Shown here one piece after another: positions 1 to 64,000 of a stretch of 64,000 nucleotides of DNA. The notes under the pieces were generated by a model, which saw nothing but the letters and a program-made list of their open reading frames with translations, was not told where the DNA came from and made no database searches. Position numbers and translations under genes: made by a program. The stretch is from contig NZ_CP049934.1 of assembly GCF_011382965.1 (NCBI RefSeq), forward strand, positions 310,001 through 374,000, given 5' to 3'. Each line of letters starts with the position of its first letter. The stretch's first letter is position 1. Source of the DNA: Leucobacter insecticola (GTDB lineage: Bacteria; Actinomycetota; Actinomycetes; Actinomycetales; Microbacteriaceae).

Positions 1-109
1 ACCCGGCGCGGGCTGTAAGAGCTTCGGCGGGAGTCACCGTGATCACGCTCGCGGTGAGCAACGTTGCAGTGCCGAGCACGGCGAAGCGTGTAAATGATGC
101 GTGAGCCAT
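1..109 (-). CDS. Secreted protein, N-terminal signal peptide only (cut by window edge)
   Basis: The visible 36 residues start MAHASFTRFAVLGTATLL and run to TPAEALTARAG, a typical signal peptide with a hydrophobic core and an AEA-like cleavage site near residues 28-30. A strong AGGAGGA ribosome binding site lies about 7 bases before the ATG. The core (RFAVLGTATLL) resembles that of the surface protein just upstream in the same direction (RFAALGVASLL), so the two are probably paralogues or members of one secreted-protein operon. The mature protein lies outside the window, so no function can be given. Confidence 0.75.
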   Translation of the reverse strand, partial: MAHASFTRFAVLGTATLLTASVITVTPAEALTARAG

Positions 110-216
110 AATGTGTTCCTCCTCAGCGGAAAACGTGCTGAGTTCACGGCTGTGATCTTGACCGGCACCCGGGTGCCAGGCCGATGCGGATGCCAGGTTG
201 GCGCAGGATCAGCATG

Positions 217-260
217 CTGGCGCGGGAGCGTTGCAAATGGTTGCCTCGCTCCCGCGCCAG
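217..260 (-). terminator. Hairpin after the surface-protein gene
   Basis: A perfect 14-bp inverted repeat (217-230 and 247-260) with a 16-base loop sits 28 bases past the stop codon of the surface-protein gene. There is no T run, so it may be a factor-independent hairpin of the weak actinobacterial kind or an mRNA stabiliser between two co-directional secreted-protein genes. Confidence 0.55.
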
Positions 261-287
261 AAAAGGTCACGCTTAAGTTGTGTTCGG

Positions 288-1496
288 CTACGCGCGCCGA
301 GTGCGCCCGCGCAGCAGCACAATGCCCGCGCCGAGAACCAGCGCGGCGCGACCGCTGGTCGTGAGCATTGCAGCCTTCTGGTCGCCGGTCAACGCAAGGG
401 TGTCAACCGAAGAAGCGCCATTCGCGCGCCCGCCAGGCTTCGCTGGCGAGGTTGCCGAGTTCTGCGACGAGCCCGCTTGAGAGGAATCGGTGCCGTTTCC
501 TGCATTGGGATCACTCCCCGGTCCGGGATTCACGATAGCGGGGATCTTGAACTCCCAGTAGGTATCCGAGCCCGGAGCGAGCACGTAACCCTTCTCAACG
601 CTGTCAACAAAGACGCTGACCATGTTCTCCGGGTCATCCGGGTGGGGAACAACGATGTACTTGATTCCTGGCATATCGGGAAGAATCACCGTTGCGCGTT
701 CTCCCGGCGCAGGATCGGAGAGCTTAGGCGCAATCGGCGTCACCTGAATCGGGGGCTGGACAATCTCGGGAATCTCAAGGATCCACTCGGTGTCACCCTC
801 AAGTTCATACCCGGGCTGTGGCGTAGCGGTCACCACGAAGGTATCGCCGACCCGCTCCACGGTGTAGTCGACTCCTTCAACATCGGGAAGAATGACGGTC
901 GCTTCTTGCCCGTCCTCGGGAGTGCTCAACGTCGGCGCCGGCGGGTTCACGGTGATAACGAGACCCAAAATGTCGACGTAAATGTCGATGATGTCCGGGG
1001 TACTGCCGTGAACGACATGGAGGGCACCGCCGAGGTGGGGGCCAGTCACGAGAACGTACACGTACCAATTCCCGTCCGGTTCCACTATCGTTTCACCCAG
1101 CATGTTGCCATCCATGTCGATAAGCGTTACGAGTTCACCAGGGTCACCCATGCCCACAATTTCGAGTGTCTCGCCCATGTACGGGTCGTAGTAGTAGCCA
1201 CTTTCGACGGAAAAGGCTGCGCGCACGGCGCGTTGTTCAGGCGCCTCTGCAGCGTTTCCCGTGGGGGCGCTGAGCGGATGGTTCGCAGATACTGCTGCGG
1301 GTGCGTCCGCAACCCCGAACTGATCCTCTTCGGTGGGAAAGACCTCTTCCAGGGGCAAACTCTCCGAAGCGTTCAGGGAATCATCACCGATCGGGCCGTC
1401 AGCAAAGGCCGGCGAGCCGCCGACGCTGACACAGGCGGTCACAAGTAACGATGCGACACCGAGTGCCGCAAAACGTTGACACGAAGTGTTGGTCAT
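288..1496 (-). CDS. Surface protein with signal peptide and C-terminal LALTG sorting-like tail
   Basis: A 402-residue exported protein. Residues 1-32 form a signal peptide ending AFADG. Two similar segments follow, at roughly residues 185-255 and 255-320, each with a PAPxLSxP...ATVILPD core, suggesting tandem small beta domains. A low-complexity linker rich in Ser, Asn, Gly and Pro precedes the LALTG motif near residue 366, a hydrophobic stretch (AALVLGAGIVLL) and an RGRTRRA tail, which is the organisation of sortase substrates, here of the LAxTG class E type. GGAGGA precedes the ATG. The role is unknown; anchoring in or near the cell wall is inferred from the tail. No sortase gene is in the window. 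Confidence 0.8.
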   Translation of the reverse strand: MTNTSCQRFAALGVASLLVTACVSVGGSPAFADGPIGDDSLNASESLPLEEVFPTEEDQFGVADAPAAVSANHPLSAPTGNAAEAPEQRAVRAAFSVESGYYYDPYMGETLEIVGMGDPGELVTLIDMDGNMLGETIVEPDGNWYVYVLVTGPHLGGALHVVHGSTPDIIDIYVDILGLVITVNPPAPTLSTPEDGQEATVILPDVEGVDYTVERVGDTFVVTATPQPGYELEGDTEWILEIPEIVQPPIQVTPIAPKLSDPAPGERATVILPDMPGIKYIVVPHPDDPENMVSVFVDSVEKGYVLAPGSDTYWEFKIPAIVNPGPGSDPNAGNGTDSSQAGSSQNSATSPAKPGGRANGASSVDTLALTGDQKAAMLTTSGRAALVLGAGIVLLRGRTRRA

Positions 1497-1720
1497 ACTC
1501 GTCCTCCTTCAATATATTGATTTCTTATGTGGCTTTCCTATGTAAATTAAAGGTATATCGGCAGAGACAAGGCCTACACCTCATCAGCGATAGTTGGGTA
1601 CCGAAACCAGCAAATCCCAGAGGTACACACTGAAATTTGCGTAGTGAATACAAGCGTCCTGTGCAGCATCTACGCATAAACACCGACGTCAAGTCGGCCC
1701 ACCATATCCGCAGCGACGGC

Positions 1721-1732
1721 TAGACTGTCCGA
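1721..1732 (+). promoter_or_regulatory. -10 box of aspS, leaderless start
   Basis: TAGACT (1721-1726) ends exactly 6 bases before the GTG of aspS, which has no ribosome binding site. Transcription would start at or next to the start codon. The rest of the 1497-1732 intergenic region is AT-richer than its surroundings and shows no gene. Confidence 0.6.
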
Positions 1733-3075
1733 GTGACTGAACGCGTGTTAATCAAGGACCTGGCCGCCCACGACGACGGCATCGTACGAGTATCCGGATG
1801 GGTGGAGAAGGTACGTGACCAGCGTCACGTGCAATTTGTCGTGTTGCGCGACGAGACCGGAGCCGTGCAGCTGGTGAACGGCGGCGTGCTGCGCGAACCC
1901 GACCCCGAAAACCCGAGGTCAGACATTCTCGTGCCGCGCACCACCACAATCTCCGAGCTCACCCAGGGCACGTTTGTGACGGTGACGGGCGAGTTGCAGC
2001 ACAACGAGCGCGTGAAGCTTGGCGGAGTCGAGGTGCAGATCGAAACCATCGAGGTGGTCGCGGCATCGCTGCCCGACAACCCCGTCGCCACCGACTCCAA
2101 TATTGACGTGCGGATGGACTGGCGCTTCCTCGACCTGCGTCGCCCCGAACAGAACCTCGTGTTCCGGGTGCAGACCACGTTCCTGAACGCACTGCGCCAG
2201 GTGTGGATCGAGCGCGACTTCATCGAGATTCAGACCCCGAAGCTGATGGCGAGCGCTTCAGAATCGCGCGCCGAACTGTTTGAGGTGGAATACTTTGAGG
2301 GCAAGGCGTTCCTTGCGCAGAGCCCGCAGTTCTTCAAGCAGATGGCTCAGGCCGCAGGCTTTGGCGGCATCTTCGAGGTTGGCCCGGCGTTCCGCGCGGA
2401 TCCCTCCTTCACTTCGCGGCACGCGACCGAGTTCACCTCGATTGACGCCGAGATGAGCTGGATCGACTCGCACGAAGACGTCATGGAGCTGCACGAAGAG
2501 CTGATGGTCGCGGGCTTGACCGCGGTCAAGGAGAAGCACGGCGAAGCGATCCAGAAGCTCTTCGGTGTTGAGATCGAGGTCCCCGAGCGCCCCTTCCCCG
2601 GATCCCCCTCGCTGAAGCGAAAGAGATCGTGAAGGCGGAGGGCTACGAGGTGCCGCGCGCCGACGCCGACATGGACCCCGAGGGCGAGCGCCGCATTGCC
2701 GCGCACGTCAAGAAGAAGTACGGGCACGACTTCGTGTTCCTTACCGACTACGATGCCTCGATCCGCCCGTTCTACCACATGCGCGATGCGGACAACCCGC
2801 AGCTCACCAAGAGCTACGACCTGATCTACAACGGCACCGAGATTTCGACAGGCGCGCAGCGCGAACACCGCATCGACGTGCTTGAGGCGCAGGCACGCGA
2901 GAAGGGGATGGACCCGGCAGAGCTCGGTTTCTACCTCGACTTCTTCCGCTACGGCGTGCCGACGCACGGCGGGTTTGGCATGGGCCTCAACCGTGTGCTG
3001 ATGCTGATGCTGAAGCAGTCGTCGATCCGCGAGGTGACCTACCTCTTCCGCGGGCCGACTCGCCTGCTGCCGTAA
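1733..3075 (+). CDS. aspS: Aspartate--tRNA ligase, archaeal (non-discriminating) type; apparent -1 frameshift
   Basis: Charges tRNA with aspartate. The N-terminal OB-fold anticodon-binding domain spans about residues 1-105 and the class II catalytic core follows (SPQFFKQM, FRADPSFTSRHATEF, then a C-terminal motif 3 GFGMGLNRVLM). The size of about 448 residues and the motif style match archaeal-type AspRS, which in many bacteria also charges tRNA-Asn with Asp for repair by GatCAB. The reading frame breaks at the C run 2596-2599: one extra C joins PERPFP to RIPLAEAKEIVKAEG with no loss. An essential gene is unlikely to be truly broken, so a base-calling error is the better explanation. GTG start with a leaderless promoter. 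Confidence 0.9.
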
Positions 3076-3094
3076 ACCCTGTCATCTCCGGCAT

Positions 3095-3168
3095 GTCAGC
3101 CGGTGCTCACGCCTCAGCCGGTTGGATCCATTGAGATTCAACCGGCTGACGTGTCTGTACCGGCTGAC
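3095..3168. repeat. 74-bp nested palindromic repeat, copy 1
   Basis: Four copies of a CAGCCGGT-type core, two in each orientation, form a long imperfect hairpin. A second element of the same 74-bp length and layout lies at 46083-46156. Copy 1 separates the convergent aspS and TetR genes, so it could act as a bidirectional terminator or be a REP-like mobile repeat. Confidence 0.75.
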
Positions 3169-3186
3169 GTGTCGTGGTCATTCTTC

Positions 3187-3840
3187 TCACCCGGCGGGGT
3201 GATCGCCACGGGGGACGGTGCCCGCGCTCACACCACTTGTGATGCTGGTCGGCTGCGATAGCTCGTCAAGGTGGTGCTCCAGCGGTTTGAGTATCTCCGA
3301 GGCTCCCTCAAACTCACCGCGCAAGACACCGCGCATCGCGATACCGTCCAGAAGCGCGTTCAGACGGACTACCTCCAGCGCGTGATCCCGCCCCTCCCCC
3401 AGCATTCCCGCATCGGCGAGCGCGGTGATCGCGATCGCGCACACCGCGCGCACGCCATCGCTGAGGCCGTTCGCAGCAGCCTTGAGCCGGTCGTCAGTGA
3501 GCGCGAGAACACTCAGCTGCATCTGTGCCACCAGCTCGGTACGCCGCTCCTCGTCGACCGGGAGGACCTCCGCGAGCACCCGCTCAGCGAGCTCTCGACC
3601 CTGGAACTGGGCCTTGCATACCCGGACGCGCTCAGCCGCACGCTCACCAATCAGGGACAGGCAGTGTTCACGAAGCTCGTGCTGCGTGGCGAACGCCCGC
3701 CGAAGCGATGCGACGGCGATCCCCGCTTCCTTCGAGACAACTCGTACACTCAGCCCAGCAAGTCCATCACGCTCAAGCACCCGCATCGCGGCAGCCGAAA
3801 TCTCCGCGCTGCGCGCGTCATGGTCGATGAGTCGAGGCAC
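3187..3840 (-). CDS. TetR family transcriptional regulator
   Basis: 217 residues, normal TetR length. The N-terminal helix-turn-helix is visible at about residues 10-56 (AAAMRVLERDGLAGLSVRVVSKEAGIAV, then LRRAFATQHEL). The C-terminal ligand-binding part is divergent and helical. The gene starts with GTG 41 bases after the membrane-protein gene upstream and probably forms one unit with it; the palindrome in front of that pair (4469-4492) is the likely operator. The ligand is not predictable. The last 20 residues are low-complexity. Confidence 0.8.
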   Translation of the reverse strand: MPRLIDHDARSAEISAAAMRVLERDGLAGLSVRVVSKEAGIAVASLRRAFATQHELREHCLSLIGERAAERVRVCKAQFQGRELAERVLAEVLPVDEERRTELVAQMQLSVLALTDDRLKAAANGLSDGVRAVCAIAITALADAGMLGEGRDHALEVVRLNALLDGIAMRGVLRGEFEGASEILKPLEHHLDELSQPTSITSGVSAGTVPRGDHPAG

Positions 3841-3881
3841 AAGCCCAGGGTACCGCGCCGCGACGGGGACGACGACTCGCG

Positions 3882-4445
3882 TCAGAGACTGAGAGGCACC
3901 TCGGAGGCGGGTGCCGAAGGCGCGGCTTTCTTCGGCCAGATGGTGTAACTGACTGCCCAGACAAGGTCTGCAACCAGGATGATCCCGAGGATACGGAAGT
4001 TTACTTCGAGCTCCTCGGTGCGCGCGGGGTCACCCACGACCCAGATCAGGAGCACGCTCACGCCACCAGCGATCGCCGCCATGATGAGGGTGCGGAGAAC
4101 ATCTTGCCAGCACTTCACCGCGTATGCTGTGCCGACAAGGGGCGCCGGCTTTGGAACGCCGTCGAACCGGTGTGCGAACTGGATGTCGGCCCATGTGATG
4201 ACCTGGTGCCCGAAGGCGACGGAGAACCCGATGTAGATCGCAGCAACTCCGTGTTCCCATGAGGCCGTGCCCCCGCCGAGCAGGTCAATGGTGACGAGCG
4301 CGAGAAGCACAAGGTCGACCACCGGAGCAGAAATGAGCAGGCCCGCGCCGAGACGGGGACGACGAAGCAGGTAGCGTGCACCGAGGCCCGCAACAATCAC
4401 AAACCAGAAGGCTATTTCGCACCCCACGATCAGCGCAAGAATCAC
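3882..4445 (-). CDS. Integral membrane protein, about five helices
   Basis: 187 residues from a GTG preceded by AAGGGGG. Hydrophobic segments lie near residues 3-22, 30-52, 62-82, 115-135 and 145-170; a short cytoplasmic KPAP loop is seen mid-protein. An in-frame start further upstream would cross the palindromic operator and overlap the PIN toxin gene, so the GTG is preferred. I do not recognise a named family. Position before a TetR gene and behind a palindrome suggests a regulator-controlled envelope protein, for example one induced by a toxic compound; this is inference from context only. Confidence 0.65.
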   Translation of the reverse strand: MILALIVGCEIAFWFVIVAGLGARYLLRRPRLGAGLLISAPVVDLVLLALVTIDLLGGGTASWEHGVAAIYIGFSVAFGHQVITWADIQFAHRFDGVPKPAPLVGTAYAVKCWQDVLRTLIMAAIAGGVSVLLIWVVGDPARTEELEVNFRILGIILVADLVWAVSYTIWPKKAAPSAPASEVPLSL

Positions 4446-4468
4446 TGAGCCCCCTTTTCGTCGATGCC

Positions 4469-4492
4469 TTGTTAGTTCGAGTGTACTAACAA
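4469..4492. promoter_or_regulatory. Palindromic operator upstream of the membrane protein/TetR pair
   Basis: Perfect 8-bp arms TTGTTAGT and ACTAACAA with an 8-base spacer lie 23 bases before the GTG of the membrane protein. Size and placement fit a TetR dimer site that would autoregulate the two-gene unit. Confidence 0.65.
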
Positions 4493-4506
4493 GAGCGTGA
4501 CGGACG

Positions 4507-4920
4507 CTACTTTTTCGCTCCAAAAGGATTGCAGATTTCCACGCCGGTGCCTGCAAAGTCGCGGACGTTTCGGGTCGCGATCGTGAGACCGTGTGCGAGG
4601 GCAGTTGCCGCCAATAGGCCATCAACAACAGGAAGCGTGCGGGTCGCCGGCAGTGTCGCCCAACGCGACGCTGCCGCAGCATCCACGGCCAGGATCCGGT
4701 CAGTGTAGTGCTCTCGCAACTGGGTCAGCCGGTCTGAGATTCGCGCGGCTCGGTCTGGGTACCTGCGCCCCAGCAGATACACGCCCCGCTCCAACTCGCC
4801 CAGCGTCAGTACGCTCAGACAGCTGTCGGGGGCGAGACTCAGCCATTCAAGGGCCCTCGGGTTTGGGCGCGCTTTCATGAGCTCAGACACCACGTTCGTG
4901 TCGAGGAGATACGCGTTCAA
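4507..4920 (-). CDS. PIN-domain ribonuclease toxin (VapC/FitB type)
   Basis: 137 residues, full family length. The acidic metal-binding residues of PIN nucleases are all in place: LLDTNVVSE (Asp7, Glu13), VVDGLLAATA (Asp near 99) and TRNVRDF (Asp near 117). It should cleave RNA when free of its antitoxin. The TTG start overlaps the end of the antitoxin frame just upstream, the usual coupled arrangement. Oddly, that antitoxin has an in-frame stop at codon 23 while the toxin looks intact, so either the toxin is silent, or a cut-down antitoxin is still made, or another antitoxin substitutes. Confidence 0.85.
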   Translation of the reverse strand: MNAYLLDTNVVSELMKARPNPRALEWLSLAPDSCLSVLTLGELERGVYLLGRRYPDRAARISDRLTQLREHYTDRILAVDAAAASRWATLPATRTLPVVDGLLAATALAHGLTIATRNVRDFAGTGVEICNPFGAKK

Positions 4921-5171
4921 GAGGCTTCCAGAAATACGTCTTCGGCGCGATGCGGGTCCAACTGGCGCTCGGGCAATTCAAGCCCCTTCGTGTCGAGGCC
5001 CGCAAGAAGGAACTCGGTGAATGGCGGGGGCGAATCAAAGCCGTGGCGATAGTCTTCGATGTCAATGATCACAGCCACTGCCTGACCGTGTTTAGTGACG
5101 AACTACGGCGTGCCTGCCTGCGCGGCGCGCAGCACCTCACTGAAACGCTGTTTCCGCTTTGCACCTGCCAT
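4917..5171 (-). pseudogene. Phd/YefM-type antitoxin gene with premature TAG
   Basis: The 84-codon frame reads AKRKQRFSEVLRAAQAGTP, then TAG at 5103-5105 (codon 23), then FVTKHGQAVAVIIDIEDYRHG and a C-terminal toxin-binding tail to TGA. This is the Phd/YefM plan in which Gln normally stands where TAG is found (CAG to TAG is a single change). The frame either side is undisturbed, so this is a nonsense change rather than a missing base. Restart at a downstream GTG would give a fragment lacking the DNA-binding half but keeping the toxin-binding half. Its end overlaps the toxin start. Confidence 0.75.
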
Positions 5172-5601
5172 GTCGCCATACCTCACACGCTCGTCATTTC
5201 TGTCTAGTCTGTCGAGATTGACCCAATATGCTTCCGCCAGCAGGTATTCGAGCCGCCGACAAACACACGAAGGAGCGGCAACACGCGCGCCACCAGCAAC
5301 GGATTCAGACGCGGACGAAGCGAGTTTGAGACCCCGAGCCGATCGACGAGATTCCCGCAAATGGGCTGATTAGTACGCCCCAAATGGGCTATTCAAAACC
5401 AGTTCGCCCGCTGGGTCAGACCCAGAATGCCGACAGCGTCTTGCCAGAATCGATCCAAGTTTCGCGTTCGCGGCGAGACTTCCCCGACCAATTGACAAGT
5501 GATCGCTGTTACCCAAAAGTTCGAAGGGCGTGCTCAAATCATTGGACGCGTGAATTATCGGCCCTCTTCCAAACATGCGTCACCGGCAAGCCTGCCTGGC
5601 C
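5172..5601. other. Stretch without a recognisable gene
   Basis: No frame here shows a family I can name. Minus-strand open frames at 5370-5576 and upstream of the antitoxin have no convincing start signal or conserved motif. It lies between two decayed toxin-antitoxin loci and probably holds gene debris. Confidence 0.4.
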
Positions 5602-5817
5602 ATGAACGCAGCAACCATTCGAGATCTCCGCAACGATCGCGCGACCGTGCTCACGCATGTGACCCGAGGAGAGCGCTCCATCAGGTGAACCGGCCGCGCG
5701 GGTCGCCCTGGACCAGCCTTGAATACGGAAGAACTCGCCAAGACACCAAGGGTTTCCCCAGTTAGCGGGAAGCATCTCCCTAGGGATTTGGGCACGATCC
5801 TAGATCGCTCCCCGTGA
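5602..5817 (+). pseudogene. Decayed Phd-family antitoxin with in-frame TGA
   Basis: The frame begins MNAATIRDLRNDRATVLTHV, a classic N-terminus of antitoxins that pair with PIN toxins, reaches TRGERSIR, hits TGA at 5686-5688, and continues in the same frame with TGRAGRPG and an end LGTILDRSP that matches the usual toxin-binding tail. A second, separate antitoxin is thus decayed here. After it, in 5818-5980, a short stretch reading VLDTAV (near 5873) could be the start of a PIN toxin, but it degenerates at once; I see no usable toxin gene. Confidence 0.6.
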
Positions 5818-5980
5818 CCGGCAAGAGGCAGGCAGGCACGAAGGCTCCGCCGCTCGATACCCGGCGGAGTTCTCGATACCGCCGTTACCTTTGTCTTTGA
5901 ACTTCTGGTCTCTTCCACTCTCCATGTGCCCGTGGCTAAGAGTCTAAGGATTGGCCATACATACACCTCAAGTCATGAGT

Positions 5981-7296
5981 TCAACGGGAGAGCTCAGTTG
6001 ACATCATTCGGGCAACCCTTATAAGGCTCTCGTCGGCGCCCCAAGCCCCTTCAAGTGAGACTCCGACTGGCAGCCCGGTAGTCGTCCTGCCCATCGGGAT
6101 TGTCACGACCGGTTGACCAGCAACTGAACCTGGATTCAGGTTCCTCGTCCCTCGAGCGAAAACTTCGAAAGGATCAGAGTTCGCGGAACCTTTCGCTGCC
6201 TCAAGCAAGGGCGCCACCATTGGGGTTGTCGGGAACAAAATCCCGCTGAGGCGACGCCTCGTGAATAAGTCTCGATAACACTCCTGCAAAATTCGCCGCG
6301 AACGCAATGCGCCCCGATATTCACCCTCCCTTCCTCTGAACCGCAAGGACTCTTCGAGAAAGTATCGAACCTCCTCACGAACAACCTGCTCGAGTAGCCA
6401 TTCATACCGCACTGGATCAGGGAGCTGTTGAAGATAGGATCCTAAATCGTGGTATATCTCATGCATTTCGATGACTGCGCCGCATGTGCTCTCTAGCCGA
6501 TGCAGCTCGTCGATTCGCACATTCACCAACTCGATGACAGTGCAATTCTCAAGCACTGCAAGGCACTGCTGCCACACCTCCGCTACCTTGGGGTCGAGTG
6601 CATCGATGTGTGGGGAGTCCGCTCTCGGTATTCCGATTCGGATCTTCTCGCCCGACAGGGGTTCACTCATGGCCCCGGTAGACATCCGCACAATAGCGTG
6701 CACAGCTTGGACGGTTTCGAGAGAGTTGCCAATAACTCCAACCGTGTCACGAGTGTGGGACAGCGGCACCAACCCTCCGCTCGGCCAAGCTCCGGTGGAG
6801 GGCCTGAACCCAAAGACGCCGCACCATGCCGCTGGGATTGATATAGAACCTCCGGTGTCAGTCCCCAAAGCAAATGGCACAATGCCAGCAGCGACTGCCG
6901 CGGCGGATCCCCTGAAGACCCTCCCGCGGACCGCACAGGACTCCAGGGGTTTCTGGTTGCTGGGAAGAGTGCAGAATCAGTCGTAATCCCGAGCGCCAAC
7001 TCATGCGTATTTGTCTTCCCAATTAGCATCGCGCCGCTCGCTTTGAGTTTTGCGACCACGGGGTTGTCTGCGCCTCGACGGGTTCCCATCAACCCTGGAG
7101 TGTTCGCCGTTGTTGGCAGCTCAGCGGTGTCGAGATTGTCCTTCGCTGCGAAAGGAGTTCCGGCAAAAATGCCGGAACTCTCTGGGCACCGCACTTCCTC
7201 TACTGAAACTGAAGCGAAGCTGTTGCATTCATCCTCGCGAGCTCGTTGCAGAGCGGAAAGAAACGCTGCTTTGGAAGCCTCGACACCGCTGATCAT
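5981..7296 (-). CDS. Amidase-signature family hydrolase; apparent -1 frameshift
   Basis: About 439 residues once the frame is joined. The Ser-cisSer-Lys triad of amidase-signature enzymes is visible: Lys in PFAAKDN, cis-Ser in SAGGSSG and the nucleophile in [12 protein letters not shown]. These enzymes hydrolyse amide bonds, often of small amides or carbamates. The frame breaks at the C run 6909-6912 (GGGG on the coding strand); one more G restores [28 protein letters not shown]. It is the last gene of the catabolic operon, 6 bases after the permease, and probably acts on the imported substrate or a downstream amide. The GatA role is unlikely without gatB and gatC. Confidence 0.85.
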
Positions 7297-7302
7297 CCCG
7301 CA

Positions 7303-8719
7303 TTACCCGTGAACTGAGGTCAGCGCCTTCCGACGCTGCTGCGCCCGGCCCGCGAAGAAGTAAACGGGACAAATCACTGCGAGGCCGACAATCCACGAGA
7401 GATCTACTCCCCCGACCATTTCACCAATTGGACCGGTATACAGCTCAGTGACCATGAAAGGAATCTGGATTGCCGCGCCAAGCAGGTAACAGCTAATCGC
7501 CGCCCAGTTGAATCGACCGTAGATTCCACCGTCTTGCCGGAAGAAGTCCTCGACACGATAGTCGCCATGCTTCAGCAGGTAGTAGTCAACGAGGTTAATT
7601 GCTGTCCAGGGCACAAGAACATACAGCAGCAATGCCAAGAAGTTCGAGTAGTAAACCAGGAAGTTCTCTGCGCCAATGATCGCGAGCCCGAGTGCCACGA
7701 GGAACAGGATAACGGCAGTGAATGCCCTCGCCTTTGCCCGGGGAGTCCAGCTGGGCTTAAAGGTCTGCACCACTGTCAGAGTTGACAGCACACCGCAGTA
7801 GAGATTCATCGAGTTGGTTGCAGCGACTCCCAGCGAGAAGATGCCAATGATGACGACGGTCATGGGTTGCAGCAGCACACCCATCCCTCGACCACGTTGT
7901 CTGAGTTCATACCCGCTTCAACAAGCTTGGAGCCGACAAGCGCTCCAAAGATCATGGGGAAGCTCGCACCCAACACGCATCCCCAGTAGGAGGCCCAGAA
8001 CGCACGTTTCGGGCCGGTATCCGCTGGCATGTAGCGCGAGTAATCGGAGACATAAGGCGCATAGGCGATCTGCCAAAGCGCGCCAACCGATACCGTGGCC
8101 ATGAATCCACCCCAGTTGAAGGTTCCGGTTGCCACCGAGGCACCACCGTCGCCACTCGACCAGGTAATCACCAGGATGAACCCGGCGACAAGCGCGATCC
8201 CCGACACGATACTGAGAATTCTGGTGTAAGCGTGAATGAGGCGGTATCCGTAGATGGTCGCAACGACGCTGACAAGGCCAATAATGACGATCCCCGCATT
8301 GACGGGAAGGCCTGGAATGATCGTGGCGAGCGCCTGACCACCCAGAACAATGTTTGCCGCGAAGAACCCACGTACATGAGCACGGTCACAATGACGACTA
8401 GCAACGCCCCGTAGGATCCAAATTGACCGCGGGTCTGCACCATTTGTGGCACGCCTAGCTTTGGTCCCTGGGCAGAGTGCAGTGCCATGAACACGGCGCC
8501 GGCGAGGTTGCCTATTGCCACCCCCAGAACAGCACTCCAGAAGTCAAGCCCAAACACCGTAGTAGCCAGGGCACCTGTAACCATGGTGAGCACCATGATG
8601 TTTGACCCGAACCAGATGGTAAACAGATCCCGCGCTTTTCCATGGCGTTCGTTGAGTGGGATCGGTTGAATAGTTTTGTCCTCAATTATCGGAACTTGCG
8701 ATTGCGTCGTTGCAGTCAT
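7303..8719 (-). CDS. NCS1 family nucleobase/hydantoin-type permease; two apparent -1 frameshifts
   Basis: About 472 residues and twelve predicted membrane segments. NCS1 hallmarks include GPKLGVPQMVQTRGQFG, the APYVSDYSRYMP segment after helix 5 and a late NLVDYYLLKHGDY segment. The family imports cytosine, purines, uracil, allantoin or hydantoins with a cation. Two missing bases split it: at 8367-8369 (restoring MYVGFFAANIVLGGQALA) and at 7885-7887 (restoring NVVEGMGVLLQPM). It sits between the SDR and amidase genes, so it most likely supplies the nitrogen compound degraded by the operon; the exact substrate cannot be read from sequence. Confidence 0.85.
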
Positions 8720-8754
8720 TTTTGAAACTTTCGATGCGTCGAATGAAATGGGAA

Positions 8755-9523
8755 CTATCGGGTCAGGAATCCGCCGTCAATAGGCAGCGAAACTCCCGTA
8801 ATAAAACCTGCGTCTTCTGAAAGAAGGAACGCTATTCCGGCGGCGATCTCCTCGGGCTTTGCGAGGCGACCCATTGGGATCGGCTCAGCCAGATCACGCT
8901 TTGCGGTCTCCAGCTCTTCGCCTTCCACGCCGAGCAGCCCAGCGATAAGTGGGGTGTCGCAGTCAGAGGGGAGGACCGCGTTGACCCGTACGCTGTCTTT
9001 TGCGTGCTGGATCGACATCTGACGGGTGAGGTTGATTACCGCGCCCTTCGAAGCGGCGTAGCCACACTCATCCGGGTTCGCAACCATGCCGAAGACAGAA
9101 GCGATGTTGACAACGGCTCCGCCGCCGGCCTCGATCATTTTGGGAATGGTGTACTTGCCGGTGAGGAAGATGCTCTTCACATTGATCGCCATGGTCTTAT
9201 CCCAGGCCGATTCACTGCACTCGACGACGCCGCCCTCGCCCAGTGCAACGCCCGCGCAGTTGACCAGATGGTGCACCGCCCGAAAGTGGCCACGAGCTTC
9301 TCGACTCCAGCCTCAACCTGTGAGGCGGACGTCACATCAGCCAGGATCGCAACGGCTTCTCCGCCAGCCGCATGAATTTCATCCACAACGGCCTGAGCCG
9401 CCTCCTCGCGCAGGTCGACCACTCCAACTTTGCTGCCCTCACGCGCAAGGCGCAGCGACACCTGTCGGCCGATACCGGATCCCCGCCAGTGACGAAAGCT
9501 GCTTTTTGATTCAAGCCGTTCAT
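8755..9523 (-). CDS. Short-chain dehydrogenase/reductase; two apparent -1 frameshifts
   Basis: About 256 residues of classical SDR. The Rossmann glycine motif TGGGSGIG is recovered by adding one G at 9481-9484, and the joined part FGRVHHLVNCAG (NAG-type motif) by adding one base near 9276-9281. The active-site Ser-Tyr-Lys is present: NIASVFG and YAASKGAV, and the C-terminus ends PIDGGFLTR as usual. AGAGGAG precedes the ATG. It oxidises or reduces an alcohol/ketone with NAD(P) and belongs to the catabolic operon, between the aldehyde dehydrogenase and the permease. Confidence 0.85.
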
Positions 9524-9703
9524 GTTCGGCTCCTCTCTGAGACGTTGCAAGCGGGGCCCGTTGAGCCCACATTGCATTAGTTTGTCCTTCAGTTTTCCAT
9601 AACGGAAATAGGCGTTTTGCTTGTTGTCGTTCGATAAATCAGATCGCAATTCTTACGGCGGACTGGCCTCGGAGATGGTTCCAACACAAAGACCGCGCGG
9701 GAT

Positions 9704-11193
9704 CTAGCCCCACTGCATCCAGGTTGTCTTGTAGTCGGTGTAGTTCTCGAGGGCGTGCACCGACAGATCCCTGCCGAACCCGGATTGCTTGAAGCCACCA
9801 AACGGGGTGGTAAAGCCCAGCGCATCAACCGTGTTCACCGAGACGGTTCCCGCGACGAGGCGTTCAGACACGCGGTGGGCGCGCGCGAGGCTTCCCGTCC
9901 ACAGCGAGGCTGCAAGACCGAAGGGGGTCTCATTCGCCCGCTCGATTGCCTCCTCCTCAGTGTCGAAGGGGGTGACCACGGCGACGGGACCAAAAATCTC
10001 GCGGGTGTGCACCTCGTGGTCGGCGGGTACGTCCGCCACGATGGTCGGTTCGATGAAGGCTCGGGATCCGCCGATGTCTGGGCGAGTACCGCCCGCAACA
10101 ATGCGGCCATCACGGCGCGCGTTCTCGATCGTTGCCCACACGGTGTCTGCGTGGGCCTCAGAGACGAGCGATCCGATACCGGCTGCCGGATCGAGCGGGT
10201 CGCCCGGCGCATACGCCTGCGCCGCTGCCGCGTACAGCTCCAAGAACTCTTCGTACACGGGACGCTCAACAAAGATGCGCGAGTTAGCCGAGCACACCTC
10301 ACCCTGGTTGTAGAAGCTACCGAAGGCAGCCTTCTCCGCCGCAAGCTTCAGATCGTCACAGTCCGCAAAGATCAGGTTCGAACTCTTGCCGCCCGCTTCA
10401 AGCGCGAGCCGCTTCATGTTTGACTGCCCCGCATACTGCTGCAGCTGCTTGGCAACCTCGGTCGAACCGGTGAACGCGAGCATGTCGACATCCTCGTGCA
10501 AGGCAAGTGCCTTGCCCACTACCGATCCACGTCCCGTCACAACGTTCAGTGTCCCCGCCGGAATACCCGCCTCAATCGCGAGCTCAGCAAGCAATAACGT
10601 CGAGTGAGAAGCCTCCACCGGGGGCTTCACTACCACGGTGTTCCCTGCGGCGAGCGCGGGAGCAAGCTTCCATGTTGCAATCTCGAGAGGGTAGTTCCAA
10701 GCGACAATCACACCGATCACACCGAATGGTTCCCTGGTAACGAGGGCGGTTGACCCTGGGGCGTGACTGGGATCAAGTCCTCCTGTTTTTCGATCGCCTC
10801 TCCATAGAAGCGGTATAGCGCTGCGGATCCTGAGGCGTCGATGGTTGAAGACTCGCGAACGGGCTTACCCATATCGAGAGTGTCATAGAGCGCGAATTGG
10901 TCAGAGTGGACTTCGATGAGACGCGCGAGTTCTAACAGTCGTTCGCGCCGAAATGCGACTCCTGCACGGGACCACTCGCCCGACGCGTACGTTGCCCGTG
11001 CAGCGGTTACGGCGGCGTCTACGTCTGCTTCATCGCAGTCGTGTATGTACGAGATGACCTTACCGGTCGCGGGGTTCACCTTCTCGATGGTGTTGCCTGA
11101 TCGAGCCGCAACTCTCGCACCCCCAATGACCGGGCGGCCATCGAACTGCAGTCCGGCCGCGGCCGCCCGCCACTCAGTGTGAGTGTAAGTCAT
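9704..11193 (-). CDS. NAD(P)-dependent aldehyde dehydrogenase, PuuC-like; apparent -1 frameshift
   Basis: About 496 residues. Landmarks are the cofactor segment IVAWNYPLEIATWKLAPALA, FTGSTEV, the general base in LEAGGKSSN, and the catalytic Cys in NQGEVCSANSR. The frame breaks at 10754-10756; one added G on the coding strand gives VTPQGSTALVTREPFGVIGVIVAWNYP. The sequence style is closest to enzymes oxidising gamma-(glutamylamino)butanal or other amino-aldehydes, but substrate assignment is tentative. It overlaps the M20 gene end by about 20 bases, indicating translational coupling in the operon. Confidence 0.85.
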
Positions 11194-12358
11194 GTCTTCC
11201 TCTTTCGTTTGTCACTCCGAAACGATCCCGAGCTACGTCGATCGCGGTCCAGGCGAGCGCGATCGCTCCATCGCACAGCGTTCGCTCGGCGGTCTCGCCC
11301 ACGCACGCTGCCGCAAACGCGGGTTGATGATTGCTGGCCTCACCACCGACGCCGATGTAGGGATGGATCGCATTCACGAGCTGCGACACATTCCCCATGT
11401 CCGTCGAGGCGCGGTTCATCGTCGCCGCGATCGGGTCAACGTCAAAGTTGCGGCCGAGCTGCGTCGCATTGCGGCGGTAATGCTCCAACGCCGCCTCGTC
11501 GGCGCGCATCTCCGCGTACCGCTCGCTCTCCGGCGTCACGGTCAACGCTGCCCCCGTCGCGAGAGCCCCGGCTTCGAAACACTTCAGCACCCGCGCTTCG
11601 AGTTCAAGCAGTTGCTCGGTGGTCTCAGCTCGCACATACCAGCGGCCCTCAGTGCGCTCTGGGATCGCGTTCGGAGCCTCTCCACCCCGCGTCTGCACGC
11701 CGTGCACACGAACACCCGCGGGGAGTTGTTGCCGCAGCAGCGCAATCGCAAGCTGCGCAACGAGAAACGCATCGTTCGCGTTGACCCCACGCTCGGGATA
11801 GGCGGCCGCGTGCGCCGCCCTGCCGTCGTACTGCACGTGCCAGTGCGTCACCGCAAACGGGCGCGCCTCGGCAACATCGACCGGGGCCGGGTGTGCCATG
11901 AGGACAAGATCCAAGTTTCGAAATGCGCCGCGGTCAAGGAGAACGATCTTTCCGCCGCCTCCCTCTTCTGCCGGTGTACCAATCACCTCAACGGCGATTC
12001 CGCAGTCATCCGCCACAGCCGCGACCGCGAGCGCAGCACCCACCGACATCGCGGAGATCAAGTTGTGACCGCAGGCGTGCCCGAGGCCCGGGAGCGCGTC
12101 ATACTCGGCCAGAAAACCGGCCGTAAAACTCACTGGCCCGGTGGGCATACGCACCGCCCGAAACGCGGTCTCGACTCCGAGATACGGCTGCTCCACCGCA
12201 AAACCGTTCGCCGCGAGTACGGCGGCAACGGCGGCTGAGGACCGAAACTCTTGCCACCCGATCTCCGGATCGGCGTGGAGCTGATTCGACAGCACGATCA
12301 GTTCGGGCGCGATCTCTGCGACCCGCTTCTGCGCGCTCAGCTTCAACGGGTCACTCAT
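11174..12358 (-). CDS. M20 family amidohydrolase/peptidase (AbgB- or PM20D2-like)
   Basis: 394 residues. M20D metal-ligand segments are visible: FLAEYDALPGLGHACGHNL, GTPAEEGGGGK, and the dimerisation lid with HWHVQYDGRAAHAA, plus a late GGEASNHQPAF. Such enzymes hydrolyse N-acyl or peptide-like amides, for example p-aminobenzoyl-glutamate or beta-alanyl dipeptides. It begins inside the end of the DUF1028 gene by 8 bases and runs into the aldehyde dehydrogenase, so it is co-translated. The start ATGAGTGAC follows naturally from that overlap. Confidence 0.85.
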   Translation of the reverse strand: MSDPLKLSAQKRVAEIAPELIVLSNQLHADPEIGWQEFRSSAAVAAVLAANGFAVEQPYLGVETAFRAVRMPTGPVSFTAGFLAEYDALPGLGHACGHNLISAMSVGAALAVAAVADDCGIAVEVIGTPAEEGGGGKIVLLDRGAFRNLDLVLMAHPAPVDVAEARPFAVTHWHVQYDGRAAHAAAYPERGVNANDAFLVAQLAIALLRQQLPAGVRVHGVQTRGGEAPNAIPERTEGRWYVRAETTEQLLELEARVLKCFEAGALATGAALTVTPESERYAEMRADEAALEHYRRNATQLGRNFDVDPIAATMNRASTDMGNVSQLVNAIHPYIGVGGEASNHQPAFAAACVGETAERTLCDGAIALAWTAIDVARDRFGVTNERGRHDLHSH

Positions 12359-13031
12359 CGCCCGGTACCCCGTACGAAGGTGCAGCGCTGGGGTTCAGCC
12401 CACGGTCGACGTACGCGTCGCGCTGCGGCAGCCACAGCCCCAGCAAGTCTTCGAGAGCCGCAACGGGATCCGCGTCGGTCCAGTCCACCCGCAGGTCGGT
12501 GATCCTCCAGCCAGCGTGTGCGACGACCGCCATCCCGGCGGAGTGCACCGGCCCCTCTTCACCGCCGGCATCGACGGCGGCGCGCAGCGCCGCAAGGAGT
12601 CGCTCTTCGATGCAGCCGCTCGCGGACAAAGCCGTATCCACCAGGGCGTCGAGCACTGCCAGATTCGCGAGCATGTTGCCACCGGCAACAGCGTCCTGTC
12701 GCGTCACCGCACCGTACACACCGAGCGCGTGCTCGCCCGCGTGGGCCGCGGCGCGCCCCGCACGATCGAGAACTAACAGCTGCCGGTAGCCGATTGTCTC
12801 AGGATCTGCGGCGGCAACGACCACATCGATCGCCTGCTGCGCCGTGTTCCCTTCGCGCAACCGTTCCAGGAGCTGCGGGCCGATCCTGGGGTCGGTCACA
12901 TTCTGCGAGTTGGCGCCGCCCACCCCGTCGGCGAGGTTCAGGCAGCGGGCAGCGACGGCGGGAGACGACGATGCGATCGCGGATCCAAACTCTCCGGTCT
13001 GGGGATCTCGCAACACCAGTGACAGCGTCAT
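12351..13031 (-). CDS. DUF1028 (Ntn-hydrolase fold) family protein
   Basis: 226 residues and family-typical throughout: MTLSLVLRDPQTGEFGSAIAS, GGANSQNVTDPRIG, TGRAA-like segment with HAGEHALGVYGAV, and QDAVAGGNMLAN. DUF1028 proteins resemble Ntn-hydrolases and are commonly found beside RidA and amidohydrolases in catabolic operons; their reaction is not well established. The ATG overlaps the stop of ridA by 4 bases. In this operon a hydrolytic step on an amide or lactam intermediate is plausible, but this is inference. Confidence 0.85.
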   Translation of the reverse strand: MTLSLVLRDPQTGEFGSAIASSSPAVAARCLNLADGVGGANSQNVTDPRIGPQLLERLREGNTAQQAIDVVVAAADPETIGYRQLLVLDRAGRAAAHAGEHALGVYGAVTRQDAVAGGNMLANLAVLDALVDTALSASGCIEERLLAALRAAVDAGGEEGPVHSAGMAVVAHAGWRITDLRVDWTDADPVAALEDLLGLWLPQRDAYVDRGLNPSAAPSYGVPGDE

Positions 13032-13459
13032 GACGCCTCACCCACGCTGATGACGGCCGTGGCATCAATCTCCACTAACCATTCAGGGCGGGCCAACGCC
13101 TGCACGACGATCCCGGTTGAGACCGGGAAGACCCCGCGAAGATACTTGCCCATTGTGCGATACACGTCCTCGCGGTAGCGGGGATCAATGATGTACACGG
13201 TGACCTTGACGATATCTTCGAGGCGGCTTCCCGCTTCTTCCAGCAGCATCTGAATGTTCTGCATCGCCCGCTCGGTCTGGGCCACCACATCGCCAATGCC
13301 AACGGACTCACGAGTATCGAGGTCCTGCCCAATCTGGCCGCGGAGGTACACGACCCCGTTGGCAACGACGGCCTGGCAGAGATCGTTGTCGAGGTTCTGC
13401 TCCGGGTACGTCTCCTTGGTGTTGAAGGTCCTCAGTCGCAGGTGCGTCGGTCCAGTCAC
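13028..13459 (-). CDS. RidA/YjgF/UK114 family imine-enamine deaminase
   Basis: 143 residues from the GTG that follows GAGGAG by 6 bases; a longer frame exists but would place that ribosome binding site inside the gene. The family core is clear: VVYLRGQIGQDLD, QTERAMQNIQMLLEEAGS, KVTVYIIDPRYRE, and ALARPEWLVEIDATAVI with the substrate-binding Arg and Glu. RidA proteins hydrolyse reactive enamines/imines to ketones and ammonia. It is the first gene of the catabolic operon, facing the divergent LysR gene, and would remove reactive intermediates made by the pathway. Confidence 0.88.
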   Translation of the reverse strand: MTGPTHLRLRTFNTKETYPEQNLDNDLCQAVVANGVVYLRGQIGQDLDTRESVGIGDVVAQTERAMQNIQMLLEEAGSRLEDIVKVTVYIIDPRYREDVYRTMGKYLRGVFPVSTGIVVQALARPEWLVEIDATAVISVGEAS

Positions 13460-13526
13460 AAGTGTCTCCTCGTTGAGTGATGTCGGCACGAGCCGCCCGT
13501 ACCGTCCATTGTCGAGACAAAACGGT

Positions 13527-13541
13527 CATATGCAAAATATG
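13527..13541. promoter_or_regulatory. Candidate LysR operator in the ridA/LysR divergent region
   Basis: CATATGCAAAATATG is a perfect 5-bp inverted repeat with a 5-base spacer and fits the T-N11-A form of LysR-family sites. It lies between the two divergent start codons, in the only AT-rich part of the gap. Confidence 0.5.
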
Positions 13542-13631
13542 TAAAAGTTACACAGATCATCGCTAAAGTAGATGAACACGGAGGCGTTGAGCCCCCGTTC
13601 ACGACACCGCCGTCGACCCTGGAGGTACACC

Positions 13632-14552
13632 TTGGTTCAGCGTTTCCCCCTCACTCTCGCTCAACTCACCTACTTCACCGAGTGCGCAAAGACCCTCAAC
13701 ATGACCGCGGCAAGCCAGGAGTTGCACGTCGCACAATCGGCCATTTCAACGGCCATCACGCAGCTCGAACGGTCACTCGGCGCCACGCTGTTTATCCGCC
13801 AGCATTCCAAGGGGCTGATCCTGACCCCCGCAGGTGCGACGCTCTTGAGGGACGCACAGCAGCTCTTTGGCGCACTCAACCGCACTATCGACTCGATCCG
13901 TACCGACCAGAGTGAGCTGCACGGCCAGATCACCATCGCGTGCTTCAGCACGCTCGCGCCGTTCCTACTCCCCCGACTCCTTGGCGGCCTCCGCGCGCAA
14001 CATCCAGGGCTTGATGTCTCCGTCATTGAGGGCGACCACGATGAATGCCTGGCCGCGTTGCGCGGCGGCAGGGCGGAACTCGCACTCACCTACGATCTCA
14101 CCGCCGACACCGGAATCGACAACACGGTCGTTGGTGAGTTCCGCCCGCACGTGATCGTGCACGCCGAGCACCGCCTCGCCAAACGAGATCGTGTGGAGCT
14201 GCACGAGCTCGCGAGCGACCCGTTTGTGCTGCTCGACCTCCCGAGCAGCAGCGACTACTTCCTCGGGATCCTGCGCCACGCGGGTATCGAAGCGAGCCCG
14301 CGATATCGAAGTTCAAGCTACGAGACGGTGCGTTCGATGGTGGCAACGGGGCTGGGATACTCGATCCTGAACCAGCGCCCCCGAATCAACGAAACGTATG
14401 CGGGTTCCCGCACAGTAACGATCGAAATCACGGATGCGGTGCCAACTCTCAAGGTCGAAGTGTCTTCGCTCTCGCAGGTGTATCGCTCCACCCGTGCGCG
14501 GGCGGTCACCGAGGCGGTTCAGGATCTTCTTGCGGAATCGCACGACGCGTAG
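13632..14552 (+). CDS. LysR family transcriptional regulator
   Basis: 306 residues from a TTG with GGAGG 6 bases upstream; the longer frame from 13572 lacks such a signal. The N-terminal winged helix reads LTYFTECAKTLNMTAASQELHVAQSAISTAITQLERSLG, and the effector domain begins near residue 95 (GQITIACFSTLAPFLLP). It is divergent from the ridA operon and by family habit both represses itself and activates the operon in the presence of a pathway metabolite. The inducer is unknown. Confidence 0.85.
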   Translation: MVQRFPLTLAQLTYFTECAKTLNMTAASQELHVAQSAISTAITQLERSLGATLFIRQHSKGLILTPAGATLLRDAQQLFGALNRTIDSIRTDQSELHGQITIACFSTLAPFLLPRLLGGLRAQHPGLDVSVIEGDHDECLAALRGGRAELALTYDLTADTGIDNTVVGEFRPHVIVHAEHRLAKRDRVELHELASDPFVLLDLPSSSDYFLGILRHAGIEASPRYRSSSYETVRSMVATGLGYSILNQRPRINETYAGSRTVTIEITDAVPTLKVEVSSLSQVYRSTRARAVTEAVQDLLAESHDA

Positions 14553-14750
14553 GCTGCGGGGACTCGCGCCTGAGTCGGCTGCCCTCGGGCATACCCACCG
14601 ACCTCTAAATCAGATCACTAATCTCTCTTGTATCTATTTTTCTGATTGATTGCGTCTCGAACGCATATTGGCCAAGCACGGCTCCGCTGTTGTTGGCTGG
14701 GGATCAATCATCGATCCCATCCATCACAGATTCGAGCGGAGAAACTACAT

Positions 14751-16030
14751 ATGTCGAGTCACGAAACCGAGGCCACCGAAGTCCTCGTCGTTGGCGGCGG
14801 GCAGGCGGGGGTCGCGATGAGCGAACACCTCAGCGCTCGCGGAATTCCCCACATCGTCCTTGAGCGTCATCGGATCGCCGAGCGGTGGCGCTCCGAACGC
14901 TGGGATTCACTGGTCGCGAACGGGCCAGCCTGGCACGACCGCTTCCCCGGCCTGGAATTCGAGTGCGCCCCTGACGCCTTCGCACCAAAGGATCAGGTCG
15001 CCGAGTACTTTGAGCGCTATGCGGCGCAGATCAACGCACCGATCCGCTGTGGCGTGGAGGTGACCGAAGTGCGCAAGCGCATCGGGGAACCCGGCTACCG
15101 CGTCGAAACGTCCGCCGGCCCGATCCACGCCCGCTACGTCGTGGCCGCAACCGGAGCGTTTCAGCTCCCGGCGATCCCCCCGATTGTGCCGGCTGACCCT
15201 GCACTGACTCAGATTCATTCACGCGACTATCGCAACCCGCAGCAACTCCCGGAGGGCGGCGTGCTGGTTGTCGGCGCTGGATCGTCAGGGGTGCAGATCG
15301 CCGCTGAGCTGCGACAAGCGGGCCGCGAGGTCACGCTCGCTGTCGGGCCACACGATCGCCCACCGCAGCGTTACCGCGGCCGCAGCTTCGTATGGTGGCT
15401 CGGGGTGCTCGGCAAGTGGGACGCTGCGGCCCCGCCCGAAGGCGCCGAACACGTCACCATCGCCGTCAGCGGCGCAAATGGCGGCCACACCGTCGATTTC
15501 CGAGATCTCGCGGCGAGCGGGATCACGCTCGTGGGTCGGGCGAACGGCTTCGCCGATGGCGTCATGGCGTTTGGGAGCGACCTCGCGGAGAATATCCGCC
15601 TGGGCGATGAGAACTACCTGTCGCTCCTCACCGAGGCGGACGCCTACATCGCCCGCGAGGGTCTCGATCTCCCGAGGAGCCCGAGGCGCACGTGCTGGGC
15701 GCCTATCCCGCCTGCGTGACCGACCCGATCCACGAACTCGATCTACGGGCCGCCGGCATCACCTCGATCGTGTGGGCGACGGGATTTCACGTTGATTACA
15801 GCTGGCTCAAAGTGGAGGCGCTCGACACGAACGGGCGTCCCTTGCATCAGCGCGGGGTATCGCCGGAACCGGGCGTCTACTTCCTGGGATTGCCGTGGCA
15901 ATCGCGTCGCGGATCGACCTTCATCTGGGGGGTCTGGCACGATGCGAAGTATCTCGCGGACCAGATCGAGATCCAGCGCGGCTACCGGGCCTATCAGCCA
16001 GCAGCCGCACAGATGGTGGCTGCACCCTAG
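14751..16030 (+). CDS. FAD-dependent flavin monooxygenase (TrkA/CzcO-like); apparent -1 frameshift
   Basis: About 426 residues. It carries the FAD motif VLVVGGGQAGVAMSEHL, the NADPH motif VLVVGAGSSGVQIAAEL and the segment VWATGFHVDYSWL typical of single-component flavin monooxygenases related to CzcO. The frame breaks at the C run 15671-15673; one more C gives DLPEEPEAHVLGAYPACVTDPI. The ATG at 14751 is chosen because the FAD motif follows at normal distance (residue 11). It may oxidise nitrogen or sulfur compounds, but there is no neighbour that fixes a substrate. The preceding 14553-14750 holds no gene. Confidence 0.82.
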
Positions 16031-16052
16031 TCTTCGCCGCGGCTAGTTCGCA

Positions 16053-16105
16053 ATGAAATGCACTAATATTTGTACAGCAAGTGTACTAATATTAGTGCAT
16101 TTCAT
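16053..16105. promoter_or_regulatory. Long palindrome in front of the ATPase-TIR gene
   Basis: Arms 16053-16076 and 16082-16105 are 24-bp inverted repeats with one mismatch and a 5-base GCAAG loop. The arms are AT-rich (TAATATT core), unlike the flanks. The element ends where the -10 box TATAGT (16105-16110) begins, 8 bases before the ATG, so a protein bound here would block or control this promoter; in RNA from upstream it would form a stable hairpin. Confidence 0.8.
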
Positions 16106-16118
16106 ATAGTGTGATGTC

Positions 16119-17935
16119 ATGGTCGAGACATACAACCCCGTGCACCGCCCGCTCGGCGATTGGCTCCTCTCCCACGCAGGCAGCCAAGTACTCATCCTTG
16201 AAGGTGCTCGTGCTGTCGGCAAGACAACTCTGGTCAAGCAGCAACTCGCACGTACTCACGGCTTTCACTACGTCACCCTTGCGGACCAACCGACGCGGGC
16301 TCTCGCCACAGCTGATCTCCGCGGCTGGCTGAGACGTCTTCCCCTACCGCTCATCATTGATGAAGCCCAGATGATCGCGGAACTCCCGCTTGAGGTCAAA
16401 GAATATACGGATGAACACGGTGTCTCCGGCAACATCGTGCTTACAGGCTCCGCTTCCATCGGACGCACCGGCCTCGGTGGTGCCGACCCGCTCGCCCGCC
16501 GCGCAGTCCGAAGAACCCTGCATCCCCTCACTCTCTGGGAACGTCGGGAACAGCCCGGTTCCCTCGTCGACTCGCTCTTTGACGGCACGCCGCAGCTTCG
16601 ACGCCAGGGTGAACTGCAAGACGAAGAGTTGCTGACACTGCTGCGCAGGGGCGGCTTCCCCAAATACGTTGTCGCAGATCACGCCAACACGATCGACGCG
16701 CTGCGAGTCCAGATTGCGTCAGACATCGCAGCGGTACTCTCAGACACCGTTCTCCCCGAGTATGATCTCAACCCCAGCAAAGCGCGCGCGACGCTGAACC
16801 GCCTACTCAGGGGCCCAGGCGGAATTCTCAACGCTGCCGGGATCGGGCGAGAGATCGAGATCGACAAACGAACCATCGAACGACATCTGCACACCTTCGG
16901 CAGGCTCTTCCTATTGCAGTGGCTTCCCAATCTTGCTCTGCCACCACAAAAGCAGAGCTTCGCACGCGCAAAGATACATCCGGTTGATACGTCTTTCGCG
17001 GTCGACGCGCTTGAGCGAGCTGGCGTGCACATTCTGACGCAGCGTGAATACTTCGGACAACTCCTCGAGAGCCATGTTGTGTGCGAAGTTCTGGCGAATG
17101 CTCAATGGGCCAACCGTCAGATCGAGGCGTACTACTGGCGTCAGGCGAGCAGCTCGAATCCCGAGGTCGATCTGGTCATCATCGATGAGCGCGATCGCGA
17201 GATCGCCATCGAGGTGAAGGCTGCCACACAGATCTACCCTGCAGACCTCAAGGGCATCCGCGCATACGCCAAGCAGCGCAAGATGCATCGTGGGTTTGTC
17301 TTTTACCGAGGCGAAGAGGTGGTGCGTCTCGATGACAACATCTGGGCACTCCCCTATTCCGCGCTCGGTAATGTTGCATTCTTCACCGAGGCACCCCAGC
17401 CCGACCCACCAAGCAGCGTCATGTCAGGTCTCATCTGGGATGAGCTCACGGACACCGAAGCAGTCCTGATGCCAGCTTTCCTACCTGAGGACAATACCGC
17501 ACTGCACGGAAAGATCGAGGCCTTTGTGCAAGATGTTGCCGCGAGCTACGGCCTTCTCTTCGGCGGCAAGGTTCACGTCTCATCCACCCGTTCCGAGGGC
17601 AGAGCCGTCGGCCACGGAATCCAGACCGTGCCCACGGTGTTTATGCCCGCAATCACCCCCGCTTCTTCAAGAGTGTCCCTCACCAGCAAGATCTGCTCAG
17701 TTTTTCGGAAGGAGCGACCAGCGTCTCCCAACGACATGTCGTGCCGCTGGTCTGGGTTGATTCGCCGCAGATGCGAAGCACGGCGCTAGCGGAGGTCTCC
17801 CAAGCGCTCGACATCCACCCCAGTTTTGATGTAACCCAGGCCCGCACGCTCGATCCGAGCTCACCGGAGTACCGCCGTTTGGTTGAGCAGTGCGCGCACC
17901 TTCTTCACGAGGTCCTCACAAGCATGCCCCAGTGA
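16119..17935 (+). CDS. AAA ATPase-DUF4143 protein with C-terminal TIR-like domain; apparent -1 frameshift
   Basis: About 605 residues after joining. Residues 25-85 hold an AAA_14 ATPase with Walker A EGARAVGKTTL and Walker B PLIIDEAQ; a winged-helix part follows, then a DUF4143/PD-(D/E)XK-like segment with NPEVDLVII and EIAIEVKAA near 340-370. From about 440 to the end is a TIR-like region: LHGKIEAFVQDVAASYGLL, TVFMPAITP, a LLSF helix, VVPLVWVD and a last LLHEVL helix. Adding one C at 17657-17661 turns the break into ITPRFFKSVPHQQDLLSF, the family pattern, except that the usual Cys and acidic Glu of the SxxCxxEL helix are replaced by His and Asp. TIR domains bind or cleave NAD in immune proteins, so a defence role is possible; NADase activity is uncertain here. 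Start is near-leaderless. Confidence 0.75.
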
Positions 17936-17968
17936 CGCACTACCACGATCAACTGACGCGCGCCACGC

Positions 17969-18676
17969 CTACTCCGCGAGCCGCCGCGCCACCACCACGG
18001 TATCGCGCAGCATCGCGACAGTGCCGTCCGGGCCTGTCGCCTCGCGCTCCCGCACCTCCGCGACCTCAACCTGCCAGCGCTTCGGGTCAAGGGCGAGCGC
18101 TGCGAGTTCGCTGTCGGGGCTCGGAAAGTCGGCGTGGCTGTGTTGGTGCTGGGCGCGGAGCCCCGCGGCCCACGGCGGCCCCTCAGCATGCGAGACCACT
18201 ACCAGGTGCCCACCCGCCGCGACACGATCGGCCGCGGCGCGCAGGACTCGCTCACGGGGCAGCTCAACGGGTGATTGCAGAAAGCTCGCGGCAATGAGGT
18301 CGTAGCGGTCGTCGGGTGCAGGATCCTCGCCCGCCCACGCCGCGAGATCATGCGCGGCGAATGCCGCTCGATCCACCCCGAGCCCACGCGCTTCGGCCTC
18401 GGCGCGCGCCCGCGCCACGGCGGTCGGTGACAAATCAATTCCCTGCGCCCGCCAGCCGTTTTCAGCGAGCCACAACACGTCGCCGCCTTCGCCGCAGCCG
18501 AGATCAAGCGCCCGCCCGGGCCGCCAGCCGGAGACGATATCGGAAAGGGTGCGATTCACACGCCCCGACCACACGCGCTCTTCGCCCGCGTAACGCTGCT
18601 CCCAAAACTCGGCCGGGTCTGTGTTCGAGGCCGACGAATCATCGTGAGGGGAGTGACTACGCGCGTGCTCTGTCAT
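17969..18676 (-). CDS. Class I SAM-dependent methyltransferase
   Basis: 235 residues from ATG at 18676; the frame runs further upstream but without a signal. The start of the core reads FWEQRYAGEERVWSGRVN, followed by the SAM motif LDLGCGEGGDVLWLA and the GIDLSPTAVARA acidic strand, then DRYDLIAASFLQSP. This layout resembles tellurite-resistance/thiopurine-type small-molecule methyltransferases. It lies convergent to the ATPase-TIR gene, with only 33 bases between. The substrate is not known. Confidence 0.8.
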   Translation of the reverse strand: MTEHARSHSPHDDSSASNTDPAEFWEQRYAGEERVWSGRVNRTLSDIVSGWRPGRALDLGCGEGGDVLWLAENGWRAQGIDLSPTAVARARAEAEARGLGVDRAAFAAHDLAAWAGEDPAPDDRYDLIAASFLQSPVELPRERVLRAAADRVAAGGHLVVVSHAEGPPWAAGLRAQHQHSHADFPSPDSELAALALDPKRWQVEVAEVREREATGPDGTVAMLRDTVVVARRLAE

Positions 18677-18760
18677 GCTTCCAGAATGACCAAACCGTGC
18701 GACAAAGGCAACTCGATTTGCGGTCTCGGCAAGAGGGACGCATGGGCGCACTACCGCGAA

Positions 18761-19063
18761 CTACTCCGTCAGATCGACGCAGGCGCGCGACACGGTCCGC
18801 TGCTTCACCACATCAACGGCGGCAAGGTGTTCGGGATGCACCGCATACGCCGCAAGCGCCCCGGCGTCGTCGTGGAGGCTCACGAGCGTCAGATCCCAGT
18901 TGTCCTCGTGGTTGAGGGTGTTGCGGTGCAATTTCAGCGACTGCAGGCCGGGTACGCGCCCCACCAGCGGTTCAAGCACCGCCGCGATTTCGGCTGCTTG
19001 CGCATCACGATCGGCGACGCTCTCGCCGCTGAGTTTCCAGGTCACAATGTGGCGAACGGTCAC
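18761..19063 (-). CDS. Dabb-family (stress-responsive A/B barrel) protein
   Basis: 100 residues from GTG with GGAGACG in front. The opening TVRHIVTWKL and the end VHPEHLAAVDVVK match the dimeric alpha/beta barrel family, where the HPxH segment is conserved. The family has mixed or unknown biochemical roles. It lies directly after the glutaredoxin-like gene and is probably co-transcribed. Confidence 0.8.
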   Translation of the reverse strand: MTVRHIVTWKLSGESVADRDAQAAEIAAVLEPLVGRVPGLQSLKLHRNTLNHEDNWDLTLVSLHDDAGALAAYAVHPEHLAAVDVVKQRTVSRACVDLTE

Positions 19064-19077
19064 GCTCGTCTCCTCAA

Positions 19078-19344
19078 CTATTTGTTCTTCGAAGCGCGAA
19101 GGATCGCGGCCTCAAGCTTCATCGGGTCAACGCGCCAGATCGCGTGGCGGCGGCCGTTGATCTGCACCACCGGGATCTCCTCGGAATACAGCCGCGCAAG
19201 CGCAGGATCCTCAAGGATGTTGAGCTCCCGCACCTCAATCGCGACATCGCTGAGCGCACGCTGCACACTCTCAACCACCTCGCGCGCATCATCGCAGAGG
19301 TGACACCCAGGCTTTGTCATCAGAGTGAGTTGCACGGTCGCCAT
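19078..19344 (-). CDS. Glutaredoxin-like protein with CxxC site
   Basis: 88 residues from ATG (MATVQLTLMTKPGCHLCDDA). The redox site CHLC lies near residue 14, followed by the cis-Pro segment EEIPVVQINGRRHAIWRVD as in thioredoxin folds of the DUF836/glutaredoxin-like group. It likely exchanges disulfides in the cytoplasm. It is downstream of the bS22 terminator and upstream of the Dabb gene. Confidence 0.85.
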   Translation of the reverse strand: MATVQLTLMTKPGCHLCDDAREVVESVQRALSDVAIEVRELNILEDPALARLYSEEIPVVQINGRRHAIWRVDPMKLEAAILRASKNK

Positions 19345-19375
19345 GCTCCCCAGCCTATTGCAGAGCGCACAAAAA

Positions 19376-19416
19376 CTGCCGCTCGGCCGATTCACTACGG
19401 ACCGGACGAGCGGCAG
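19376..19416 (-). terminator. Rho-independent terminator of the bS22 gene
   Basis: Perfect 10-bp stem CTGCCGCTCG/CGAGCGGCAG followed on the minus strand by a run of five T. It begins 26 bases after the bS22 stop codon and overlaps the upstream leader of the glutaredoxin-like gene. Confidence 0.85.
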
Positions 19417-19441
19417 TCATCACTCCACACGGGGCGGGTGA

Positions 19442-19540
19442 CTACTTCTTGTTGCGGCGCTGGTGGCGCGTCTTCCGAAGCAGCTTACGGTGCTTCTTCT
19501 TTGACATACGCTTACGGCGCTTCTTAATGACTGAACCCAC
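19442..19540 (-). CDS. Small ribosomal subunit protein bS22 (AURKAIP1/COX24 domain)
   Basis: A 32-residue highly basic peptide, VGSVIKKRRKRMSKKKHR then KLLRKTRHQRRNKK, the invariant sequence pattern of actinobacterial bS22, which binds 16S rRNA on the 30S subunit. GTG start with GAGG 7 bases upstream and a clear terminator behind. It is short enough to be missed by gene callers. Confidence 0.9.
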   Translation of the reverse strand: MGSVIKKRRKRMSKKKHRKLLRKTRHQRRNKK

Positions 19541-19643
19541 GGTTACCTCACAACGTCTCCAGGGCCGCCGGAGCGTGGCCCACAAGATACATATCTTACC
19601 GAAGTGAGGCCCCGAGCGCGAACCGACATCGCAGCAAGTTCGC

Positions 19644-20117
19644 TCAGCCGCGCAGCTTGAAGCGCGCGACGAGTTCTTTCACCCGGTGTTCGGCGAGCGC
19701 AGCGGCGCGACCAATCTTCTCCGCAGCGGCCGCGGCTTCTTCAGAGAGAACTTCACCCTCATCGCCAAACGGGTCTGCAGAATCGGGCCCGGCCACCCGC
19801 TCACCATCTTCCGAGAGGTACTCGACCGTCACTTCGGTGTCGAAGCCCGCGGAGAGGAACGGAATCACAAAATCCTCGATCATCTCAAGCGGCTCAGGAT
19901 CGAGCGAGTAGAAGCGGTGTTGCCCGTCCTCGCGCACGGTCACCAATTCGGCTTCACGCAACACCTTCAGATGCTTCGACACGGTCGGCTGGCTGATCTC
20001 CAGATTCCCGACAATCTCGGACACGCTGATCTCTTCATCGCGCAGGTGCCGCTCAAGGAGCAACTGCAAGATGTCACGCCTGGTCGCGTCAGCGATAACC
20101 CCGAAAATATCTGGCAT
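19644..20117 (-). CDS. ArsR-type winged-helix transcriptional regulator
   Basis: 157 residues from MPDIFGVIADATRRDILQLL. The HTH is plain: ISVSEIVGNLEISQPTVSKHLKVLREAELV, then the wing VREDGQHRFYSL. The typical metal-binding Cys residues of ArsR sensors are absent, and the C-terminal 60 residues are acidic then helical, a form common in Actinobacteria. It is divergent from the KtrB/KtrA genes, though nothing ties it to potassium directly. Confidence 0.85.
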   Translation of the reverse strand: MPDIFGVIADATRRDILQLLLERHLRDEEISVSEIVGNLEISQPTVSKHLKVLREAELVTVREDGQHRFYSLDPEPLEMIEDFVIPFLSAGFDTEVTVEYLSEDGERVAGPDSADPFGDEGEVLSEEAAAAAEKIGRAAALAEHRVKELVARFKLRG

Positions 20118-20296
20118 AGCTCCAAGGGTAGCGGGCAAAGAGGAATGCGGTGCACTTTGGGGCGGATTCCCCACAAGCCGTCGCCCGGGTGGGATCCCAC
20201 ACCCCGCTGGCTTTGCCCCGTTTCGTGTGTAGCATGACAGGGTCAGTAGAATCGGGAACTTTCCCGCGCACCGAGCCTGAGCAGAAAGAAGGAGCC

Positions 20297-21736
20297 GTGA
20301 GGGCACTCGCAGCGAGCCGTCGGGCCTCCGCCCCGCTCGCACAGAAGACCTGGATCAACTCACTGATCCAGTCTTCGCCGCCGCGGTTTGCGCTGCTCGT
20401 CTTCACCGCGCTCATCATGCTCTGGACGGCACTGCTTTCGATGCCGTTTTCGAGCCGCACCGGTGAGATCACCCCGCTCGCCGACGCCCTCTTCACGGCG
20501 GTCTCGGCGATCTGCGTGACGGGCCTGTCGACGCTTGACATGTCGACGCACTGGTCCTTCATCGGCGAGATCCTGATCCTCGGCGGCATCCAGATCGGCG
20601 GCATCGGTGTGCTGACGCTCGCAAGCATCCTTGGCCTCACTGTGACGCGACGCCTGGGCCTCCGCCAGCGTCTACTTGCTGCGAGCGACACCAATCCCAT
20701 GCGCATGGGGAAGGGCGTATCCGAGAGCCAGGCGGTGGGACTCGGCGAGATCGGCGGGCTTCTCGCGGCTGTCGCAACGAGCCTGATCGTGATCGAGCTA
20801 TTGCTCACTGCACTGATCCTCCCGACGCTGTTGGGAGCAGGGTATGGTTTCTGGCACGCACTGTGGAATAGCTTTTACTTGGCCGCCTCTGCATTCACGA
20901 ACACCGGTTTTGTGCCTTTGCAGGGCGGGCTTGAGCCGCTCGTCGACAACTACTTCTTTCTGAGCGTCATCGCGATCGGAGTCTTTCTCGGGGCAATCGG
21001 CTTCCCCGTTATTTTTGCGTTATACCGCTACGTCATTGGTCGCGGCTGGCGAACGCACAAGAGGTTGGGGCTGCACACCAAACTCACTCTCGGGACCACA
21101 CTGATCCTGGTTGTTTTTGGTTGGCTTGCCATTTCCGCGCTCGAGTGGAACAACGCGCGCACCCTCGGATCGCAGGATCTGGGCCAGACGCTCTTCAACT
21201 CGGGGTACATGTCAATCATGACGCGTTCGGGCGGCCTCGGCATCGTCGACCCCGCAGAGATGAACGGCTCCACACTCTTGGTGATCGACATGTTGATGTT
21301 TGTGGGCGGCGGATCAGCATCCACCGCTGGCGGCATCAAGGTCACGACACTCGCAGTGCTCTTCCTCGCGGCCTATGCCGAGGCTCGAGGCTACCAGGAT
21401 ATGCAGGCCTTCGACCGGCGGATCCCCAATGAAGTCTTGCGCGTTGCAGTCTCGGTGTTCATTTGGGGGGTCACAATTGTGCTGGTGTCGGCGGTAGCGC
21501 TGATGCATATGACGGGCAAGCCTTTGGATACGGTGCTGTTTGAGGTCATCTCCGCGTTCGGAACGTGTGGGTTGTCTACTGGGCTTTCCGAGTCGCTCCC
21601 CGACGCTGGCAAATATGTTCTCGCTGCCACAATGTGGGCGGGCCGTGTCGGCACGGTGACCCTCGCCGCCGCGGTTGCCGCGACCAGCCGCTCTCGCATG
21701 TTCCGCCTCCCTGAAGAAAGGCCGATCGTTGGTTGA
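20297..21736 (+). CDS. Potassium uptake channel subunit, TrkH/KtrB family
   Basis: 479 residues from the GTG with AAGGAG just upstream; a longer frame reaches back across the divergent promoter and is rejected. Four pore repeats carry the selectivity glycines: TAVSAICVTGLST, SAFTNTGFVP, GGGSASTAGGIKV and SAFGTCGLSTGLS. The protein forms a dimer in the membrane and admits K+ under control of the KtrA ring. The two genes overlap by 8 bases. Confidence 0.88.
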   Translation: MRALAASRRASAPLAQKTWINSLIQSSPPRFALLVFTALIMLWTALLSMPFSSRTGEITPLADALFTAVSAICVTGLSTLDMSTHWSFIGEILILGGIQIGGIGVLTLASILGLTVTRRLGLRQRLLAASDTNPMRMGKGVSESQAVGLGEIGGLLAAVATSLIVIELLLTALILPTLLGAGYGFWHALWNSFYLAASAFTNTGFVPLQGGLEPLVDNYFFLSVIAIGVFLGAIGFPVIFALYRYVIGRGWRTHKRLGLHTKLTLGTTLILVVFGWLAISALEWNNARTLGSQDLGQTLFNSGYMSIMTRSGGLGIVDPAEMNGSTLLVIDMLMFVGGGSASTAGGIKVTTLAVLFLAAYAEARGYQDMQAFDRRIPNEVLRVAVSVFIWGVTIVLVSAVALMHMTGKPLDTVLFEVISAFGTCGLSTGLSESLPDAGKYVLAATMWAGRVGTVTLAAAVAATSRSRMFRLPEERPIVG

Positions 21737-22394
21737 TATTCGAAGTGATGCTCCGGTCATTGTGATCGGCCTTGGCCGGTTCGGTGCCTCCACCGCCGGT
21801 CAACTCGACCGCCAGGATCGCGAGGTCTTGGTGGTGGACACGGATCCCGCGCTCGTGCAGAAGTGGGCGGATCGGGTGACGCACGCGGTCCAGGCCGACG
21901 CGAGGTCGATGGAGGCGCTGCGCCAAATCGGGGCCGACGAGTTTCAGATCGCCGTCGTGGCCACCGGAGCGTCCATAGAGTCGAGCGTGCTCATTGCCGC
22001 AAACCTCGTCGATCTGGGGATCCCGCAGATTTGGGCGAAAGCCATTTCCGCGTCGCACGGCAAGATCCTCGAGCGGATCGGCGTCAACCACGTCATCTAC
22101 CCTGAACGCGAAGCCGGCGAACGTGTCGCGCACCTCCTCAGCGGCAGCATGCTCGACTTCATCCAGTTCGACGACAACTACGTCATCGTGAAAATGTATC
22201 CGCCGCGATCGATCCGGGGCCGCTCACTCGCCGACAGCGGCGTGCGCACACGCTACCGGGTAACCGTGGTGGGGGTCAAAGCTCCTGGCCAACCCTTCTC
22301 GCACGCAACCCAGGAAACGGTGATCTCCCCGCACGATCTCATCATCGTGTCGGGCACCGCCGCCGATGTGGAACGCTTCGCGACGATCGGTTAG
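21729..22394 (+). CDS. Potassium uptake regulatory subunit, TrkA/KtrA family
   Basis: 221 residues from a TTG that overlaps the end of the channel gene, with GAAAGG in front. The RCK_N nucleotide-binding motif is VIVIGLGRFGASTAGQL with an acidic strand LVVDTDP; an RCK_C domain occupies about residues 135-221 (YVIVKMYPPRSIRGRSLADSG). It gates the channel in response to ATP/ADP, and RCK_C domains of this type can bind c-di-AMP. Confidence 0.88.
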   Translation: MVDIRSDAPVIVIGLGRFGASTAGQLDRQDREVLVVDTDPALVQKWADRVTHAVQADARSMEALRQIGADEFQIAVVATGASIESSVLIAANLVDLGIPQIWAKAISASHGKILERIGVNHVIYPEREAGERVAHLLSGSMLDFIQFDDNYVIVKMYPPRSIRGRSLADSGVRTRYRVTVVGVKAPGQPFSHATQETVISPHDLIIVSGTAADVERFATIG

Positions 22395-22414
22395 CGCACG
22401 GACACCTGCGCGGA

Positions 22415-23284
22415 CTATTCCGCGGCGAGCTCTTCTGAGCGACGCACGTTTGCGGCGAGCGCCCGGTCGAAAAGCTCGGCCCAGCCGGCGGCCTGCAGCA
22501 CGTTCAACGCCTGCTCGGTCGTACCCTTCGGGCTGGTCACGTTGCGTCGGAGCTGGGTCGGATCCTCGTCGCTTCGCGCCATGAGTTCGGCGGCGCCCGC
22601 GATAGTCCCCTGCGCGAGCAGGCTGGCTTGCTCGCGATCAAAGCCGAGGCGGATCGCGGCGGCCGTCATCTCCTCCGCAAAGAGGTAGAGGTAGGCGGGG
22701 CCGGATCCCGACACCGCCCCGACAGCGTTGATCTGTTCTTCCGTCACCACGAGCACCGATCCCACGGTCTCAAAAAGCCTGCGCACGGTCGCAATCGCGT
22801 CGGCGCTCGCGGATACGCCGCCCGCGATACCGGTGACCCCGCGGCCGATCAGCGAGGGCGTGTTTGGCATCGCGCGGACCACCGAAACGCTCTCGGGCAG
22901 GACCTCTTCGATCTTCCGGGTCGGCACGCCCGCGGCGACGCTCACCACGATTGCGCCGGGCTCGAGCGCATCGGCGATCTCCCGCGCGACATCGATGATC
23001 GCCCACGGCTTGACCCCGAGAATCACGAGGCCGGCACCCTGCACCGCCCGCTGGTTCGCATCCGCGGTCGCCTCCGCGGCAAAGACCACCAGGTCCCCGG
23101 CCCCCTCAAACGCAGCCGCGCTCGCTGCGGAGTGTGTGGTGACCGCAATCGGACGCTCGATCCGCACCGCGGGATCCCGAAGCCCCGCAAGAATCGCACC
23201 CCCCATCGACCCAACACCAATGATCGCGGTGCGGGGAAGGGAGGTTTGCGGTGCTGCCGCGGTGTGCGCTGTGCTCTGACTCAT
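22415..23284 (-). CDS. proC: Pyrroline-5-carboxylate reductase
   Basis: 289 residues. The final step of proline synthesis, reducing P5C with NAD(P)H. Evidence includes the N-terminal Rossmann motif IIGVGSMGGAILAGL, VILGVKPW, PNTPSLIGRGVTGI and the C-terminal signature GSGPAYLYLFAEEMTAAAIRLG with TSPKGTTEQAL. Start ATG lies 6 bases after TAGACT, so the transcript is probably leaderless. Convergent with ktrA. Confidence 0.92.
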   Translation of the reverse strand: MSQSTAHTAAAPQTSLPRTAIIGVGSMGGAILAGLRDPAVRIERPIAVTTHSAASAAAFEGAGDLVVFAAEATADANQRAVQGAGLVILGVKPWAIIDVAREIADALEPGAIVVSVAAGVPTRKIEEVLPESVSVVRAMPNTPSLIGRGVTGIAGGVSASADAIATVRRLFETVGSVLVVTEEQINAVGAVSGSGPAYLYLFAEEMTAAAIRLGFDREQASLLAQGTIAGAAELMARSDEDPTQLRRNVTSPKGTTEQALNVLQAAGWAELFDRALAANVRRSEELAAE

Positions 23285-23342
23285 TCCCCCAGTCTACGAT
23301 CGTCGCTCCCTCTCTCCTTCCCTCCCTCAGTCCTTCCCTCGC

Positions 23343-23392
23343 GTGTGCACAGACTGTCGTTATGGGCGCGCAGAAGAACCAACTGCGCACAC
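23343..23392. repeat. 50-bp palindromic repeat, copy 1
   Basis: Begins GTGTGC and ends GCGCACAC; aligns without gaps to a more perfect copy at 51704-51753. It lies within the 23285-23648 gene-free gap between proC and the CDF exporter, where I otherwise see only a short poly-pyrimidine stretch (23300-23335) and the exporter's promoter region. Confidence 0.7.
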
Positions 23393-23648
23393 ACGAGTGG
23401 GTGTGCAGACGTCGGGGATTCCCCTCCTCTGGTGCCCCGTGTCGCAAATTCGCTTCACATATCCCGGCACTCCCGCGGCGCATCACGTCGTTGTCGTCAC
23501 TCGACGATGCAACGGCATCGCCTCACTCCTCCGCCTCGCGCCGCATCCACCGGAGCACCGGGATCTGCAAAGCAACTTGCGACACAGGACACTAGACTGT
23601 GGCGTATCACGGGTCACGATGACCCGCACTCTCGGGAGGCAGTTGATC

Positions 23649-24611
23649 ATGAGCGCGTCCGGCGGCAACAAGGCGATCATCGCGGCATTTCTCGCCAACA
23701 TGGGGATCGCGGTCACCAAGTTCATCGCCTGGGCGTTTTCCGGTTCGTCCTCCATGCTCGCCGAGGGCGTGCACTCCCTTGCTGATTCCGGCAATCAACT
23801 GCTGCTGCTCCTCGGAGGCCGCCGCGCACGCAAGGCCGCCGACAAGGACCACCCCTTTGGGCACGGGCGCGTGCGCTACGTCTACGCCTTTATCGTTGCC
23901 GTGGTGCTGTTCTCCGTCGGCGGCGTGTTCTCGGTGTACGAGGGCATCGGAAAGATTCGGCACCCTCACCCGCTCGAGGTGTGGTGGCTGCCGCTGCTCG
24001 TATTGGGCGTCGCGATCGTCCTCGAAAGCTTCTCGCTGCGAACCGCGGTTCGTGAGAGTAAGCCCCTCAAGGGGTCGCTGAGCTGGCGCCAGTTTATTCA
24101 GCGCTCGAAAGCACCCGAGCTGCCCGTGGTGCTGATGGAAGACATCGCGGCGCTGCTGGGGCTAGTGATCGCCTTCATCGGGGTCGGCCTGACGGTAGTC
24201 ACCGGCAACGGCCTGTTCGACGGCATCTCGACCGTCGCGATTGGCGTGCTCCTCGTGCTCGTCGCGCTGGTCGTGGGCATGAAGGTGAAGAGCCTCCTCG
24301 TCGGAGAGGGCGCCAGCGAGGAAGACGTCGCGAACATCGAGGCAGCGATCCTCGCGTCCAAAGATATCGACCGCATCATCCACATGAAGACGCTCTATCT
24401 GAGCCCGGACGAGTTCATGGTCGGGGCGAAGGTCAGCCTTCAGGCGAGCTGCACCATGCACGAAGTCTCGGTGATCATCAATCTCGCTGAGCGTCGGATC
24501 CGGGAAGCGGTACCCGCTGCGAAGACCATCTACCTGGAACCGGATGTCTACCTGGATCCGAACGCGACCGTACCCACCACGAGCTCGATCGTGATGCTCT
24601 CCAGCGACTAG
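23649..24611 (+). CDS. Cation diffusion facilitator family metal exporter
   Basis: 320 residues from ATG with GGGAGG upstream. Helix 2 has SSSMLAEGVHSLADSGNQ and helix 5 has EDIAALLGLVIAF, containing the acidic transport-site residues in HxxxD/ExxxD form; a C-terminal cytoplasmic domain (KDIDRIIHMKTLYLSPDE) follows. It would expel Zn2+, Mn2+ or related ions by proton exchange. The metal is not determined by sequence alone. Confidence 0.87.
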   Translation: MSASGGNKAIIAAFLANMGIAVTKFIAWAFSGSSSMLAEGVHSLADSGNQLLLLLGGRRARKAADKDHPFGHGRVRYVYAFIVAVVLFSVGGVFSVYEGIGKIRHPHPLEVWWLPLLVLGVAIVLESFSLRTAVRESKPLKGSLSWRQFIQRSKAPELPVVLMEDIAALLGLVIAFIGVGLTVVTGNGLFDGISTVAIGVLLVLVALVVGMKVKSLLVGEGASEEDVANIEAAILASKDIDRIIHMKTLYLSPDEFMVGAKVSLQASCTMHEVSVIINLAERRIREAVPAAKTIYLEPDVYLDPNATVPTTSSIVMLSSD

Positions 24612-24642
24612 TGTCCCCGCCGATAGAGTACGCGCTATACAC

Positions 24643-24739
24643 CGCCGGCTGAGCGAGCGCTAGCGAGCGGCGTGCTGAGTTTGTCGAAGTGTCGAAACCT
24701 TGTGATTTCGACTCGGCTGGCGACTCGCTCAATCGGCGG
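24643..24739. repeat. TTGATTTCGACTCG-type palindromic repeat, long copy
   Basis: CCGCCGGCTGAGCGAG at the left and CTCGCTCAATCGGCGG at the right form a hairpin; the right part contains TGATTTCGACTCGGC found at two other loci (30511, 53080). It separates convergent CDF and tadA genes and may terminate both. Confidence 0.7.
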
Positions 24740-24746
24740 AGGGGCC

Positions 24747-25181
24747 CTACCTGCGCTCCGCGAAGAACCGTTCCAGCAGCGCCGCGCACTCGCCCGCGCG
24801 CACCCCGGCAACGACCTCCGGCACCGGATGGGGAAGTCTGCCGTCGCGCAGCAGATCGTAGACGCTCCCGGCGGCGCCCGCTTTCTCATCCCAGGCGCCG
24901 AACACCACCCGGCCCACCCGCGCCGCAAGGATCGCCCCCGCGCACATCACGCACGGTTCAAGGGTGACCACCAGGGTGCAGTCGCTCAGGATCCGATCCT
25001 GGCGCGCTATCGCAGCGGCCCGCAGTGCCAGAATCTCAGCGTGACCAGTGGGATCCAGCGCAGCCTCTCGCGTGTTGTGGCCGGCCGCAATCACCTCGCC
25101 GTCGGGCCCCAAAAGCACCGCGCCAACTGGGATCTCGCCGCTGTCTGCCGCACGTCGAGCTTCCGTTAACGCCAATTCCAT
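24747..25181 (-). CDS. tadA: tRNA adenosine(34) deaminase
   Basis: 144 residues. Converts A34 to inosine in tRNA-Arg. The zinc deaminase motifs are HAEILALR and PCVMCAGAIL, with the core GEIPVGAVLLGPDGEVIA. A longer N-terminus (MTIPPSTAERA) from ATG at 25216 would be in frame if the C run at 25204-25208 is one base short, as at many other places in this window. Divergent from upp. Confidence 0.9.
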   Translation of the reverse strand: MELALTEARRAADSGEIPVGAVLLGPDGEVIAAGHNTREAALDPTGHAEILALRAAAIARQDRILSDCTLVVTLEPCVMCAGAILAARVGRVVFGAWDEKAGAAGSVYDLLRDGRLPHPVPEVVAGVRAGECAALLERFFAERR

Positions 25182-25236
25182 TGCGGCACGTTCCGCCGTG
25201 GACGGGGGATAGTCATCACGACAATAGAATAGGCGT

Positions 25237-25872
25237 ATGCGAGTCTTCGTTGCGGATCATCCCCTCATCACCCACAAGCTGACGGTGCTCCGCGACGTCC
25301 ACACACCGCAGCCGACGTTCCGGGCGCTGATCGAAGAGTTGATGACGCTCCTCGCCTACGAGGCGACACGCGAGGTGCGGGTCGAACCGCGAGAGATTGT
25401 CACGCCCGTGGCTCCGACCACTGGCGTCTGCCTCAGCCATCCTCTCCCCCTGATTGTGCCGATCCTGCGCGCGGGGCTCGGCATGCTCGAGGGCATGGTG
25501 AAGCTTGTTCCCACCGCCGAAGTCGGGTTCCTCGGGATGGTGCGCGACGAAGAGACGCTCGAACCGACGACATACGCGGAACGCCTACCCGAAGACCTTT
25601 CGGGTCGCCAGTGCTTCGTGCTCGATCCAATGCTCGCGACGGGTGGATCGCTCGCGGCGGCCATCCAGTTCCTGTTCGACCGTGGCGCCGACGATGTTAC
25701 GGCGATCTGCGTGTTGGGTACCCCCGAGGGTGTCGAGGCGCTGCGCGCAGCTGCCGGCGACCGCAAGGTCACGCTGGTGCTTGGCGCGCTCGACGAGGGA
25801 CTCAATGAGCACGCGTACATCGTGCCGGGCCTCGGCGACGCGGGCGATCGCCTGTACGGCACCGCCGGCTAA
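25237..25872 (+). CDS. upp: Uracil phosphoribosyltransferase
   Basis: 211 residues. Salvages uracil with PRPP to UMP. Motifs: [17 protein letters not shown], the PRPP loop [14 protein letters not shown], and the uracil-binding end [19 protein letters not shown] lies 6 bases after TAGAAT with no ribosome binding site, so it appears leaderless. Confidence 0.93.
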
Positions 25873-25907
25873 CAGACGCCAGTCGGCAACTCATTTGCCC
25901 GGGATAC

Positions 25908-25938
25908 TTGACACCCGGCGTACTGATTTGCTTAGATG
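25908..25938 (+). promoter_or_regulatory. Promoter of the Met/Cys-rich micro-ORF
   Basis: A consensus -35 TTGACA (25908-25913) and a -10 TTAGAT/TAGATG (25932-25938) with 18-19-base spacing; the micro-ORF ATG begins 6 bases later, so the peptide would be translated from a leaderless RNA. Confidence 0.6.
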
Positions 25939-25944
25939 TGATCT

Positions 25945-26049
25945 ATGCATACATCCATTCATCCCCTGTCCGCCTTCGAGGTGAACAAAGGGAATACCGG
26001 CATGATGATGGCCGGTCAGGGTGGTATGCGCTGTCGAATGTGCATGTAA
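25945..26049 (+). CDS. Met- and Cys-rich 34-residue micro-ORF (possible leader peptide)
   Basis: Reads MHTSIHPLSAFEVNKGNTG and ends GMRCRMCM, with 8 Met and 2 Cys in 34 residues. It has a good promoter, a start codon at the leaderless distance and a strong hairpin 15 bases after its stop, ahead of the winged-helix gene at 26241. This is the plan of a leader peptide whose translation senses charged tRNA-Met or tRNA-Cys, or copper/iron-binding small peptides. No known family is recognised. The function is open. Confidence 0.55.
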   Translation: MHTSIHPLSAFEVNKGNTGMMMAGQGGMRCRMCM

Positions 26050-26063
26050 CGGGACTATTGCCC

Positions 26064-26091
26064 GCGTAGCGCTCTCTGAAAGACGCTACGC
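26064..26091 (+). promoter_or_regulatory. Hairpin after the micro-ORF
   Basis: Perfect 8-bp arms GCGTAGCG (26064-26071) and CGCTACGC (26084-26091), 12-base loop. No T run follows, so it could be an attenuator-like structure or a stabiliser in the leader of the winged-helix gene. Confidence 0.55.
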
Positions 26092-26240
26092 TTCGCGTGA
26101 GTTTCACTCCGCACTCCCCTCGACCTCTCGCGAGTCTTCGCAGGTCAACTCTATGTACGCGGTTCAGCCATAGCGGCGCCGCACTCTCGCACGATGTCGG
26201 ATCTCCACTCCGATCGCGAGCCCAGCACAAGGACATCATC

Positions 26241-26944
26241 ATGAGCACCATTACCGCTACCCCCAACACGCTTCGCACCGCACGCCCCGATCTCACCGCG
26301 AACATTGCTGCCCCCGCAGCCCCGGAACGCAACGTCCCAGAAGGCACCGAGGTTCGCGGCTTCGCACTCTACGTCGGCCTCGCCGACAACAAGCTCAGCG
26401 AGGGGATCCCAAGCTCGGCGCTATCGTCACGCAGATCAAGCAGCTCGTCGCACAGCTCGCCCCCGCCGCAGAAACCTATGCCGCAGTCGCACTCGCGCCC
26501 GAAGGCACTGGTGGCCGCGACGTCGACGTTGTGCGGCTCGCACTCGGAGAGCCCGCAGCACACGCACGGCAGAAACAGGGCAGCGTCGACGAGCAGGATC
26601 GAGCTCCGAGCGGCGTGATCCTGGATCTCTCACGCAAGCGCGTCCTGCTCGACAACGTCCCCGCCGCCCTCACCTTCCGCGAGTTTGAGCTGCTGCAGTT
26701 TCTCGTGCTCCGCGAGGGACGCACCATTAGCCGTGACGAACTCATCACCGCGCTGTGGACGGGCGCCGAGGGCGAAGAGATCCCGAACGAACGAACGATC
26801 GATGTGCACGTACGTCGCCTACGGGTAAAGCTTGCGCAGTATCAAGACATCGTGCGTACCGTGCGTGGCACCGGCTACCGTTTCGACCGCCACGCAGACG
26901 TCTCGATCCTCCACACCGCGAGTCCGAGCCCGGATATTTTCTAG
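26241..26944 (+). CDS. Winged-helix DNA-binding protein (OmpR/PhoB-type C-terminal domain); apparent -1 frameshift
   Basis: About 235 residues. The C-terminal 95 residues are a Trans_reg_C domain: LTFREFELLQFLVLREGRTISRDELI, then ERTIDVHVRRLRVKL and VRTVRGTGYRFD. There is no receiver domain; the N-terminus has a disordered start and an unrecognised 70-residue region (FALYVGLADNKLSEG, then KLGAIVTQIKQLVAQL). One missing G at 26402-26405 breaks the frame; restoring it gives SEGDPKLGAIVTQ. Without a phosphorylation site its control must differ from two-component regulators. The micro-ORF and hairpin lie in its leader. Confidence 0.75.
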
Positions 26945-27046
26945 ATCTTGTGTAACGCTTCTCACCCCGCCGTGTGAAGCGCTTCTACAGCGCCCCGCCC
27001 TGCGGTAACGTCAGTAGTACGCAATATTTCCATAAAGGAGACCAAG

Positions 27047-27681
27047 ATGACTACGTTGCCCCCGAGGGTGCTGACGGCCAGGAGACTGGGGGACAGCCCA
27101 CGAACGATTCCCCGCTGCCTCCAGTAGTTCCGCCCGCACCACCTGCCCCGCCTCAGATGCCCCGGCTCCTCCAGCTCCTCAGTACCAGGCACCGCCGGCA
27201 CCGCCGGCACCGCCGGCACCACAGGCACCACAGGCACCACCCCAGGCGCCGCAGTACCAGGCACCAGCTCCCGGTGGATACCAAGCACCGCCCCAGGTGG
27301 ATATCAAGCGCCGCCACCCGGCTACGCACCTCAACCGGTCTCAGATCCGGCAAGCAACATCACGCTGAACTACTGGCTGTCGGTGTTCTTCACCTGGATC
27401 CCGGCACTCATCTTCTTCCTCATTGAAAAGGACAAGGGCAACCCCCACGTTCGCGCTTACCACGCCGACAACCTGAACTTCTCGCTGATGCGGGTTGGAA
27501 TCTGGATAGTCATATACGTCTTGGGATGGATCCCCTACATCGGGTGGCTCATCGGTCTCGTACTGTGGATTGGAGTGTTCGTGTTCTTTGTCTTCCACAT
27601 CATTGCGGCAGCGAAGGCCCCGAGGCCTTCCGCCGCGGTGAGAAGCCGCCGTTCATCTTCAACATTCCGATGGTCAAGTAA
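27047..27681 (+). CDS. DUF4870 membrane protein with Pro-rich N-terminus; four apparent -1 frameshifts
   Basis: About 212 residues after repair. An N-terminal tail rich in APP/APQ/GGYQAPP repeats (to about residue 105) precedes the DUF4870 core: NYWLSVFFTWIPALIFFLIEKDKG, a VRAYHADNLNFSL loop, two further helices and the end RRGEKPPFIFNIPMVK. Missing bases map to C runs at 27059-27063, 27160-27163, 27291-27294 and 27618-27621, the densest set in the window, in the most C-rich gene. AAAGGAG lies before the ATG and a strong terminator follows. Function unknown. Confidence 0.72.
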
Positions 27682-27697
27682 CAGCGCTTCTGAGATC

Positions 27698-27731
27698 ACG
27701 AAAGGCCCGGGCTTCGGCTCGGGCCTTTCGT
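27698..27731 (+). terminator. Terminator after the DUF4870 gene
   Basis: Perfect 12-bp stem with ACGAAAGGCCCG and CGGGCCTTTCGT around a short loop, 16 bases past the stop codon. It can serve the convergent gene as well. Confidence 0.8.
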
Positions 27732-27780
27732 GCGTTTGGGGCGTTTGGGGCGTGGCGACTCGGCGCGAAGAGGTGCGCGC

Positions 27781-28134
27781 TTACCCGGGCTCGACGAGGC
27801 GCCGCTCTCGGCGCTGTGCTCGCCAAGTGCTCCAGCGTTCCCAAAATCGAGCGAGTGCTGCCCGCAACCACCCGAGCACCCGCCGTGCCCAGTGATACTC
27901 GCTGCCGAGTAGCGTGAGGCCGACGAACACAATCAGCCATCCGGGACCGGGAAGTGGCACCAAAATCAGCCCAACGACAATGATCACGATCCCGAGCAGG
28001 GTAACCAGGATCTTATACACGATATTCAGCCAAGGGTATTGGCGGATCGCACTCCGCCAGCGCCCCATCCACCGACCGAGCAGACGGCTCATCAGTCTGG
28101 CCCGGGTCGCATCCTCGGCGTGTGGGTTTCCCAT
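27781..28134 (-). CDS. TIGR02611-type (PGPGW) small membrane protein
   Basis: 117 residues from MGNPHAEDATRA. A basic N-terminal part is followed by two helices (VYKILVTLLGIVIIVVGLIL and WLIVFVGLTLLGSEY) joined by PLPGPGW, the family mark, and an amphipathic Arg-rich tail. A longer open frame upstream has no membrane or start signal. The family role is unknown. Confidence 0.82.
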   Translation of the reverse strand: MGNPHAEDATRARLMSRLLGRWMGRWRSAIRQYPWLNIVYKILVTLLGIVIIVVGLILVPLPGPGWLIVFVGLTLLGSEYHWARRVLGWLRAALARFWERWSTWRAQRRERRLVEPG

Positions 28135-28220
28135 AGGTCCCGAGCGTAGAACCATAAACTGAAAAACTTCCGCGGGCAGGCTCCGCGCTCCAACAGCCTT
28201 CGGCGCCATACACTTGAGAC

Positions 28221-29467
28221 GTGAACTCCCGATGGCGCAACGTAGCGGAGGCGGCAGGTCTCGCCTCCTCCGATGGAACAGTCCGGCCGACGATCTTTGC
28301 CGAGATGACGGCGCTGGCAACGAGTACTGGTGCGGCGAATCTTGGGCAGGGGTTTCCCGATGCCGACGGCCCGGAGTGGATCCGCGAGGCGGCAGTTCAG
28401 GCCATCCGCGACGGCGCAAATCAGTACCCGCCGGGACGCGGGATCCCGCAGCTGCGCGCCGCAATCGCTGAGCACCAGAGGCGACACTACGGCATATCTC
28501 GCGACCCGAGCGTGAAGTGCTGGTGACCGCGGGAGCCACCGAGGCCATTGCCGCGGCGGTTCTCGCGCTTTCGGGTCCGGGCGACGAAGTGCTCACAATC
28601 GAGCCGTTTTACGATTCATACGCGGCCGGGATCGCGATGGCCGGCGCGACGCACGTGACGGTGCCGCTCGAGCCAGGCGAGTCCGGGTTCAGGTTGAATG
28701 TCAATGCGCTCCGTGCCGCGGTGACCGATCGCACCCGATTGATACTCCTCAACACCCCGCACAACCCGACCGGGACCGTGCTGACGGATGAGGAACTCCA
28801 GCACATCGCCGAAGCCGCCGTGAGCGCAGACGCGATTGTAATCACCGACGAAGTATACGAGCACCTCACGTTTGACGGACAGGTGCACCGACCGTTTACA
28901 ACCATGCCCGGCATGGCGGAGCGCACGCTCAGCATCTCTTCGGCGGGCAAGACCTTTTCTCTTACCGGCTGGAAAATCGGTTGGGTCTGTGGGCCGGAGG
29001 CCCTGATCGAGGCGGTACTGGCAGTCAAGCAGTACCTCACCTACTCCGGTGGCGCCCCGTTCCAGCCCGCAATTGCCCGGGCGCTCACCGAGGGTGAGCA
29101 AGACATCGTGGCGCTTCGCGAATCGCTGAGCAAGCGGCGGGATCTCCTCGTCGCCGGACTCCGCGAGAGCGGGCTCGAGGTGGTAGTGCCTGGCGGCACC
29201 TACTTTGTGTGCGCCGATGCGACACCGTTTCTGAACGAGGCGGTCCCCGACGGGGCCGCGTTCGCACGGATGCTTCCCGCGCGGGTGGGCGTAGCCTGCG
29301 TGCCGGTCTCCGCGTTTTGCAGGGAGGGATCCGCCACGGCCGATGCCCTCGCCTCCTGGGTGAGATTCACCTTTGTGAAGGACGAGGCCACCCTGCGGCG
29401 CGCAATCAGGCAGTTGCGGGGGCTGCTCTCCGCCGAACCTGCCGTTCATCAGCGAGACTGCGGTTAG
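28221..29467 (+). CDS. Class I/II PLP-dependent aminotransferase; apparent -1 frameshift
   Basis: About 416 residues. Fold type I aminotransferase marks: NLGQGFPDADGPEWI, TAGATEAIAAAVLAL, NTPHNPTGTVL, ITDEVYEHLTFDG, and the PLP Lys in SSAGKTFSLTGWKIGW. The pattern is that of kynurenine/glutamine transaminase or N-succinyl-DAP aminotransferase relatives. One missing C at 28505-28507 breaks the frame; repair gives YGISRDPEREVLVTAGATEA. No biosynthetic neighbours decide the substrate. Confidence 0.85.
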
Positions 29468-29554
29468 GAACGGCAGTCTCGGCGGTGGAAGGCAGTCTCG
29501 CTGCCGGATGAGGCAAGGTGCAAGCTCAGGATCGTTCCGTGTAGGATGGTTCAC

Positions 29555-29642
29555 GGAAGTATGTCCGAGTGGCCTAAGGAGCACGCTTGGAAAGCGTGTA
29601 GGGTGCAAGCCCTCGCAGGTTCGAATCCTGTTACTTCCGCCA
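29555..29642 (+). tRNA. tRNA-Ser (GGA)
   Basis: Full cloverleaf of 88 nt with encoded CCA: acceptor GGAAGTA/TACTTCC, anticodon loop CTTGGAAAG with GGA, a long variable arm (class II) and GGTTCGAATCC T arm. Confidence 0.95.
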
Positions 29643-29645
29643 GAA

Positions 29646-29677
29646 GTGAAGCCCCGAGATTACTCCGGGGGCTTCAC
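29646..29677 (+). terminator. Terminator after tRNA-Ser
   Basis: GTGAAGCCCC and GGGGCTTCAC form a 10-bp stem with an 11-12-base loop, beginning 3 bases after the tRNA CCA end. Confidence 0.75.
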
Positions 29678-29850
29678 CATTTCTGTCTCAAGTCCCCAGT
29701 TGCGCGCCGTTGCTTTCCTGAAAACTTGCAGCAGAGTCCACAGAATTTCTTCGTTGGACTTGTAAAGTAACGGAACGGTAACGCATACTAGATGAGGCGC
29801 GTGGGCCAGGCCCCGCGTCTTTATGTTGGACAACCCTCGGAGTTTTACGC

Positions 29851-30486
29851 GTGAGAGTACCTGTCAAGGCGTTTGTGGTTACACTGATCACTTCCGTGAC
29901 CTTCGCCTTAGGCGCAGCCCCAGCGGTCGCCACCCCTCCAATCGAAGACTTCTCACCGGTCGCCGCAGTGCAGCCCACCGTGAATCTTTCACAATCGCTC
30001 GACACGACCCCTGACCCAATCGCAGGCGAGGCAATCGATTCCCTGCTCGAGCTGGATCCGCGTTCCGACGTCCCTCACCACTTTGATGTCACAGCCACGA
30101 TTGCGCTCGCAGAGAGCGAAGTCGGTACGAGCCGCCCGACCGGGTGGAGCCAGCCCGGCGAGTGCATCATGTCAGCGCAGCGCTGGATCCGCGCGGGCGG
30201 CGGAAACTGGGTAGGTGGCGGAGACCCTGTCTCAAACTACAACACCGCCACTCGCATGACCCTCGCCGCGGCCGCCCCCGGCGACATCATCCAGTACGAA
30301 AACATCAGCTCCCCGACCTCTTGGGTGACCGGAGTACACACAGTGCTCATTACCGCAGTGCATACGGACGGCACCTTTTCCATCGTCGAGTCGAATAATC
30401 CCGGCGGATCAGGGCTTGTCAGCAAGAACGACAGCTGGACCCCGGCTCCTCCGGCAGGCTTCCAGGCCGTCGTCTGGCGTTTCTAA
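29851..30486 (+). CDS. Secreted CHAP-like amidase/endopeptidase domain protein
   Basis: 211 residues from GTG. Residues 1-28 are a signal peptide ending AVATPP. The mature part from about residue 85 looks like a CHAP/NlpC-type fold: GECIMSAQRWI with the possible catalytic Cys, TLAAAAPGDIIQYE, GVHTVLITAV with the His, and IVESNNPGG with the polar third residue. Such domains cleave peptidoglycan peptides. There is no cell-wall-binding domain. The stem-like tRNA terminator lies upstream. Confidence 0.72.
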   Translation: MRVPVKAFVVTLITSVTFALGAAPAVATPPIEDFSPVAAVQPTVNLSQSLDTTPDPIAGEAIDSLLELDPRSDVPHHFDVTATIALAESEVGTSRPTGWSQPGECIMSAQRWIRAGGGNWVGGGDPVSNYNTATRMTLAAAAPGDIIQYENISSPTSWVTGVHTVLITAVHTDGTFSIVESNNPGGSGLVSKNDSWTPAPPAGFQAVVWRF

Positions 30487-30510
30487 GCACTACGGTGTTC
30501 GATAGCCTGC

Positions 30511-30546
30511 TTGATTTCGACTCGGCAAGCCTCGCTCAATCGGCGG
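30511..30546. repeat. TTGATTTCGACTCG-type repeat, short copy
   Basis: TTGATTTCGACTCGGC and CTCGCTCAATCGGCGG as at 24643 and 53080, between the convergent CHAP-like and glycosyltransferase genes; it overlaps the last codons of the latter. Confidence 0.65.
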
Positions 30547-31755
30547 TAAGGGCCCGCTCGTAGAGCGCAAGCATCGAACCACTCTGCGTAGACTGCAGAA
30601 ACCGTTGCGATTCCGCAGCATCCACTCGAAGTGCTTCCGTACCGAACCCCTCAGAAAGCTCTGCTACCGCACGCTGCAGCGCCACAGCAAGATCAGCGAC
30701 GCTAGGACCTGCTACCCTCCACTCCGGACTCACGGACACGTCATCGGCAATCTCGGGGTCAGAGAAGATTGTCGGGGTTCCGAGAGCCGCGGCCTCAACC
30801 GGGGTAAGCCCCTGCGTTTCGAAACCAATGGAAGTCTGCACGAGCGCATCCGCATCGTGGATCGCCGCCAGCGCCTCGGGATAGGACACAGGCCCCGGGA
30901 TGCTCACCCGGTCGTCCAACCCCAGCTCTGCAATGCGCTTGGTCACTCGAGGCAGTAACAGTCCAGCGCCATGCAGAGAGACGTCGGCGTCGATCCCGGA
31001 CTGAGCTATTGCCTCGATGAATTCGAGGATCCGCTTCTCCTGGCTCATCCGCCCGAGCCAGACGAGCTTGGGCCGAGTGCGGGGGCTTCGCTGCTGTGCA
31101 AGCACCCCAGCAATCGCCTCGTCATCGACCCCGTTCGGAGTCACCACAATGTCTGTCGCAACCCCGTGGGTGCGCAGCGCTTCAGCAAAGTGGGCGGACG
31201 GCGCCGTAACGATCTTTGCCTCCGCGGCCAGCTCTGCGAGGTAGCGCCAAGAACCGCGGGCAGAGTGCGACACTCGGGAACCCCGATACCGCCCAAGCGC
31301 CAGAGCCCGCCACACGCGCAGGCCTCCAAACACAAACGGTGCGACCGGCGTAACCGCGCGCGTGCCCTCGTCAACATGGTTGTGCATCGTATGAACAATG
31401 GGCACCTTGAGACCCCGCGCGGCGCGAATGCCGATGAGCGCCCCCAGAAGTCTCCCTGAACGTGCACGAGATCAACTCTCGGCAGCTTCCTTAGCGCGCG
31501 AGCAAGCGCGCGGTCCGTGCGTGCCCCCGGCCAGCTGACTCCGTACTCGCGATCCGTCGTGATGGGCCAAGACGGCAACTCGATATACGCGTCCAAATCG
31601 CGAGCATCAGTCACGTGGCCTTCACGATGCAGCCTGGGTGCCGCAATCGTCACCCGATGCCCGGCCGCCTCGAGAAACTTTCTCTGCAGGCGCAGCGACA
31701 CCTGCACACCGCCGAGCGAATCGGGGTGCTGGTCGGTGCAGATCAGTATGTGCAT
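30536..31755 (-). CDS. Glycosyltransferase family 4 protein; apparent -1 frameshift
   Basis: About 406 residues. GT-B fold: N-terminal MHILICTDQHPDSLGGVQVS, acceptor side HTMHNHVDEG, and the donor domain with VTPNGVDDEAI, LVWLGRMSQEKRILEFIEA and ETQGLTPVEAAALGTPTI (EX7E). One missing G at the run 31441-31445 breaks it; repair gives QGDFWGALIGIRAARGLKVPIVH. It adds a sugar from a nucleotide donor, probably to a lipid or glycan of the envelope, and lies next to a second GT4 gene 2 bases away, suggesting sequential action on one product such as a phosphatidylinositol mannoside or glycolipid. Confidence 0.82.
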
Positions 31756-31757
31756 AC

Positions 31758-32945
31758 TTAGCCGGGGATGGGCTCATCGCGGTACAGCGCCTCAAAAGTG
31801 TCGAGGGTGCGGTCAATGTCGTGGACTTTCACGGTGTCGAGCGATGCGTGCTGCATCCGCAAGTACTCGTCGCGCGGCATCCGCAAGATCTTCTCAATAC
31901 GCTCCGCAAGCTCGCGATCATTGCCCGGTTGGAACAGGAAGCCGTTCTCTCCGTCGTGCACGAGGTGGGGAAGCGCCATCGCGTCGGCGGCAACGACGGG
32001 AAGCCCTGATGCCATGGCTTCCATCGTCGCGATCGACTGCAGCTCTGCGACCGAGGCAATCACAAAAATGCTCGCCTCGGTCAGAGAGGCCCGTAGTTCT
32101 TCATCACTCACACGACCCGTGAAGGTCACACGCGAGCTGACTCCGAGCTCATTCGCAAGCTTTTCCAGCTGCTTGCGTTGATCTCCGTCGCCCACAATCT
32201 TGAACGTCGCATTGAGCTCAGGATCGAGTCGCGTCAGCGCGCGCAGGATCACGTCGATCTCTTTCTCGAGGGTGACACGGCCGACGAACACCAGCTTGTT
32301 TTCACTGCGATCGGTGAGGTCCGCTGTGTAGTTCGAGGCGCGCAACCCACAGCTCACTGGGCGCACATTGCGGCGGTGAGTGTTGCGTTCAAGGAAGTCG
32401 GCGGCGCGCTGTGTCGGTGTGGTGACGGCGGAAGCGAGCTTCAGTACCCGATCCGCGTCCCGCCAGCCCCAGCGCACAAATGCTTGTTTTGCCCGCTCAG
32501 GGAGCAACGTAAAGTCAAGCACATTTTCGGGCATGACGTGGTTAGTCGCGACGATCCGGATCCCGCGCTTTGATCCTTCAATTGCGAGCGCCCGGCCGAT
32601 CACAATGTGCGACTGAATATGGATGACGTCGGGACGCACCGCGTCGAGGAGCTTGCGGGCGTAACCGCGTGCTCGCCACGGTAGAACGAAACGCAGCCAA
32701 TCGTGCGGGTACCAGCGCCAACTTGCCCAGCGATGCACGGTGAGCTGCTCGCCCTCAATATTCTCCACAAATGTGCCGGTCAGATTATGCCGGATCGAAG
32801 GTGCGACAACGTGTACGGTTTCGCCTCGCTGCACGAGGCCCGCGGCAAGGCGCTCGGCAAATCGGGCGGCGCCATTCACATCGGGCAAAAAGGTGTCGCA
32901 ACCAATCAGAATACGAAGCGGTGCGGTGCGATCGGTGGTGCTCAC
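31758..32945 (-). CDS. Glycosyltransferase family 4 protein
   Basis: 395 residues from the GTG (VSTTDRTAPLRILIGCDTFLP) with AAGGA upstream; an ATG 11 codons earlier is an alternative. Motifs: FLPDVNGAARFAERLAAGL, HIQSHIVIGRALA, LVFVGRVTLEKEIDVILRAL and the donor-site EX7E in ELQSIATMEAMASGLPVVAAD. It resembles actinobacterial lipid alpha-glycosyltransferases (PimB/MgtA type). It is co-directional with the GT4 gene after it, with a 2-base gap. Confidence 0.82.
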   Translation of the reverse strand: MSTTDRTAPLRILIGCDTFLPDVNGAARFAERLAAGLVQRGETVHVVAPSIRHNLTGTFVENIEGEQLTVHRWASWRWYPHDWLRFVLPWRARGYARKLLDAVRPDVIHIQSHIVIGRALAIEGSKRGIRIVATNHVMPENVLDFTLLPERAKQAFVRWGWRDADRVLKLASAVTTPTQRAADFLERNTHRRNVRPVSCGLRASNYTADLTDRSENKLVFVGRVTLEKEIDVILRALTRLDPELNATFKIVGDGDQRKQLEKLANELGVSSRVTFTGRVSDEELRASLTEASIFVIASVAELQSIATMEAMASGLPVVAADAMALPHLVHDGENGFLFQPGNDRELAERIEKILRMPRDEYLRMQHASLDTVKVHDIDRTLDTFEALYRDEPIPG

Positions 32946-33098
32946 GGTGTGCGGGAGTCCTTCGGTCGGGGAGGGCATCCCCCGGTGAGGAGGACGCTGT
33001 CAGGGCGTGCTAAACCTGCCCTTAAGTGTATGCAGCATCAGCGGGGAAATTCCCGAACGCCACCGAAAATGCGGGGACTCGATCATTATTTAGCAGGA

Positions 33099-34334
33099 TT
33101 ACTGCGAGTCGCGTCGCAGCCGCGGAATATAGCGCGGTACCCAACGCGCGAAGCCCGCCACTCCGATCACCGCGAGCACTCCAGCGGAAGCGCTCGCCAA
33201 CGGAAGCGATGCGACGGCGATCGCCGACGCTGCGACGGGAGCCGCCGCCCCGCCGAAGTCCACAAGTGTGCGCCAGGCCGCGAGAAACGGTGCCGGGTTG
33301 CCCACGGGTGCGAGGTCCGCCCCGAGCGTCAGCACGATCCCGCTCGATAGCCCGTTGCCGAGACCGATCACAGTCGCTGCCGCAATCAACCAACCGGCGG
33401 CTCCCGGCACGTCATGGGTCAGGGAAAGCACGAGGAAGCTGAGCGCCATTGCGGCTGTTGCTGGCAGCGCCGCCCACAGCCTGCCGTAGCGATCCATCAC
33501 CTGTCCACTCGTGTAGAACAGCGCGAAGTCAATTGCACCAGATAATCCCACGACGAGCGCGATCCCGGTCGCATCCATGCCGATCGAAACTCCCCAGAGC
33601 GGCAGCAACACGTCTTTCACTGAACGCAATCCCGAGAGGATCGCTGCGCACCCACCAACACGCAGCAGCGGGGCGCGCCCCTCCCTGATCGCTGCAAGGA
33701 TCCCGCCGCGCGCCACCGTGATCGTTCCGGTGTCCGTCACCGTTACCGGAGGCGTAATGAGCCGTTCAGGATCGGGCGCAAATCCGACAAGGATCGCCGT
33801 GAACACCAGGCACGCGACGAACGCCCAGACCGCAGTGCCGGGTTCTCCCGTGAAAGCCATCACCCCTGCAGCCAGAAACGGGCCACCAAAGCGACCCATA
33901 CGGTGCGAGCCACCGATCAGCGAGAGCGCCCGCGCTCTGAATCTGACGGGCACCCGAGTGGTCATGAACGAGTGCCGCGCGAGCCCAAAAGTTGCGGCGG
34001 AAAAGCCAGCAACAAAGACAGCGACACCGAGCATCGCCGGGTTTGGTGCGTACGCGATGCCGAGAGCCGCGAGCAGGGCTACCCCAGAGGCAATGAGCAT
34101 GGCGATGCGTTCGCCGGCGCGCGACACCACCCAGCTCGCGGGTAGGTTTCCGGCGAGCTGGCCGACGACCACGGCGGAGGCGATGAACCCAGACAGCCCG
34201 AGCGTGGCTCCCATGTTGACGGCGATCACGGGGATCAGCGGCATGATTGCGAATTCACCAAGTGTGAAGAGAATTGTTGGCCCGTAAATGCTTGGGGCCA
34301 ACTTCAGGAACAACCCGGAGTTCTCTTGAGACAT
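33099..34334 (-). CDS. MFS transporter
   Basis: 411 residues, twelve predicted helices. The helix 2-3 loop region reads GERIAMLIASGVAL and helix 4-5 VRFRARALSLIGGSHRMGRFGGPFLA, as in drug or sugar efflux carriers. It faces away from the XRE regulator gene at 34469. The substrate is unknown; export of a toxic or signalling compound is the usual inference for this arrangement. Confidence 0.8.
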   Translation of the reverse strand: MSQENSGLFLKLAPSIYGPTILFTLGEFAIMPLIPVIAVNMGATLGLSGFIASAVVVGQLAGNLPASWVVSRAGERIAMLIASGVALLAALGIAYAPNPAMLGVAVFVAGFSAATFGLARHSFMTTRVPVRFRARALSLIGGSHRMGRFGGPFLAAGVMAFTGEPGTAVWAFVACLVFTAILVGFAPDPERLITPPVTVTDTGTITVARGGILAAIREGRAPLLRVGGCAAILSGLRSVKDVLLPLWGVSIGMDATGIALVVGLSGAIDFALFYTSGQVMDRYGRLWAALPATAAMALSFLVLSLTHDVPGAAGWLIAAATVIGLGNGLSSGIVLTLGADLAPVGNPAPFLAAWRTLVDFGGAAAPVAASAIAVASLPLASASAGVLAVIGVAGFARWVPRYIPRLRRDSQ

Positions 34335-34468
34335 GGTGGTTCAACACTAGCGCCGGCACAAGCTGCTGGCCACGCACGTTGCAGAATCAGGGCGTTTGTG
34401 ACTTGAGCGTTTGTGATCAGGTAGCTTGCGATCTGGAGTTTCAAGCTTCGTTCTACCAGTCTTGTTGG

Positions 34469-34780
34469 GTGCCTAAAACCCACTCTGCTGCCGCCATCGA
34501 AATCGGTCGGCGTATTCGCGATGTGAGGCTTCAGCTCGGAATTTCCCTCGAAGACCTCGGTGAACTCGCGGAGATCGGCGCGACCAGCATCGGCAGGATT
34601 GAACGGGGCGTCTCGAGCCCCGCGGTCGAAACCATCATCCGGATCGCGGCCGCCCTCGAGGTAGAACCTGGACAGTTCCTGTCCGGCATCTCGCCTGACG
34701 ACTACGGTGCCCGTGAACACAAGTTCACTGTGCGTGATCTGATCAAGGGACGGGACGGGTCTCACCAAGCACGCGCGTGA
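34469..34780 (+). CDS. XRE-family helix-turn-helix regulator
   Basis: 103 residues from GTG (VPKTHSAAAIEIGRRIRDVR). The Cro/C1 HTH is clear: RLQLGISLEDLGELAEIGATSIGRIERGVSSPAVETIIRIAAAL, followed by a short tail with EHKFTVRDLIKG. No ribosome binding site is evident. It is divergent from the MFS gene and may control it. Confidence 0.72.
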   Translation: MPKTHSAAAIEIGRRIRDVRLQLGISLEDLGELAEIGATSIGRIERGVSSPAVETIIRIAAALEVEPGQFLSGISPDDYGAREHKFTVRDLIKGRDGSHQARA

Positions 34781-34801
34781 CCGACGGTACGCGCTCGAGG
34801 G

Positions 34802-35943
34802 CTACCGCCGAATCGCCGACAGCACCGTAAAGGTGCGATCCCGCGCGACCTGCTGCACGGGACCAATCACGCGCTCTACCAGCGGCCGATAGCCCAGGTG
34901 CGAGTTGAGCACAAGGCGAAGCTCACCGCCCGGCGCGAGCGCGCGTGAGCAGGAGCGGATCAAGCGGTGCGCGACCCCGGTGTGCACCGTGGAGCCGCTA
35001 TGGAACGGCGGATTCAATAGGATCAAGTCGGCCCAGCCATCCAGGATCGCCTCCGCACCGTCAGCACGATGCACGGCAACGCGCCCTGTGACACCTGCCG
35101 CTTCAGCCGTCGCGAGCGTCGCGGCGACGGCGGCCGCCGACTGATCCGTCGCAATCACCTGCGCGCGCGGGGAAGCGAGCGCCGCTGCAACGGCGAGCAC
35201 CCCATTGCCGCACCCCAGATCGACAATCCGCTCAGCACCCATCATCGCGTCGCCGAGGCCTGCGAGCAGAAGCCGGCTGCCGTGGTCGAGCGTCGGCCCG
35301 CCGAAGGTGGCACCGTGCGCCGCGAGGCTGAACGAAAGGTCAGGATCCTCGCCCCAGCGAGGATAGCTGCTTGGGCCAACCGCTCGGGGGCCGGCGGCCG
35401 TCAGCACCCGAGCTTTGCGCCAGCCAAGCCCTGCACTCACTTCGGTAAAGGACCGGGCAAGCACCTCGTTCATGGCGAGGGTCATGTGTTTTACTCGCCC
35501 GCCGGCGAACACCGTGACGCTGGGATCCGCCCAGCGGGCGATCGCCGCCGCGATCTCATCGAGCGCATCGAGGCCGCGCGGTAGCTGCAACAACACCACC
35601 TTTGCGCCGCGCAGCAGATCCTCGTCCAGGGCATGCGAGGCGTAGCGATCCTGGAGCCCAAGACGCTCGGAATTCCGCGCGAGAGCTCGCTCACCGAGAA
35701 GTGGATCCTGGTGCGTGCGGATCCCGGAAACACCGGCGACGGCCGCGGCTCCCAGTGTGAGTGCGCCGTGACGATCGCCGATCACCACCAACTCGCCGGG
35801 TCCAAGCCCCCAAGTGCTGGGGCCGCCGTGCGCAGGATCAGTGTATCGGCGGCATCGTAGGCCTGGAGTTCCGGAGCGTCGAGATCGGGATCCCGGGATA
35901 AACCCTCAAAGAGTGTCGCAAGCGGGTCTACGGTTTCTTCCAT
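34802..35943 (-). CDS. RsmC/RlmG-type class I methyltransferase; apparent -1 frameshift
   Basis: About 380 residues. N-terminal inactive half MEETVDPLATLFEGL then LVVIGDRHGALTL; C-terminal catalytic half with VDLGCGNGVLAVAAAL and the NPPF motif (LILLNPPFHSG) that marks N2-guanine rRNA methyltransferases. The start lies inside hspR (16-base overlap), and a missing G at 35807-35811 must be restored to join it (ALGGLGPGELVVIGD). Its position as the last gene of the heat-shock operon is unusual. Confidence 0.75.
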
Positions 35944-36353
35944 ACCACGACCTCGGCGTTGCGTCGCAAACGGGTGCCGCGGCGCACAGACACGACCTCC
36001 CCACCGCTCGAGCCCGCAGCGAATACTCGGCGATCCGAGCGATTCAGCATCTCCTGCGACAGCGCACGTTCGAGATCACGCACGCGGCCCTGAAGTTCGC
36101 GCACCTGATCCTCGAGCTGCAGCACGCGCCGAATACCCTCAAGACTCAGCCCCTCGGCGGAAAGCCGGGCCACCTCGCGGAGCTGCGCCACATCGTGCAG
36201 AGAGTAACGGCGAGTGTTGCCGCGGGTACGCTGCGGCGATACGAGACCTATGCGGTCGTACTGCCGCAGCGTCTGCGGGTGCATCTCGGCGAGTTCAGCG
36301 GCCGCCGCAATCGCAAATACGGGCGTGTATCGGTCCATTGCCTGTGTCGCCAT
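35928..36353 (-). CDS. hspR: Heat-shock repressor HspR (MerR family)
   Basis: 141 residues. MerR HTH: FAIAAAAELAEMHPQTLRQYDRIGLVSPQRTRGNTRRYSLHDVAQLREV, then a coiled-coil dimerisation segment and a basic tail. HspR with DnaK bound to it represses the dnaK operon by binding HAIR operators, two of which lie before dnaK here. AGGATGG precedes the ATG. Confidence 0.93.
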   Translation of the reverse strand: MATQAMDRYTPVFAIAAAAELAEMHPQTLRQYDRIGLVSPQRTRGNTRRYSLHDVAQLREVARLSAEGLSLEGIRRVLQLEDQVRELQGRVRDLERALSQEMLNRSDRRVFAAGSSGGEVVSVRRGTRLRRNAEVVVWKKP

Positions 36354-36374
36354 GATGCCATCCTCCCCTGCTCG

Positions 36375-37337
36375 TTACCCGCGTGCCCGCGCAAGAAGGT
36401 CCTCACGCGGATTCTCCTTCGGCTCAACTTCGCGGAAGGCCTCAAGCGCGGCTCGAGCCTCTTCCGAAAGGTGCGAAGGAACAACCACCTGCACCTCGGC
36501 GAGTAAGTCGCCCGTGCCCTTAGAAGTTTTCACTCCGCGTCCCTTGACCCGCAGGATCCGGCCGCTCGGGGTTCCCGGCGGCACCTTCAGGCGCACCGGC
36601 TCTCCGCCGAGCGTCGGCACCTCGACCGTTGCGCCGAGCGTCGCCTCCGAAAACGTGACGGGCAGCTTCACACGAAGATGCTGACCATCCCGCTCAAACA
36701 CCGGGTGCTTGCGCACGCTCACCGTCAGCAGGATGTCTCCGGCCGGGCCACCATTCGGGCTCGGATCGCCTTTGCCGCGCACCTTGATCTTCTGACCATC
36801 GGAAACGCCGGCAGGGATCTTCACCTTTACGGAACGGCTTTGAGCCTGCAGTGTCACGGTCTTTCCGGTGACTGCGGTCTCGAAATCGAGCGTGGTAGAG
36901 GCCTGAATGTCCCGGCCCTTCTGCGGGCCGCGGGGAGCACCGGCACCGCCGAACATGCCAAAGATGTCCTCAAAGCTCTGGCCGCCACCCTGCCGATAGC
37001 TGTACTGCTGACCGCGGCCGCCGGCGCCACCGAACATGCCGCCAAAGATGTCTTCGAAGCCTTGCCCGCCACCGCCGCCGGCAGTGAAGCGCGCACCTCC
37101 AGCGCCCATCGCACGAATCTGGTCGTACTCAGACCGCTGCTCCCTGTCGGAAAGCACCGAATACGCTTCGCTGATCTCCTTGAACCGCGCCTCCGCTTTC
37201 GCGTCCCCGGGGTTCGAGTCGGGGTGATAGGTGCGCGCCAGCTTTCGATAGACCTTCTTCAGCTCAGCCTCGTCGGCGTCTTTCGAGACGCCGAGAATCT
37301 GGTAGAAGTCCTTATCGAGCCAATCTTGACTAGCCAT
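36375..37337 (-). CDS. J-domain chaperone, DnaJ/CbpA type without zinc fingers
   Basis: 320 residues: J domain with HPD (TYHPDSNPGD), a Gly/Phe-rich region at about 70-130 and two C-terminal substrate domains (GKTVTLQAQSRSVKVKIPAGV; VPTLGGEPVRLKVPPGT). The Cys-rich zinc domain is missing, as in DnaJ1-like partners encoded with hspR. It stimulates DnaK ATPase and delivers clients. It overlaps grpE by 8 bases. Confidence 0.92.
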   Translation of the reverse strand: MASQDWLDKDFYQILGVSKDADEAELKKVYRKLARTYHPDSNPGDAKAEARFKEISEAYSVLSDREQRSEYDQIRAMGAGGARFTAGGGGGQGFEDIFGGMFGGAGGRGQQYSYRQGGGQSFEDIFGMFGGAGAPRGPQKGRDIQASTTLDFETAVTGKTVTLQAQSRSVKVKIPAGVSDGQKIKVRGKGDPSPNGGPAGDILLTVSVRKHPVFERDGQHLRVKLPVTFSEATLGATVEVPTLGGEPVRLKVPPGTPSGRILRVKGRGVKTSKGTGDLLAEVQVVVPSHLSEEARAALEAFREVEPKENPREDLLARARG

Positions 37338-37943
37338 CTGCCCCCACCGCCACCGCTACTTTGGCGGGGCGCAACTCTACGTCTCCGAGGCGGTACCCCC
37401 GCTCGATCACATCTAATACAGTCTCCTGCTCGGTTCCAGGAACCGGGACCTGCGCGATCGCCTCGTGCAGCTGGGGATCGAAAGGCTCGCCCACCTCCCC
37501 GTAGCTTTCCAGCCCGAAACGCTCTACGGTCCCGCGCAGCTTTTGAGCGATCGTTGCAAACGCCGAACCCTCCTCGAGATCACCGTGCTTTTCAGCACGG
37601 TCCAGGTCATCGAGCACGGTGAGGAGCGAGCCGACCACGGCAGCGGTGGTCCGCTGCTTTTCCAGCTCGGCGTTGGATTCCGTGCGTTTGCGATAGTTCG
37701 CATACTCGGCCGTCACCCGACGCAGATCTTCGAGGTAGAAGTCCTTCGGGTCGTCGGGCTCGCCGGATTCTGCCTCCGCAGCGTCCGCAGCGATGGCGTC
37801 TTCGTTTTGCTCGGCACCCAAAATGTCGTCCACAGTGAGTCCCTCCTGCGGCTCGGAGCCGAGAGCTTCCGCCCCCGGCTCCGCAGCAGGAACCTCGTCA
37901 CCGTTCGGGTTCTCCCCGGTGTGCGCTGTTCCTCGTTCGACAC
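37330..37943 (-). CDS. grpE: Nucleotide exchange factor GrpE; apparent -1 frameshift
   Basis: About 204 residues. A disordered acidic N-terminus (MSNEEQRTPGENPNGDEV) leads to the coiled coil (FYLEDLRRVTAEYANYRKRTE) and the beta wing (DPQLHEAIAQVP, VIERGYRLGDVELRPAKV). A missing G at 37914-37917 splits the N-terminal tail from the rest. It releases ADP from DnaK. GTG start lies 2 bases after the dnaK stop. Confidence 0.92.
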
Positions 37944-37945
37944 GT

Positions 37946-39919
<1,974 letters not shown>

Positions 39920-39921
<2 letters not shown>

Positions 39922-39947
39922 TTTACTCAGCCGCCGCCGCACGTCAA
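39920..39947 (-). promoter_or_regulatory. dnaK operon promoter
   Basis: On the minus strand TTGACG (-35, 39942-39947) and TAAACT (-10, 39920-39925) are 16 bases apart, flanked by the two HAIR sites. Confidence 0.8.
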
Positions 39948-39962
39948 GTTTTCGGACACAAA

Positions 39963-39983
39963 CTTGAGTCACTTCCACTCAAC
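39963..39983. promoter_or_regulatory. HAIR operator 2 (HspR site)
   Basis: CTTGAGT-N7-ACTCAAC, one mismatch from consensus, about 40 bases upstream of HAIR 1. Two sites allow cooperative repression. Confidence 0.88.
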
Positions 39984-40059
39984 TCTCAGAAACCCGCTTC
40001 GCGCAGTGAGCGCCACTACCGGCTACACCGCAATGGATACATGTTTCTGGGACACACTG

Positions 40060-41465
40060 TTAGCGGCCGCTAATGAGGTTCGCGAGTTTCGCCGAGGCGT
40101 GGGTGGCCGCAGCGCCGGTGCGGTATTCTTCTCGATCGGCGAATCGATACACGGCATAGAGGGCCGTCGCGGCGGTCCAGCGCAGCGGTTCGAATTCCCA
40201 GTTGCGGGAGCGATGTCCCACCCACGGCAGACGAGTAATGTCCGTGCGCTCGCCCAGGATCAGATCCCGAATCGTACGTCCCGCGAGATTTGTGCCGGTC
40301 ACCCCGTGCCCAACATACCCCCAGCGTCAGCAATACCTGTCGCCGCGTCATAGTTCACACCGGCGCACCAGTCGCGCGGCACCCCCAGCACCCCTGACCA
40401 ACTGTGCTCAAGCCGCACCCCGGCGAGCGCAGGAAACAGCTCGACCAGACGGTTACCCAGCTGTTCGACCGCGGCGTCGGCGGTCCGCCCGCTGCGGTCA
40501 AAACTGGAGGCGTAGTTATACGGCACGCCCCGCCCTCCAAGCGCAATGCGATTGTCCGCGGTGCGCTGAAGGTAGGCGAAGTTGTGCGCAACGTCACCCA
40601 TCAGCTCAGCACCGTGCCAGGAAATATCAGCCATCTGAGCATCACTCAGCTGCTCGGTCACCACCATGCTGCTGTTCATCGGGAGGAACCGGCGCGATTG
40701 CCCCTCAAGGGAGAGGGTGTACCCCTCGACCGCCTGGACCACGTACTTCGCACGCACCGTGCCACGGTTCGTCTCGACTCGATGCGGCAAGATCGCGGTG
40801 GCGGTGGTGCCCTCATATATCGTGACACCGCGGCGCTCGACCGCCGCAGCAAGCCCAAACGTAAACTGAGCCGGATTGATTCGGGCACAGTGGGGGCTCC
40901 AGTACGCGCCCCGCACATCCGCCACTCGCACGCGCGCATCAAGCGCCGCGGGCGAAAGAACCTCGTAATCTTCGGGTGCCCAGCCGTGGTCGGCGAGCGC
41001 CGCAATCGTAGCCTGCAGCCGGTGCCACTGCGCATTGTTCGTCGCAACGTGGATCAGGCCGTCCTGCACGACATGCTCACCGAATCCCTCTGCCTGCGCG
41101 ACCGAGACGCCCTCCCGCACGGCGTCGATCATCTCACGCTCCATGGCGACCGCCGCGTCCCGCCCACCAGCCCGGGCGTAGCGGCGAAACTGTCCGGGCG
41201 ACTTGGCGCTCATCCAGCCACCATTGCGCCCCGAGGCGCCGAACCCGGCGAATTCCCGCTCAATAATGACGATGTTGAGGTCGGGCCGAGCTTCCTGAAG
41301 GTAGTACGCGGTCCACAGGCCAGTCAGACCAGCACCAACAATCGCGACGTCGGCATCGAGGCTCCCGGGCAGCCCCGGACGCTGTGTCGGGCGCCCCTCC
41401 GCATGCACCCAAAACGACACCTCGCCGTTGAGGAAGTTGTCACTTGTCCGGGGTCCAGTAGCCAC
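40060..41465 (-). CDS. FAD-dependent amine oxidoreductase (PuuB/DAO-like); apparent -1 frameshift
   Basis: About 468 residues from the GTG with GAGGAGA upstream. FAD motif DVAIVGAGLTGLWTAYYL followed by GFGASGRNGGW, typical of gamma-glutamylputrescine oxidase and related amine/glycine oxidases; C-terminal GVLGVPRDWC and YVGHGVTGTNLAGRTIRDL. The frame breaks at C5 40318-40322. It oxidises an amine to an aldehyde with H2O2, and could feed the PuuC-like aldehyde dehydrogenase at 9704. A PucR gene follows immediately upstream. Confidence 0.82.
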
Positions 41466-41648
41466 TGTTCGTCTCCTCAGCATTGAATTCCGCGCCGCCG
41501 CCTTCAGCCGCGCCATAGATCTGAGAGTACGCCCGTCGCCTGCGCACCGAGATGGTACTGGAGCACAAAAGTACGCCCATATTTAGCCTGACGTCGCAAA
41601 CCGAACGAGCATGTGACCCTACAGCACCGCTTGGCTCCGCAAGCCGGC

Positions 41649-43085
41649 TCACTTGGCGGTATCAGGATCCTGACCAAGCCACTCCCAAGCCTGCAGCGCG
41701 ATCCACAGGGCAGAAATATCTTCGCTCCGTGAGGCGCTTCGCCCCGTCATTGATTCGGCCTGCCGCAGGCGATAAGCCAACGTCTGCCGGTGCACCCCAA
41801 GCTCGGCCGCGCTCCGGGCCCAGCTTCTGTCGTTTCGGAGGTAACAGAACAGGGTCGTCCGCAGCGTCGCCGCTCGGAGAGTATGTTCGGCGAGGGATCC
41901 CAGCACCGCCTCGACGATTTCCCGCGCTTCGCGCGCAGACCGGGCCAGCAGCGATACCTGCGCCGCCGAGAATTCTGCCCAGTCCGCTCCCGCCTGCTGC
42001 GCATCAACCAGCGCGCTCACTGCCTCGGCCACCGCACCCCGTGCGTCGCCCCAGCCCTCGCTCGCTCGCGAAGCCCCCGCTCGGACCCGCATCTCGCGCA
42101 ACAGATCCTGCACGTCTTCAAGCTCAGCCGCCGGCACCAGCATGACTCCGTGTTCGCTGCTGCGACCCAGCAGCACGTTATTGCCACGAACCGCTGTGAG
42201 CCTTGCGACCCCGACAACCGCAGCTTCCTGCAACGCGAGCACACGATAGCCCTGGCGAACAGCGTCGACGCCCAGAAGAGACTCGGCACCGCGCCCATCG
42301 CCCGAGCCAAGCAAGTGGTTCAGTGCCATCTCTCGCTCCATCGCCCGCGACTCGGCCTCAAGCAGCATGCGGTCGACTTCAACCTCGACGACACGCTTCA
42401 GGTGCACCAACACCATCGAGTTCAGACCGTCTCCAACGGCCTCGCCGATCTCGAGCTCAGCGGGGTGCCGCTCGGAAAATCGGTGGGCCCGGATCCTCAG
42501 TTCACCAACGCCCGCTTCCGCAGCAGACGCAAAGCCTCCCAACAGTGGCACCCCGGTCTCGCGGTCGATAATCGCGAGCTGCACTCCCAGCACTTTCGCC
42601 AACTCTGCGACCACCCCCCGCGGAGACCGTGCCGCAGCAGCGATTTCATACACTCGCGCGAGCGTCAGCACGTGGGAGGTCTGGCTGCTCATCGCCGCTG
42701 CGGCAACGTGCTGCGATATCGCGGACCACGGCACCGACGGATCGGTGCGTAAAATCGGGAATCCGAGCCGATCCGCTTCCGCACACATGTCGGGGCTGAG
42801 CACTAAAGCGTCATCTCGCCCACCGATCGTAGCGCCCGCGACCCCGGCAGCGTGAAGCTCTCGCACAAACTGGACCTGCGCGGCGGCGTCCTTCGGCACG
42901 CAAAATCCGACGGTCATCAGGAGCTCGTCACGGCCAACCCAGAGCCACGGCTCCACAAGCTCACAACTGTGCGCCCAGAGCACTCGACGATCTCTGCCCG
43001 CACCCCCCGCAAGGTAGTCCGTACGCAGCGTGTCAATGGCGACCAGATCGCCGATGGTCATGGATGAATTCTTCATCGGGCTCAC
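41649..43085 (-). CDS. PucR-family transcriptional regulator
   Basis: 478 residues. N-terminal PucR domain (MTIGDLVAIDTL...GYLAGGAGRDRRVLWAHSCELVEP-like), a GGDEF-like middle and the C-terminal HTH_30: TTLFCYLRNDRSWARSAAELGVHRQTLAYRLRQAE. GTG overlaps the end of the TetR gene by 4 bases; an ATG 9 bases on is an alternative. PucR regulators control purine, proline, GABA or polyamine use, fitting the amine oxidase gene next to it. Confidence 0.82.
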   Translation of the reverse strand: MSPMKNSSMTIGDLVAIDTLRTDYLAGGAGRDRRVLWAHSCELVEPWLWVGRDELLMTVGFCVPKDAAAQVQFVRELHAAGVAGATIGGRDDALVLSPDMCAEADRLGFPILRTDPSVPWSAISQHVAAAAMSSQTSHVLTLARVYEIAAAARSPRGVVAELAKVLGVQLAIIDRETGVPLLGGFASAAEAGVGELRIRAHRFSERHPAELEIGEAVGDGLNSMVLVHLKRVVEVEVDRMLLEAESRAMEREMALNHLLGSGDGRGAESLLGVDAVRQGYRVLALQEAAVVGVARLTAVRGNNVLLGRSSEHGVMLVPAAELEDVQDLLREMRVRAGASRASEGWGDARGAVAEAVSALVDAQQAGADWAEFSAAQVSLLARSAREAREIVEAVLGSLAEHTLRAATLRTTLFCYLRNDRSWARSAAELGVHRQTLAYRLRQAESMTGRSASRSEDISALWIALQAWEWLGQDPDTAK

Positions 43086-43702
43086 TCTCTCGCTCGCGGC
43101 GGCTCCCCGGCAACAAGCCTGAGAAGTCTGCTGAGAGAGTCCTCGGCAGACTCGAGAACGGTGGTCTCGTCCAGATCGTGCTCGTACAGCAGCGAGCCGT
43201 CGAGCACGAGGGCGACAAGATCCACATCTGTGACTCCACCAAAACCGCTTTTCTCCAGGAGTTCTCGGAGCACTTGCAGCAGCTTCGGGCGCGATCTGCT
43301 CATGATGTCACGAAGTTCAGGCTCGTGCAGCGCATCGATCATCGGTTCGAGGCGCGCACGCACCACGTCGCGGCCGACATGTGGCGCGTACCAGGTCTGG
43401 ATGAGGAGATGCGCCGTCTCTGCGGGCGTGCGGGTCGCAGGCGGGACCGCTGCCACGAGTCCCTGCGCCGCCTCGAGCCGCAGGGACTCCGCTGCCTCAA
43501 CAGCGAAAGCGTACAAGCCCTTGCGCGTCGGGAAGAAATAGTTCGCTGATCCGACAGGCACTCCTGCGGCCTCTGCAACACGTCGATGGGTGATCGCTGA
43601 CGGGCCGTTATCGATCAAGAGTCGCGCCGCAGCACGGACCATCCGGGATCGAGCAGATGATTCATCCCGGTGCTCAGACTTCTGCGGCGTGCTGTGTTCC
43701 AT
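43082..43702 (-). CDS. TetR family regulator
   Basis: 206 residues. HTH AARLLIDNGPSAITHRRVAEAAGVPVGSANYFFPTRKGL. C-terminal ligand part of the TetR_C type. It faces the DUF981 membrane gene across a long palindrome (43731-43771), its likely operator. Its stop overlaps the PucR start. Confidence 0.85.
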   Translation of the reverse strand: MEHSTPQKSEHRDESSARSRMVRAAARLLIDNGPSAITHRRVAEAAGVPVGSANYFFPTRKGLYAFAVEAAESLRLEAAQGLVAAVPPATRTPAETAHLLIQTWYAPHVGRDVVRARLEPMIDALHEPELRDIMSRSRPKLLQVLRELLEKSGFGGVTDVDLVALVLDGSLLYEHDLDETTVLESAEDSLSRLLRLVAGEPPRARE

Positions 43703-43730
43703 GCAACCACTCTATGCAACGCCGCCCCTA

Positions 43731-43771
43731 CTATGCGTCCGTATAGTTTGGGGTACTATACGAGAGCATAG
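43731..43771. promoter_or_regulatory. Palindromic operator between TetR and DUF981 genes
   Basis: Arms of 17 bases (43731-43747 and 43755-43771), CTATGC..CGTATAGT against ACTATACG..GCATAG, three mismatches, 7-base spacer. Typical TetR double-dimer site. Confidence 0.75.
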
Positions 43772-43822
43772 TCGCGATCTGGTGACGACATATACGGTGC
43801 ACAACCGGAAAGGAACTGAATC

Positions 43823-44548
43823 ATGCGCCCATTTGAAACCGGGGGTCTCGTGATCGACTGGACCCAAATGACGACCTATAACACCATCATGTCCCTCGCG
43901 GCGGGCGCGGGGCTCATCACGCTCGTCTACTTCGCGCGCGCGCTCATGACACAGAAAGACATCCACATTGAATCCTGGTCACTCGCCTTCGCGGCGCCCG
44001 GGATCATTCTGTTCACGACCGGCCTACACATGACCCTGACCTGGCCGTTCGCAAAGTACTTTCCCTTCGACAACATCATCTTTGGTGAGCCCAGTCTCGG
44101 GTTTGGTGTCCTCCTCCTGGTCGCTGCGTTTTACCTGTGGAAACGTGGCAACACCGTCACCGAGAGTGGCGATCCGGCCGCGTATCTTGCCCGCGTGAGT
44201 CGTCCCACATCGCTGCTCGTCTTCGGCCTCGGCCTGTGCCTGGTGGCTATTGCCTGTGCGGGCATCATTTTCCAGCTCTTTGCGGCACCGCCGGAGGAAC
44301 CCATCTCTGGTGCCTTTGCTGAGTACCCGATGGTCGAAGCCGTTTTCATGTCGGGGCTCTTCGCGCTGGTGGGGTTGGGTGCACTGCTGTTCCCGTTCGC
44401 GCTCCGCGATGTGACGCACGGCACCTCATTCACCGCAACGCAGTGGGTCACGGGCGTCGCCTGGGGGCTCTCCGGTCTCGGATTCTTCCTCTTCGGAGCC
44501 CTCAACTTCTTCACCCACATCGGCCTCATCGTCAACACGATGGGGTAG
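43823..44548 (+). CDS. DUF981 family integral membrane protein
   Basis: 241 residues, seven hydrophobic segments; core TTGLHMTLTWPFAKYFPFDNIIFGEPSLGFGVLLL is characteristic of DUF981. GAAAGGAAC before the ATG. Divergent TetR gene and operator suggest tight control. The function is unknown. The 44549-44794 gap behind it shows no gene. Confidence 0.82.
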   Translation: MRPFETGGLVIDWTQMTTYNTIMSLAAGAGLITLVYFARALMTQKDIHIESWSLAFAAPGIILFTTGLHMTLTWPFAKYFPFDNIIFGEPSLGFGVLLLVAAFYLWKRGNTVTESGDPAAYLARVSRPTSLLVFGLGLCLVAIACAGIIFQLFAAPPEEPISGAFAEYPMVEAVFMSGLFALVGLGALLFPFALRDVTHGTSFTATQWVTGVAWGLSGLGFFLFGALNFFTHIGLIVNTMG

Positions 44549-44794
44549 CGCCCCTGCCACTTTCCGAGGATGGCCCCTTCCGATTGAAACAGCTCTGCGC
44601 CGTCGACGACGTTGCCGTTATTTCTCTCGGACGGGGACACCCTGATGGGCCTGGGCACAGCGGGAACCATCTGGACGAGAGTCTTGAAACGAGGCGCCGA
44701 GGACTGGTCCCCCCGTGGGCACCCGCGTGCTAGAAACGCAGGCTCGTGACCGGGCGAGACCGCGGCCTGAGCCACGGCAGAGTAGCCTAGTCAG

Positions 44795-46065
44795 GTGGCC
44801 CGTCCAGAACTTTCCGCCGAGCAGCTCGCAGTCTACGAGCGCATCGAACACACCCGCGAACACATTTTCGTTACCGGCCGCGCGGGCACCGGCAAATCGA
44901 CGATCCTGAACCACCTCGCCTGGAACACGAGCAAGATCATCGCCGTGTGTGCACCCACGGGCGTAGCGGCCTTGAACGTGGGCGGGCAGACGATCCACTC
45001 GCTGCTGCGGCTACCCACCGGGGTGATCGCGGATCAGGATCTGGACCAGCCCGCGGAGCTGAAAAAGATGCTCGCCTCGATCGACACGCTCGTGATCGAC
45101 GAGATCTCAATGGTTTCTGCGGATCTCATGGACGCCATCGACCGCTCACTCAGGCTGGCCCGAGGCAAGAAACACGACCCCTTCGGCGGTGCCCAAATCA
45201 TCATGTTTGGCGACCCGTTTCAGCTTCCCCCGGTGCCGCCGCGCGACCCACACGAACGCGCCTACTTCGACGACACCTACCGCTCACTGTGGTTCTTCGA
45301 CGCAAACGTCTGGAAGAGCGCCCCGCTCGCAGCGATCGAACTCACCGAGGTGCATCGCCAAAGTGACGACCGTTTCAAGCAGATCCTCGGTGCCGTGCGA
45401 CACGGGGTCGTCGCTGAGGATCAGGCGAACGAACTCAATGCGGCGGGATCGAGGCCCGCGCCCCGCGATGTCATCACACTCGCGACCACCAACGCGACCG
45501 TCAACCGTCTCAACGCCGAACGCCTCGCCGAGATCCGCGGATCGTCGCTGCGCGCGGTCGCCGAAATCAACGGGGAGTTTCGTGAAAACACCTACCCGCG
45601 GACGAAGTCCTGGAGCTCAAGCCCGGCGCGCAGGTGATGTTCCTGCGCAACGACCCCGACGGGCGCTGGGTGAACGGGACCATCGGAATCGTCTCCCGCG
45701 TCGACGGCACGGTGTGGGTTGAAGTTGACCAGGAGGAGTTCGAGGTTGAACCGACAACCTGGGAACGCTTCCGCTACCGCTACGACGCGGAGACCAAGAA
45801 GCTCGAAAAGGAGGTCGTGGCGGAGTTTGAACAGTTCCCACTGCGCCTCGCCTGGGCCGTGACGATTCATAAATCACAGGGCCACACCTACGATTCCGCG
45901 GTCATCGACCTCGGCCCACGGGCCTTCAGCGCCGGCCAAACATATGTTGCGCTCAGCCGGGTGCGCTCACTTGACGGGCTGTTCCTCAAGCGTCCCTTGC
46001 AGCCGCGCGACGTGATCGTGGATCCAAATGTCGTGCGCTTTATGAACGAAAACGGGGTCGGGTAG
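44795..46065 (+). CDS. PIF1-like AAA helicase; apparent -1 frameshift
   Basis: About 423 residues. Superfamily 1 motifs: I FVTGRAGTGKSTIL, Ia APTGVAALNVGGQTIHS, II LVIDEISMVSADLMDA, III MFGDPFQLPPV, V/VI AVTIHKSQGHTYDSAVIDL and TYVALSRVRSLDGLFL. One missing C at 45595-45597 breaks the frame (repair gives NTYPADEVLELKPGAQVMF). PIF1 helicases unwind DNA 5'-3', for instance at forks and G4 structures. GTG at leaderless distance (6 bases) from TAGCCT. Confidence 0.88.
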
Positions 46066-46082
46066 CTGGGAGATCCCGGCAG

Positions 46083-46156
46083 CTCAGCCGGTACTCACAC
46101 GTCAGCCGGTAGAACAGGGCCGATTCTTACCGGCTGAGCTGTGAGTACCGGCTGAG
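46083..46156. repeat. 74-bp nested palindromic repeat, copy 2
   Basis: A 29-bp inverted repeat with two mismatches (46083-46111 and 46128-46156), each arm holding two CAGCCGGTA cores. Matches the layout of the element at 3095-3168. Lies between convergent helicase and heme oxygenase genes. Confidence 0.85.
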
Positions 46157-46177
46157 CGGCGGACCCAACGGGGCAAA

Positions 46178-47194
46178 CTAGACCGCAGCGGCTTTCCGCT
46201 TGCCGAGATCCACAAACACAGCGGTATTGAAACCGTAGGCGGTGCGAACTTCCTCGAGCATGTCCGCGCGTTCGGCCGTGCTCAGACTTGCTCCGAGACG
46301 ATCAAGCGCCGCCCGGTAATCATCCTTAAACGCAGGGATCGATCCGAGTTCCGCGAAGTCATAGAACGCGACGCCCTCGCCTGAAAGCTCGTGCTGTTTG
46401 GCCACGCGCTTCGCGATCATCTGGCCACCCGACAGGTCACCGAGGTAGCGGGTGTAGTGGTGGGCTACGATCCCGGCCACCCAGCGCGCTTCGCTCACTT
46501 CGCGAATACGAGCAACGTAGGCCGCAGTCGCGGGGGTTGGCGTGATCCGATCGCGCCAGTCGTCACCCATCAGGTAACGCAGATCTGCCTCCAAAGAGGG
46601 CAAGCGCACCAGGGCGGGCACGTGGAATCCTTCGAAGGCGGGATCACCGAGGACACTGTCGGCCGCGGCCTCAAGCGCCTCATACATGAAGAAGTGCTGC
46701 GCCACGAGATCCGTGTAGTCCTGTTTCGTGCCACGGCCCTTCATGATGTCTTCCATGAAGGTGGCGCGCTCGCTGTCGGAGTGATCCGACCAGGAACTCT
46801 CGCGGATTACCGTGGAGAAAGGCTTGCCACCCTTATCCTCGTCCTCCGGCTCCACTGCGCCATGTTTACCGCGCGGGTGGTCTGAAGCGGGCTCGTGCTC
46901 TTCGCGGGGAGAAACCCCGAGGGCTTCACAAGCTGCTTTGTACAGCAGCACCACCTCTCGGCGGATCTCGGGGCGCTCAGAGATCTGTCCGCTCGGCCAA
47001 GCTACAACGTGCTCGTGTTCTCCGGAAGGGTCGGTGACCTTCCAGACTCCACCATTTTCGTTCACACCCGTCATCGTGCTGGCGGTCGCGTCGGGCCGTC
47101 CGAAAGCGCGCACAATCAGCAGATTGTCTTCTGGGTGGTCAACGTTCATATGCCCAATGACAGCGGCAACTATAGATTCCGTAAAAATCGTCAC
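46178..47194 (-). CDS. Heme oxygenase with N-terminal DUF2470 domain
   Basis: 338 residues from the GTG 6 bases after TACACT. Residues 1-90 are a DUF2470 domain (HMNVDHPEDNLLIVRAF, then RREVVLLYKAACEALG), the domain found at the C-terminus of HugZ-type heme oxygenases. After an acidic linker, residues 125-330 are a canonical HmuO-like heme oxygenase: RESSWSDHSDSERATFM with the proximal His, and distal helix YTRYLGDLSGGQMIAKRV. It opens heme to biliverdin, CO and iron. The two fold types in one chain is notable. Confidence 0.85.
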   Translation of the reverse strand: MTIFTESIVAAVIGHMNVDHPEDNLLIVRAFGRPDATASTMTGVNENGGVWKVTDPSGEHEHVVAWPSGQISERPEIRREVVLLYKAACEALGVSPREEHEPASDHPRGKHGAVEPEDEDKGGKPFSTVIRESSWSDHSDSERATFMEDIMKGRGTKQDYTDLVAQHFFMYEALEAAADSVLGDPAFEGFHVPALVRLPSLEADLRYLMGDDWRDRITPTPATAAYVARIREVSEARWVAGIVAHHYTRYLGDLSGGQMIAKRVAKQHELSGEGVAFYDFAELGSIPAFKDDYRAALDRLGASLSTAERADMLEEVRTAYGFNTAVFVDLGKRKAAAV

Positions 47195-47311
47195 CAATAC
47201 AGTGTAGGGCTCGCTTCGCTTCAGACATAGCAGGTCCATATGCGCCTTTTCTCCCAGTCTGTCGCAGTAGACTTCCGCTTGGTCTGTGTCTCCACAGAGA
47301 TTGGCGGTTTA

Positions 47312-48571
47312 GTGTTCCCACAGCTCGCACGTCGCACACGCGTCGTCACCATCAGTGTTCTCGCGGTTGCTGCGCTCGGCCTGACGGCCTGCTCAGGCCC
47401 CGGAGGTTTCACCTCCGTCGGTGACTCAAACACCATCGACGCTTCACTTGCCACAAGCCTCGACGAGGCGATCAGTTCTGCGATGGCGCAGAGCAAGTCG
47501 ACCGAAGCGATCGTGGGAGTGTGGGGCAGTGACGGCAGCGAGTATGTGCGCGCCTACGGCGACAACGAAGAATTGAACGGCGGAAGCCGCTTCCGTGGAG
47601 CACAAGCAACCCAGCCGGTGATGTGCGCCCTACTGCTCGATTTGGTAGATGCCGGCACAGTGGATCTCGACCGGAAGATTTCGGAGGACCTGACTCGCCA
47701 GGTTGGGATCGATGACATTACCTACCGGCAGCTCTGCGATATGCGATCAGGGCTTGCCGATTTCAAGGGTGAGCTCAACGATATCTTCGTGAACAACCCG
47801 ACGCGCATCTGGCCTGAACAAGAACTCATCGCTCAGGGGCTCGTACACTCTCCGCTCTCATGGCCGGGCAAAGATGTACACCTTGCTGACACAAACGCGT
47901 CGATGCTCTCACGTGTTCTTCGCGTGAAGACAAAGAGCGAAGCCGCAGAACTGCTCGATGAGCACGTCTTCAGCAAGGCGGGCATGACATCAAGCGAGTA
48001 CCCGGATCCCGCGACACTCACCATTTCAGGATCAGCGCTGAACGGAAGAACTTATCCCTCCAGCGGCGGCGCCCCCGTGTGCGAGGCAGAGGTTGTTGAG
48101 GTGCCTGAGGTTTCTTCGTCGATGCTGGCCGGGGCTGGCGCCACCGTGACCACCGTAACCGACCTCAAGAATTTCTACACCCACTACTTTGATGGCACCT
48201 TTGGTGGCGAAGTCGCAAACGTGGTAACGGATGCAAACCCGATCCAGAATCCAGAGCGCGACGCAGACGGCAACCCGACCACCGAGCCCGATCCCGCCGG
48301 TCCACAGTGGGCCTTTGGCGCGGAGAAGCAAGGCCCGCTCTACGGCAATGCGGGCGCTATCACTGGCACCTTGACGGCGAGCTACCACGATCCGGAGTCG
48401 GGCTACACGGTAGTGATCGCACTCAACAACTCGTCTGCCGGCGCGGGATTTGTGAAAGCTCTCGCGTTTGAGCTCGCGGCGATTTCCGCGGGAGCAGGCA
48501 TTGCGCCCGAGCTGCCCTGGACCGCGGAAGATCAGGCTGCCGCTCTCGCTGCAGGGGCGATCTGCCAGTAG
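47312..48571 (+). CDS. Lipoprotein of the serine beta-lactamase-like fold, catalytic residues lost
   Basis: 419 residues from GTG. Signal peptide with lipobox LGLTAC. The fold of class C beta-lactamase/DD-peptidase relatives is recognisable (LLDLVDAGTVDLDRKISEDL, YRQLCDMRSGLADF, WAFGAEKQGPLYGNAGAITG), but where the SxxK nucleophile should be (GSxTK) the sequence is RGAQATQ, and the YxN motif is replaced by LADTN. It is therefore probably not an active hydrolase and may bind cell-wall peptides or act as a scaffold. Divergent from the heme oxygenase gene. Confidence 0.8.
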   Translation: MFPQLARRTRVVTISVLAVAALGLTACSGPGGFTSVGDSNTIDASLATSLDEAISSAMAQSKSTEAIVGVWGSDGSEYVRAYGDNEELNGGSRFRGAQATQPVMCALLLDLVDAGTVDLDRKISEDLTRQVGIDDITYRQLCDMRSGLADFKGELNDIFVNNPTRIWPEQELIAQGLVHSPLSWPGKDVHLADTNASMLSRVLRVKTKSEAAELLDEHVFSKAGMTSSEYPDPATLTISGSALNGRTYPSSGGAPVCEAEVVEVPEVSSSMLAGAGATVTTVTDLKNFYTHYFDGTFGGEVANVVTDANPIQNPERDADGNPTTEPDPAGPQWAFGAEKQGPLYGNAGAITGTLTASYHDPESGYTVVIALNNSSAGAGFVKALAFELAAISAGAGIAPELPWTAEDQAAALAAGAICQ

Positions 48572-48626
48572 CACACTCGGCCAATCTGCTAGGGTTGGAA
48601 GGTCGGAATCTCACTGATTCCGAAGT

Positions 48627-48700
48627 GGGGATGTAGTTCAATGGTAGAACATCAGCTTCCCAAGCTGATAGCGCGGGTTCGATTCCCGTCATCCCCTCCA
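48627..48700 (+). tRNA. tRNA-Gly (CCC)
   Basis: 74-nt cloverleaf with encoded CCA: acceptor GGGGATG/CATCCCC, anticodon loop TTCCCAA with CCC, T arm GGGTTCGATTCCC. Confidence 0.95.
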
Positions 48701-48776
48701 CTACGTTCCGGGTCTGAGACCGGGAATCGCGCGGAATTTGATGGACACGATGCGTCCATCCCCAAAAATTGCCGCG

Positions 48777-48790
48777 CCCGTCATCCCCTC
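48777..48790. repeat. Duplicate of the tRNA-Gly 3' end
   Basis: CCCGTCATCCCCTC repeats bases 48685-48698 of the tRNA exactly, 92 bases downstream. A perfect copy of a tRNA 3' end next to the gene is what an integrase attachment site leaves; between the copies is a GATGGAC/GTCCATC hairpin (48740-48760) but no gene. Confidence 0.6.
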
Positions 48791-48802
48791 TGAAATGCGT
48801 GA

Positions 48803-48824
48803 GGCCCCTGCGAAAGCGGGGGCC
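48803..48824. terminator. Hairpin between tRNA-Gly and ogt
   Basis: GGCCCC (48803-48808) and GGGGCC (48819-48824) with a 10-base GCGAAAGC-centred loop; no T run. It lies between convergent transcription units. Confidence 0.6.
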
Positions 48825-48865
48825 GCTCACCCTAGATGAGGGGCTACGAGCTGGGATCCACCGCC

Positions 48866-49399
48866 CTACTTCGCCTCGAGCGCGAGCAGGGCGCGCTTAA
48901 TGTCGGTGCCGAAGAGGTAGCCGCCAAGGCCGCCGTCGCTACGCACAATGCGGTGGCAAGGCACGACCAGGGCGATGAGGTTGTTCGCGCAGCCCGAGGC
49001 CGCAGCACGCACCGCCGACGGGCGGCCAGCAAGGGCCGCAAGCTCCGTGTAAGTCACCGGCGCACCCGCGGGAACGCGGCGCAGCGCCCGCCACACCTCA
49101 CCGCGGAACGGGGTCTCGGGTTGTTCCACCAGAAGCGCATCAATCGCGTCCGTCTGCCCGGCCGCGTAGGCTCGCAGGGCATCTGGGATCGGGCCCGTCT
49201 TCGTCGCCGAAGCAGCAAGTCCCCGCGAAGCGAGATCCGGATTGAGTGCGGCCAAGCGGCTCATCAGACTCGCGGCTTCGGGATCCGCGTCAGTCGCGAA
49301 GCCTCCGGCGCGGATCACACCGTCTTCCGGTGTCCAGATCGCGTGGAAGGGGTGCCCGACAACGTCGATCACGGTAAAGCTGAGTGGTTCGCGGTTCAT
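48866..49399 (-). CDS. ogt: Methylated-DNA--protein-cysteine methyltransferase
   Basis: 177 residues from ATG with GAAAGGA upstream. Removes O6-methyl from guanine by transfer to its own Cys in the VVPCHRIV motif; SGCANNLIAL and the end YLFGTDIKRALLALE are also standard. It follows and is translationally linked to the Ada-AlkA gene, making a two-gene alkylation-repair unit. Confidence 0.92.
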   Translation of the reverse strand: MNREPLSFTVIDVVGHPFHAIWTPEDGVIRAGGFATDADPEAASLMSRLAALNPDLASRGLAASATKTGPIPDALRAYAAGQTDAIDALLVEQPETPFRGEVWRALRRVPAGAPVTYTELAALAGRPSAVRAAASGCANNLIALVVPCHRIVRSDGGLGGYLFGTDIKRALLALEAK

Positions 49400-51047
49400 G
49401 GTGTTTCCTTTCCTGCGGCCGCCCGAGTCCACCAAGGGATTCAAGGAAGTCAGACCAAAGATACTGTGTGGCGTAGCCGCGGTAGGGTCGCCATGATTGT
49501 GCAAGTGTGTGAGCCTGGCGGTCGTTCTCCACGCCGAGCGCACGCCGCAGAATCAGGTCCCCCGCGGGGAAGGCGTCGGGATCACCGAGCGCCCGCATCG
49601 CGATGAGTTCAACCGTCCACGGCCCAATACCGCGGATCGCGAGCAGTTCGGCGCGGGCGCGATCCCGATCCGCTCCCGGCCCGAGATCGAGCGGCGGCTT
49701 GGCTACGGCCTCGGATCCAGCAAGCGCCGCGGCGAGCGCCTGCAAGGTCGCGGCGCGTGCTCGCGTAAGCCCTAGACGCTCCCGCAGCTCCTCGGCGGGG
49801 GTCGCGGCCACCAGCACCGCATCCGGAGCACCCCGAAACCCTGGAGCGATCCCAGCTGGTGAGGGCGGCGGGGTCTCAAAATGAGCGGCGAGACGCCCCT
49901 GTATGGTCCGCGCCGCAGCTAGAGAAACTTGCTGGCCGAGCACTGTGCCGAGCGCAAACTCCACCGAGTTGCGGGCCCCCGGAAGCCTGAGCCCCGGCTT
50001 GCGGAGCATGATCGGCTGAAGCCGCGGGTCATCACCCAGAGCGTCAGAAACCTGGGCCGGATCCGCGTCGAGATCGAGCAGGCGGCGAATGCGTTGGATT
50101 GCTGGCATCGTGTCGGCAAGACTCGGCAGGGTGAGGGTGATGGGGATCCCGACCACGCTTGCACCGCTCGCGAGTTGCTCAGTCGGAGGCGGCACTTCGT
50201 TCCAGTCGATGCGCACGACGGCCGTTCCACCCGGCACATCCAGGGCGTGAGAAGAGGCGCCATCTGCCTCAATGAGATCTCGACCAGGGATCGCGTGTGC
50301 CGCAAGAAAGGCGCGGACGCCCGCTCCCGAAAATGGTGCCCGGGTGCGTAGGCGTAGCGCGAGCCTCGGCCGTTCATCGGAAGCCGGGGCGTAAGGGCTC
50401 GAAGTGTCTGTGGCAGGATCAAGCTCAGCGGATCCTGAGCCCTGCGATCCTGAACCCGCGGCCCCATCCGGTCGCCGCTGCAGCGCAGACGGCGCGACCC
50501 CAAATTCCTCGCGCATGGTGTCACCGAACTGCCTGATACTCCCGAAGCCCGCGGCAAACGCGATGTCGGCGAGCGGCAACTCGGTCTCCTCGATCAGCGC
50601 ACGGGCGGCGTGGGCTCGCCTCGTTCTCGCGAGCTGCAGGGGGCTCGCGCCGACCTCCTCGATGAGGGTGCGTCTGAGGTGGCGTTCACTCACCGCGAGT
50701 TCGCGAGCGAGGCCCGCGACACCGCCGAGATCGATCGCACCATCGCGGATGCGACGCACGGCCCTCGCGGCGAGATCGTTGCGAATGTCCCAATCCCGCG
50801 TACCAGGGACTGCCTCCGGACGGCAGCGTTTGCAGGCGCGAAACCCGGCAGCGACGCAAGCGGCGGCGCTCGGAAAGAAGCGACAGTTCTCTCTGCGCGG
50901 TTTGCGGGCCGGACAGGACGGCCTGCAGTAGATCCCGGTGCTCGTCACCGCAAGGTACACGCGGCCGTCCCACCGTGCATCGCGGCCGGACGCCGCGCGA
51001 TAGCATGCCTCGAAGTCGAGCGTCGAGGGATGGAGGCTTGGGATCAC
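49290..51047 (-). CDS. Ada-type regulator fused to AlkA DNA glycosylase; end probably shifted
   Basis: About 550 residues in its real form. Ada zinc/methyl-acceptor domain (GIYCRPSCPARKPRRENC, CKRCRP), AraC HTH (IAFAAGFGSIRQFGDTM), AlkA N-domain, and HhH-GPD glycosylase with GIGPWTVELIAM and the catalytic Asp in AFPAGDLIL. It senses methyl phosphotriesters and excises alkylated bases. As given, the frame runs on 110 bases into ogt; adding one G at 49422-49424 ends it as LGAAAGKETP with TGA overlapping the ogt ATG (stop near 49396), the likely true end. Confidence 0.88.
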   Translation of the reverse strand: MIPSLHPSTLDFEACYRAASGRDARWDGRVYLAVTSTGIYCRPSCPARKPRRENCRFFPSAAACVAAGFRACKRCRPEAVPGTRDWDIRNDLAARAVRRIRDGAIDLGGVAGLARELAVSERHLRRTLIEEVGASPLQLARTRRAHAARALIEETELPLADIAFAAGFGSIRQFGDTMREEFGVAPSALQRRPDGAAGSGSQGSGSAELDPATDTSSPYAPASDERPRLALRLRTRAPFSGAGVRAFLAAHAIPGRDLIEADGASSHALDVPGGTAVVRIDWNEVPPPTEQLASGASVVGIPITLTLPSLADTMPAIQRIRRLLDLDADPAQVSDALGDDPRLQPIMLRKPGLRLPGARNSVEFALGTVLGQQVSLAAARTIQGRLAAHFETPPPSPAGIAPGFRGAPDAVLVAATPAEELRERLGLTRARAATLQALAAALAGSEAVAKPPLDLGPGADRDRARAELLAIRGIGPWTVELIAMRALGDPDAFPAGDLILRRALGVENDRQAHTLAQSWRPYRGYATQYLWSDFLESLGGLGRPQERKHHEPRTTQLYRDRRCRAPLPRDLDTGRRCDPRRRLRD

Positions 51048-51150
51048 AGCACCTATTCTTCACTGCTTTGCTCCACGAATGCGCGCGGAAATCGGACATT
51101 GCAGTGGGTTCGAGGCCGCCGCGTGCTCACGGGTCACTACGCTCGGAGGT

Positions 51151-51690
51151 ATGAAGGATGTCTCAGGCCGCACCGCCCTGCTTCGCGCCACCGTTGTTGT
51201 TGTCGCAAATGGCGGGCTACGCGCACTCACCTATCGAGCGGTTGCGGCCGAAGCCGGGGTCTCTCACGGGCTGGTCCGGCACCACTTCGGCACCCGCGAT
51301 CAGCTCATTGCTGAGGCGATGGATCTTGCGATCGATGAGAGCCTCAGGGAGTCAAACATGCTCGAGAGCGGCGTCACAGCCGCCGATTTTGCCGCCGGGA
51401 TCGAGACGCTCGCCGAGCGCGAGAGCAGCATTCAGTCATTCCAGTATGAGTTGCTGCTTGAGGCGCGGAGGCGGCCCGAACTACAACCGTTCGCGGAACG
51501 CCACTATCAGGCCTACCTCAGCGCGATCTCGCGTCAATTGTCCCGTCTCGGAGTCGAGGATCCGGGCCTCGCCGAGCTGATCTGGTTCGCGCTCGACGCG
51601 ATCGTGTTCAAGCAGTTGGTGTTTCCGGGCGACGTCACCCGCGTGTTGCAGCGCCTTCGCGCGCTCATTGAGGATGCGGCTGATCGGTAG
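51151..51690 (+). CDS. TetR family regulator
   Basis: 179 residues. HTH: LLRATVVVVANGGLRALTYRAVAAEAGVSHGLVRHHFGTRDQLIAEAM. GGAGG lies almost against the ATG, so initiation may be leaderless-like. It may control the amine-oxidation genes downstream (from 51927), same strand, though 236 bases and a repeat intervene. Confidence 0.78.
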   Translation: MKDVSGRTALLRATVVVVANGGLRALTYRAVAAEAGVSHGLVRHHFGTRDQLIAEAMDLAIDESLRESNMLESGVTAADFAAGIETLAERESSIQSFQYELLLEARRRPELQPFAERHYQAYLSAISRQLSRLGVEDPGLAELIWFALDAIVFKQLVFPGDVTRVLQRLRALIEDAADR

Positions 51691-51703
51691 TTGCCGGGCA
51701 GGT

Positions 51704-51753
51704 GTGTGCGCAGATGGTTCTTATGGGTCGGGATAAGAACGCATTGCGCACAC
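51704..51753. repeat. 50-bp palindromic repeat, copy 2
   Basis: GTGTGCGCA and TGCGCACAC enclose an inner GTTCTTAT/ATAAGAAC repeat, a nested hairpin. Matches the element at 23343-23392 without gaps. Begins 13 bases after the TetR stop. Confidence 0.75.
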
Positions 51754-51926
51754 AACGCACTGGCGGCGTGGGGATCCTGCGACTCTGGCCCTGAAGGGTC
51801 AGCGCGAAGTATGGAAAAGTGACGCTCTTCTCCCCTGAATATTTCGCGCAGGCTGAAGGATATGACTTGACTGTCCAAATGGATAGCCTTAGGCTGTGTC
51901 CCACACCAACGAAGGGACACACAGCC

Positions 51927-53057
51927 GTGTCAGACACCAAGATCGACTTTCTCTACCTCAGCGAGCCCGACATGATTCGCGCAGGCGTGACCAATATGGC
52001 CGAGTGCGTTGACACGATGAGCGACATGCTCGGCCTCTTCGCCGAGGGCGACTACCGGATGGCCGGCACCGAGAACAACTCACACGGTGCGCAAATCTTC
52101 TTCCCGGACGAAGAGATCTTCCCGGGCATGCCCGTCGACGGCCCCGATCGCCGGTTTATGGCTATGCCCGCCTACCTCGGCGGCGACTACCAGATGGCCG
52201 GCTGCAAATGGTACGGCTCAAACGTCGAGAACAAGAAGCAGGGCCTGCCCCGCTCGATACTGATGTTCACCCTCAACGACAAAGACACCGGCGCGCCCCT
52301 CGCGATCATGTCGGCAAACCTGCTCAGCGCGTACCGCACTGGCGCGATCCCCGGCGTCGGCGCACGCTACCTCGCCCGCGAAGATGCAAAGGTCGTCGGC
52401 ATTGTGGGCCCCGGCCCCATGAACCGGACCTCGCTCGAATCCTTCATGGCGGTGCGGCCCGGGATCACCACCGTCAAGGTTTCCGGCCGCGGGCAGGGCG
52501 GGATCGACACCTTCATCTCCTGGGCGAAGAAGAAGTTCCCGCAGATCGAGACGATCGAGCAGGTCACCGATATGGAGGCCGCGGTGCGCGGATCCGACAT
52601 CGTCAGCATCGCCGTGCCGAGCCCGATGGGCTCCGAGAACTACCCGCATGTCAGGGACGAATGGGTGAAGCCCGGCGCGTTCATCTGCTGCTCCGCACAC
52701 TTGAAGCTCGACGAGAGCCTGACGCTGCGCTCACGCCACGTCGCGGACGCCCGCAAGATCTACCAGGCCTGGGCTGAAGAACTCCCCGAGCCCGCGCACG
52801 AGACCGTCGGCATCTGGGGAATCCACCTCGTCGACCGGGTCCGCGAAGGGCGCATGGCTCCCGAGCAGTTCGAGGACGTGGGCGAGATCATCCGCGGCAT
52901 CACCCCGGGCCGCACAAACGACGACGAGATCTTCATCTACTCGGTCGGCGGCATGCCGGTCGAAGACATCGCCTGGGCAACCAAGGTCTACCGCAACGCG
53001 CTGCGCGACGGGATCGGCACCAAGCTGAATCTGTGGGACGCCCCGGCGCTCGCCTGA
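51927..53057 (+). CDS. Ornithine cyclodeaminase-like protein (tyramine oxidase subunit B type)
   Basis: 376 residues from GTG with GAAGGGA upstream. OCD/mu-crystallin fold with an NAD-binding motif VVGIVGPGPMNRTSLESFM and an early KWYGSN substrate segment. Longer than plain cyclodeaminases. It precedes an N-methyltryptophan/sarcosine oxidase-type gene, a pairing annotated in Actinobacteria as tyramine oxidase subunits. Role in the amine oxidation is inferred from pairing. Confidence 0.75.
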   Translation: MSDTKIDFLYLSEPDMIRAGVTNMAECVDTMSDMLGLFAEGDYRMAGTENNSHGAQIFFPDEEIFPGMPVDGPDRRFMAMPAYLGGDYQMAGCKWYGSNVENKKQGLPRSILMFTLNDKDTGAPLAIMSANLLSAYRTGAIPGVGARYLAREDAKVVGIVGPGPMNRTSLESFMAVRPGITTVKVSGRGQGGIDTFISWAKKKFPQIETIEQVTDMEAAVRGSDIVSIAVPSPMGSENYPHVRDEWVKPGAFICCSAHLKLDESLTLRSRHVADARKIYQAWAEELPEPAHETVGIWGIHLVDRVREGRMAPEQFEDVGEIIRGITPGRTNDDEIFIYSVGGMPVEDIAWATKVYRNALRDGIGTKLNLWDAPALA

Positions 53058-53079
53058 GGCTGCGCCGCCTGTCGGTCCC

Positions 53080-53113
53080 TTGATTTCGACTCGCAGGCTC
53101 GCTCAATCGGCGG
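53080..53113. repeat. TTGATTTCGACTCG-type repeat, short copy
   Basis: TTGATTTCGACTCGC and CTCGCTCAATCGGCGG as at 24643 and 30511, here between two co-directional genes of the amine-oxidation pair, so it is not only a convergent terminator. Confidence 0.65.
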
Positions 53114-53153
53114 AGTTTCGGAAGCCGAAAACCAACTGAGAAGAGAGACACAC

Positions 53154-54326
53154 ATGGATCTGCAGAAGACAGACGTGCTGGTGATCGGCGCCGGAGCAGT
53201 CGGCGCGATGGCACTGTGGCAGCTGAGCAAGCGCGAAGGCGTCAGCGTCGTCGGTATCGAGCAGTACGGGCGCGTGCACTCGCACGGCTCGTACGCCGGC
53301 GAGTCGCGCGTGTTCCGCACCGCGGTGCACGAGGGCGGCACCTACGTCCGCATGATCCAGCGCTCACGCGATCTGTGGCGCGAGCTCGAGCGCGAATCAG
53401 GCCGCGACATTTACTACGAGGTGGGCGCACTCAGCATTGCCCCGGAGGGCTTCCCGGATCTTGTCACCGCCCTCGGTACGGTCCGCGAGTTCGATCTGCC
53501 ACACCGCGTACTCAGCGACAGCGAGCTGCGCAAGGAATACCCGCAGCACCTGATCCAGGACGGCGACATCGGCCTGTTTGACGAGCACGGCGGCGGGCTG
53601 CGCCCCGAGGTCGCGATCATGAGCGCACTCGACATTGCCGAGAAGAACGGCGCAAAGCTGTTCTTCAACACCCCCGTGATCGGCGTCGAGGAGCACCCGG
53701 GCGGCGTCGTGGTGCGCACAACGCAGGGATCCTGGCTCGCCGGCAAGGTGGTTGTGGCGTCAGGATCCTGGTCCACCCGTCTCTCCCCCGAACTCAACGA
53801 GCTGCTGCGGTTGCAGGTGCTGGGGCTGACCTGGTTCATGCCGCGGGATCCTGCCGCGTTTGCCCCCGACCGCTTTCCGGCCTTCTTGCGGGATCAGGGA
53901 CCCGTCCACTTCTTTGGTGCACCAAGCTTCGACGGCTACGCGTTTAAGGCGTGCACGAACCCGGAATGGCCGGTGTTCCGCGACGTTGCAGAGGTGCCAA
54001 CCTCCCACACCCGCGAGGAGCTCATCAAGATCGGGCAGCGCGCGGCCGAACTCTTTGACGGCATCAACCCCGAGCCCGTGCGGCAAAGTGTGCACCACTG
54101 TGCGTACACTCCGGACCGTCTGCCGGTGGTTGACCAGAGTACCAGCGGCCGCATCGTGACCGTGACGGGGCTTTCGGGTCACGGCTTCAAGTTCATTCCG
54201 CAGCTGGGCGAGTGGGCCGCGCAGTTGGTCGCGGGCGATGACACGACGGTGGATCCGCGCTTCGCGCTCCCCGCACACATGCAGCGGCTCGCGCAGCTCG
54301 GTGCATACACGGGCGGCGGGCACTAG
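53154..54326 (+). CDS. solA: N-methyl-L-tryptophan/sarcosine oxidase family flavoprotein
   Basis: 390 residues. FAD motif DVLVIGAGAVGAMALWQLSK, the covalent/flavin region GSYAGESRVFRTAVHEGGTYV, GLRPEVAIMSAL and the C-terminal TPDRLPVVDQ with GLSGHGFKFIPQLGEWAAQL. It oxidises N-methylated amino acids or amines to aldehyde/keto products and H2O2. Gene symbol by family only; substrate could be tyramine-like given the partner gene. Confidence 0.8.
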   Translation: MDLQKTDVLVIGAGAVGAMALWQLSKREGVSVVGIEQYGRVHSHGSYAGESRVFRTAVHEGGTYVRMIQRSRDLWRELERESGRDIYYEVGALSIAPEGFPDLVTALGTVREFDLPHRVLSDSELRKEYPQHLIQDGDIGLFDEHGGGLRPEVAIMSALDIAEKNGAKLFFNTPVIGVEEHPGGVVVRTTQGSWLAGKVVVASGSWSTRLSPELNELLRLQVLGLTWFMPRDPAAFAPDRFPAFLRDQGPVHFFGAPSFDGYAFKACTNPEWPVFRDVAEVPTSHTREELIKIGQRAAELFDGINPEPVRQSVHHCAYTPDRLPVVDQSTSGRIVTVTGLSGHGFKFIPQLGEWAAQLVAGDDTTVDPRFALPAHMQRLAQLGAYTGGGH

Positions 54327-54687
54327 ATACGGGAGAGCCCGCACAAATATGGGGTTCTCGGGTATTCAAATGCTCCGTAGCGAAGCACTCAAACGCCAAA
54401 TGGGGAGCCGTTCCCATGTTGGATTGGCAGCATAGAGTGCCGCAAACGCATTATCAATGACGAGTTCGACGAACTTTTCCCAACATCAGCGCGCACGATT
54501 CAACAGCCATATCTTCCGAGTCGTCGAAAGAGAACTCCCTGAGGCAGCCTGCAGGTTCGTCGCCCCGGTGTGAATCGGGCGTGGATAACCGCGCATGCTG
54601 CGGCGACCGCTCCCGATGATCTCGTGAGTGTCTGATCCGAGGCCGTGATTACCAACACTTCTATTAACGGATGTGTACCATAGTGTT
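54327..54687. other. Gap before the AbiE-like locus
   Basis: No complete gene. Near 54430-54500 one plus frame reads RKRIINDEFDELFP, which resembles the usual start of DUF4143 ATPases and may be debris of one. The promoter of the AbiE-like operon sits at 54676-54681 (TACCAT, 6 bases before ATG), between AACACT and AGTGTT arms that could be an autoregulatory site. Confidence 0.4.
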
Positions 54688-55335
54688 ATGAAGCGCGTGA
54701 GTGAATTCGCGAAAGCGAAAGGAATTAGCCGGGGGCGAGCGTATCAGCTTGTGCGCTCCGGAGCGCTCCACGCGGAAGTGCTTGGGGATGGCAGCCTCAT
54801 CCTCGACGACACTGCGATGGCGTGGCGTCCACGAAAAGGGCGGCCACTTTCTGAAGCTATGGCGTGGCATCTTCTGGCTGCGCTCGATAGTGCTGAGCAG
54901 GAGGGTCTCCGGGACGCGGAGCGCGCTCGCATCAGGCGTCACTTGTCAGAGATCAAGAAAGCGGAGCACCCGGCGCAAGAACTCGCCGAGAAGGTCTCCG
55001 CCCGGGCCGAGTTGAGAGAGTTCGCTGCACACCTAGATGATGTTGTTGATCTCCGTGCAGATCCACGGGTTCTGGTTTCTGGGGTTGGTGCTGCGGGATC
55101 CGGGATGGTCGCTGGCGACATTGTCGAAGGGTACGTCGCTCCGAATGTAGTCGACAGTGTGATCCGGGATTACATTTTGAAGGAGCGGCGCGGCGGGAAT
55201 GTGCGTCTGCGCGTCGGAAGGGCTCCTCAGATGGGGCGCGCGGCTGTCGCAGCGGATCTTGCGGATTGGGGGCGTGTACGTGAGCTGCGTGAGGCTGACC
55301 GGATCGTCCGCGAACTGCTTCTGGAGATCGCATGA
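54688..55335 (+). CDS. AbiEi-type helix-turn-helix antitoxin
   Basis: 215 residues from the ATG; a GTG 5 codons upstream is less likely because the -10 box would lie within it. N-terminal HTH (SEFAKAKGISRGRAYQLVRSGAL) is followed by GSLILDDTAMAWRPRKGRPLS and a long helical C-terminus ending LREADRIVRELLLE. It overlaps the nucleotidyltransferase toxin gene by 4 bases, the AbiE plan of a type IV toxin-antitoxin unit, where the antitoxin also represses its own promoter. Confidence 0.65.
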   Translation: MKRVSEFAKAKGISRGRAYQLVRSGALHAEVLGDGSLILDDTAMAWRPRKGRPLSEAMAWHLLAALDSAEQEGLRDAERARIRRHLSEIKKAEHPAQELAEKVSARAELREFAAHLDDVVDLRADPRVLVSGVGAAGSGMVAGDIVEGYVAPNVVDSVIRDYILKERRGGNVRLRVGRAPQMGRAAVAADLADWGRVRELREADRIVRELLLEIA

Positions 55336-56129
55336 AGCTCCTTGACCTGACGGCCCTTGATCATGAAGCCGAAGCTGCATGGAACGGGGTGCTTGATCTA
55401 GCGATCGCTTATCCCGAGGGTTGGGCACTCGCGGGCGGGCAAGCAGTATTTGTGCAGACGATGCTGCGCGGCAAGGTCCCGTCACGTCCCAGTTCCGACG
55501 CGGATCTAGTGATCGACCTCCGTGCCGACTCCGGTGCCGCGCGCAACCTGGTCGAGGCACTTCGTAGTATCGGATTTGAAGCGACGCCCCCCGATGGCAA
55601 CGGGCGTGTACACAGGTGACTACGTGGTGCAGCGCAAATCGATGTCTTACAGCCCAGATACCTCGGGGACCGCGCCGAGAAGCGCCTCAGTCGGGCCGGG
55701 CTCGAAACGATTGGCGCTCCTGGGTCTCAGCTTTTGCTCTCGCGCACCGAGCATGTCGAGGTGTCCCTGGGAGAGAAGTCGGCACCGGTGCGAATCCCCA
55801 CTGGCCTCGGGATTGTCGTTGCGAAAGCGGCAGGTTTCCAGGAAATCGTTGAGGACCCCAACAGGGTTCGGCACCTCGCGGATATTCTCACTGTGGGATC
55901 GCTTCTGAGTCGTAGAGACTTGCTGATCGAGAAGCCGTATACGCGGCTTGAAAAGCAGCGAGTGGGCAATGCGATTGGTCATATGCAAAACGCGAAGTAT
56001 GTGACTGACCTGCAGTCATGGTTTCCGACGGATCTGTCCGACCGATTGCAGGATCTCAAGGCGATGCACCTGACTCATTCGGAGCGAATACGTGAACCTC
56101 ACAAATGGAGAACTCCCGCTGCCGAGTAG
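55332..56129 (+). pseudogene. AbiEii-type nucleotidyltransferase toxin with in-frame TGA
   Basis: The frame of 266 codons has the NTase site GWALAGGQAVFVQ and PSSDADLVIDL (DxD). It reaches RVHR, then TGA at 55617-55619 (codon 96), then continues in the same frame with LRGAAQIDVL and on to the normal end (KWRTPAAE). The stop stands where Trp is expected (TGG to TGA), so this is a nonsense mutation, not a frameshift. The active-site half ends at codon 95; the toxin is probably dead, or a restart makes only the C-terminal half. Confidence 0.7.
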
Positions 56130-56284
56130 ATCCTGCGGGTTCGGACTCAACTCGCGAATCCCTGGGAAGGGAACTGACCCCGCCCGCAACAAAGTCGGAA
56201 CCATTTAGTTCCGGCTATGTATGCGCCGGTTCCGAGGTGAAATGATCCCAAGTTGTGGGAATGACAAGCGGAGTTGCGAGCCAA

Positions 56285-56746
56285 TTACAGCGGCGACTGC
56301 CCGCCCCGGGCCTCAAACACGAGCTGCGTTTGGGTGTGGGCATAAATCGGATCCGAGCCGAAATGCTCGGACACAAAACTCCGCAGCGCAGCAACGCTCG
56401 CGGTCGCCACGTGCACAACAAGATCAATGTCGCCGCCGATCAGAAACACTCGCTGCACGCCCGGCAATCGCACCAGCTCATCACTCACGACCGACACACG
56501 ATTACGGTGATGGGAGTGGATCCGGATCAGGATCAGGGCTTGCACCTCGCTGCCCGCCGCCACCGGATCGACCTCAGCGTGATACCCGGTGATGATCCCG
56601 CGCGATTCGAGCGCACGCACCCGGCCGTGGCAGGTCGACACCGGCAGGCCCACAAGCTCGGCAAGCTCTTTGTAGGGCATTCGGCCATCGCAGGCCAGAG
56701 CGGAAACGATGCGGCGATCGACGTCGCTCAGCTGAATATCTTTCAT
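56285..56746 (-). CDS. Lrp/AsnC family regulator (KynR-like)
   Basis: 153 residues from MKDIQLSDVDRRIVSALAC. HTH RMPYKELAELVGLPVSTCHGRVRALESRGIITGY and a RAM ligand domain (VQALILIRI, VFLIGGDIDLVVHV). Divergent from kynB and, as in other bacteria, likely induces the kyn genes in response to kynurenine or tryptophan. Confidence 0.85.
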   Translation of the reverse strand: MKDIQLSDVDRRIVSALACDGRMPYKELAELVGLPVSTCHGRVRALESRGIITGYHAEVDPVAAGSEVQALILIRIHSHHRNRVSVVSDELVRLPGVQRVFLIGGDIDLVVHVATASVAALRSFVSEHFGSDPIYAHTQTQLVFEARGGQSPL

Positions 56747-56897
56747 CGCGACACACACTCCAGCACTCAATTCGAAACCTGTCCATACAGACTAGCTGAT
56801 TTCGAGTTTCATTCAGATTCACCCCATCAGTCCGATTCTCTTGCCAAAATGGGCGCAGGATCCGTAGCACCGTCGCTTGAGGAAGGAACAGAGCAGG

Positions 56898-57587
56898 ATG
56901 ATCATCGATATCAGCCCCGCGATCGATCCGGCAACGCCAGTGTGGCCGGGCGACACTCCCTTCGGGCGCACTCTGCGTTGGGATCAAACTCGGGGCGACT
57001 CTGTCACGGTGAGCACGATCACCACCACCACCCACCTCGGCGCGCACATCGACGCCCCGCTACACGTGCGCGAGGGCACAGCAGACACTAGCAAGATCGA
57101 CCTCAACGCCTGCGTCGGATCCTGCGTTGTCATCGACATTAGCGACCTCGTCGGGCGGGATCACCGCCCGCACCTGGCCCCGCAGTGCGCTGAGATCGTC
57201 GCGCGGCTGCAACACACCAGCCCCGAAACGACCCGCTTCGAACGCGTACTCCTGCGCCACAGCACCGCCGCGGCCGACGGCTGGGACGACAACATGCCCG
57301 GCATCGATCCCGAGTTCGTCACCTGGTTTGGCGCGCAGGGCGGCAAGCTTCTCGGCATCGACCTCGCCTCCTTCGACCCTGCTGAAGACGCCGTACTGCG
57401 CGCCCACAACGCGGCCGTCGACGCGGGAGTCATCATGCTCGAAGGCCTCGAACTGCAGCACGCCCCGCAGGGCATCGCCGAACTCATCGCGCTGCCCCTC
57501 CCGCTCCTCGGTGCCGACGCGGCCCCGGTACGCGCGATCCTCCGCACCACCTCCACCCACCCCATCGACGAAAGTACACAGCCATGA
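56898..57587 (+). CDS. kynB: Kynurenine formamidase
   Basis: 229 residues from ATG with GGAAGGAAC upstream. Cyclase-family fold with the metal-binding HLGAHIDAPLHV motif and DISPAIDPATPVWPGD at the start. Hydrolyses N-formylkynurenine to kynurenine. Overlaps kynU by 4 bases. Confidence 0.88.
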   Translation: MIIDISPAIDPATPVWPGDTPFGRTLRWDQTRGDSVTVSTITTTTHLGAHIDAPLHVREGTADTSKIDLNACVGSCVVIDISDLVGRDHRPHLAPQCAEIVARLQHTSPETTRFERVLLRHSTAAADGWDDNMPGIDPEFVTWFGAQGGKLLGIDLASFDPAEDAVLRAHNAAVDAGVIMLEGLELQHAPQGIAELIALPLPLLGADAAPVRAILRTTSTHPIDESTQP

Positions 57588-58858
57588 CCGCAGCACACTC
57601 AGCAACGCTCACCACCCGCGAAGAGTGCGTCGCCGCAGACGCCAGCGATCCACTCGCTCACTACCGTGACAAGTTCTTCATTCCGGCAGACACGATCTAC
57701 CTCGATGGCAACTCGCTCGGCCTGATGCCAAAGTCGGCACCGGAGCGCGCCCGCCTGGTCATCGAACAGGAGTGGGCACAGGATCACATCGGGAGCTGGA
57801 ACAAACACGGCTGGTTCGACCGCCCCGTCGCCATCGGCGCAAAGATCGCGCAGCTTCTCGGCGGAGAGCGCGGCGAGTGTGTCGCCACCGACACCACCTC
57901 AATCAACGTCTTCAAGGCGCTCAGCTCGGCGATCGAACTGCAGCGCGCCACAGATCCCGCGCGCAAGGTCATTATTTCTGAGCGCGAAAACTTCCCCACC
58001 GATCTGTACATCACCGAGGGGCTCATCTCGCTGCTGGATCGCGGCTACGAGCTGCGACTGATCGACTCCACGGCGGAGCTTGAGACGGCGCTCGGCGACG
58101 ACGTCGCGGTGGCGCTCCTCACGCACGTCAACTACCGCACCGGCGAAATGTGGGACGTGACCGCGGCGACGGCCCAGGTGCACACTGCCGGCGCACTCGT
58201 GATCTGGGATCTGTGCCACTCCGCCGGGGCCGTGCCGATCACGCTCGACGCGAGCGGGGCAGACTTCGCGGTCGGCTGCACCTACAAGTACCTCAATGGT
58301 GGCCCCGGATCCCCCGCCTTCATCTGGGTCGCCGAGCAGCACCTGCGCACCGCGACGCAACCACTCTCCGGCTGGTGGGGGCACGCGAAGCCCTTCGACA
58401 TGGCCCTCAACTACGCGGCCGGTGACGGGGCACGCCGGTTCCTTGTCGGCACCCAACCCATCATCTCGCTCAGCACCATGGAGGAAGGCCTCGACATCGC
58501 CCTCAGCGTGGATCCGGCCGAGCTGCGCGCAAAGTCGCTCGCGCTGACCTCGCTGTTCATCCGGCTCGTCGAGTCACGCCTCTCCCACCATCCCCTCACG
58601 CTGATCACGCCGCGCGACGACGCCGCGCGAGGAAGCCACGTCAGCTTCCGCCACCCCGAGGGCTACGCGGTGATGCAGGCGCTGATCGCACACGGTGTGG
58701 TCGGCGACTACCGCGAGCCCGAGGTGCTCCGGTTCGGGATCACCCCCCTCTACGTTGGCTTCGCCGATGTCTGGGATACGGTGGAAACGCTGCGGTGTGT
58801 GCTTGACGAAGAGCTCTGGCGCACCCCCGAGTTTCAGCAGCGCGGCGCGGTCACATAG
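57584..58858 (+). CDS. kynU: Kynureninase
   Basis: 424 residues. PLP enzyme with FPTDLYITEGL, DLCHSAGAVPITLD and the Lys segment FAVGCTYKYLNGGPGSPAF. Splits kynurenine to anthranilate and alanine. With kynB it completes the lower tryptophan-to-anthranilate route; tryptophan dioxygenase (kynA) is not in the window. Confidence 0.92.
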   Translation: MTAAHSATLTTREECVAADASDPLAHYRDKFFIPADTIYLDGNSLGLMPKSAPERARLVIEQEWAQDHIGSWNKHGWFDRPVAIGAKIAQLLGGERGECVATDTTSINVFKALSSAIELQRATDPARKVIISERENFPTDLYITEGLISLLDRGYELRLIDSTAELETALGDDVAVALLTHVNYRTGEMWDVTAATAQVHTAGALVIWDLCHSAGAVPITLDASGADFAVGCTYKYLNGGPGSPAFIWVAEQHLRTATQPLSGWWGHAKPFDMALNYAAGDGARRFLVGTQPIISLSTMEEGLDIALSVDPAELRAKSLALTSLFIRLVESRLSHHPLTLITPRDDAARGSHVSFRHPEGYAVMQALIAHGVVGDYREPEVLRFGITPLYVGFADVWDTVETLRCVLDEELWRTPEFQQRGAVT

Positions 58859-58912
58859 GAACACCGAAACGATCCCACACCCGAACTGCAACGACGCACG
58901 TAAGGAACCGCC

Positions 58913-60342
58913 ATGAGTGATTTCACCGACATACAAACCCGCGAGATTGGGCTCAAGCGCAGTCTCACCTCCGGTCAGCTCGGCATGATCGCGCTCGGCG
59001 GCGCGATCGGGACGGGCCTGTTTCTCGGCAGCAAGTTCGCGATCGGGTTCGCCGGCCCCGCCGTGATCCTGAGCTACATCATCGGTGGTCTGATCGCGTT
59101 GATGCTGATGGCCGGTCTCGCCGAGATGACCGTGAAACACCCCACCTCTGGGTCGTTCGGGGCGTACGCGGAGCACTACCTCGGACCGATCTACGGCTTC
59201 CTGACGCGCTACATGTACTGGCTGTGCATTGTGCTCGCGGTAGGCACAGAGGTTACCGCTGTTGGCGAGTACATGCAGTTGTGGTTCCCGGGGGTGCCGC
59301 CGTGGATTTGGGTGGTGCTGTTTTCGGCGGCCCTGATCGGTGTCAACGCACTCAATGTCAAGAGTTTTGGCACGCTCGAATACTGGTTCTCCTCAATCAA
59401 GGTGTTCGCAATCCTTGCGTTTATCATCGTCGCGGCCTGGCTGGTGTTCTTCTCCGGGGAGCCAAAGTACGGCTTCCACAACTGGACAGCAGAGGGCGGC
59501 TTCATGCCCAACGGCCTCTCGGGCGTGTGGTTTGCGGTCATCGTGTCGATCTTCAGCTATCTCAGCATCGAAATGATCGCGGTGGCCGCGGGCGAGGCGA
59601 AAGAACCCGAGAAGGCCGTGAAGCGCGCGTTCCGAGTGACGATGCTGCGGCTCGCCGTGTTCTACTTCTTGACGCTCGCGCTTATCGTCTCCATCGCTCC
59701 CGTCTCCGAGATCCTCGCCGGCGGCAGCCCCTTCGTGACGATGATGCAGGTGGTCGGGATCCCCTTCGCCGACTCGATCCTCAACTTCGTGGTCATCATC
59801 GCGGCGCTCTCCGCAATGAACAGCCAGCTCTACATCTCGACCCGGATGATGTTCTCGCTGTCCCGCGCAGGAGAGGCCCCCGCATGTTCGGCAAGGTGCG
59901 GCGGAACGGTGCGCCGCTCAACGCGCTGCTGCTGTCAACCGGCGGGATCGCGGTCGCGACCATCATCTACGTCATGTTCCCGGACGAGGCGTTCACCATG
60001 ATGTTTGCCGTCTCGATGTTCGGGGCGATGTTCACCTGGTTCATGATTTTCGTGACGCACATTGGGTTCCGGCGCACCCTTGCCAAGCGCGGGGAAACGC
60101 TCGGTTACAAGATCCTCGGGTCGCGCATCGGATCCGTGCTCGGCGCGATCCTGATGCTCGCTCTAATGGTGAGCACGGCGATGACGGAGGCGTTCCGTGC
60201 GACACTGCCGAGCGGGATCCCGTGCCTCGTGATCGCCGTCATCGCCTACGTGTTCGTGCGCAGAAACAAGGCGCGGAACGCTGAGGCTGGCGTTGAAGCG
60301 GGCGCCGAGGCAGACGCAGCTTCCGTTGAGGGCCCCCTGTAG
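58913..60342 (+). CDS. APC-family amino acid permease; apparent -1 frameshift
   Basis: About 477 residues, twelve helices. Starts with the family GTGLFLGSKFAIGFAGPAV motif after LTSGQLGMIALGGAIG; the AAT pattern FGAYAEHYLGPIYGFLTRYMYWL follows. One missing C at 59877-59881 breaks it (repair gives RAGEAPGMFGKV-like reading). It resembles GabP/AroP/LysP-type importers. Placed 54 bases after kynU, it most likely brings in tryptophan, kynurenine or another aromatic amino acid. Confidence 0.85.
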
Positions 60343-60381
60343 CGATGCTCGCTCGGACAGGTTTCGGGGCCACGGCGCGTT

Positions 60382-61629
60382 TCAGGGCCCCAACGCGGTA
60401 ATGGGGACAACATGAACACCGTCGGCGCGAAGCCCCGCGTGCCCTGAAGATGTGATGACGCACAGTGCAGCGGGGTCCCCGTGCCGCGAGGTGTCAATCT
60501 TCTCGGCGAACCTGAGCAAAGATGCCGCGGCGGCGTCTGCGTCTCTCGGGTTGAGCTTCACCTCGCATGCCGCCCAGGATCCATCGGGCAATGTCACAAC
60601 GGCATCAATCTCATGTCCGTTTGAATCTCGCCATGATTCGACGACTCCACGCAGTGGCTCCGAATACACCCGGAGATCCCGAATCACCAATGACTCGAAA
60701 TAGAACCCTGCGGCACGGGGATCCTTTCTGAGCGCTTCAGTTCCCAACCCAAGCGCGGCCATGCCGACTGACGGATCCACGAAGTACCGCACCGGAGCTT
60801 TCCGTAGACGCACGCCGGAACGCATATGCGGTCGCCATGCTTCTGAATCATCGGTCAGCCCCAATCTTGCGAGCGTGTCGAGATAGCCAGCAATGGTCGA
60901 AACCGCCGCAGCCTCACCACCACCAACGTCCTTCGCAAGTTCGGAGAGCTTGATCGGTTGCCCAGTGCCCCGTGCCAGAGAAGCCAGCAGCCGCTGAAGC
61001 CGCCTGGGCTGTCTGCGATGCCCCAGAGAGGGAACATCAACCTCAACCATTTGCTTCAAATAGTCACTGACCCACTCTCGCGCGTCACTTTCATTTGCAT
61101 CGATGAGTTCAGGCCAGCCGCCAATGACGATGCGCTCTAGTAACCCTTGATAGGCGATCTCCGCGGAGACTCCGCGCTGCGCTTCTCCGCTCAGCAGCGC
61201 CTGCAGAGAGACACTGCCCGTCGAGTGCCCCGATTCGAAAAGACTCATAGGTCGCATTCGGATGGTGCCAATACGCCCCGATCCAGAATGACGAGCCACG
61301 TCGTCGCGAGGGGTGGCGGATCCGGTCAGGATGAACTGCCCACGCTCGCTCCGATCATCAACCTCCCGGCGTACCGCATTCCAGATGGCCGGCGCGATTT
61401 GCCATTCATCAAACAGAATTGGCGGCTCACCTGCGAAGAGCGCTCCCTGGTCAAGCTCGAGCATCGCCCTGGCTGTGTGATCTTGGTCCAACCGCACCAC
61501 CGTTCGCGCCAGCTGCGATGCGGTTGCAGTTTTCCCGCACGCCTTTGGTCCCTCGATCACGACCGCTCCCATGCGCCCGAGACGAGCGGTCAACTGACGA
61601 TCTGCTACCCGTGGGAGATAAGCCTTCAT
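60382..61629 (-). CDS. AAA/DUF4143 ATPase
   Basis: 415 residues from MKAYLPRVADRQLTARLGRM. Walker A EGPKACGKTATASQLA, a Walker B-like ILFDEWQ, the sensor TGSATPRDD, a winged helix, and a PD-(D/E)XK-type end (NGHEIDAVVTLPDGSWAACEVKL). It lacks the TIR tail of the other DUF4143 protein in this window. ATG is 6 bases after TACAAT, a leaderless start. The family is common and its role is largely unknown. Confidence 0.85.
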   Translation of the reverse strand: MKAYLPRVADRQLTARLGRMGAVVIEGPKACGKTATASQLARTVVRLDQDHTARAMLELDQGALFAGEPPILFDEWQIAPAIWNAVRREVDDRSERGQFILTGSATPRDDVARHSGSGRIGTIRMRPMSLFESGHSTGSVSLQALLSGEAQRGVSAEIAYQGLLERIVIGGWPELIDANESDAREWVSDYLKQMVEVDVPSLGHRRQPRRLQRLLASLARGTGQPIKLSELAKDVGGGEAAAVSTIAGYLDTLARLGLTDDSEAWRPHMRSGVRLRKAPVRYFVDPSVGMAALGLGTEALRKDPRAAGFYFESLVIRDLRVYSEPLRGVVESWRDSNGHEIDAVVTLPDGSWAACEVKLNPRDADAAAASLLRFAEKIDTSRHGDPAALCVITSSGHAGLRADGVHVVPITALGP

Positions 61630-61843
61630 CCCCGAATTGTAGCCCACGGGCGAACTAATCTACGATTTTGCATGCACGTAAACTAGCTTTTTTCATACTC
61701 ACAAACTAGTATTTTGCATAACTTCAATCTTGTCTTTTGCATACGCGCTTCGCTTGGTCGCATGGATCTTCGAAGCTGACGGGCATGCGAACCCCCGGCG
61801 CCTCTGGCACACTGGAAGAGCATGGGGGAGGAGGAAGCAAGCA

Positions 61844-62818
61844 ATGGATAACGCACACGCAGGCAGAATCGAAGTCACTGAACTTTCAAAACGCTTCGGC
61901 GGGTTGCAGGCGGTCAATGGTCTCAGCTTTGTTGCAGAGCCCGGCCGCGTAACCGGCTTTCTCGGCCCCAACGGCTCCGGCAAGACCACCACTCTCTCAG
62001 TGCTGCTCGGGCTCGTGCGCCCCGACAGCGGCAGCGCCACCATCGGCGGAGTCCCTTACACGTCACTCGAACGGCCCGCGCTGACGGTCGGGGCCTCACT
62101 CTCCGCAGATTTCCATGCTGCCCACACCGGCCGGGCACACCTCGATATTGTGCGCAGGGCGATCGGTGTGCCCGCCACCGCGGTCTCGGAAAAACTCGAC
62201 CTCGTGGGATTGAGCGCTGCAGCGGACCGGAAAACCGGCGGATATTCGCTCGGCATGCGGCAGCGTCTCGCACTGGCCGCAGCGCTTCTCGGCGACCCGC
62301 AGGTCCTAATACTCGACGAACCCATCAACGGCTTGGACCCTGAGGGGATCCACTGGATCAGATCTCTACTGAAGCATCTTGCAGCCGAGGGCAAAACCGT
62401 GCTGTTGTCGTCGCACCTGCTCAGTGAGGTACAGCAGACCGTGGATGACGTCGTGGTGATCCGCCGCGGAGAGCTCGCCTTCGCTGGCCCACTATCGGAG
62501 CTACAGCAGGGCAACAAGGAACGCACCGTCCTTGTTTCCGCCCTCGATCAGGCCGCCCTGGCGCGCGCCCTGGAACTCTCTGGCGGGCGAGTCCACGGGG
62601 TCCGTGGTGACCTCATGCGCGTGGTCGGCCTTGCGCCCGAGGCCATCGGCCAAATGTCGCTCGAGACCGCGATCCCGCTGTCCCATCTGAGCGTCGAAGA
62701 GAGCGAACTGGAGCAGAGCTTCCTCGAGCTCATCGAGGGGAGCGAACGACCGCACACCAGACGGGAAGGCGGCAGCGATCCCGACGCCCCGGCCGCGAAC
62801 GAAGGGGGCGCAGCATGA
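61844..62818 (+). CDS. ABC transporter ATP-binding protein
   Basis: 324 residues from ATG with a GGGAGGAGGAAG site. Walker A GPNGSGKTTT, signature YSLGMRQRLALA, Walker B VLILDEPINGLDPEG, H-loop SSHLLSEV, and a long C-terminal tail. Similar to drug- or lantibiotic-exporting DRA-type exporters. Overlaps the permease gene by 4 bases. Confidence 0.9.
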   Translation: MDNAHAGRIEVTELSKRFGGLQAVNGLSFVAEPGRVTGFLGPNGSGKTTTLSVLLGLVRPDSGSATIGGVPYTSLERPALTVGASLSADFHAAHTGRAHLDIVRRAIGVPATAVSEKLDLVGLSAAADRKTGGYSLGMRQRLALAAALLGDPQVLILDEPINGLDPEGIHWIRSLLKHLAAEGKTVLLSSHLLSEVQQTVDDVVVIRRGELAFAGPLSELQQGNKERTVLVSALDQAALARALELSGGRVHGVRGDLMRVVGLAPEAIGQMSLETAIPLSHLSVEESELEQSFLELIEGSERPHTRREGGSDPDAPAANEGGAA

Positions 62819-63648
62819 GCCGGCTCACGCGCAGTATGTCCTCGGAACTACGCAAGGTACGCGCGACGAAGCTGTGGTGGATCCTCGCCCTGGTACTCGC
62901 CGGATACTCGGCGATGATGGCCGCGACCTTCGCCTTTATCTTCAGCTCGATGGGTGAGGCGCTCGGTAGCACCGGGATCGAACTGCCAGCCCAGCAGACG
63001 GCCGGACTCGTTTATTCGTCCGTGACCGCGTTCGGGTATGTGATCCCGCTGCTGCTTGGTGCCCTGATGGTAACCGGCGAACTGCGCCACCGCACACTTG
63101 GGCTGACCTTCACGCTTGAGCCGCGACGGGGCGTTGTCCTCGTGAGCAAGTCGCTGGTTCTGCTGGCCGTCGGTCTGCTGCTCGGAGTTTTGGGATTGAT
63201 CGGTGCCGTGGCGGCCGGAGCGCCGGTACTCGTGGCAACCGAGGGCGATGCCCTACTCGACAGCTCCGAAACCTGGCTGCTCTTCGCTCGCATCGTCGCG
63301 GCCATGGCGATCTGGGCAATCATCGGTTTTGGCGTTGGGATCCTCGTTCGCAATCAAGCGTTCGCGATCGTGCTGGCGCTGGTGTTCACGCAGTTCCTGG
63401 AACCGGTACTGCGGGCCGCAGCACAGTTCTGGGAGTGGAGCGCCGAGGTCGCCAAGTATCTGCCCGGCGCCGCAAGCGACGCGTTTGTCGGTTCGAGCGC
63501 GATGAACGATCTCTCTTCCCTCGACCCCACCATGCCGACGGCATCTGGCGGGCTGGGAATGTGGGGTGGGCTCGCAATACTCCTCGCCTACGCCGTGGTC
63601 GCGGTCTGCGCGGGCTGGCTGGTGCGCTGGCGCCGCGACATCGGGTAG
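62815..63648 (+). CDS. ABC-2 type transporter permease
   Basis: 277 residues, six hydrophobic helices (LWWILALVLAGYSAMMAATFAFIF, then GYVIPLLLGALMVTGELRHRTLGLTF as in ABC-2 permeases). It pairs with the ATPase just upstream to form an exporter. The substrate is unknown. Confidence 0.88.
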   Translation: MSRLTRSMSSELRKVRATKLWWILALVLAGYSAMMAATFAFIFSSMGEALGSTGIELPAQQTAGLVYSSVTAFGYVIPLLLGALMVTGELRHRTLGLTFTLEPRRGVVLVSKSLVLLAVGLLLGVLGLIGAVAAGAPVLVATEGDALLDSSETWLLFARIVAAMAIWAIIGFGVGILVRNQAFAIVLALVFTQFLEPVLRAAAQFWEWSAEVAKYLPGAASDAFVGSSAMNDLSSLDPTMPTASGGLGMWGGLAILLAYAVVAVCAGWLVRWRRDIG

Positions 63649-63682
63649 CTGCTGCTCCCACTCCTCGCTCCTCAACGAGAAA

Positions 63683-63746
63683 CCACTATCTCGACGAGAA
63701 GGCACCCTACCGCCGCACGTGAACTGGCTTCTCGTCGAGATAGTGG
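63683..63746. repeat. Perfect 19-bp inverted repeat with 26-base loop
   Basis: Arms 63683-63701 and 63728-63746, starting CCACTATCTCGACGAG, are exact inverses. It stands between the ABC permease and the convergent SpoU gene and can terminate either, but the arm length is more than a terminator needs. Confidence 0.75.
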
Positions 63747-63773
63747 CCTGTCGTGAGGTGGTCGCCAACACCG

Positions 63774-64000
63774 CTAGCGCGGCGCGAGCGGTGAATGCTG
63801 CTGCACCCAGCTAAACATCGATACCGCGGCGGCAGCGGAAGCGTTGATGGAGCGTGTGGATCCGTACTGGGTGATCTCCACGACGGCCTCCGCGGCCGCA
63901 ATCGCTTCTGCGGTGAGGCCGGGTCCCTCCTGGCCGAAGAGCATGACGCACCGTTCGGGCCAGTCGAAGGTCTCCATCGGGACACAACCGGGAACGTTGT
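63774..64000 (-). CDS. SpoU/TrmH family rRNA or tRNA 2'-O-methyltransferase, C-terminal part
   Basis: The last 75 residues only; the gene continues beyond the window. Family motifs CVMLFGQEGPGLTAEAI (motif 2) and STRSINASAAAAVSMFSW (motif 3 with the SAM-binding Asn) are present. It methylates ribose 2'-OH in RNA. Confidence 0.82.
   Translation of the reverse strand, partial: NVPGCVPMETFDWPERCVMLFGQEGPGLTAEAIAAAEAVVEITQYGSTRSINASAAAAVSMFSWVQQHSPLAPR

Follow-up and report, generated by a model that had tools for sequence, protein, structure and literature searches.

A PDC-S01-type ATPase gene of Leucobacter insecticola with a decaying TIR domain and a private upstream repeat array

We analysed a 64,000-nucleotide stretch of the Leucobacter insecticola genome, referred to here as the window. 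Our data indicate that one of its genes is probably a PDC-S01-type ATPase whose ancestor carried a TIR effector and a helical bundle and regulated its own expression; the TIR output appears to have been lost and the operator kept. An earlier note on this DNA had called the protein a possible undescribed immune or stress protein. This holds for the TIR-fused branch of PDC-S01 and for the upstream arrays, which we did not find in the open-access literature, but not for the ATPase part, which is the listed defence candidate PDC-S01.

The window gene and its TIR remnant

The coding features of the gene are as follows.

16119-17789, forward strand: open reading frame as encoded, 556 aa, ATG at 16119
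16185-16541, forward strand: AAA_14 ATPase domain (Pfam E 7.6e-17, residues 23-141), Walker A and B intact
16770-17222, forward strand: DUF4143, PD-(D/E)XK-like (Pfam E 1e-22, residues 218-368)
17469-17594, forward strand: TIR remnant, first part, in the ATG frame (16.3 bits, profile of 20 relatives)
17655-17661, forward strand: frame break inside the TIR remnant, approximate, adjoining a short homopolymer run
17654-17920, forward strand: TIR remnant, second part, in the second frame (39.6 bits, E 2.5e-12)

The AAA_14 ATPase and the DUF4143 domain that the earlier note had read from the letters were both recovered by Pfam, and the motifs GARAVGKTT and IIDEAQ and the EVD...EVK pair, which we take to be typical of PD-(D/E)XK folds, are intact in the window protein (E349, D351, E365 and K367 are present). 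The ATPase-DUF4143 part scores 519 bits. A single gene joining AAA_14 with Walker A and B to DUF4143 is what defines PDC-S01, presumably the same family as COG1373, and the window protein has this composition; its residues 22-417 match the PDC-S01 model of PADLOC (PDLC04790, E 1.1e-78). That model, the best in PADLOC, has 422 positions and covers only the ATPase-DUF4143 part. A weak nSTAND_NTPase5 match (E 0.2) also appeared in the Pfam scan. The proposed winged helix fared less well: in L008, L032 (Subtercola) and L036 (Agreia), the three relatives scanned, HTH models reach E 0.02-0.14, but no HTH or winged-helix model was found in the window protein by Pfam at E<=10.

We built a TIR profile from 20 intact relatives (described below) and scanned the six frames of 15500-19000. 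The two pieces listed above are collinear and in the expected order, the second matching profile positions 75-165, and no further piece exceeded 0.3 bits (best domain) in that scan. No frame at the window locus matches the WGxxW region, profile positions 49-74, and the C-terminal helical bundle, approximately 150 aa in relatives, is absent there (best 1.8 bits). The TIR homology of the window copy is detectable solely through this profile: Pfam gave no TIR or TIR_2 match in either window-frame piece at E<=10, and hence none at the gathering score, and neither PADLOC nor NCBIfam, NF040588 included, found anything in the second-frame piece. The single chain with a C-terminal TIR domain claimed earlier is therefore borne out as homology, but it is split over two frames. 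One frame running through ATPase, DUF4143, TIR and helical bundle, which characterises the TIR-fused branch, is found in the 20 relatives and not in the window. Likewise, the break that had been attributed to one missing base at 17657-17661 does lie near 17655-17661, but the unmatched positions 49-74 and the missing bundle go beyond a single base.

The second frame is open from 17489 to 17932 (444 nt), and its G+C at the three codon positions (.68/.42/.70) is close to that of the ATPase part (.69/.43/.67). Since this composition is still coding-like, the break is either recent or an error of sequencing or assembly. At the TIR motif position the second frame reads SVPHQQD and thus lacks SxxCxxE with its Glu, which we assume to be the motif of catalytic (NADase-type) TIR domains; SxxC[RK]xE is kept in 20/20 intact relatives, which upholds the reported change of Cys to His and of Glu to Asp. 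Compared with its six nearest intact relatives, the window copy is 23-30% identical in the TIR and 50-54% in the ATPase part, a TIR/ATPase ratio of 0.43-0.58, while the 15 pairs among those six give 0.72-1.01. Over all 190 pairs of intact relatives the ratio has a mean of 0.88 and a minimum of 0.61. The window copy ranges from 0.39 to 0.85 against all 20, its values of 0.69 to 0.85 coming from five distant relatives with an ATPase identity of 33-36%. Given these low ratios, constraint on the window TIR appears relaxed, frame break aside. With its motif lost, a stretch unrecognisable, the bundle absent and divergence far above that of the ATPase part, the window TIR is, judged from sequence, a dead or dying effector, and the earlier doubt about its NADase activity was well placed. 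A retained role for the remnant is possible.

The Leucobacter insecticola genome consists of one contig (2.92 Mb) with 8 DUF4143 matches. The frame of one of these genes, near 914 kb, is interrupted, and another of the genes lies in the window:

60382-61647, reverse strand: second DUF4143 ATPase gene, 421 aa, TIR-less

Intact TIR-fused relatives and loss of the TIR

Among 100 related genomes, 18 contained a match to the window protein, and the sole match extending past query residue 432 was L008 (genome G097). The 796-aa product of L008 contains AAA_14, DUF4143 and TIR_2 (E 1.1e-9), and its C-terminal region matches no named Pfam family. When L008 was used as the query against 396 genomes of the phylum (E<=1e-30), the window's was the only match listed that reached into the TIR. 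A profile search of genome contigs, based on the aligned sequences of L008 and of the ATG-frame part of the window protein, gave 60 loci, or 61 with L008: 20 intact frames of approximately 800 aa, 3 fused genes with a broken frame (L048, L068 and L071) and 38 TIR-less loci, the last defined by the lack of a TIR-profile match in the DNA fetched around them. The broken frames give the impression of a gene type prone to decay.

In all 20 intact relatives a single frame covers AAA_14, DUF4143, TIR and a C-terminal helical bundle. Eighteen of them come from Actinomycetota and one from a MAG of Chloroflexota, and the last, L008, belongs to the window's order; their families include Microbacteriaceae, Propionibacteriaceae, Bifidobacteriaceae and Eggerthellaceae. 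The search for homologues with the same fusion thus answers the concern that these are ordinary DUF4143 genes followed by an unrelated ORF, and the ATPase-nuclease-TIR order noticed in the window proves to be conserved. In 19 aligned relatives the Walker residues, E344, D346, E360 and K362, which correspond to E349, D351, E365 and K367 of the window protein, and S520, C523 and E526 are invariant. TIR_2 lies above its cut-off in L008, L032 and L036, the E values of the two besides L008 being 4.6e-8 and 2.5e-8, and ThsB_TIR (PF08937), the TIR of Thoeris ThsB, was not found in L008 (E<=1), in L032 and L036 (E<=0.1) or in the window pieces (E<=10). Since the order is conserved and the TIR keeps the catalytic-type Glu in 20 relatives, the suggestion of an immune protein is reasonable for the family.

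In a 78-row tree of the ATPase part, 24 TIR-bearing genes (20 intact, 3 broken and the window gene) are interleaved with 27 TIR-less ones within one clade of 51 rows (support 100/99); therefore the TIR has probably been lost repeatedly. The TIR label changes 7 times over the whole tree, 4 of these being forced by starred branches, compared with a mean of 20.8 after shuffling. We infer that an early gain followed by repeated loss is the simplest course, because the TIR and bundle are homologous and occupy the same place. By path the window gene is nearest to L033, L031 and L036, although the open fork from which it branches lacks starred support.

Predicted structure and gene neighbourhood

For the Agreia protein, AlphaFold2 (pLDDT 82.7, pTM 0.55) predicts an alpha/beta domain at approximately 441-600 and a bundle of long helices at 627-788. 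Foldseek returned 14 chains at E<=0.001, among them several TIR domains. The best was SSO1545 (PDB 2fna, E 3.5e-5), an archaeal ATPase, as is PABY2304 (2qen), which is also among these first 14. The solved chains of both have approximately 350 residues, aligned over approximately 375 columns, which leaves no room for a TIR and a bundle. TIR matches included plant RPPT (7xoz, E 2.6e-4) and AbTir (7uxu, E 5.6e-3, TM 0.73 by target length). The intact relatives resemble these two in predicted fold and in the SxxCxxE motif; they differ in that their TIR sits between the ATPase-nuclease part and the helical bundle, and the window's is degenerate. The best NCBIfam result for L008, with no other model found, was the FxsC TIR-like protein (NF040588, E 1.6e-11), at 44.5 bits against a cut-off of 130; L008 is thus not a member.

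The genes flanking every intact locus except L008, no more than three on either side (101 neighbours at 19 loci), were scanned with PADLOC at E<=1e-8. Among the best 25 of 148 PADLOC models, mad2, mad3, LmuB and PDC-M03A matched two members each, and GajA, GajB, PDC-S28, IetA, IetS, AbiD, HamB, SspA, DndA and an amino-acid transporter appeared once each. The neighbours' Pfam families, among the matches listed, are mostly metabolic. The expected co-occurrence with defence islands turned out weak: defence neighbours are few and no partner gene is constant at the 19 loci, so the neighbourhood offers no defence-island argument.

Repeat arrays upstream of DUF4143 genes

Directly upstream of the window gene, outside the region covered by the earlier note, lies a near-perfect palindrome with a G+C content of 28%, compared with 63% for the window.

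16053-16105, no strand: near-perfect palindrome, 53 bp, 23/24 pairs with a 5-base centre
16059-16076, no strand: operator repeat 1, 18 bp, TGYACTAATATTWGTRCA
16082-16099, no strand: operator repeat 2, 18 bp, exactly 23 bp from repeat 1
16105-16110, forward strand: putative -10-like hexamer TATAGT, touching the palindrome end, 8 bp 5' of the ATG at 16119
61656-61743, reverse strand: repeat array of four 23-bp units upstream of the 60382-61647 gene, unlike the first array in sequence

The palindrome presumably adjoins the promoter of the window gene; a scan with the sigma-70 consensus found no promoter there and did not pick up TATAGT. In the genome, the unit of repeats 1 and 2 occurs with at most one mismatch only at its own pair, and one more site appears at three mismatches.

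The upstream regions of the relatives contain a related 17-bp palindrome, near TGTACATCSRATGTACA. With at most one mismatch, this core has 58 sites in the 61 upstream regions (36/61 loci), compared with 6.2 in shuffles and with 2 sites in 58 control windows, and all 18 loci with at least two core sites have a pair spaced by 23 bp. The core is present upstream of 11 of the 20 intact fused genes. In these 20 genes a lag of 23 is best or joint-best in 10; at a score of at least 11 the top lag is 23 in three and 43-44 in two, the rest scoring lower.

We then scored the best self-repeat lag (12-59) upstream of DUF4143 genes generally, with a threshold score of at least 11. From 174 bacterial loci we removed 11 that were superseded or duplicate and a further 10 (9 without a usable gene or upstream region and 1 duplicate), which gave 153 genes. 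Of these, 78 reached the threshold: 52 at lag 23, 8 at lag 22, 9 at 32-33, 5 at 43-46 and 4 at other lags. Control upstream regions reached it in 78 of 461 cases, spread over the lags, with three at lag 23 and three at 22. The score alone is therefore weak evidence, and it is the concentration at few lags that is informative. For lag 23 the difference (52/153 against 3/461) has a Fisher p of 3e-31, although the genes are related and not independent. Without the 60 profile-search loci, 94 genes remain, with 25 at lag 23, 8 at 22 and 9 at 32-33 at the same threshold. A period of 32-33 bp, approximately three helical turns, was seen in L100, L113, L131, L178 and L179.

All eight DUF4143 genes of the window's own genome (L001, L095 and L169-L174 of G000) have a period of 22 or 23 at a score of at least 11, and their repeat units are visibly different in sequence, each gene having its own. 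Three arrays of this genome, searched genome-wide, occur with at most one mismatch only at their own gene. Among 24 DUF4143 genes of Chloroflexota, 7 reach score 11. Seventeen plasmid-borne DUF4143 genes, chosen from match lists for diversity, have best lags of 22-23 (6 genes), 33 (2), 44 (3) and other values (6); at a score of at least 11 there are five at 22-23, one at 33 and two at unrelated lags. Arrays are weak or absent in the Thermus (best lag 46, score 8.8), Thiothrix, Allochromatium and Granulicella plasmid copies.

Proposed mechanism and alternatives

We propose an ancestor built of AAA_14, a winged-helix-like region, a PD-(D/E)XK-like DUF4143 domain and a C-terminal TIR with its bundle. 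In intact relatives the protein would bind its private repeat array, whose 23-bp spacing is approximately two helical turns, and, as the position of the array suggests, repress its own promoter. A signal linked to infection may then drive ATP-dependent assembly of the ATPase, and the clustered TIR domains would cleave NAD+ and halt the cell. The window copy would have retained the ATPase/nuclease part and the operator, its TIR output gone and that coding sequence decaying, and the same loss has probably recurred within the clade. The sequences themselves show the architecture, its conservation, the decay and the array; binding to the array, self-repression, the trigger, the assembly and the NADase activity are the proposed part. 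A more general reading, which we put forward tentatively as falling just short of probable, is that DUF4143/PDC-S01 ATPases are self-addressed: a private phased array (22-23 or 32-33 bp), present at the promoter of many of these genes, would be read by the gene's own protein, the DNA-bound state would control the effector (TIR in one branch, the nuclease fold in most), and the window gene would have discarded the effector while keeping the address.

The TIR part could alternatively be a non-catalytic module for binding or oligomerisation, with the frame break a sequencing error or a programmed frameshift. The 444-nt open second frame with its ATPase-like codon-position composition, and the 39.6-bit match, are in line with this; however, the TIR is far less like its relatives than the ATPase part is, profile positions 49-74 and the bundle are missing, and the 20 intact relatives, being encoded in a single frame, have no need of frameshifting, all of which makes this reading unlikely in our judgement. 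A pseudogene of the whole window gene, to which the broken TIR and the three other broken fused copies could point, is less probable still, since the ATPase-DUF4143 part scores 519 bits, keeps its motifs and is 50-54% identical to the six nearest relatives, intact genes without a TIR are common among the relatives, and the operator is present. We give almost no credence to the simplest alternative, an ordinary DUF4143 protein followed by an unrelated ORF with a TIR likeness due to chance. The silence of Pfam, PADLOC and NCBIfam on the window pieces is what speaks for it, but it is refuted by the two collinear TIR-profile matches in the expected order, and intact fused relatives exist whose ATPase part is up to 54% identical.

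The arrays, for their part, might be bound by a different regulator, or be the target of the DUF4143 nuclease fold if this behaves as a selfish or homing element, and not serve autorepression. That they vary from gene to gene even in one genome, and that several plasmid-borne copies adjoin transposase or recombinase genes, fits this explanation; but they sit just upstream of the start, and the three arrays searched have no scattered copies with at most one mismatch in the genome. We therefore consider this explanation rather improbable and keep self-regulation as the preferred reading.

PDC-S01 and other forms of the fusion

PDC-S01 comprises approximately 40,000 genes. The passage of PMC12988326 that deals with it ranks it with the most common defence candidates of prokaryotes. 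It is presented as a phage-defence candidate, and the passages concerned give no mechanism (PMC12988326, PMC13356809); they mention ATPase and PD-(D/E)-X-K parts and neither a TIR nor repeats. The TIR-bearing branch suggests an output that the ATPase can trigger, namely NAD+ loss, and the private upstream array suggests what a PDC-S01 protein binds. Together, they render the mechanism of PDC-S01 testable. Furthermore, the window copy and its TIR-less sister genes suggest that the ATPase and the operator can outlast the effector.

In a tblastn search of plasmids and phages with L008, no record covered 80% of the fused protein, and partial matches occurred in 199 and 3 records, respectively. A C-domain match in L042 (E 0.008) is WXG100-like and was rejected. 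In a single case, from Chloroflexota (L146:96-1223, reverse strand), a TIR protein gene lies directly 3' of a plain DUF4143 gene, possibly a two-gene form of the fusion. DUF4143 genes are strongly expanded in two genomes, with 35 matches in the 2.0-Mb genome of L043 (G493) and 17 in the 1.8-Mb genome of L030 (G494).
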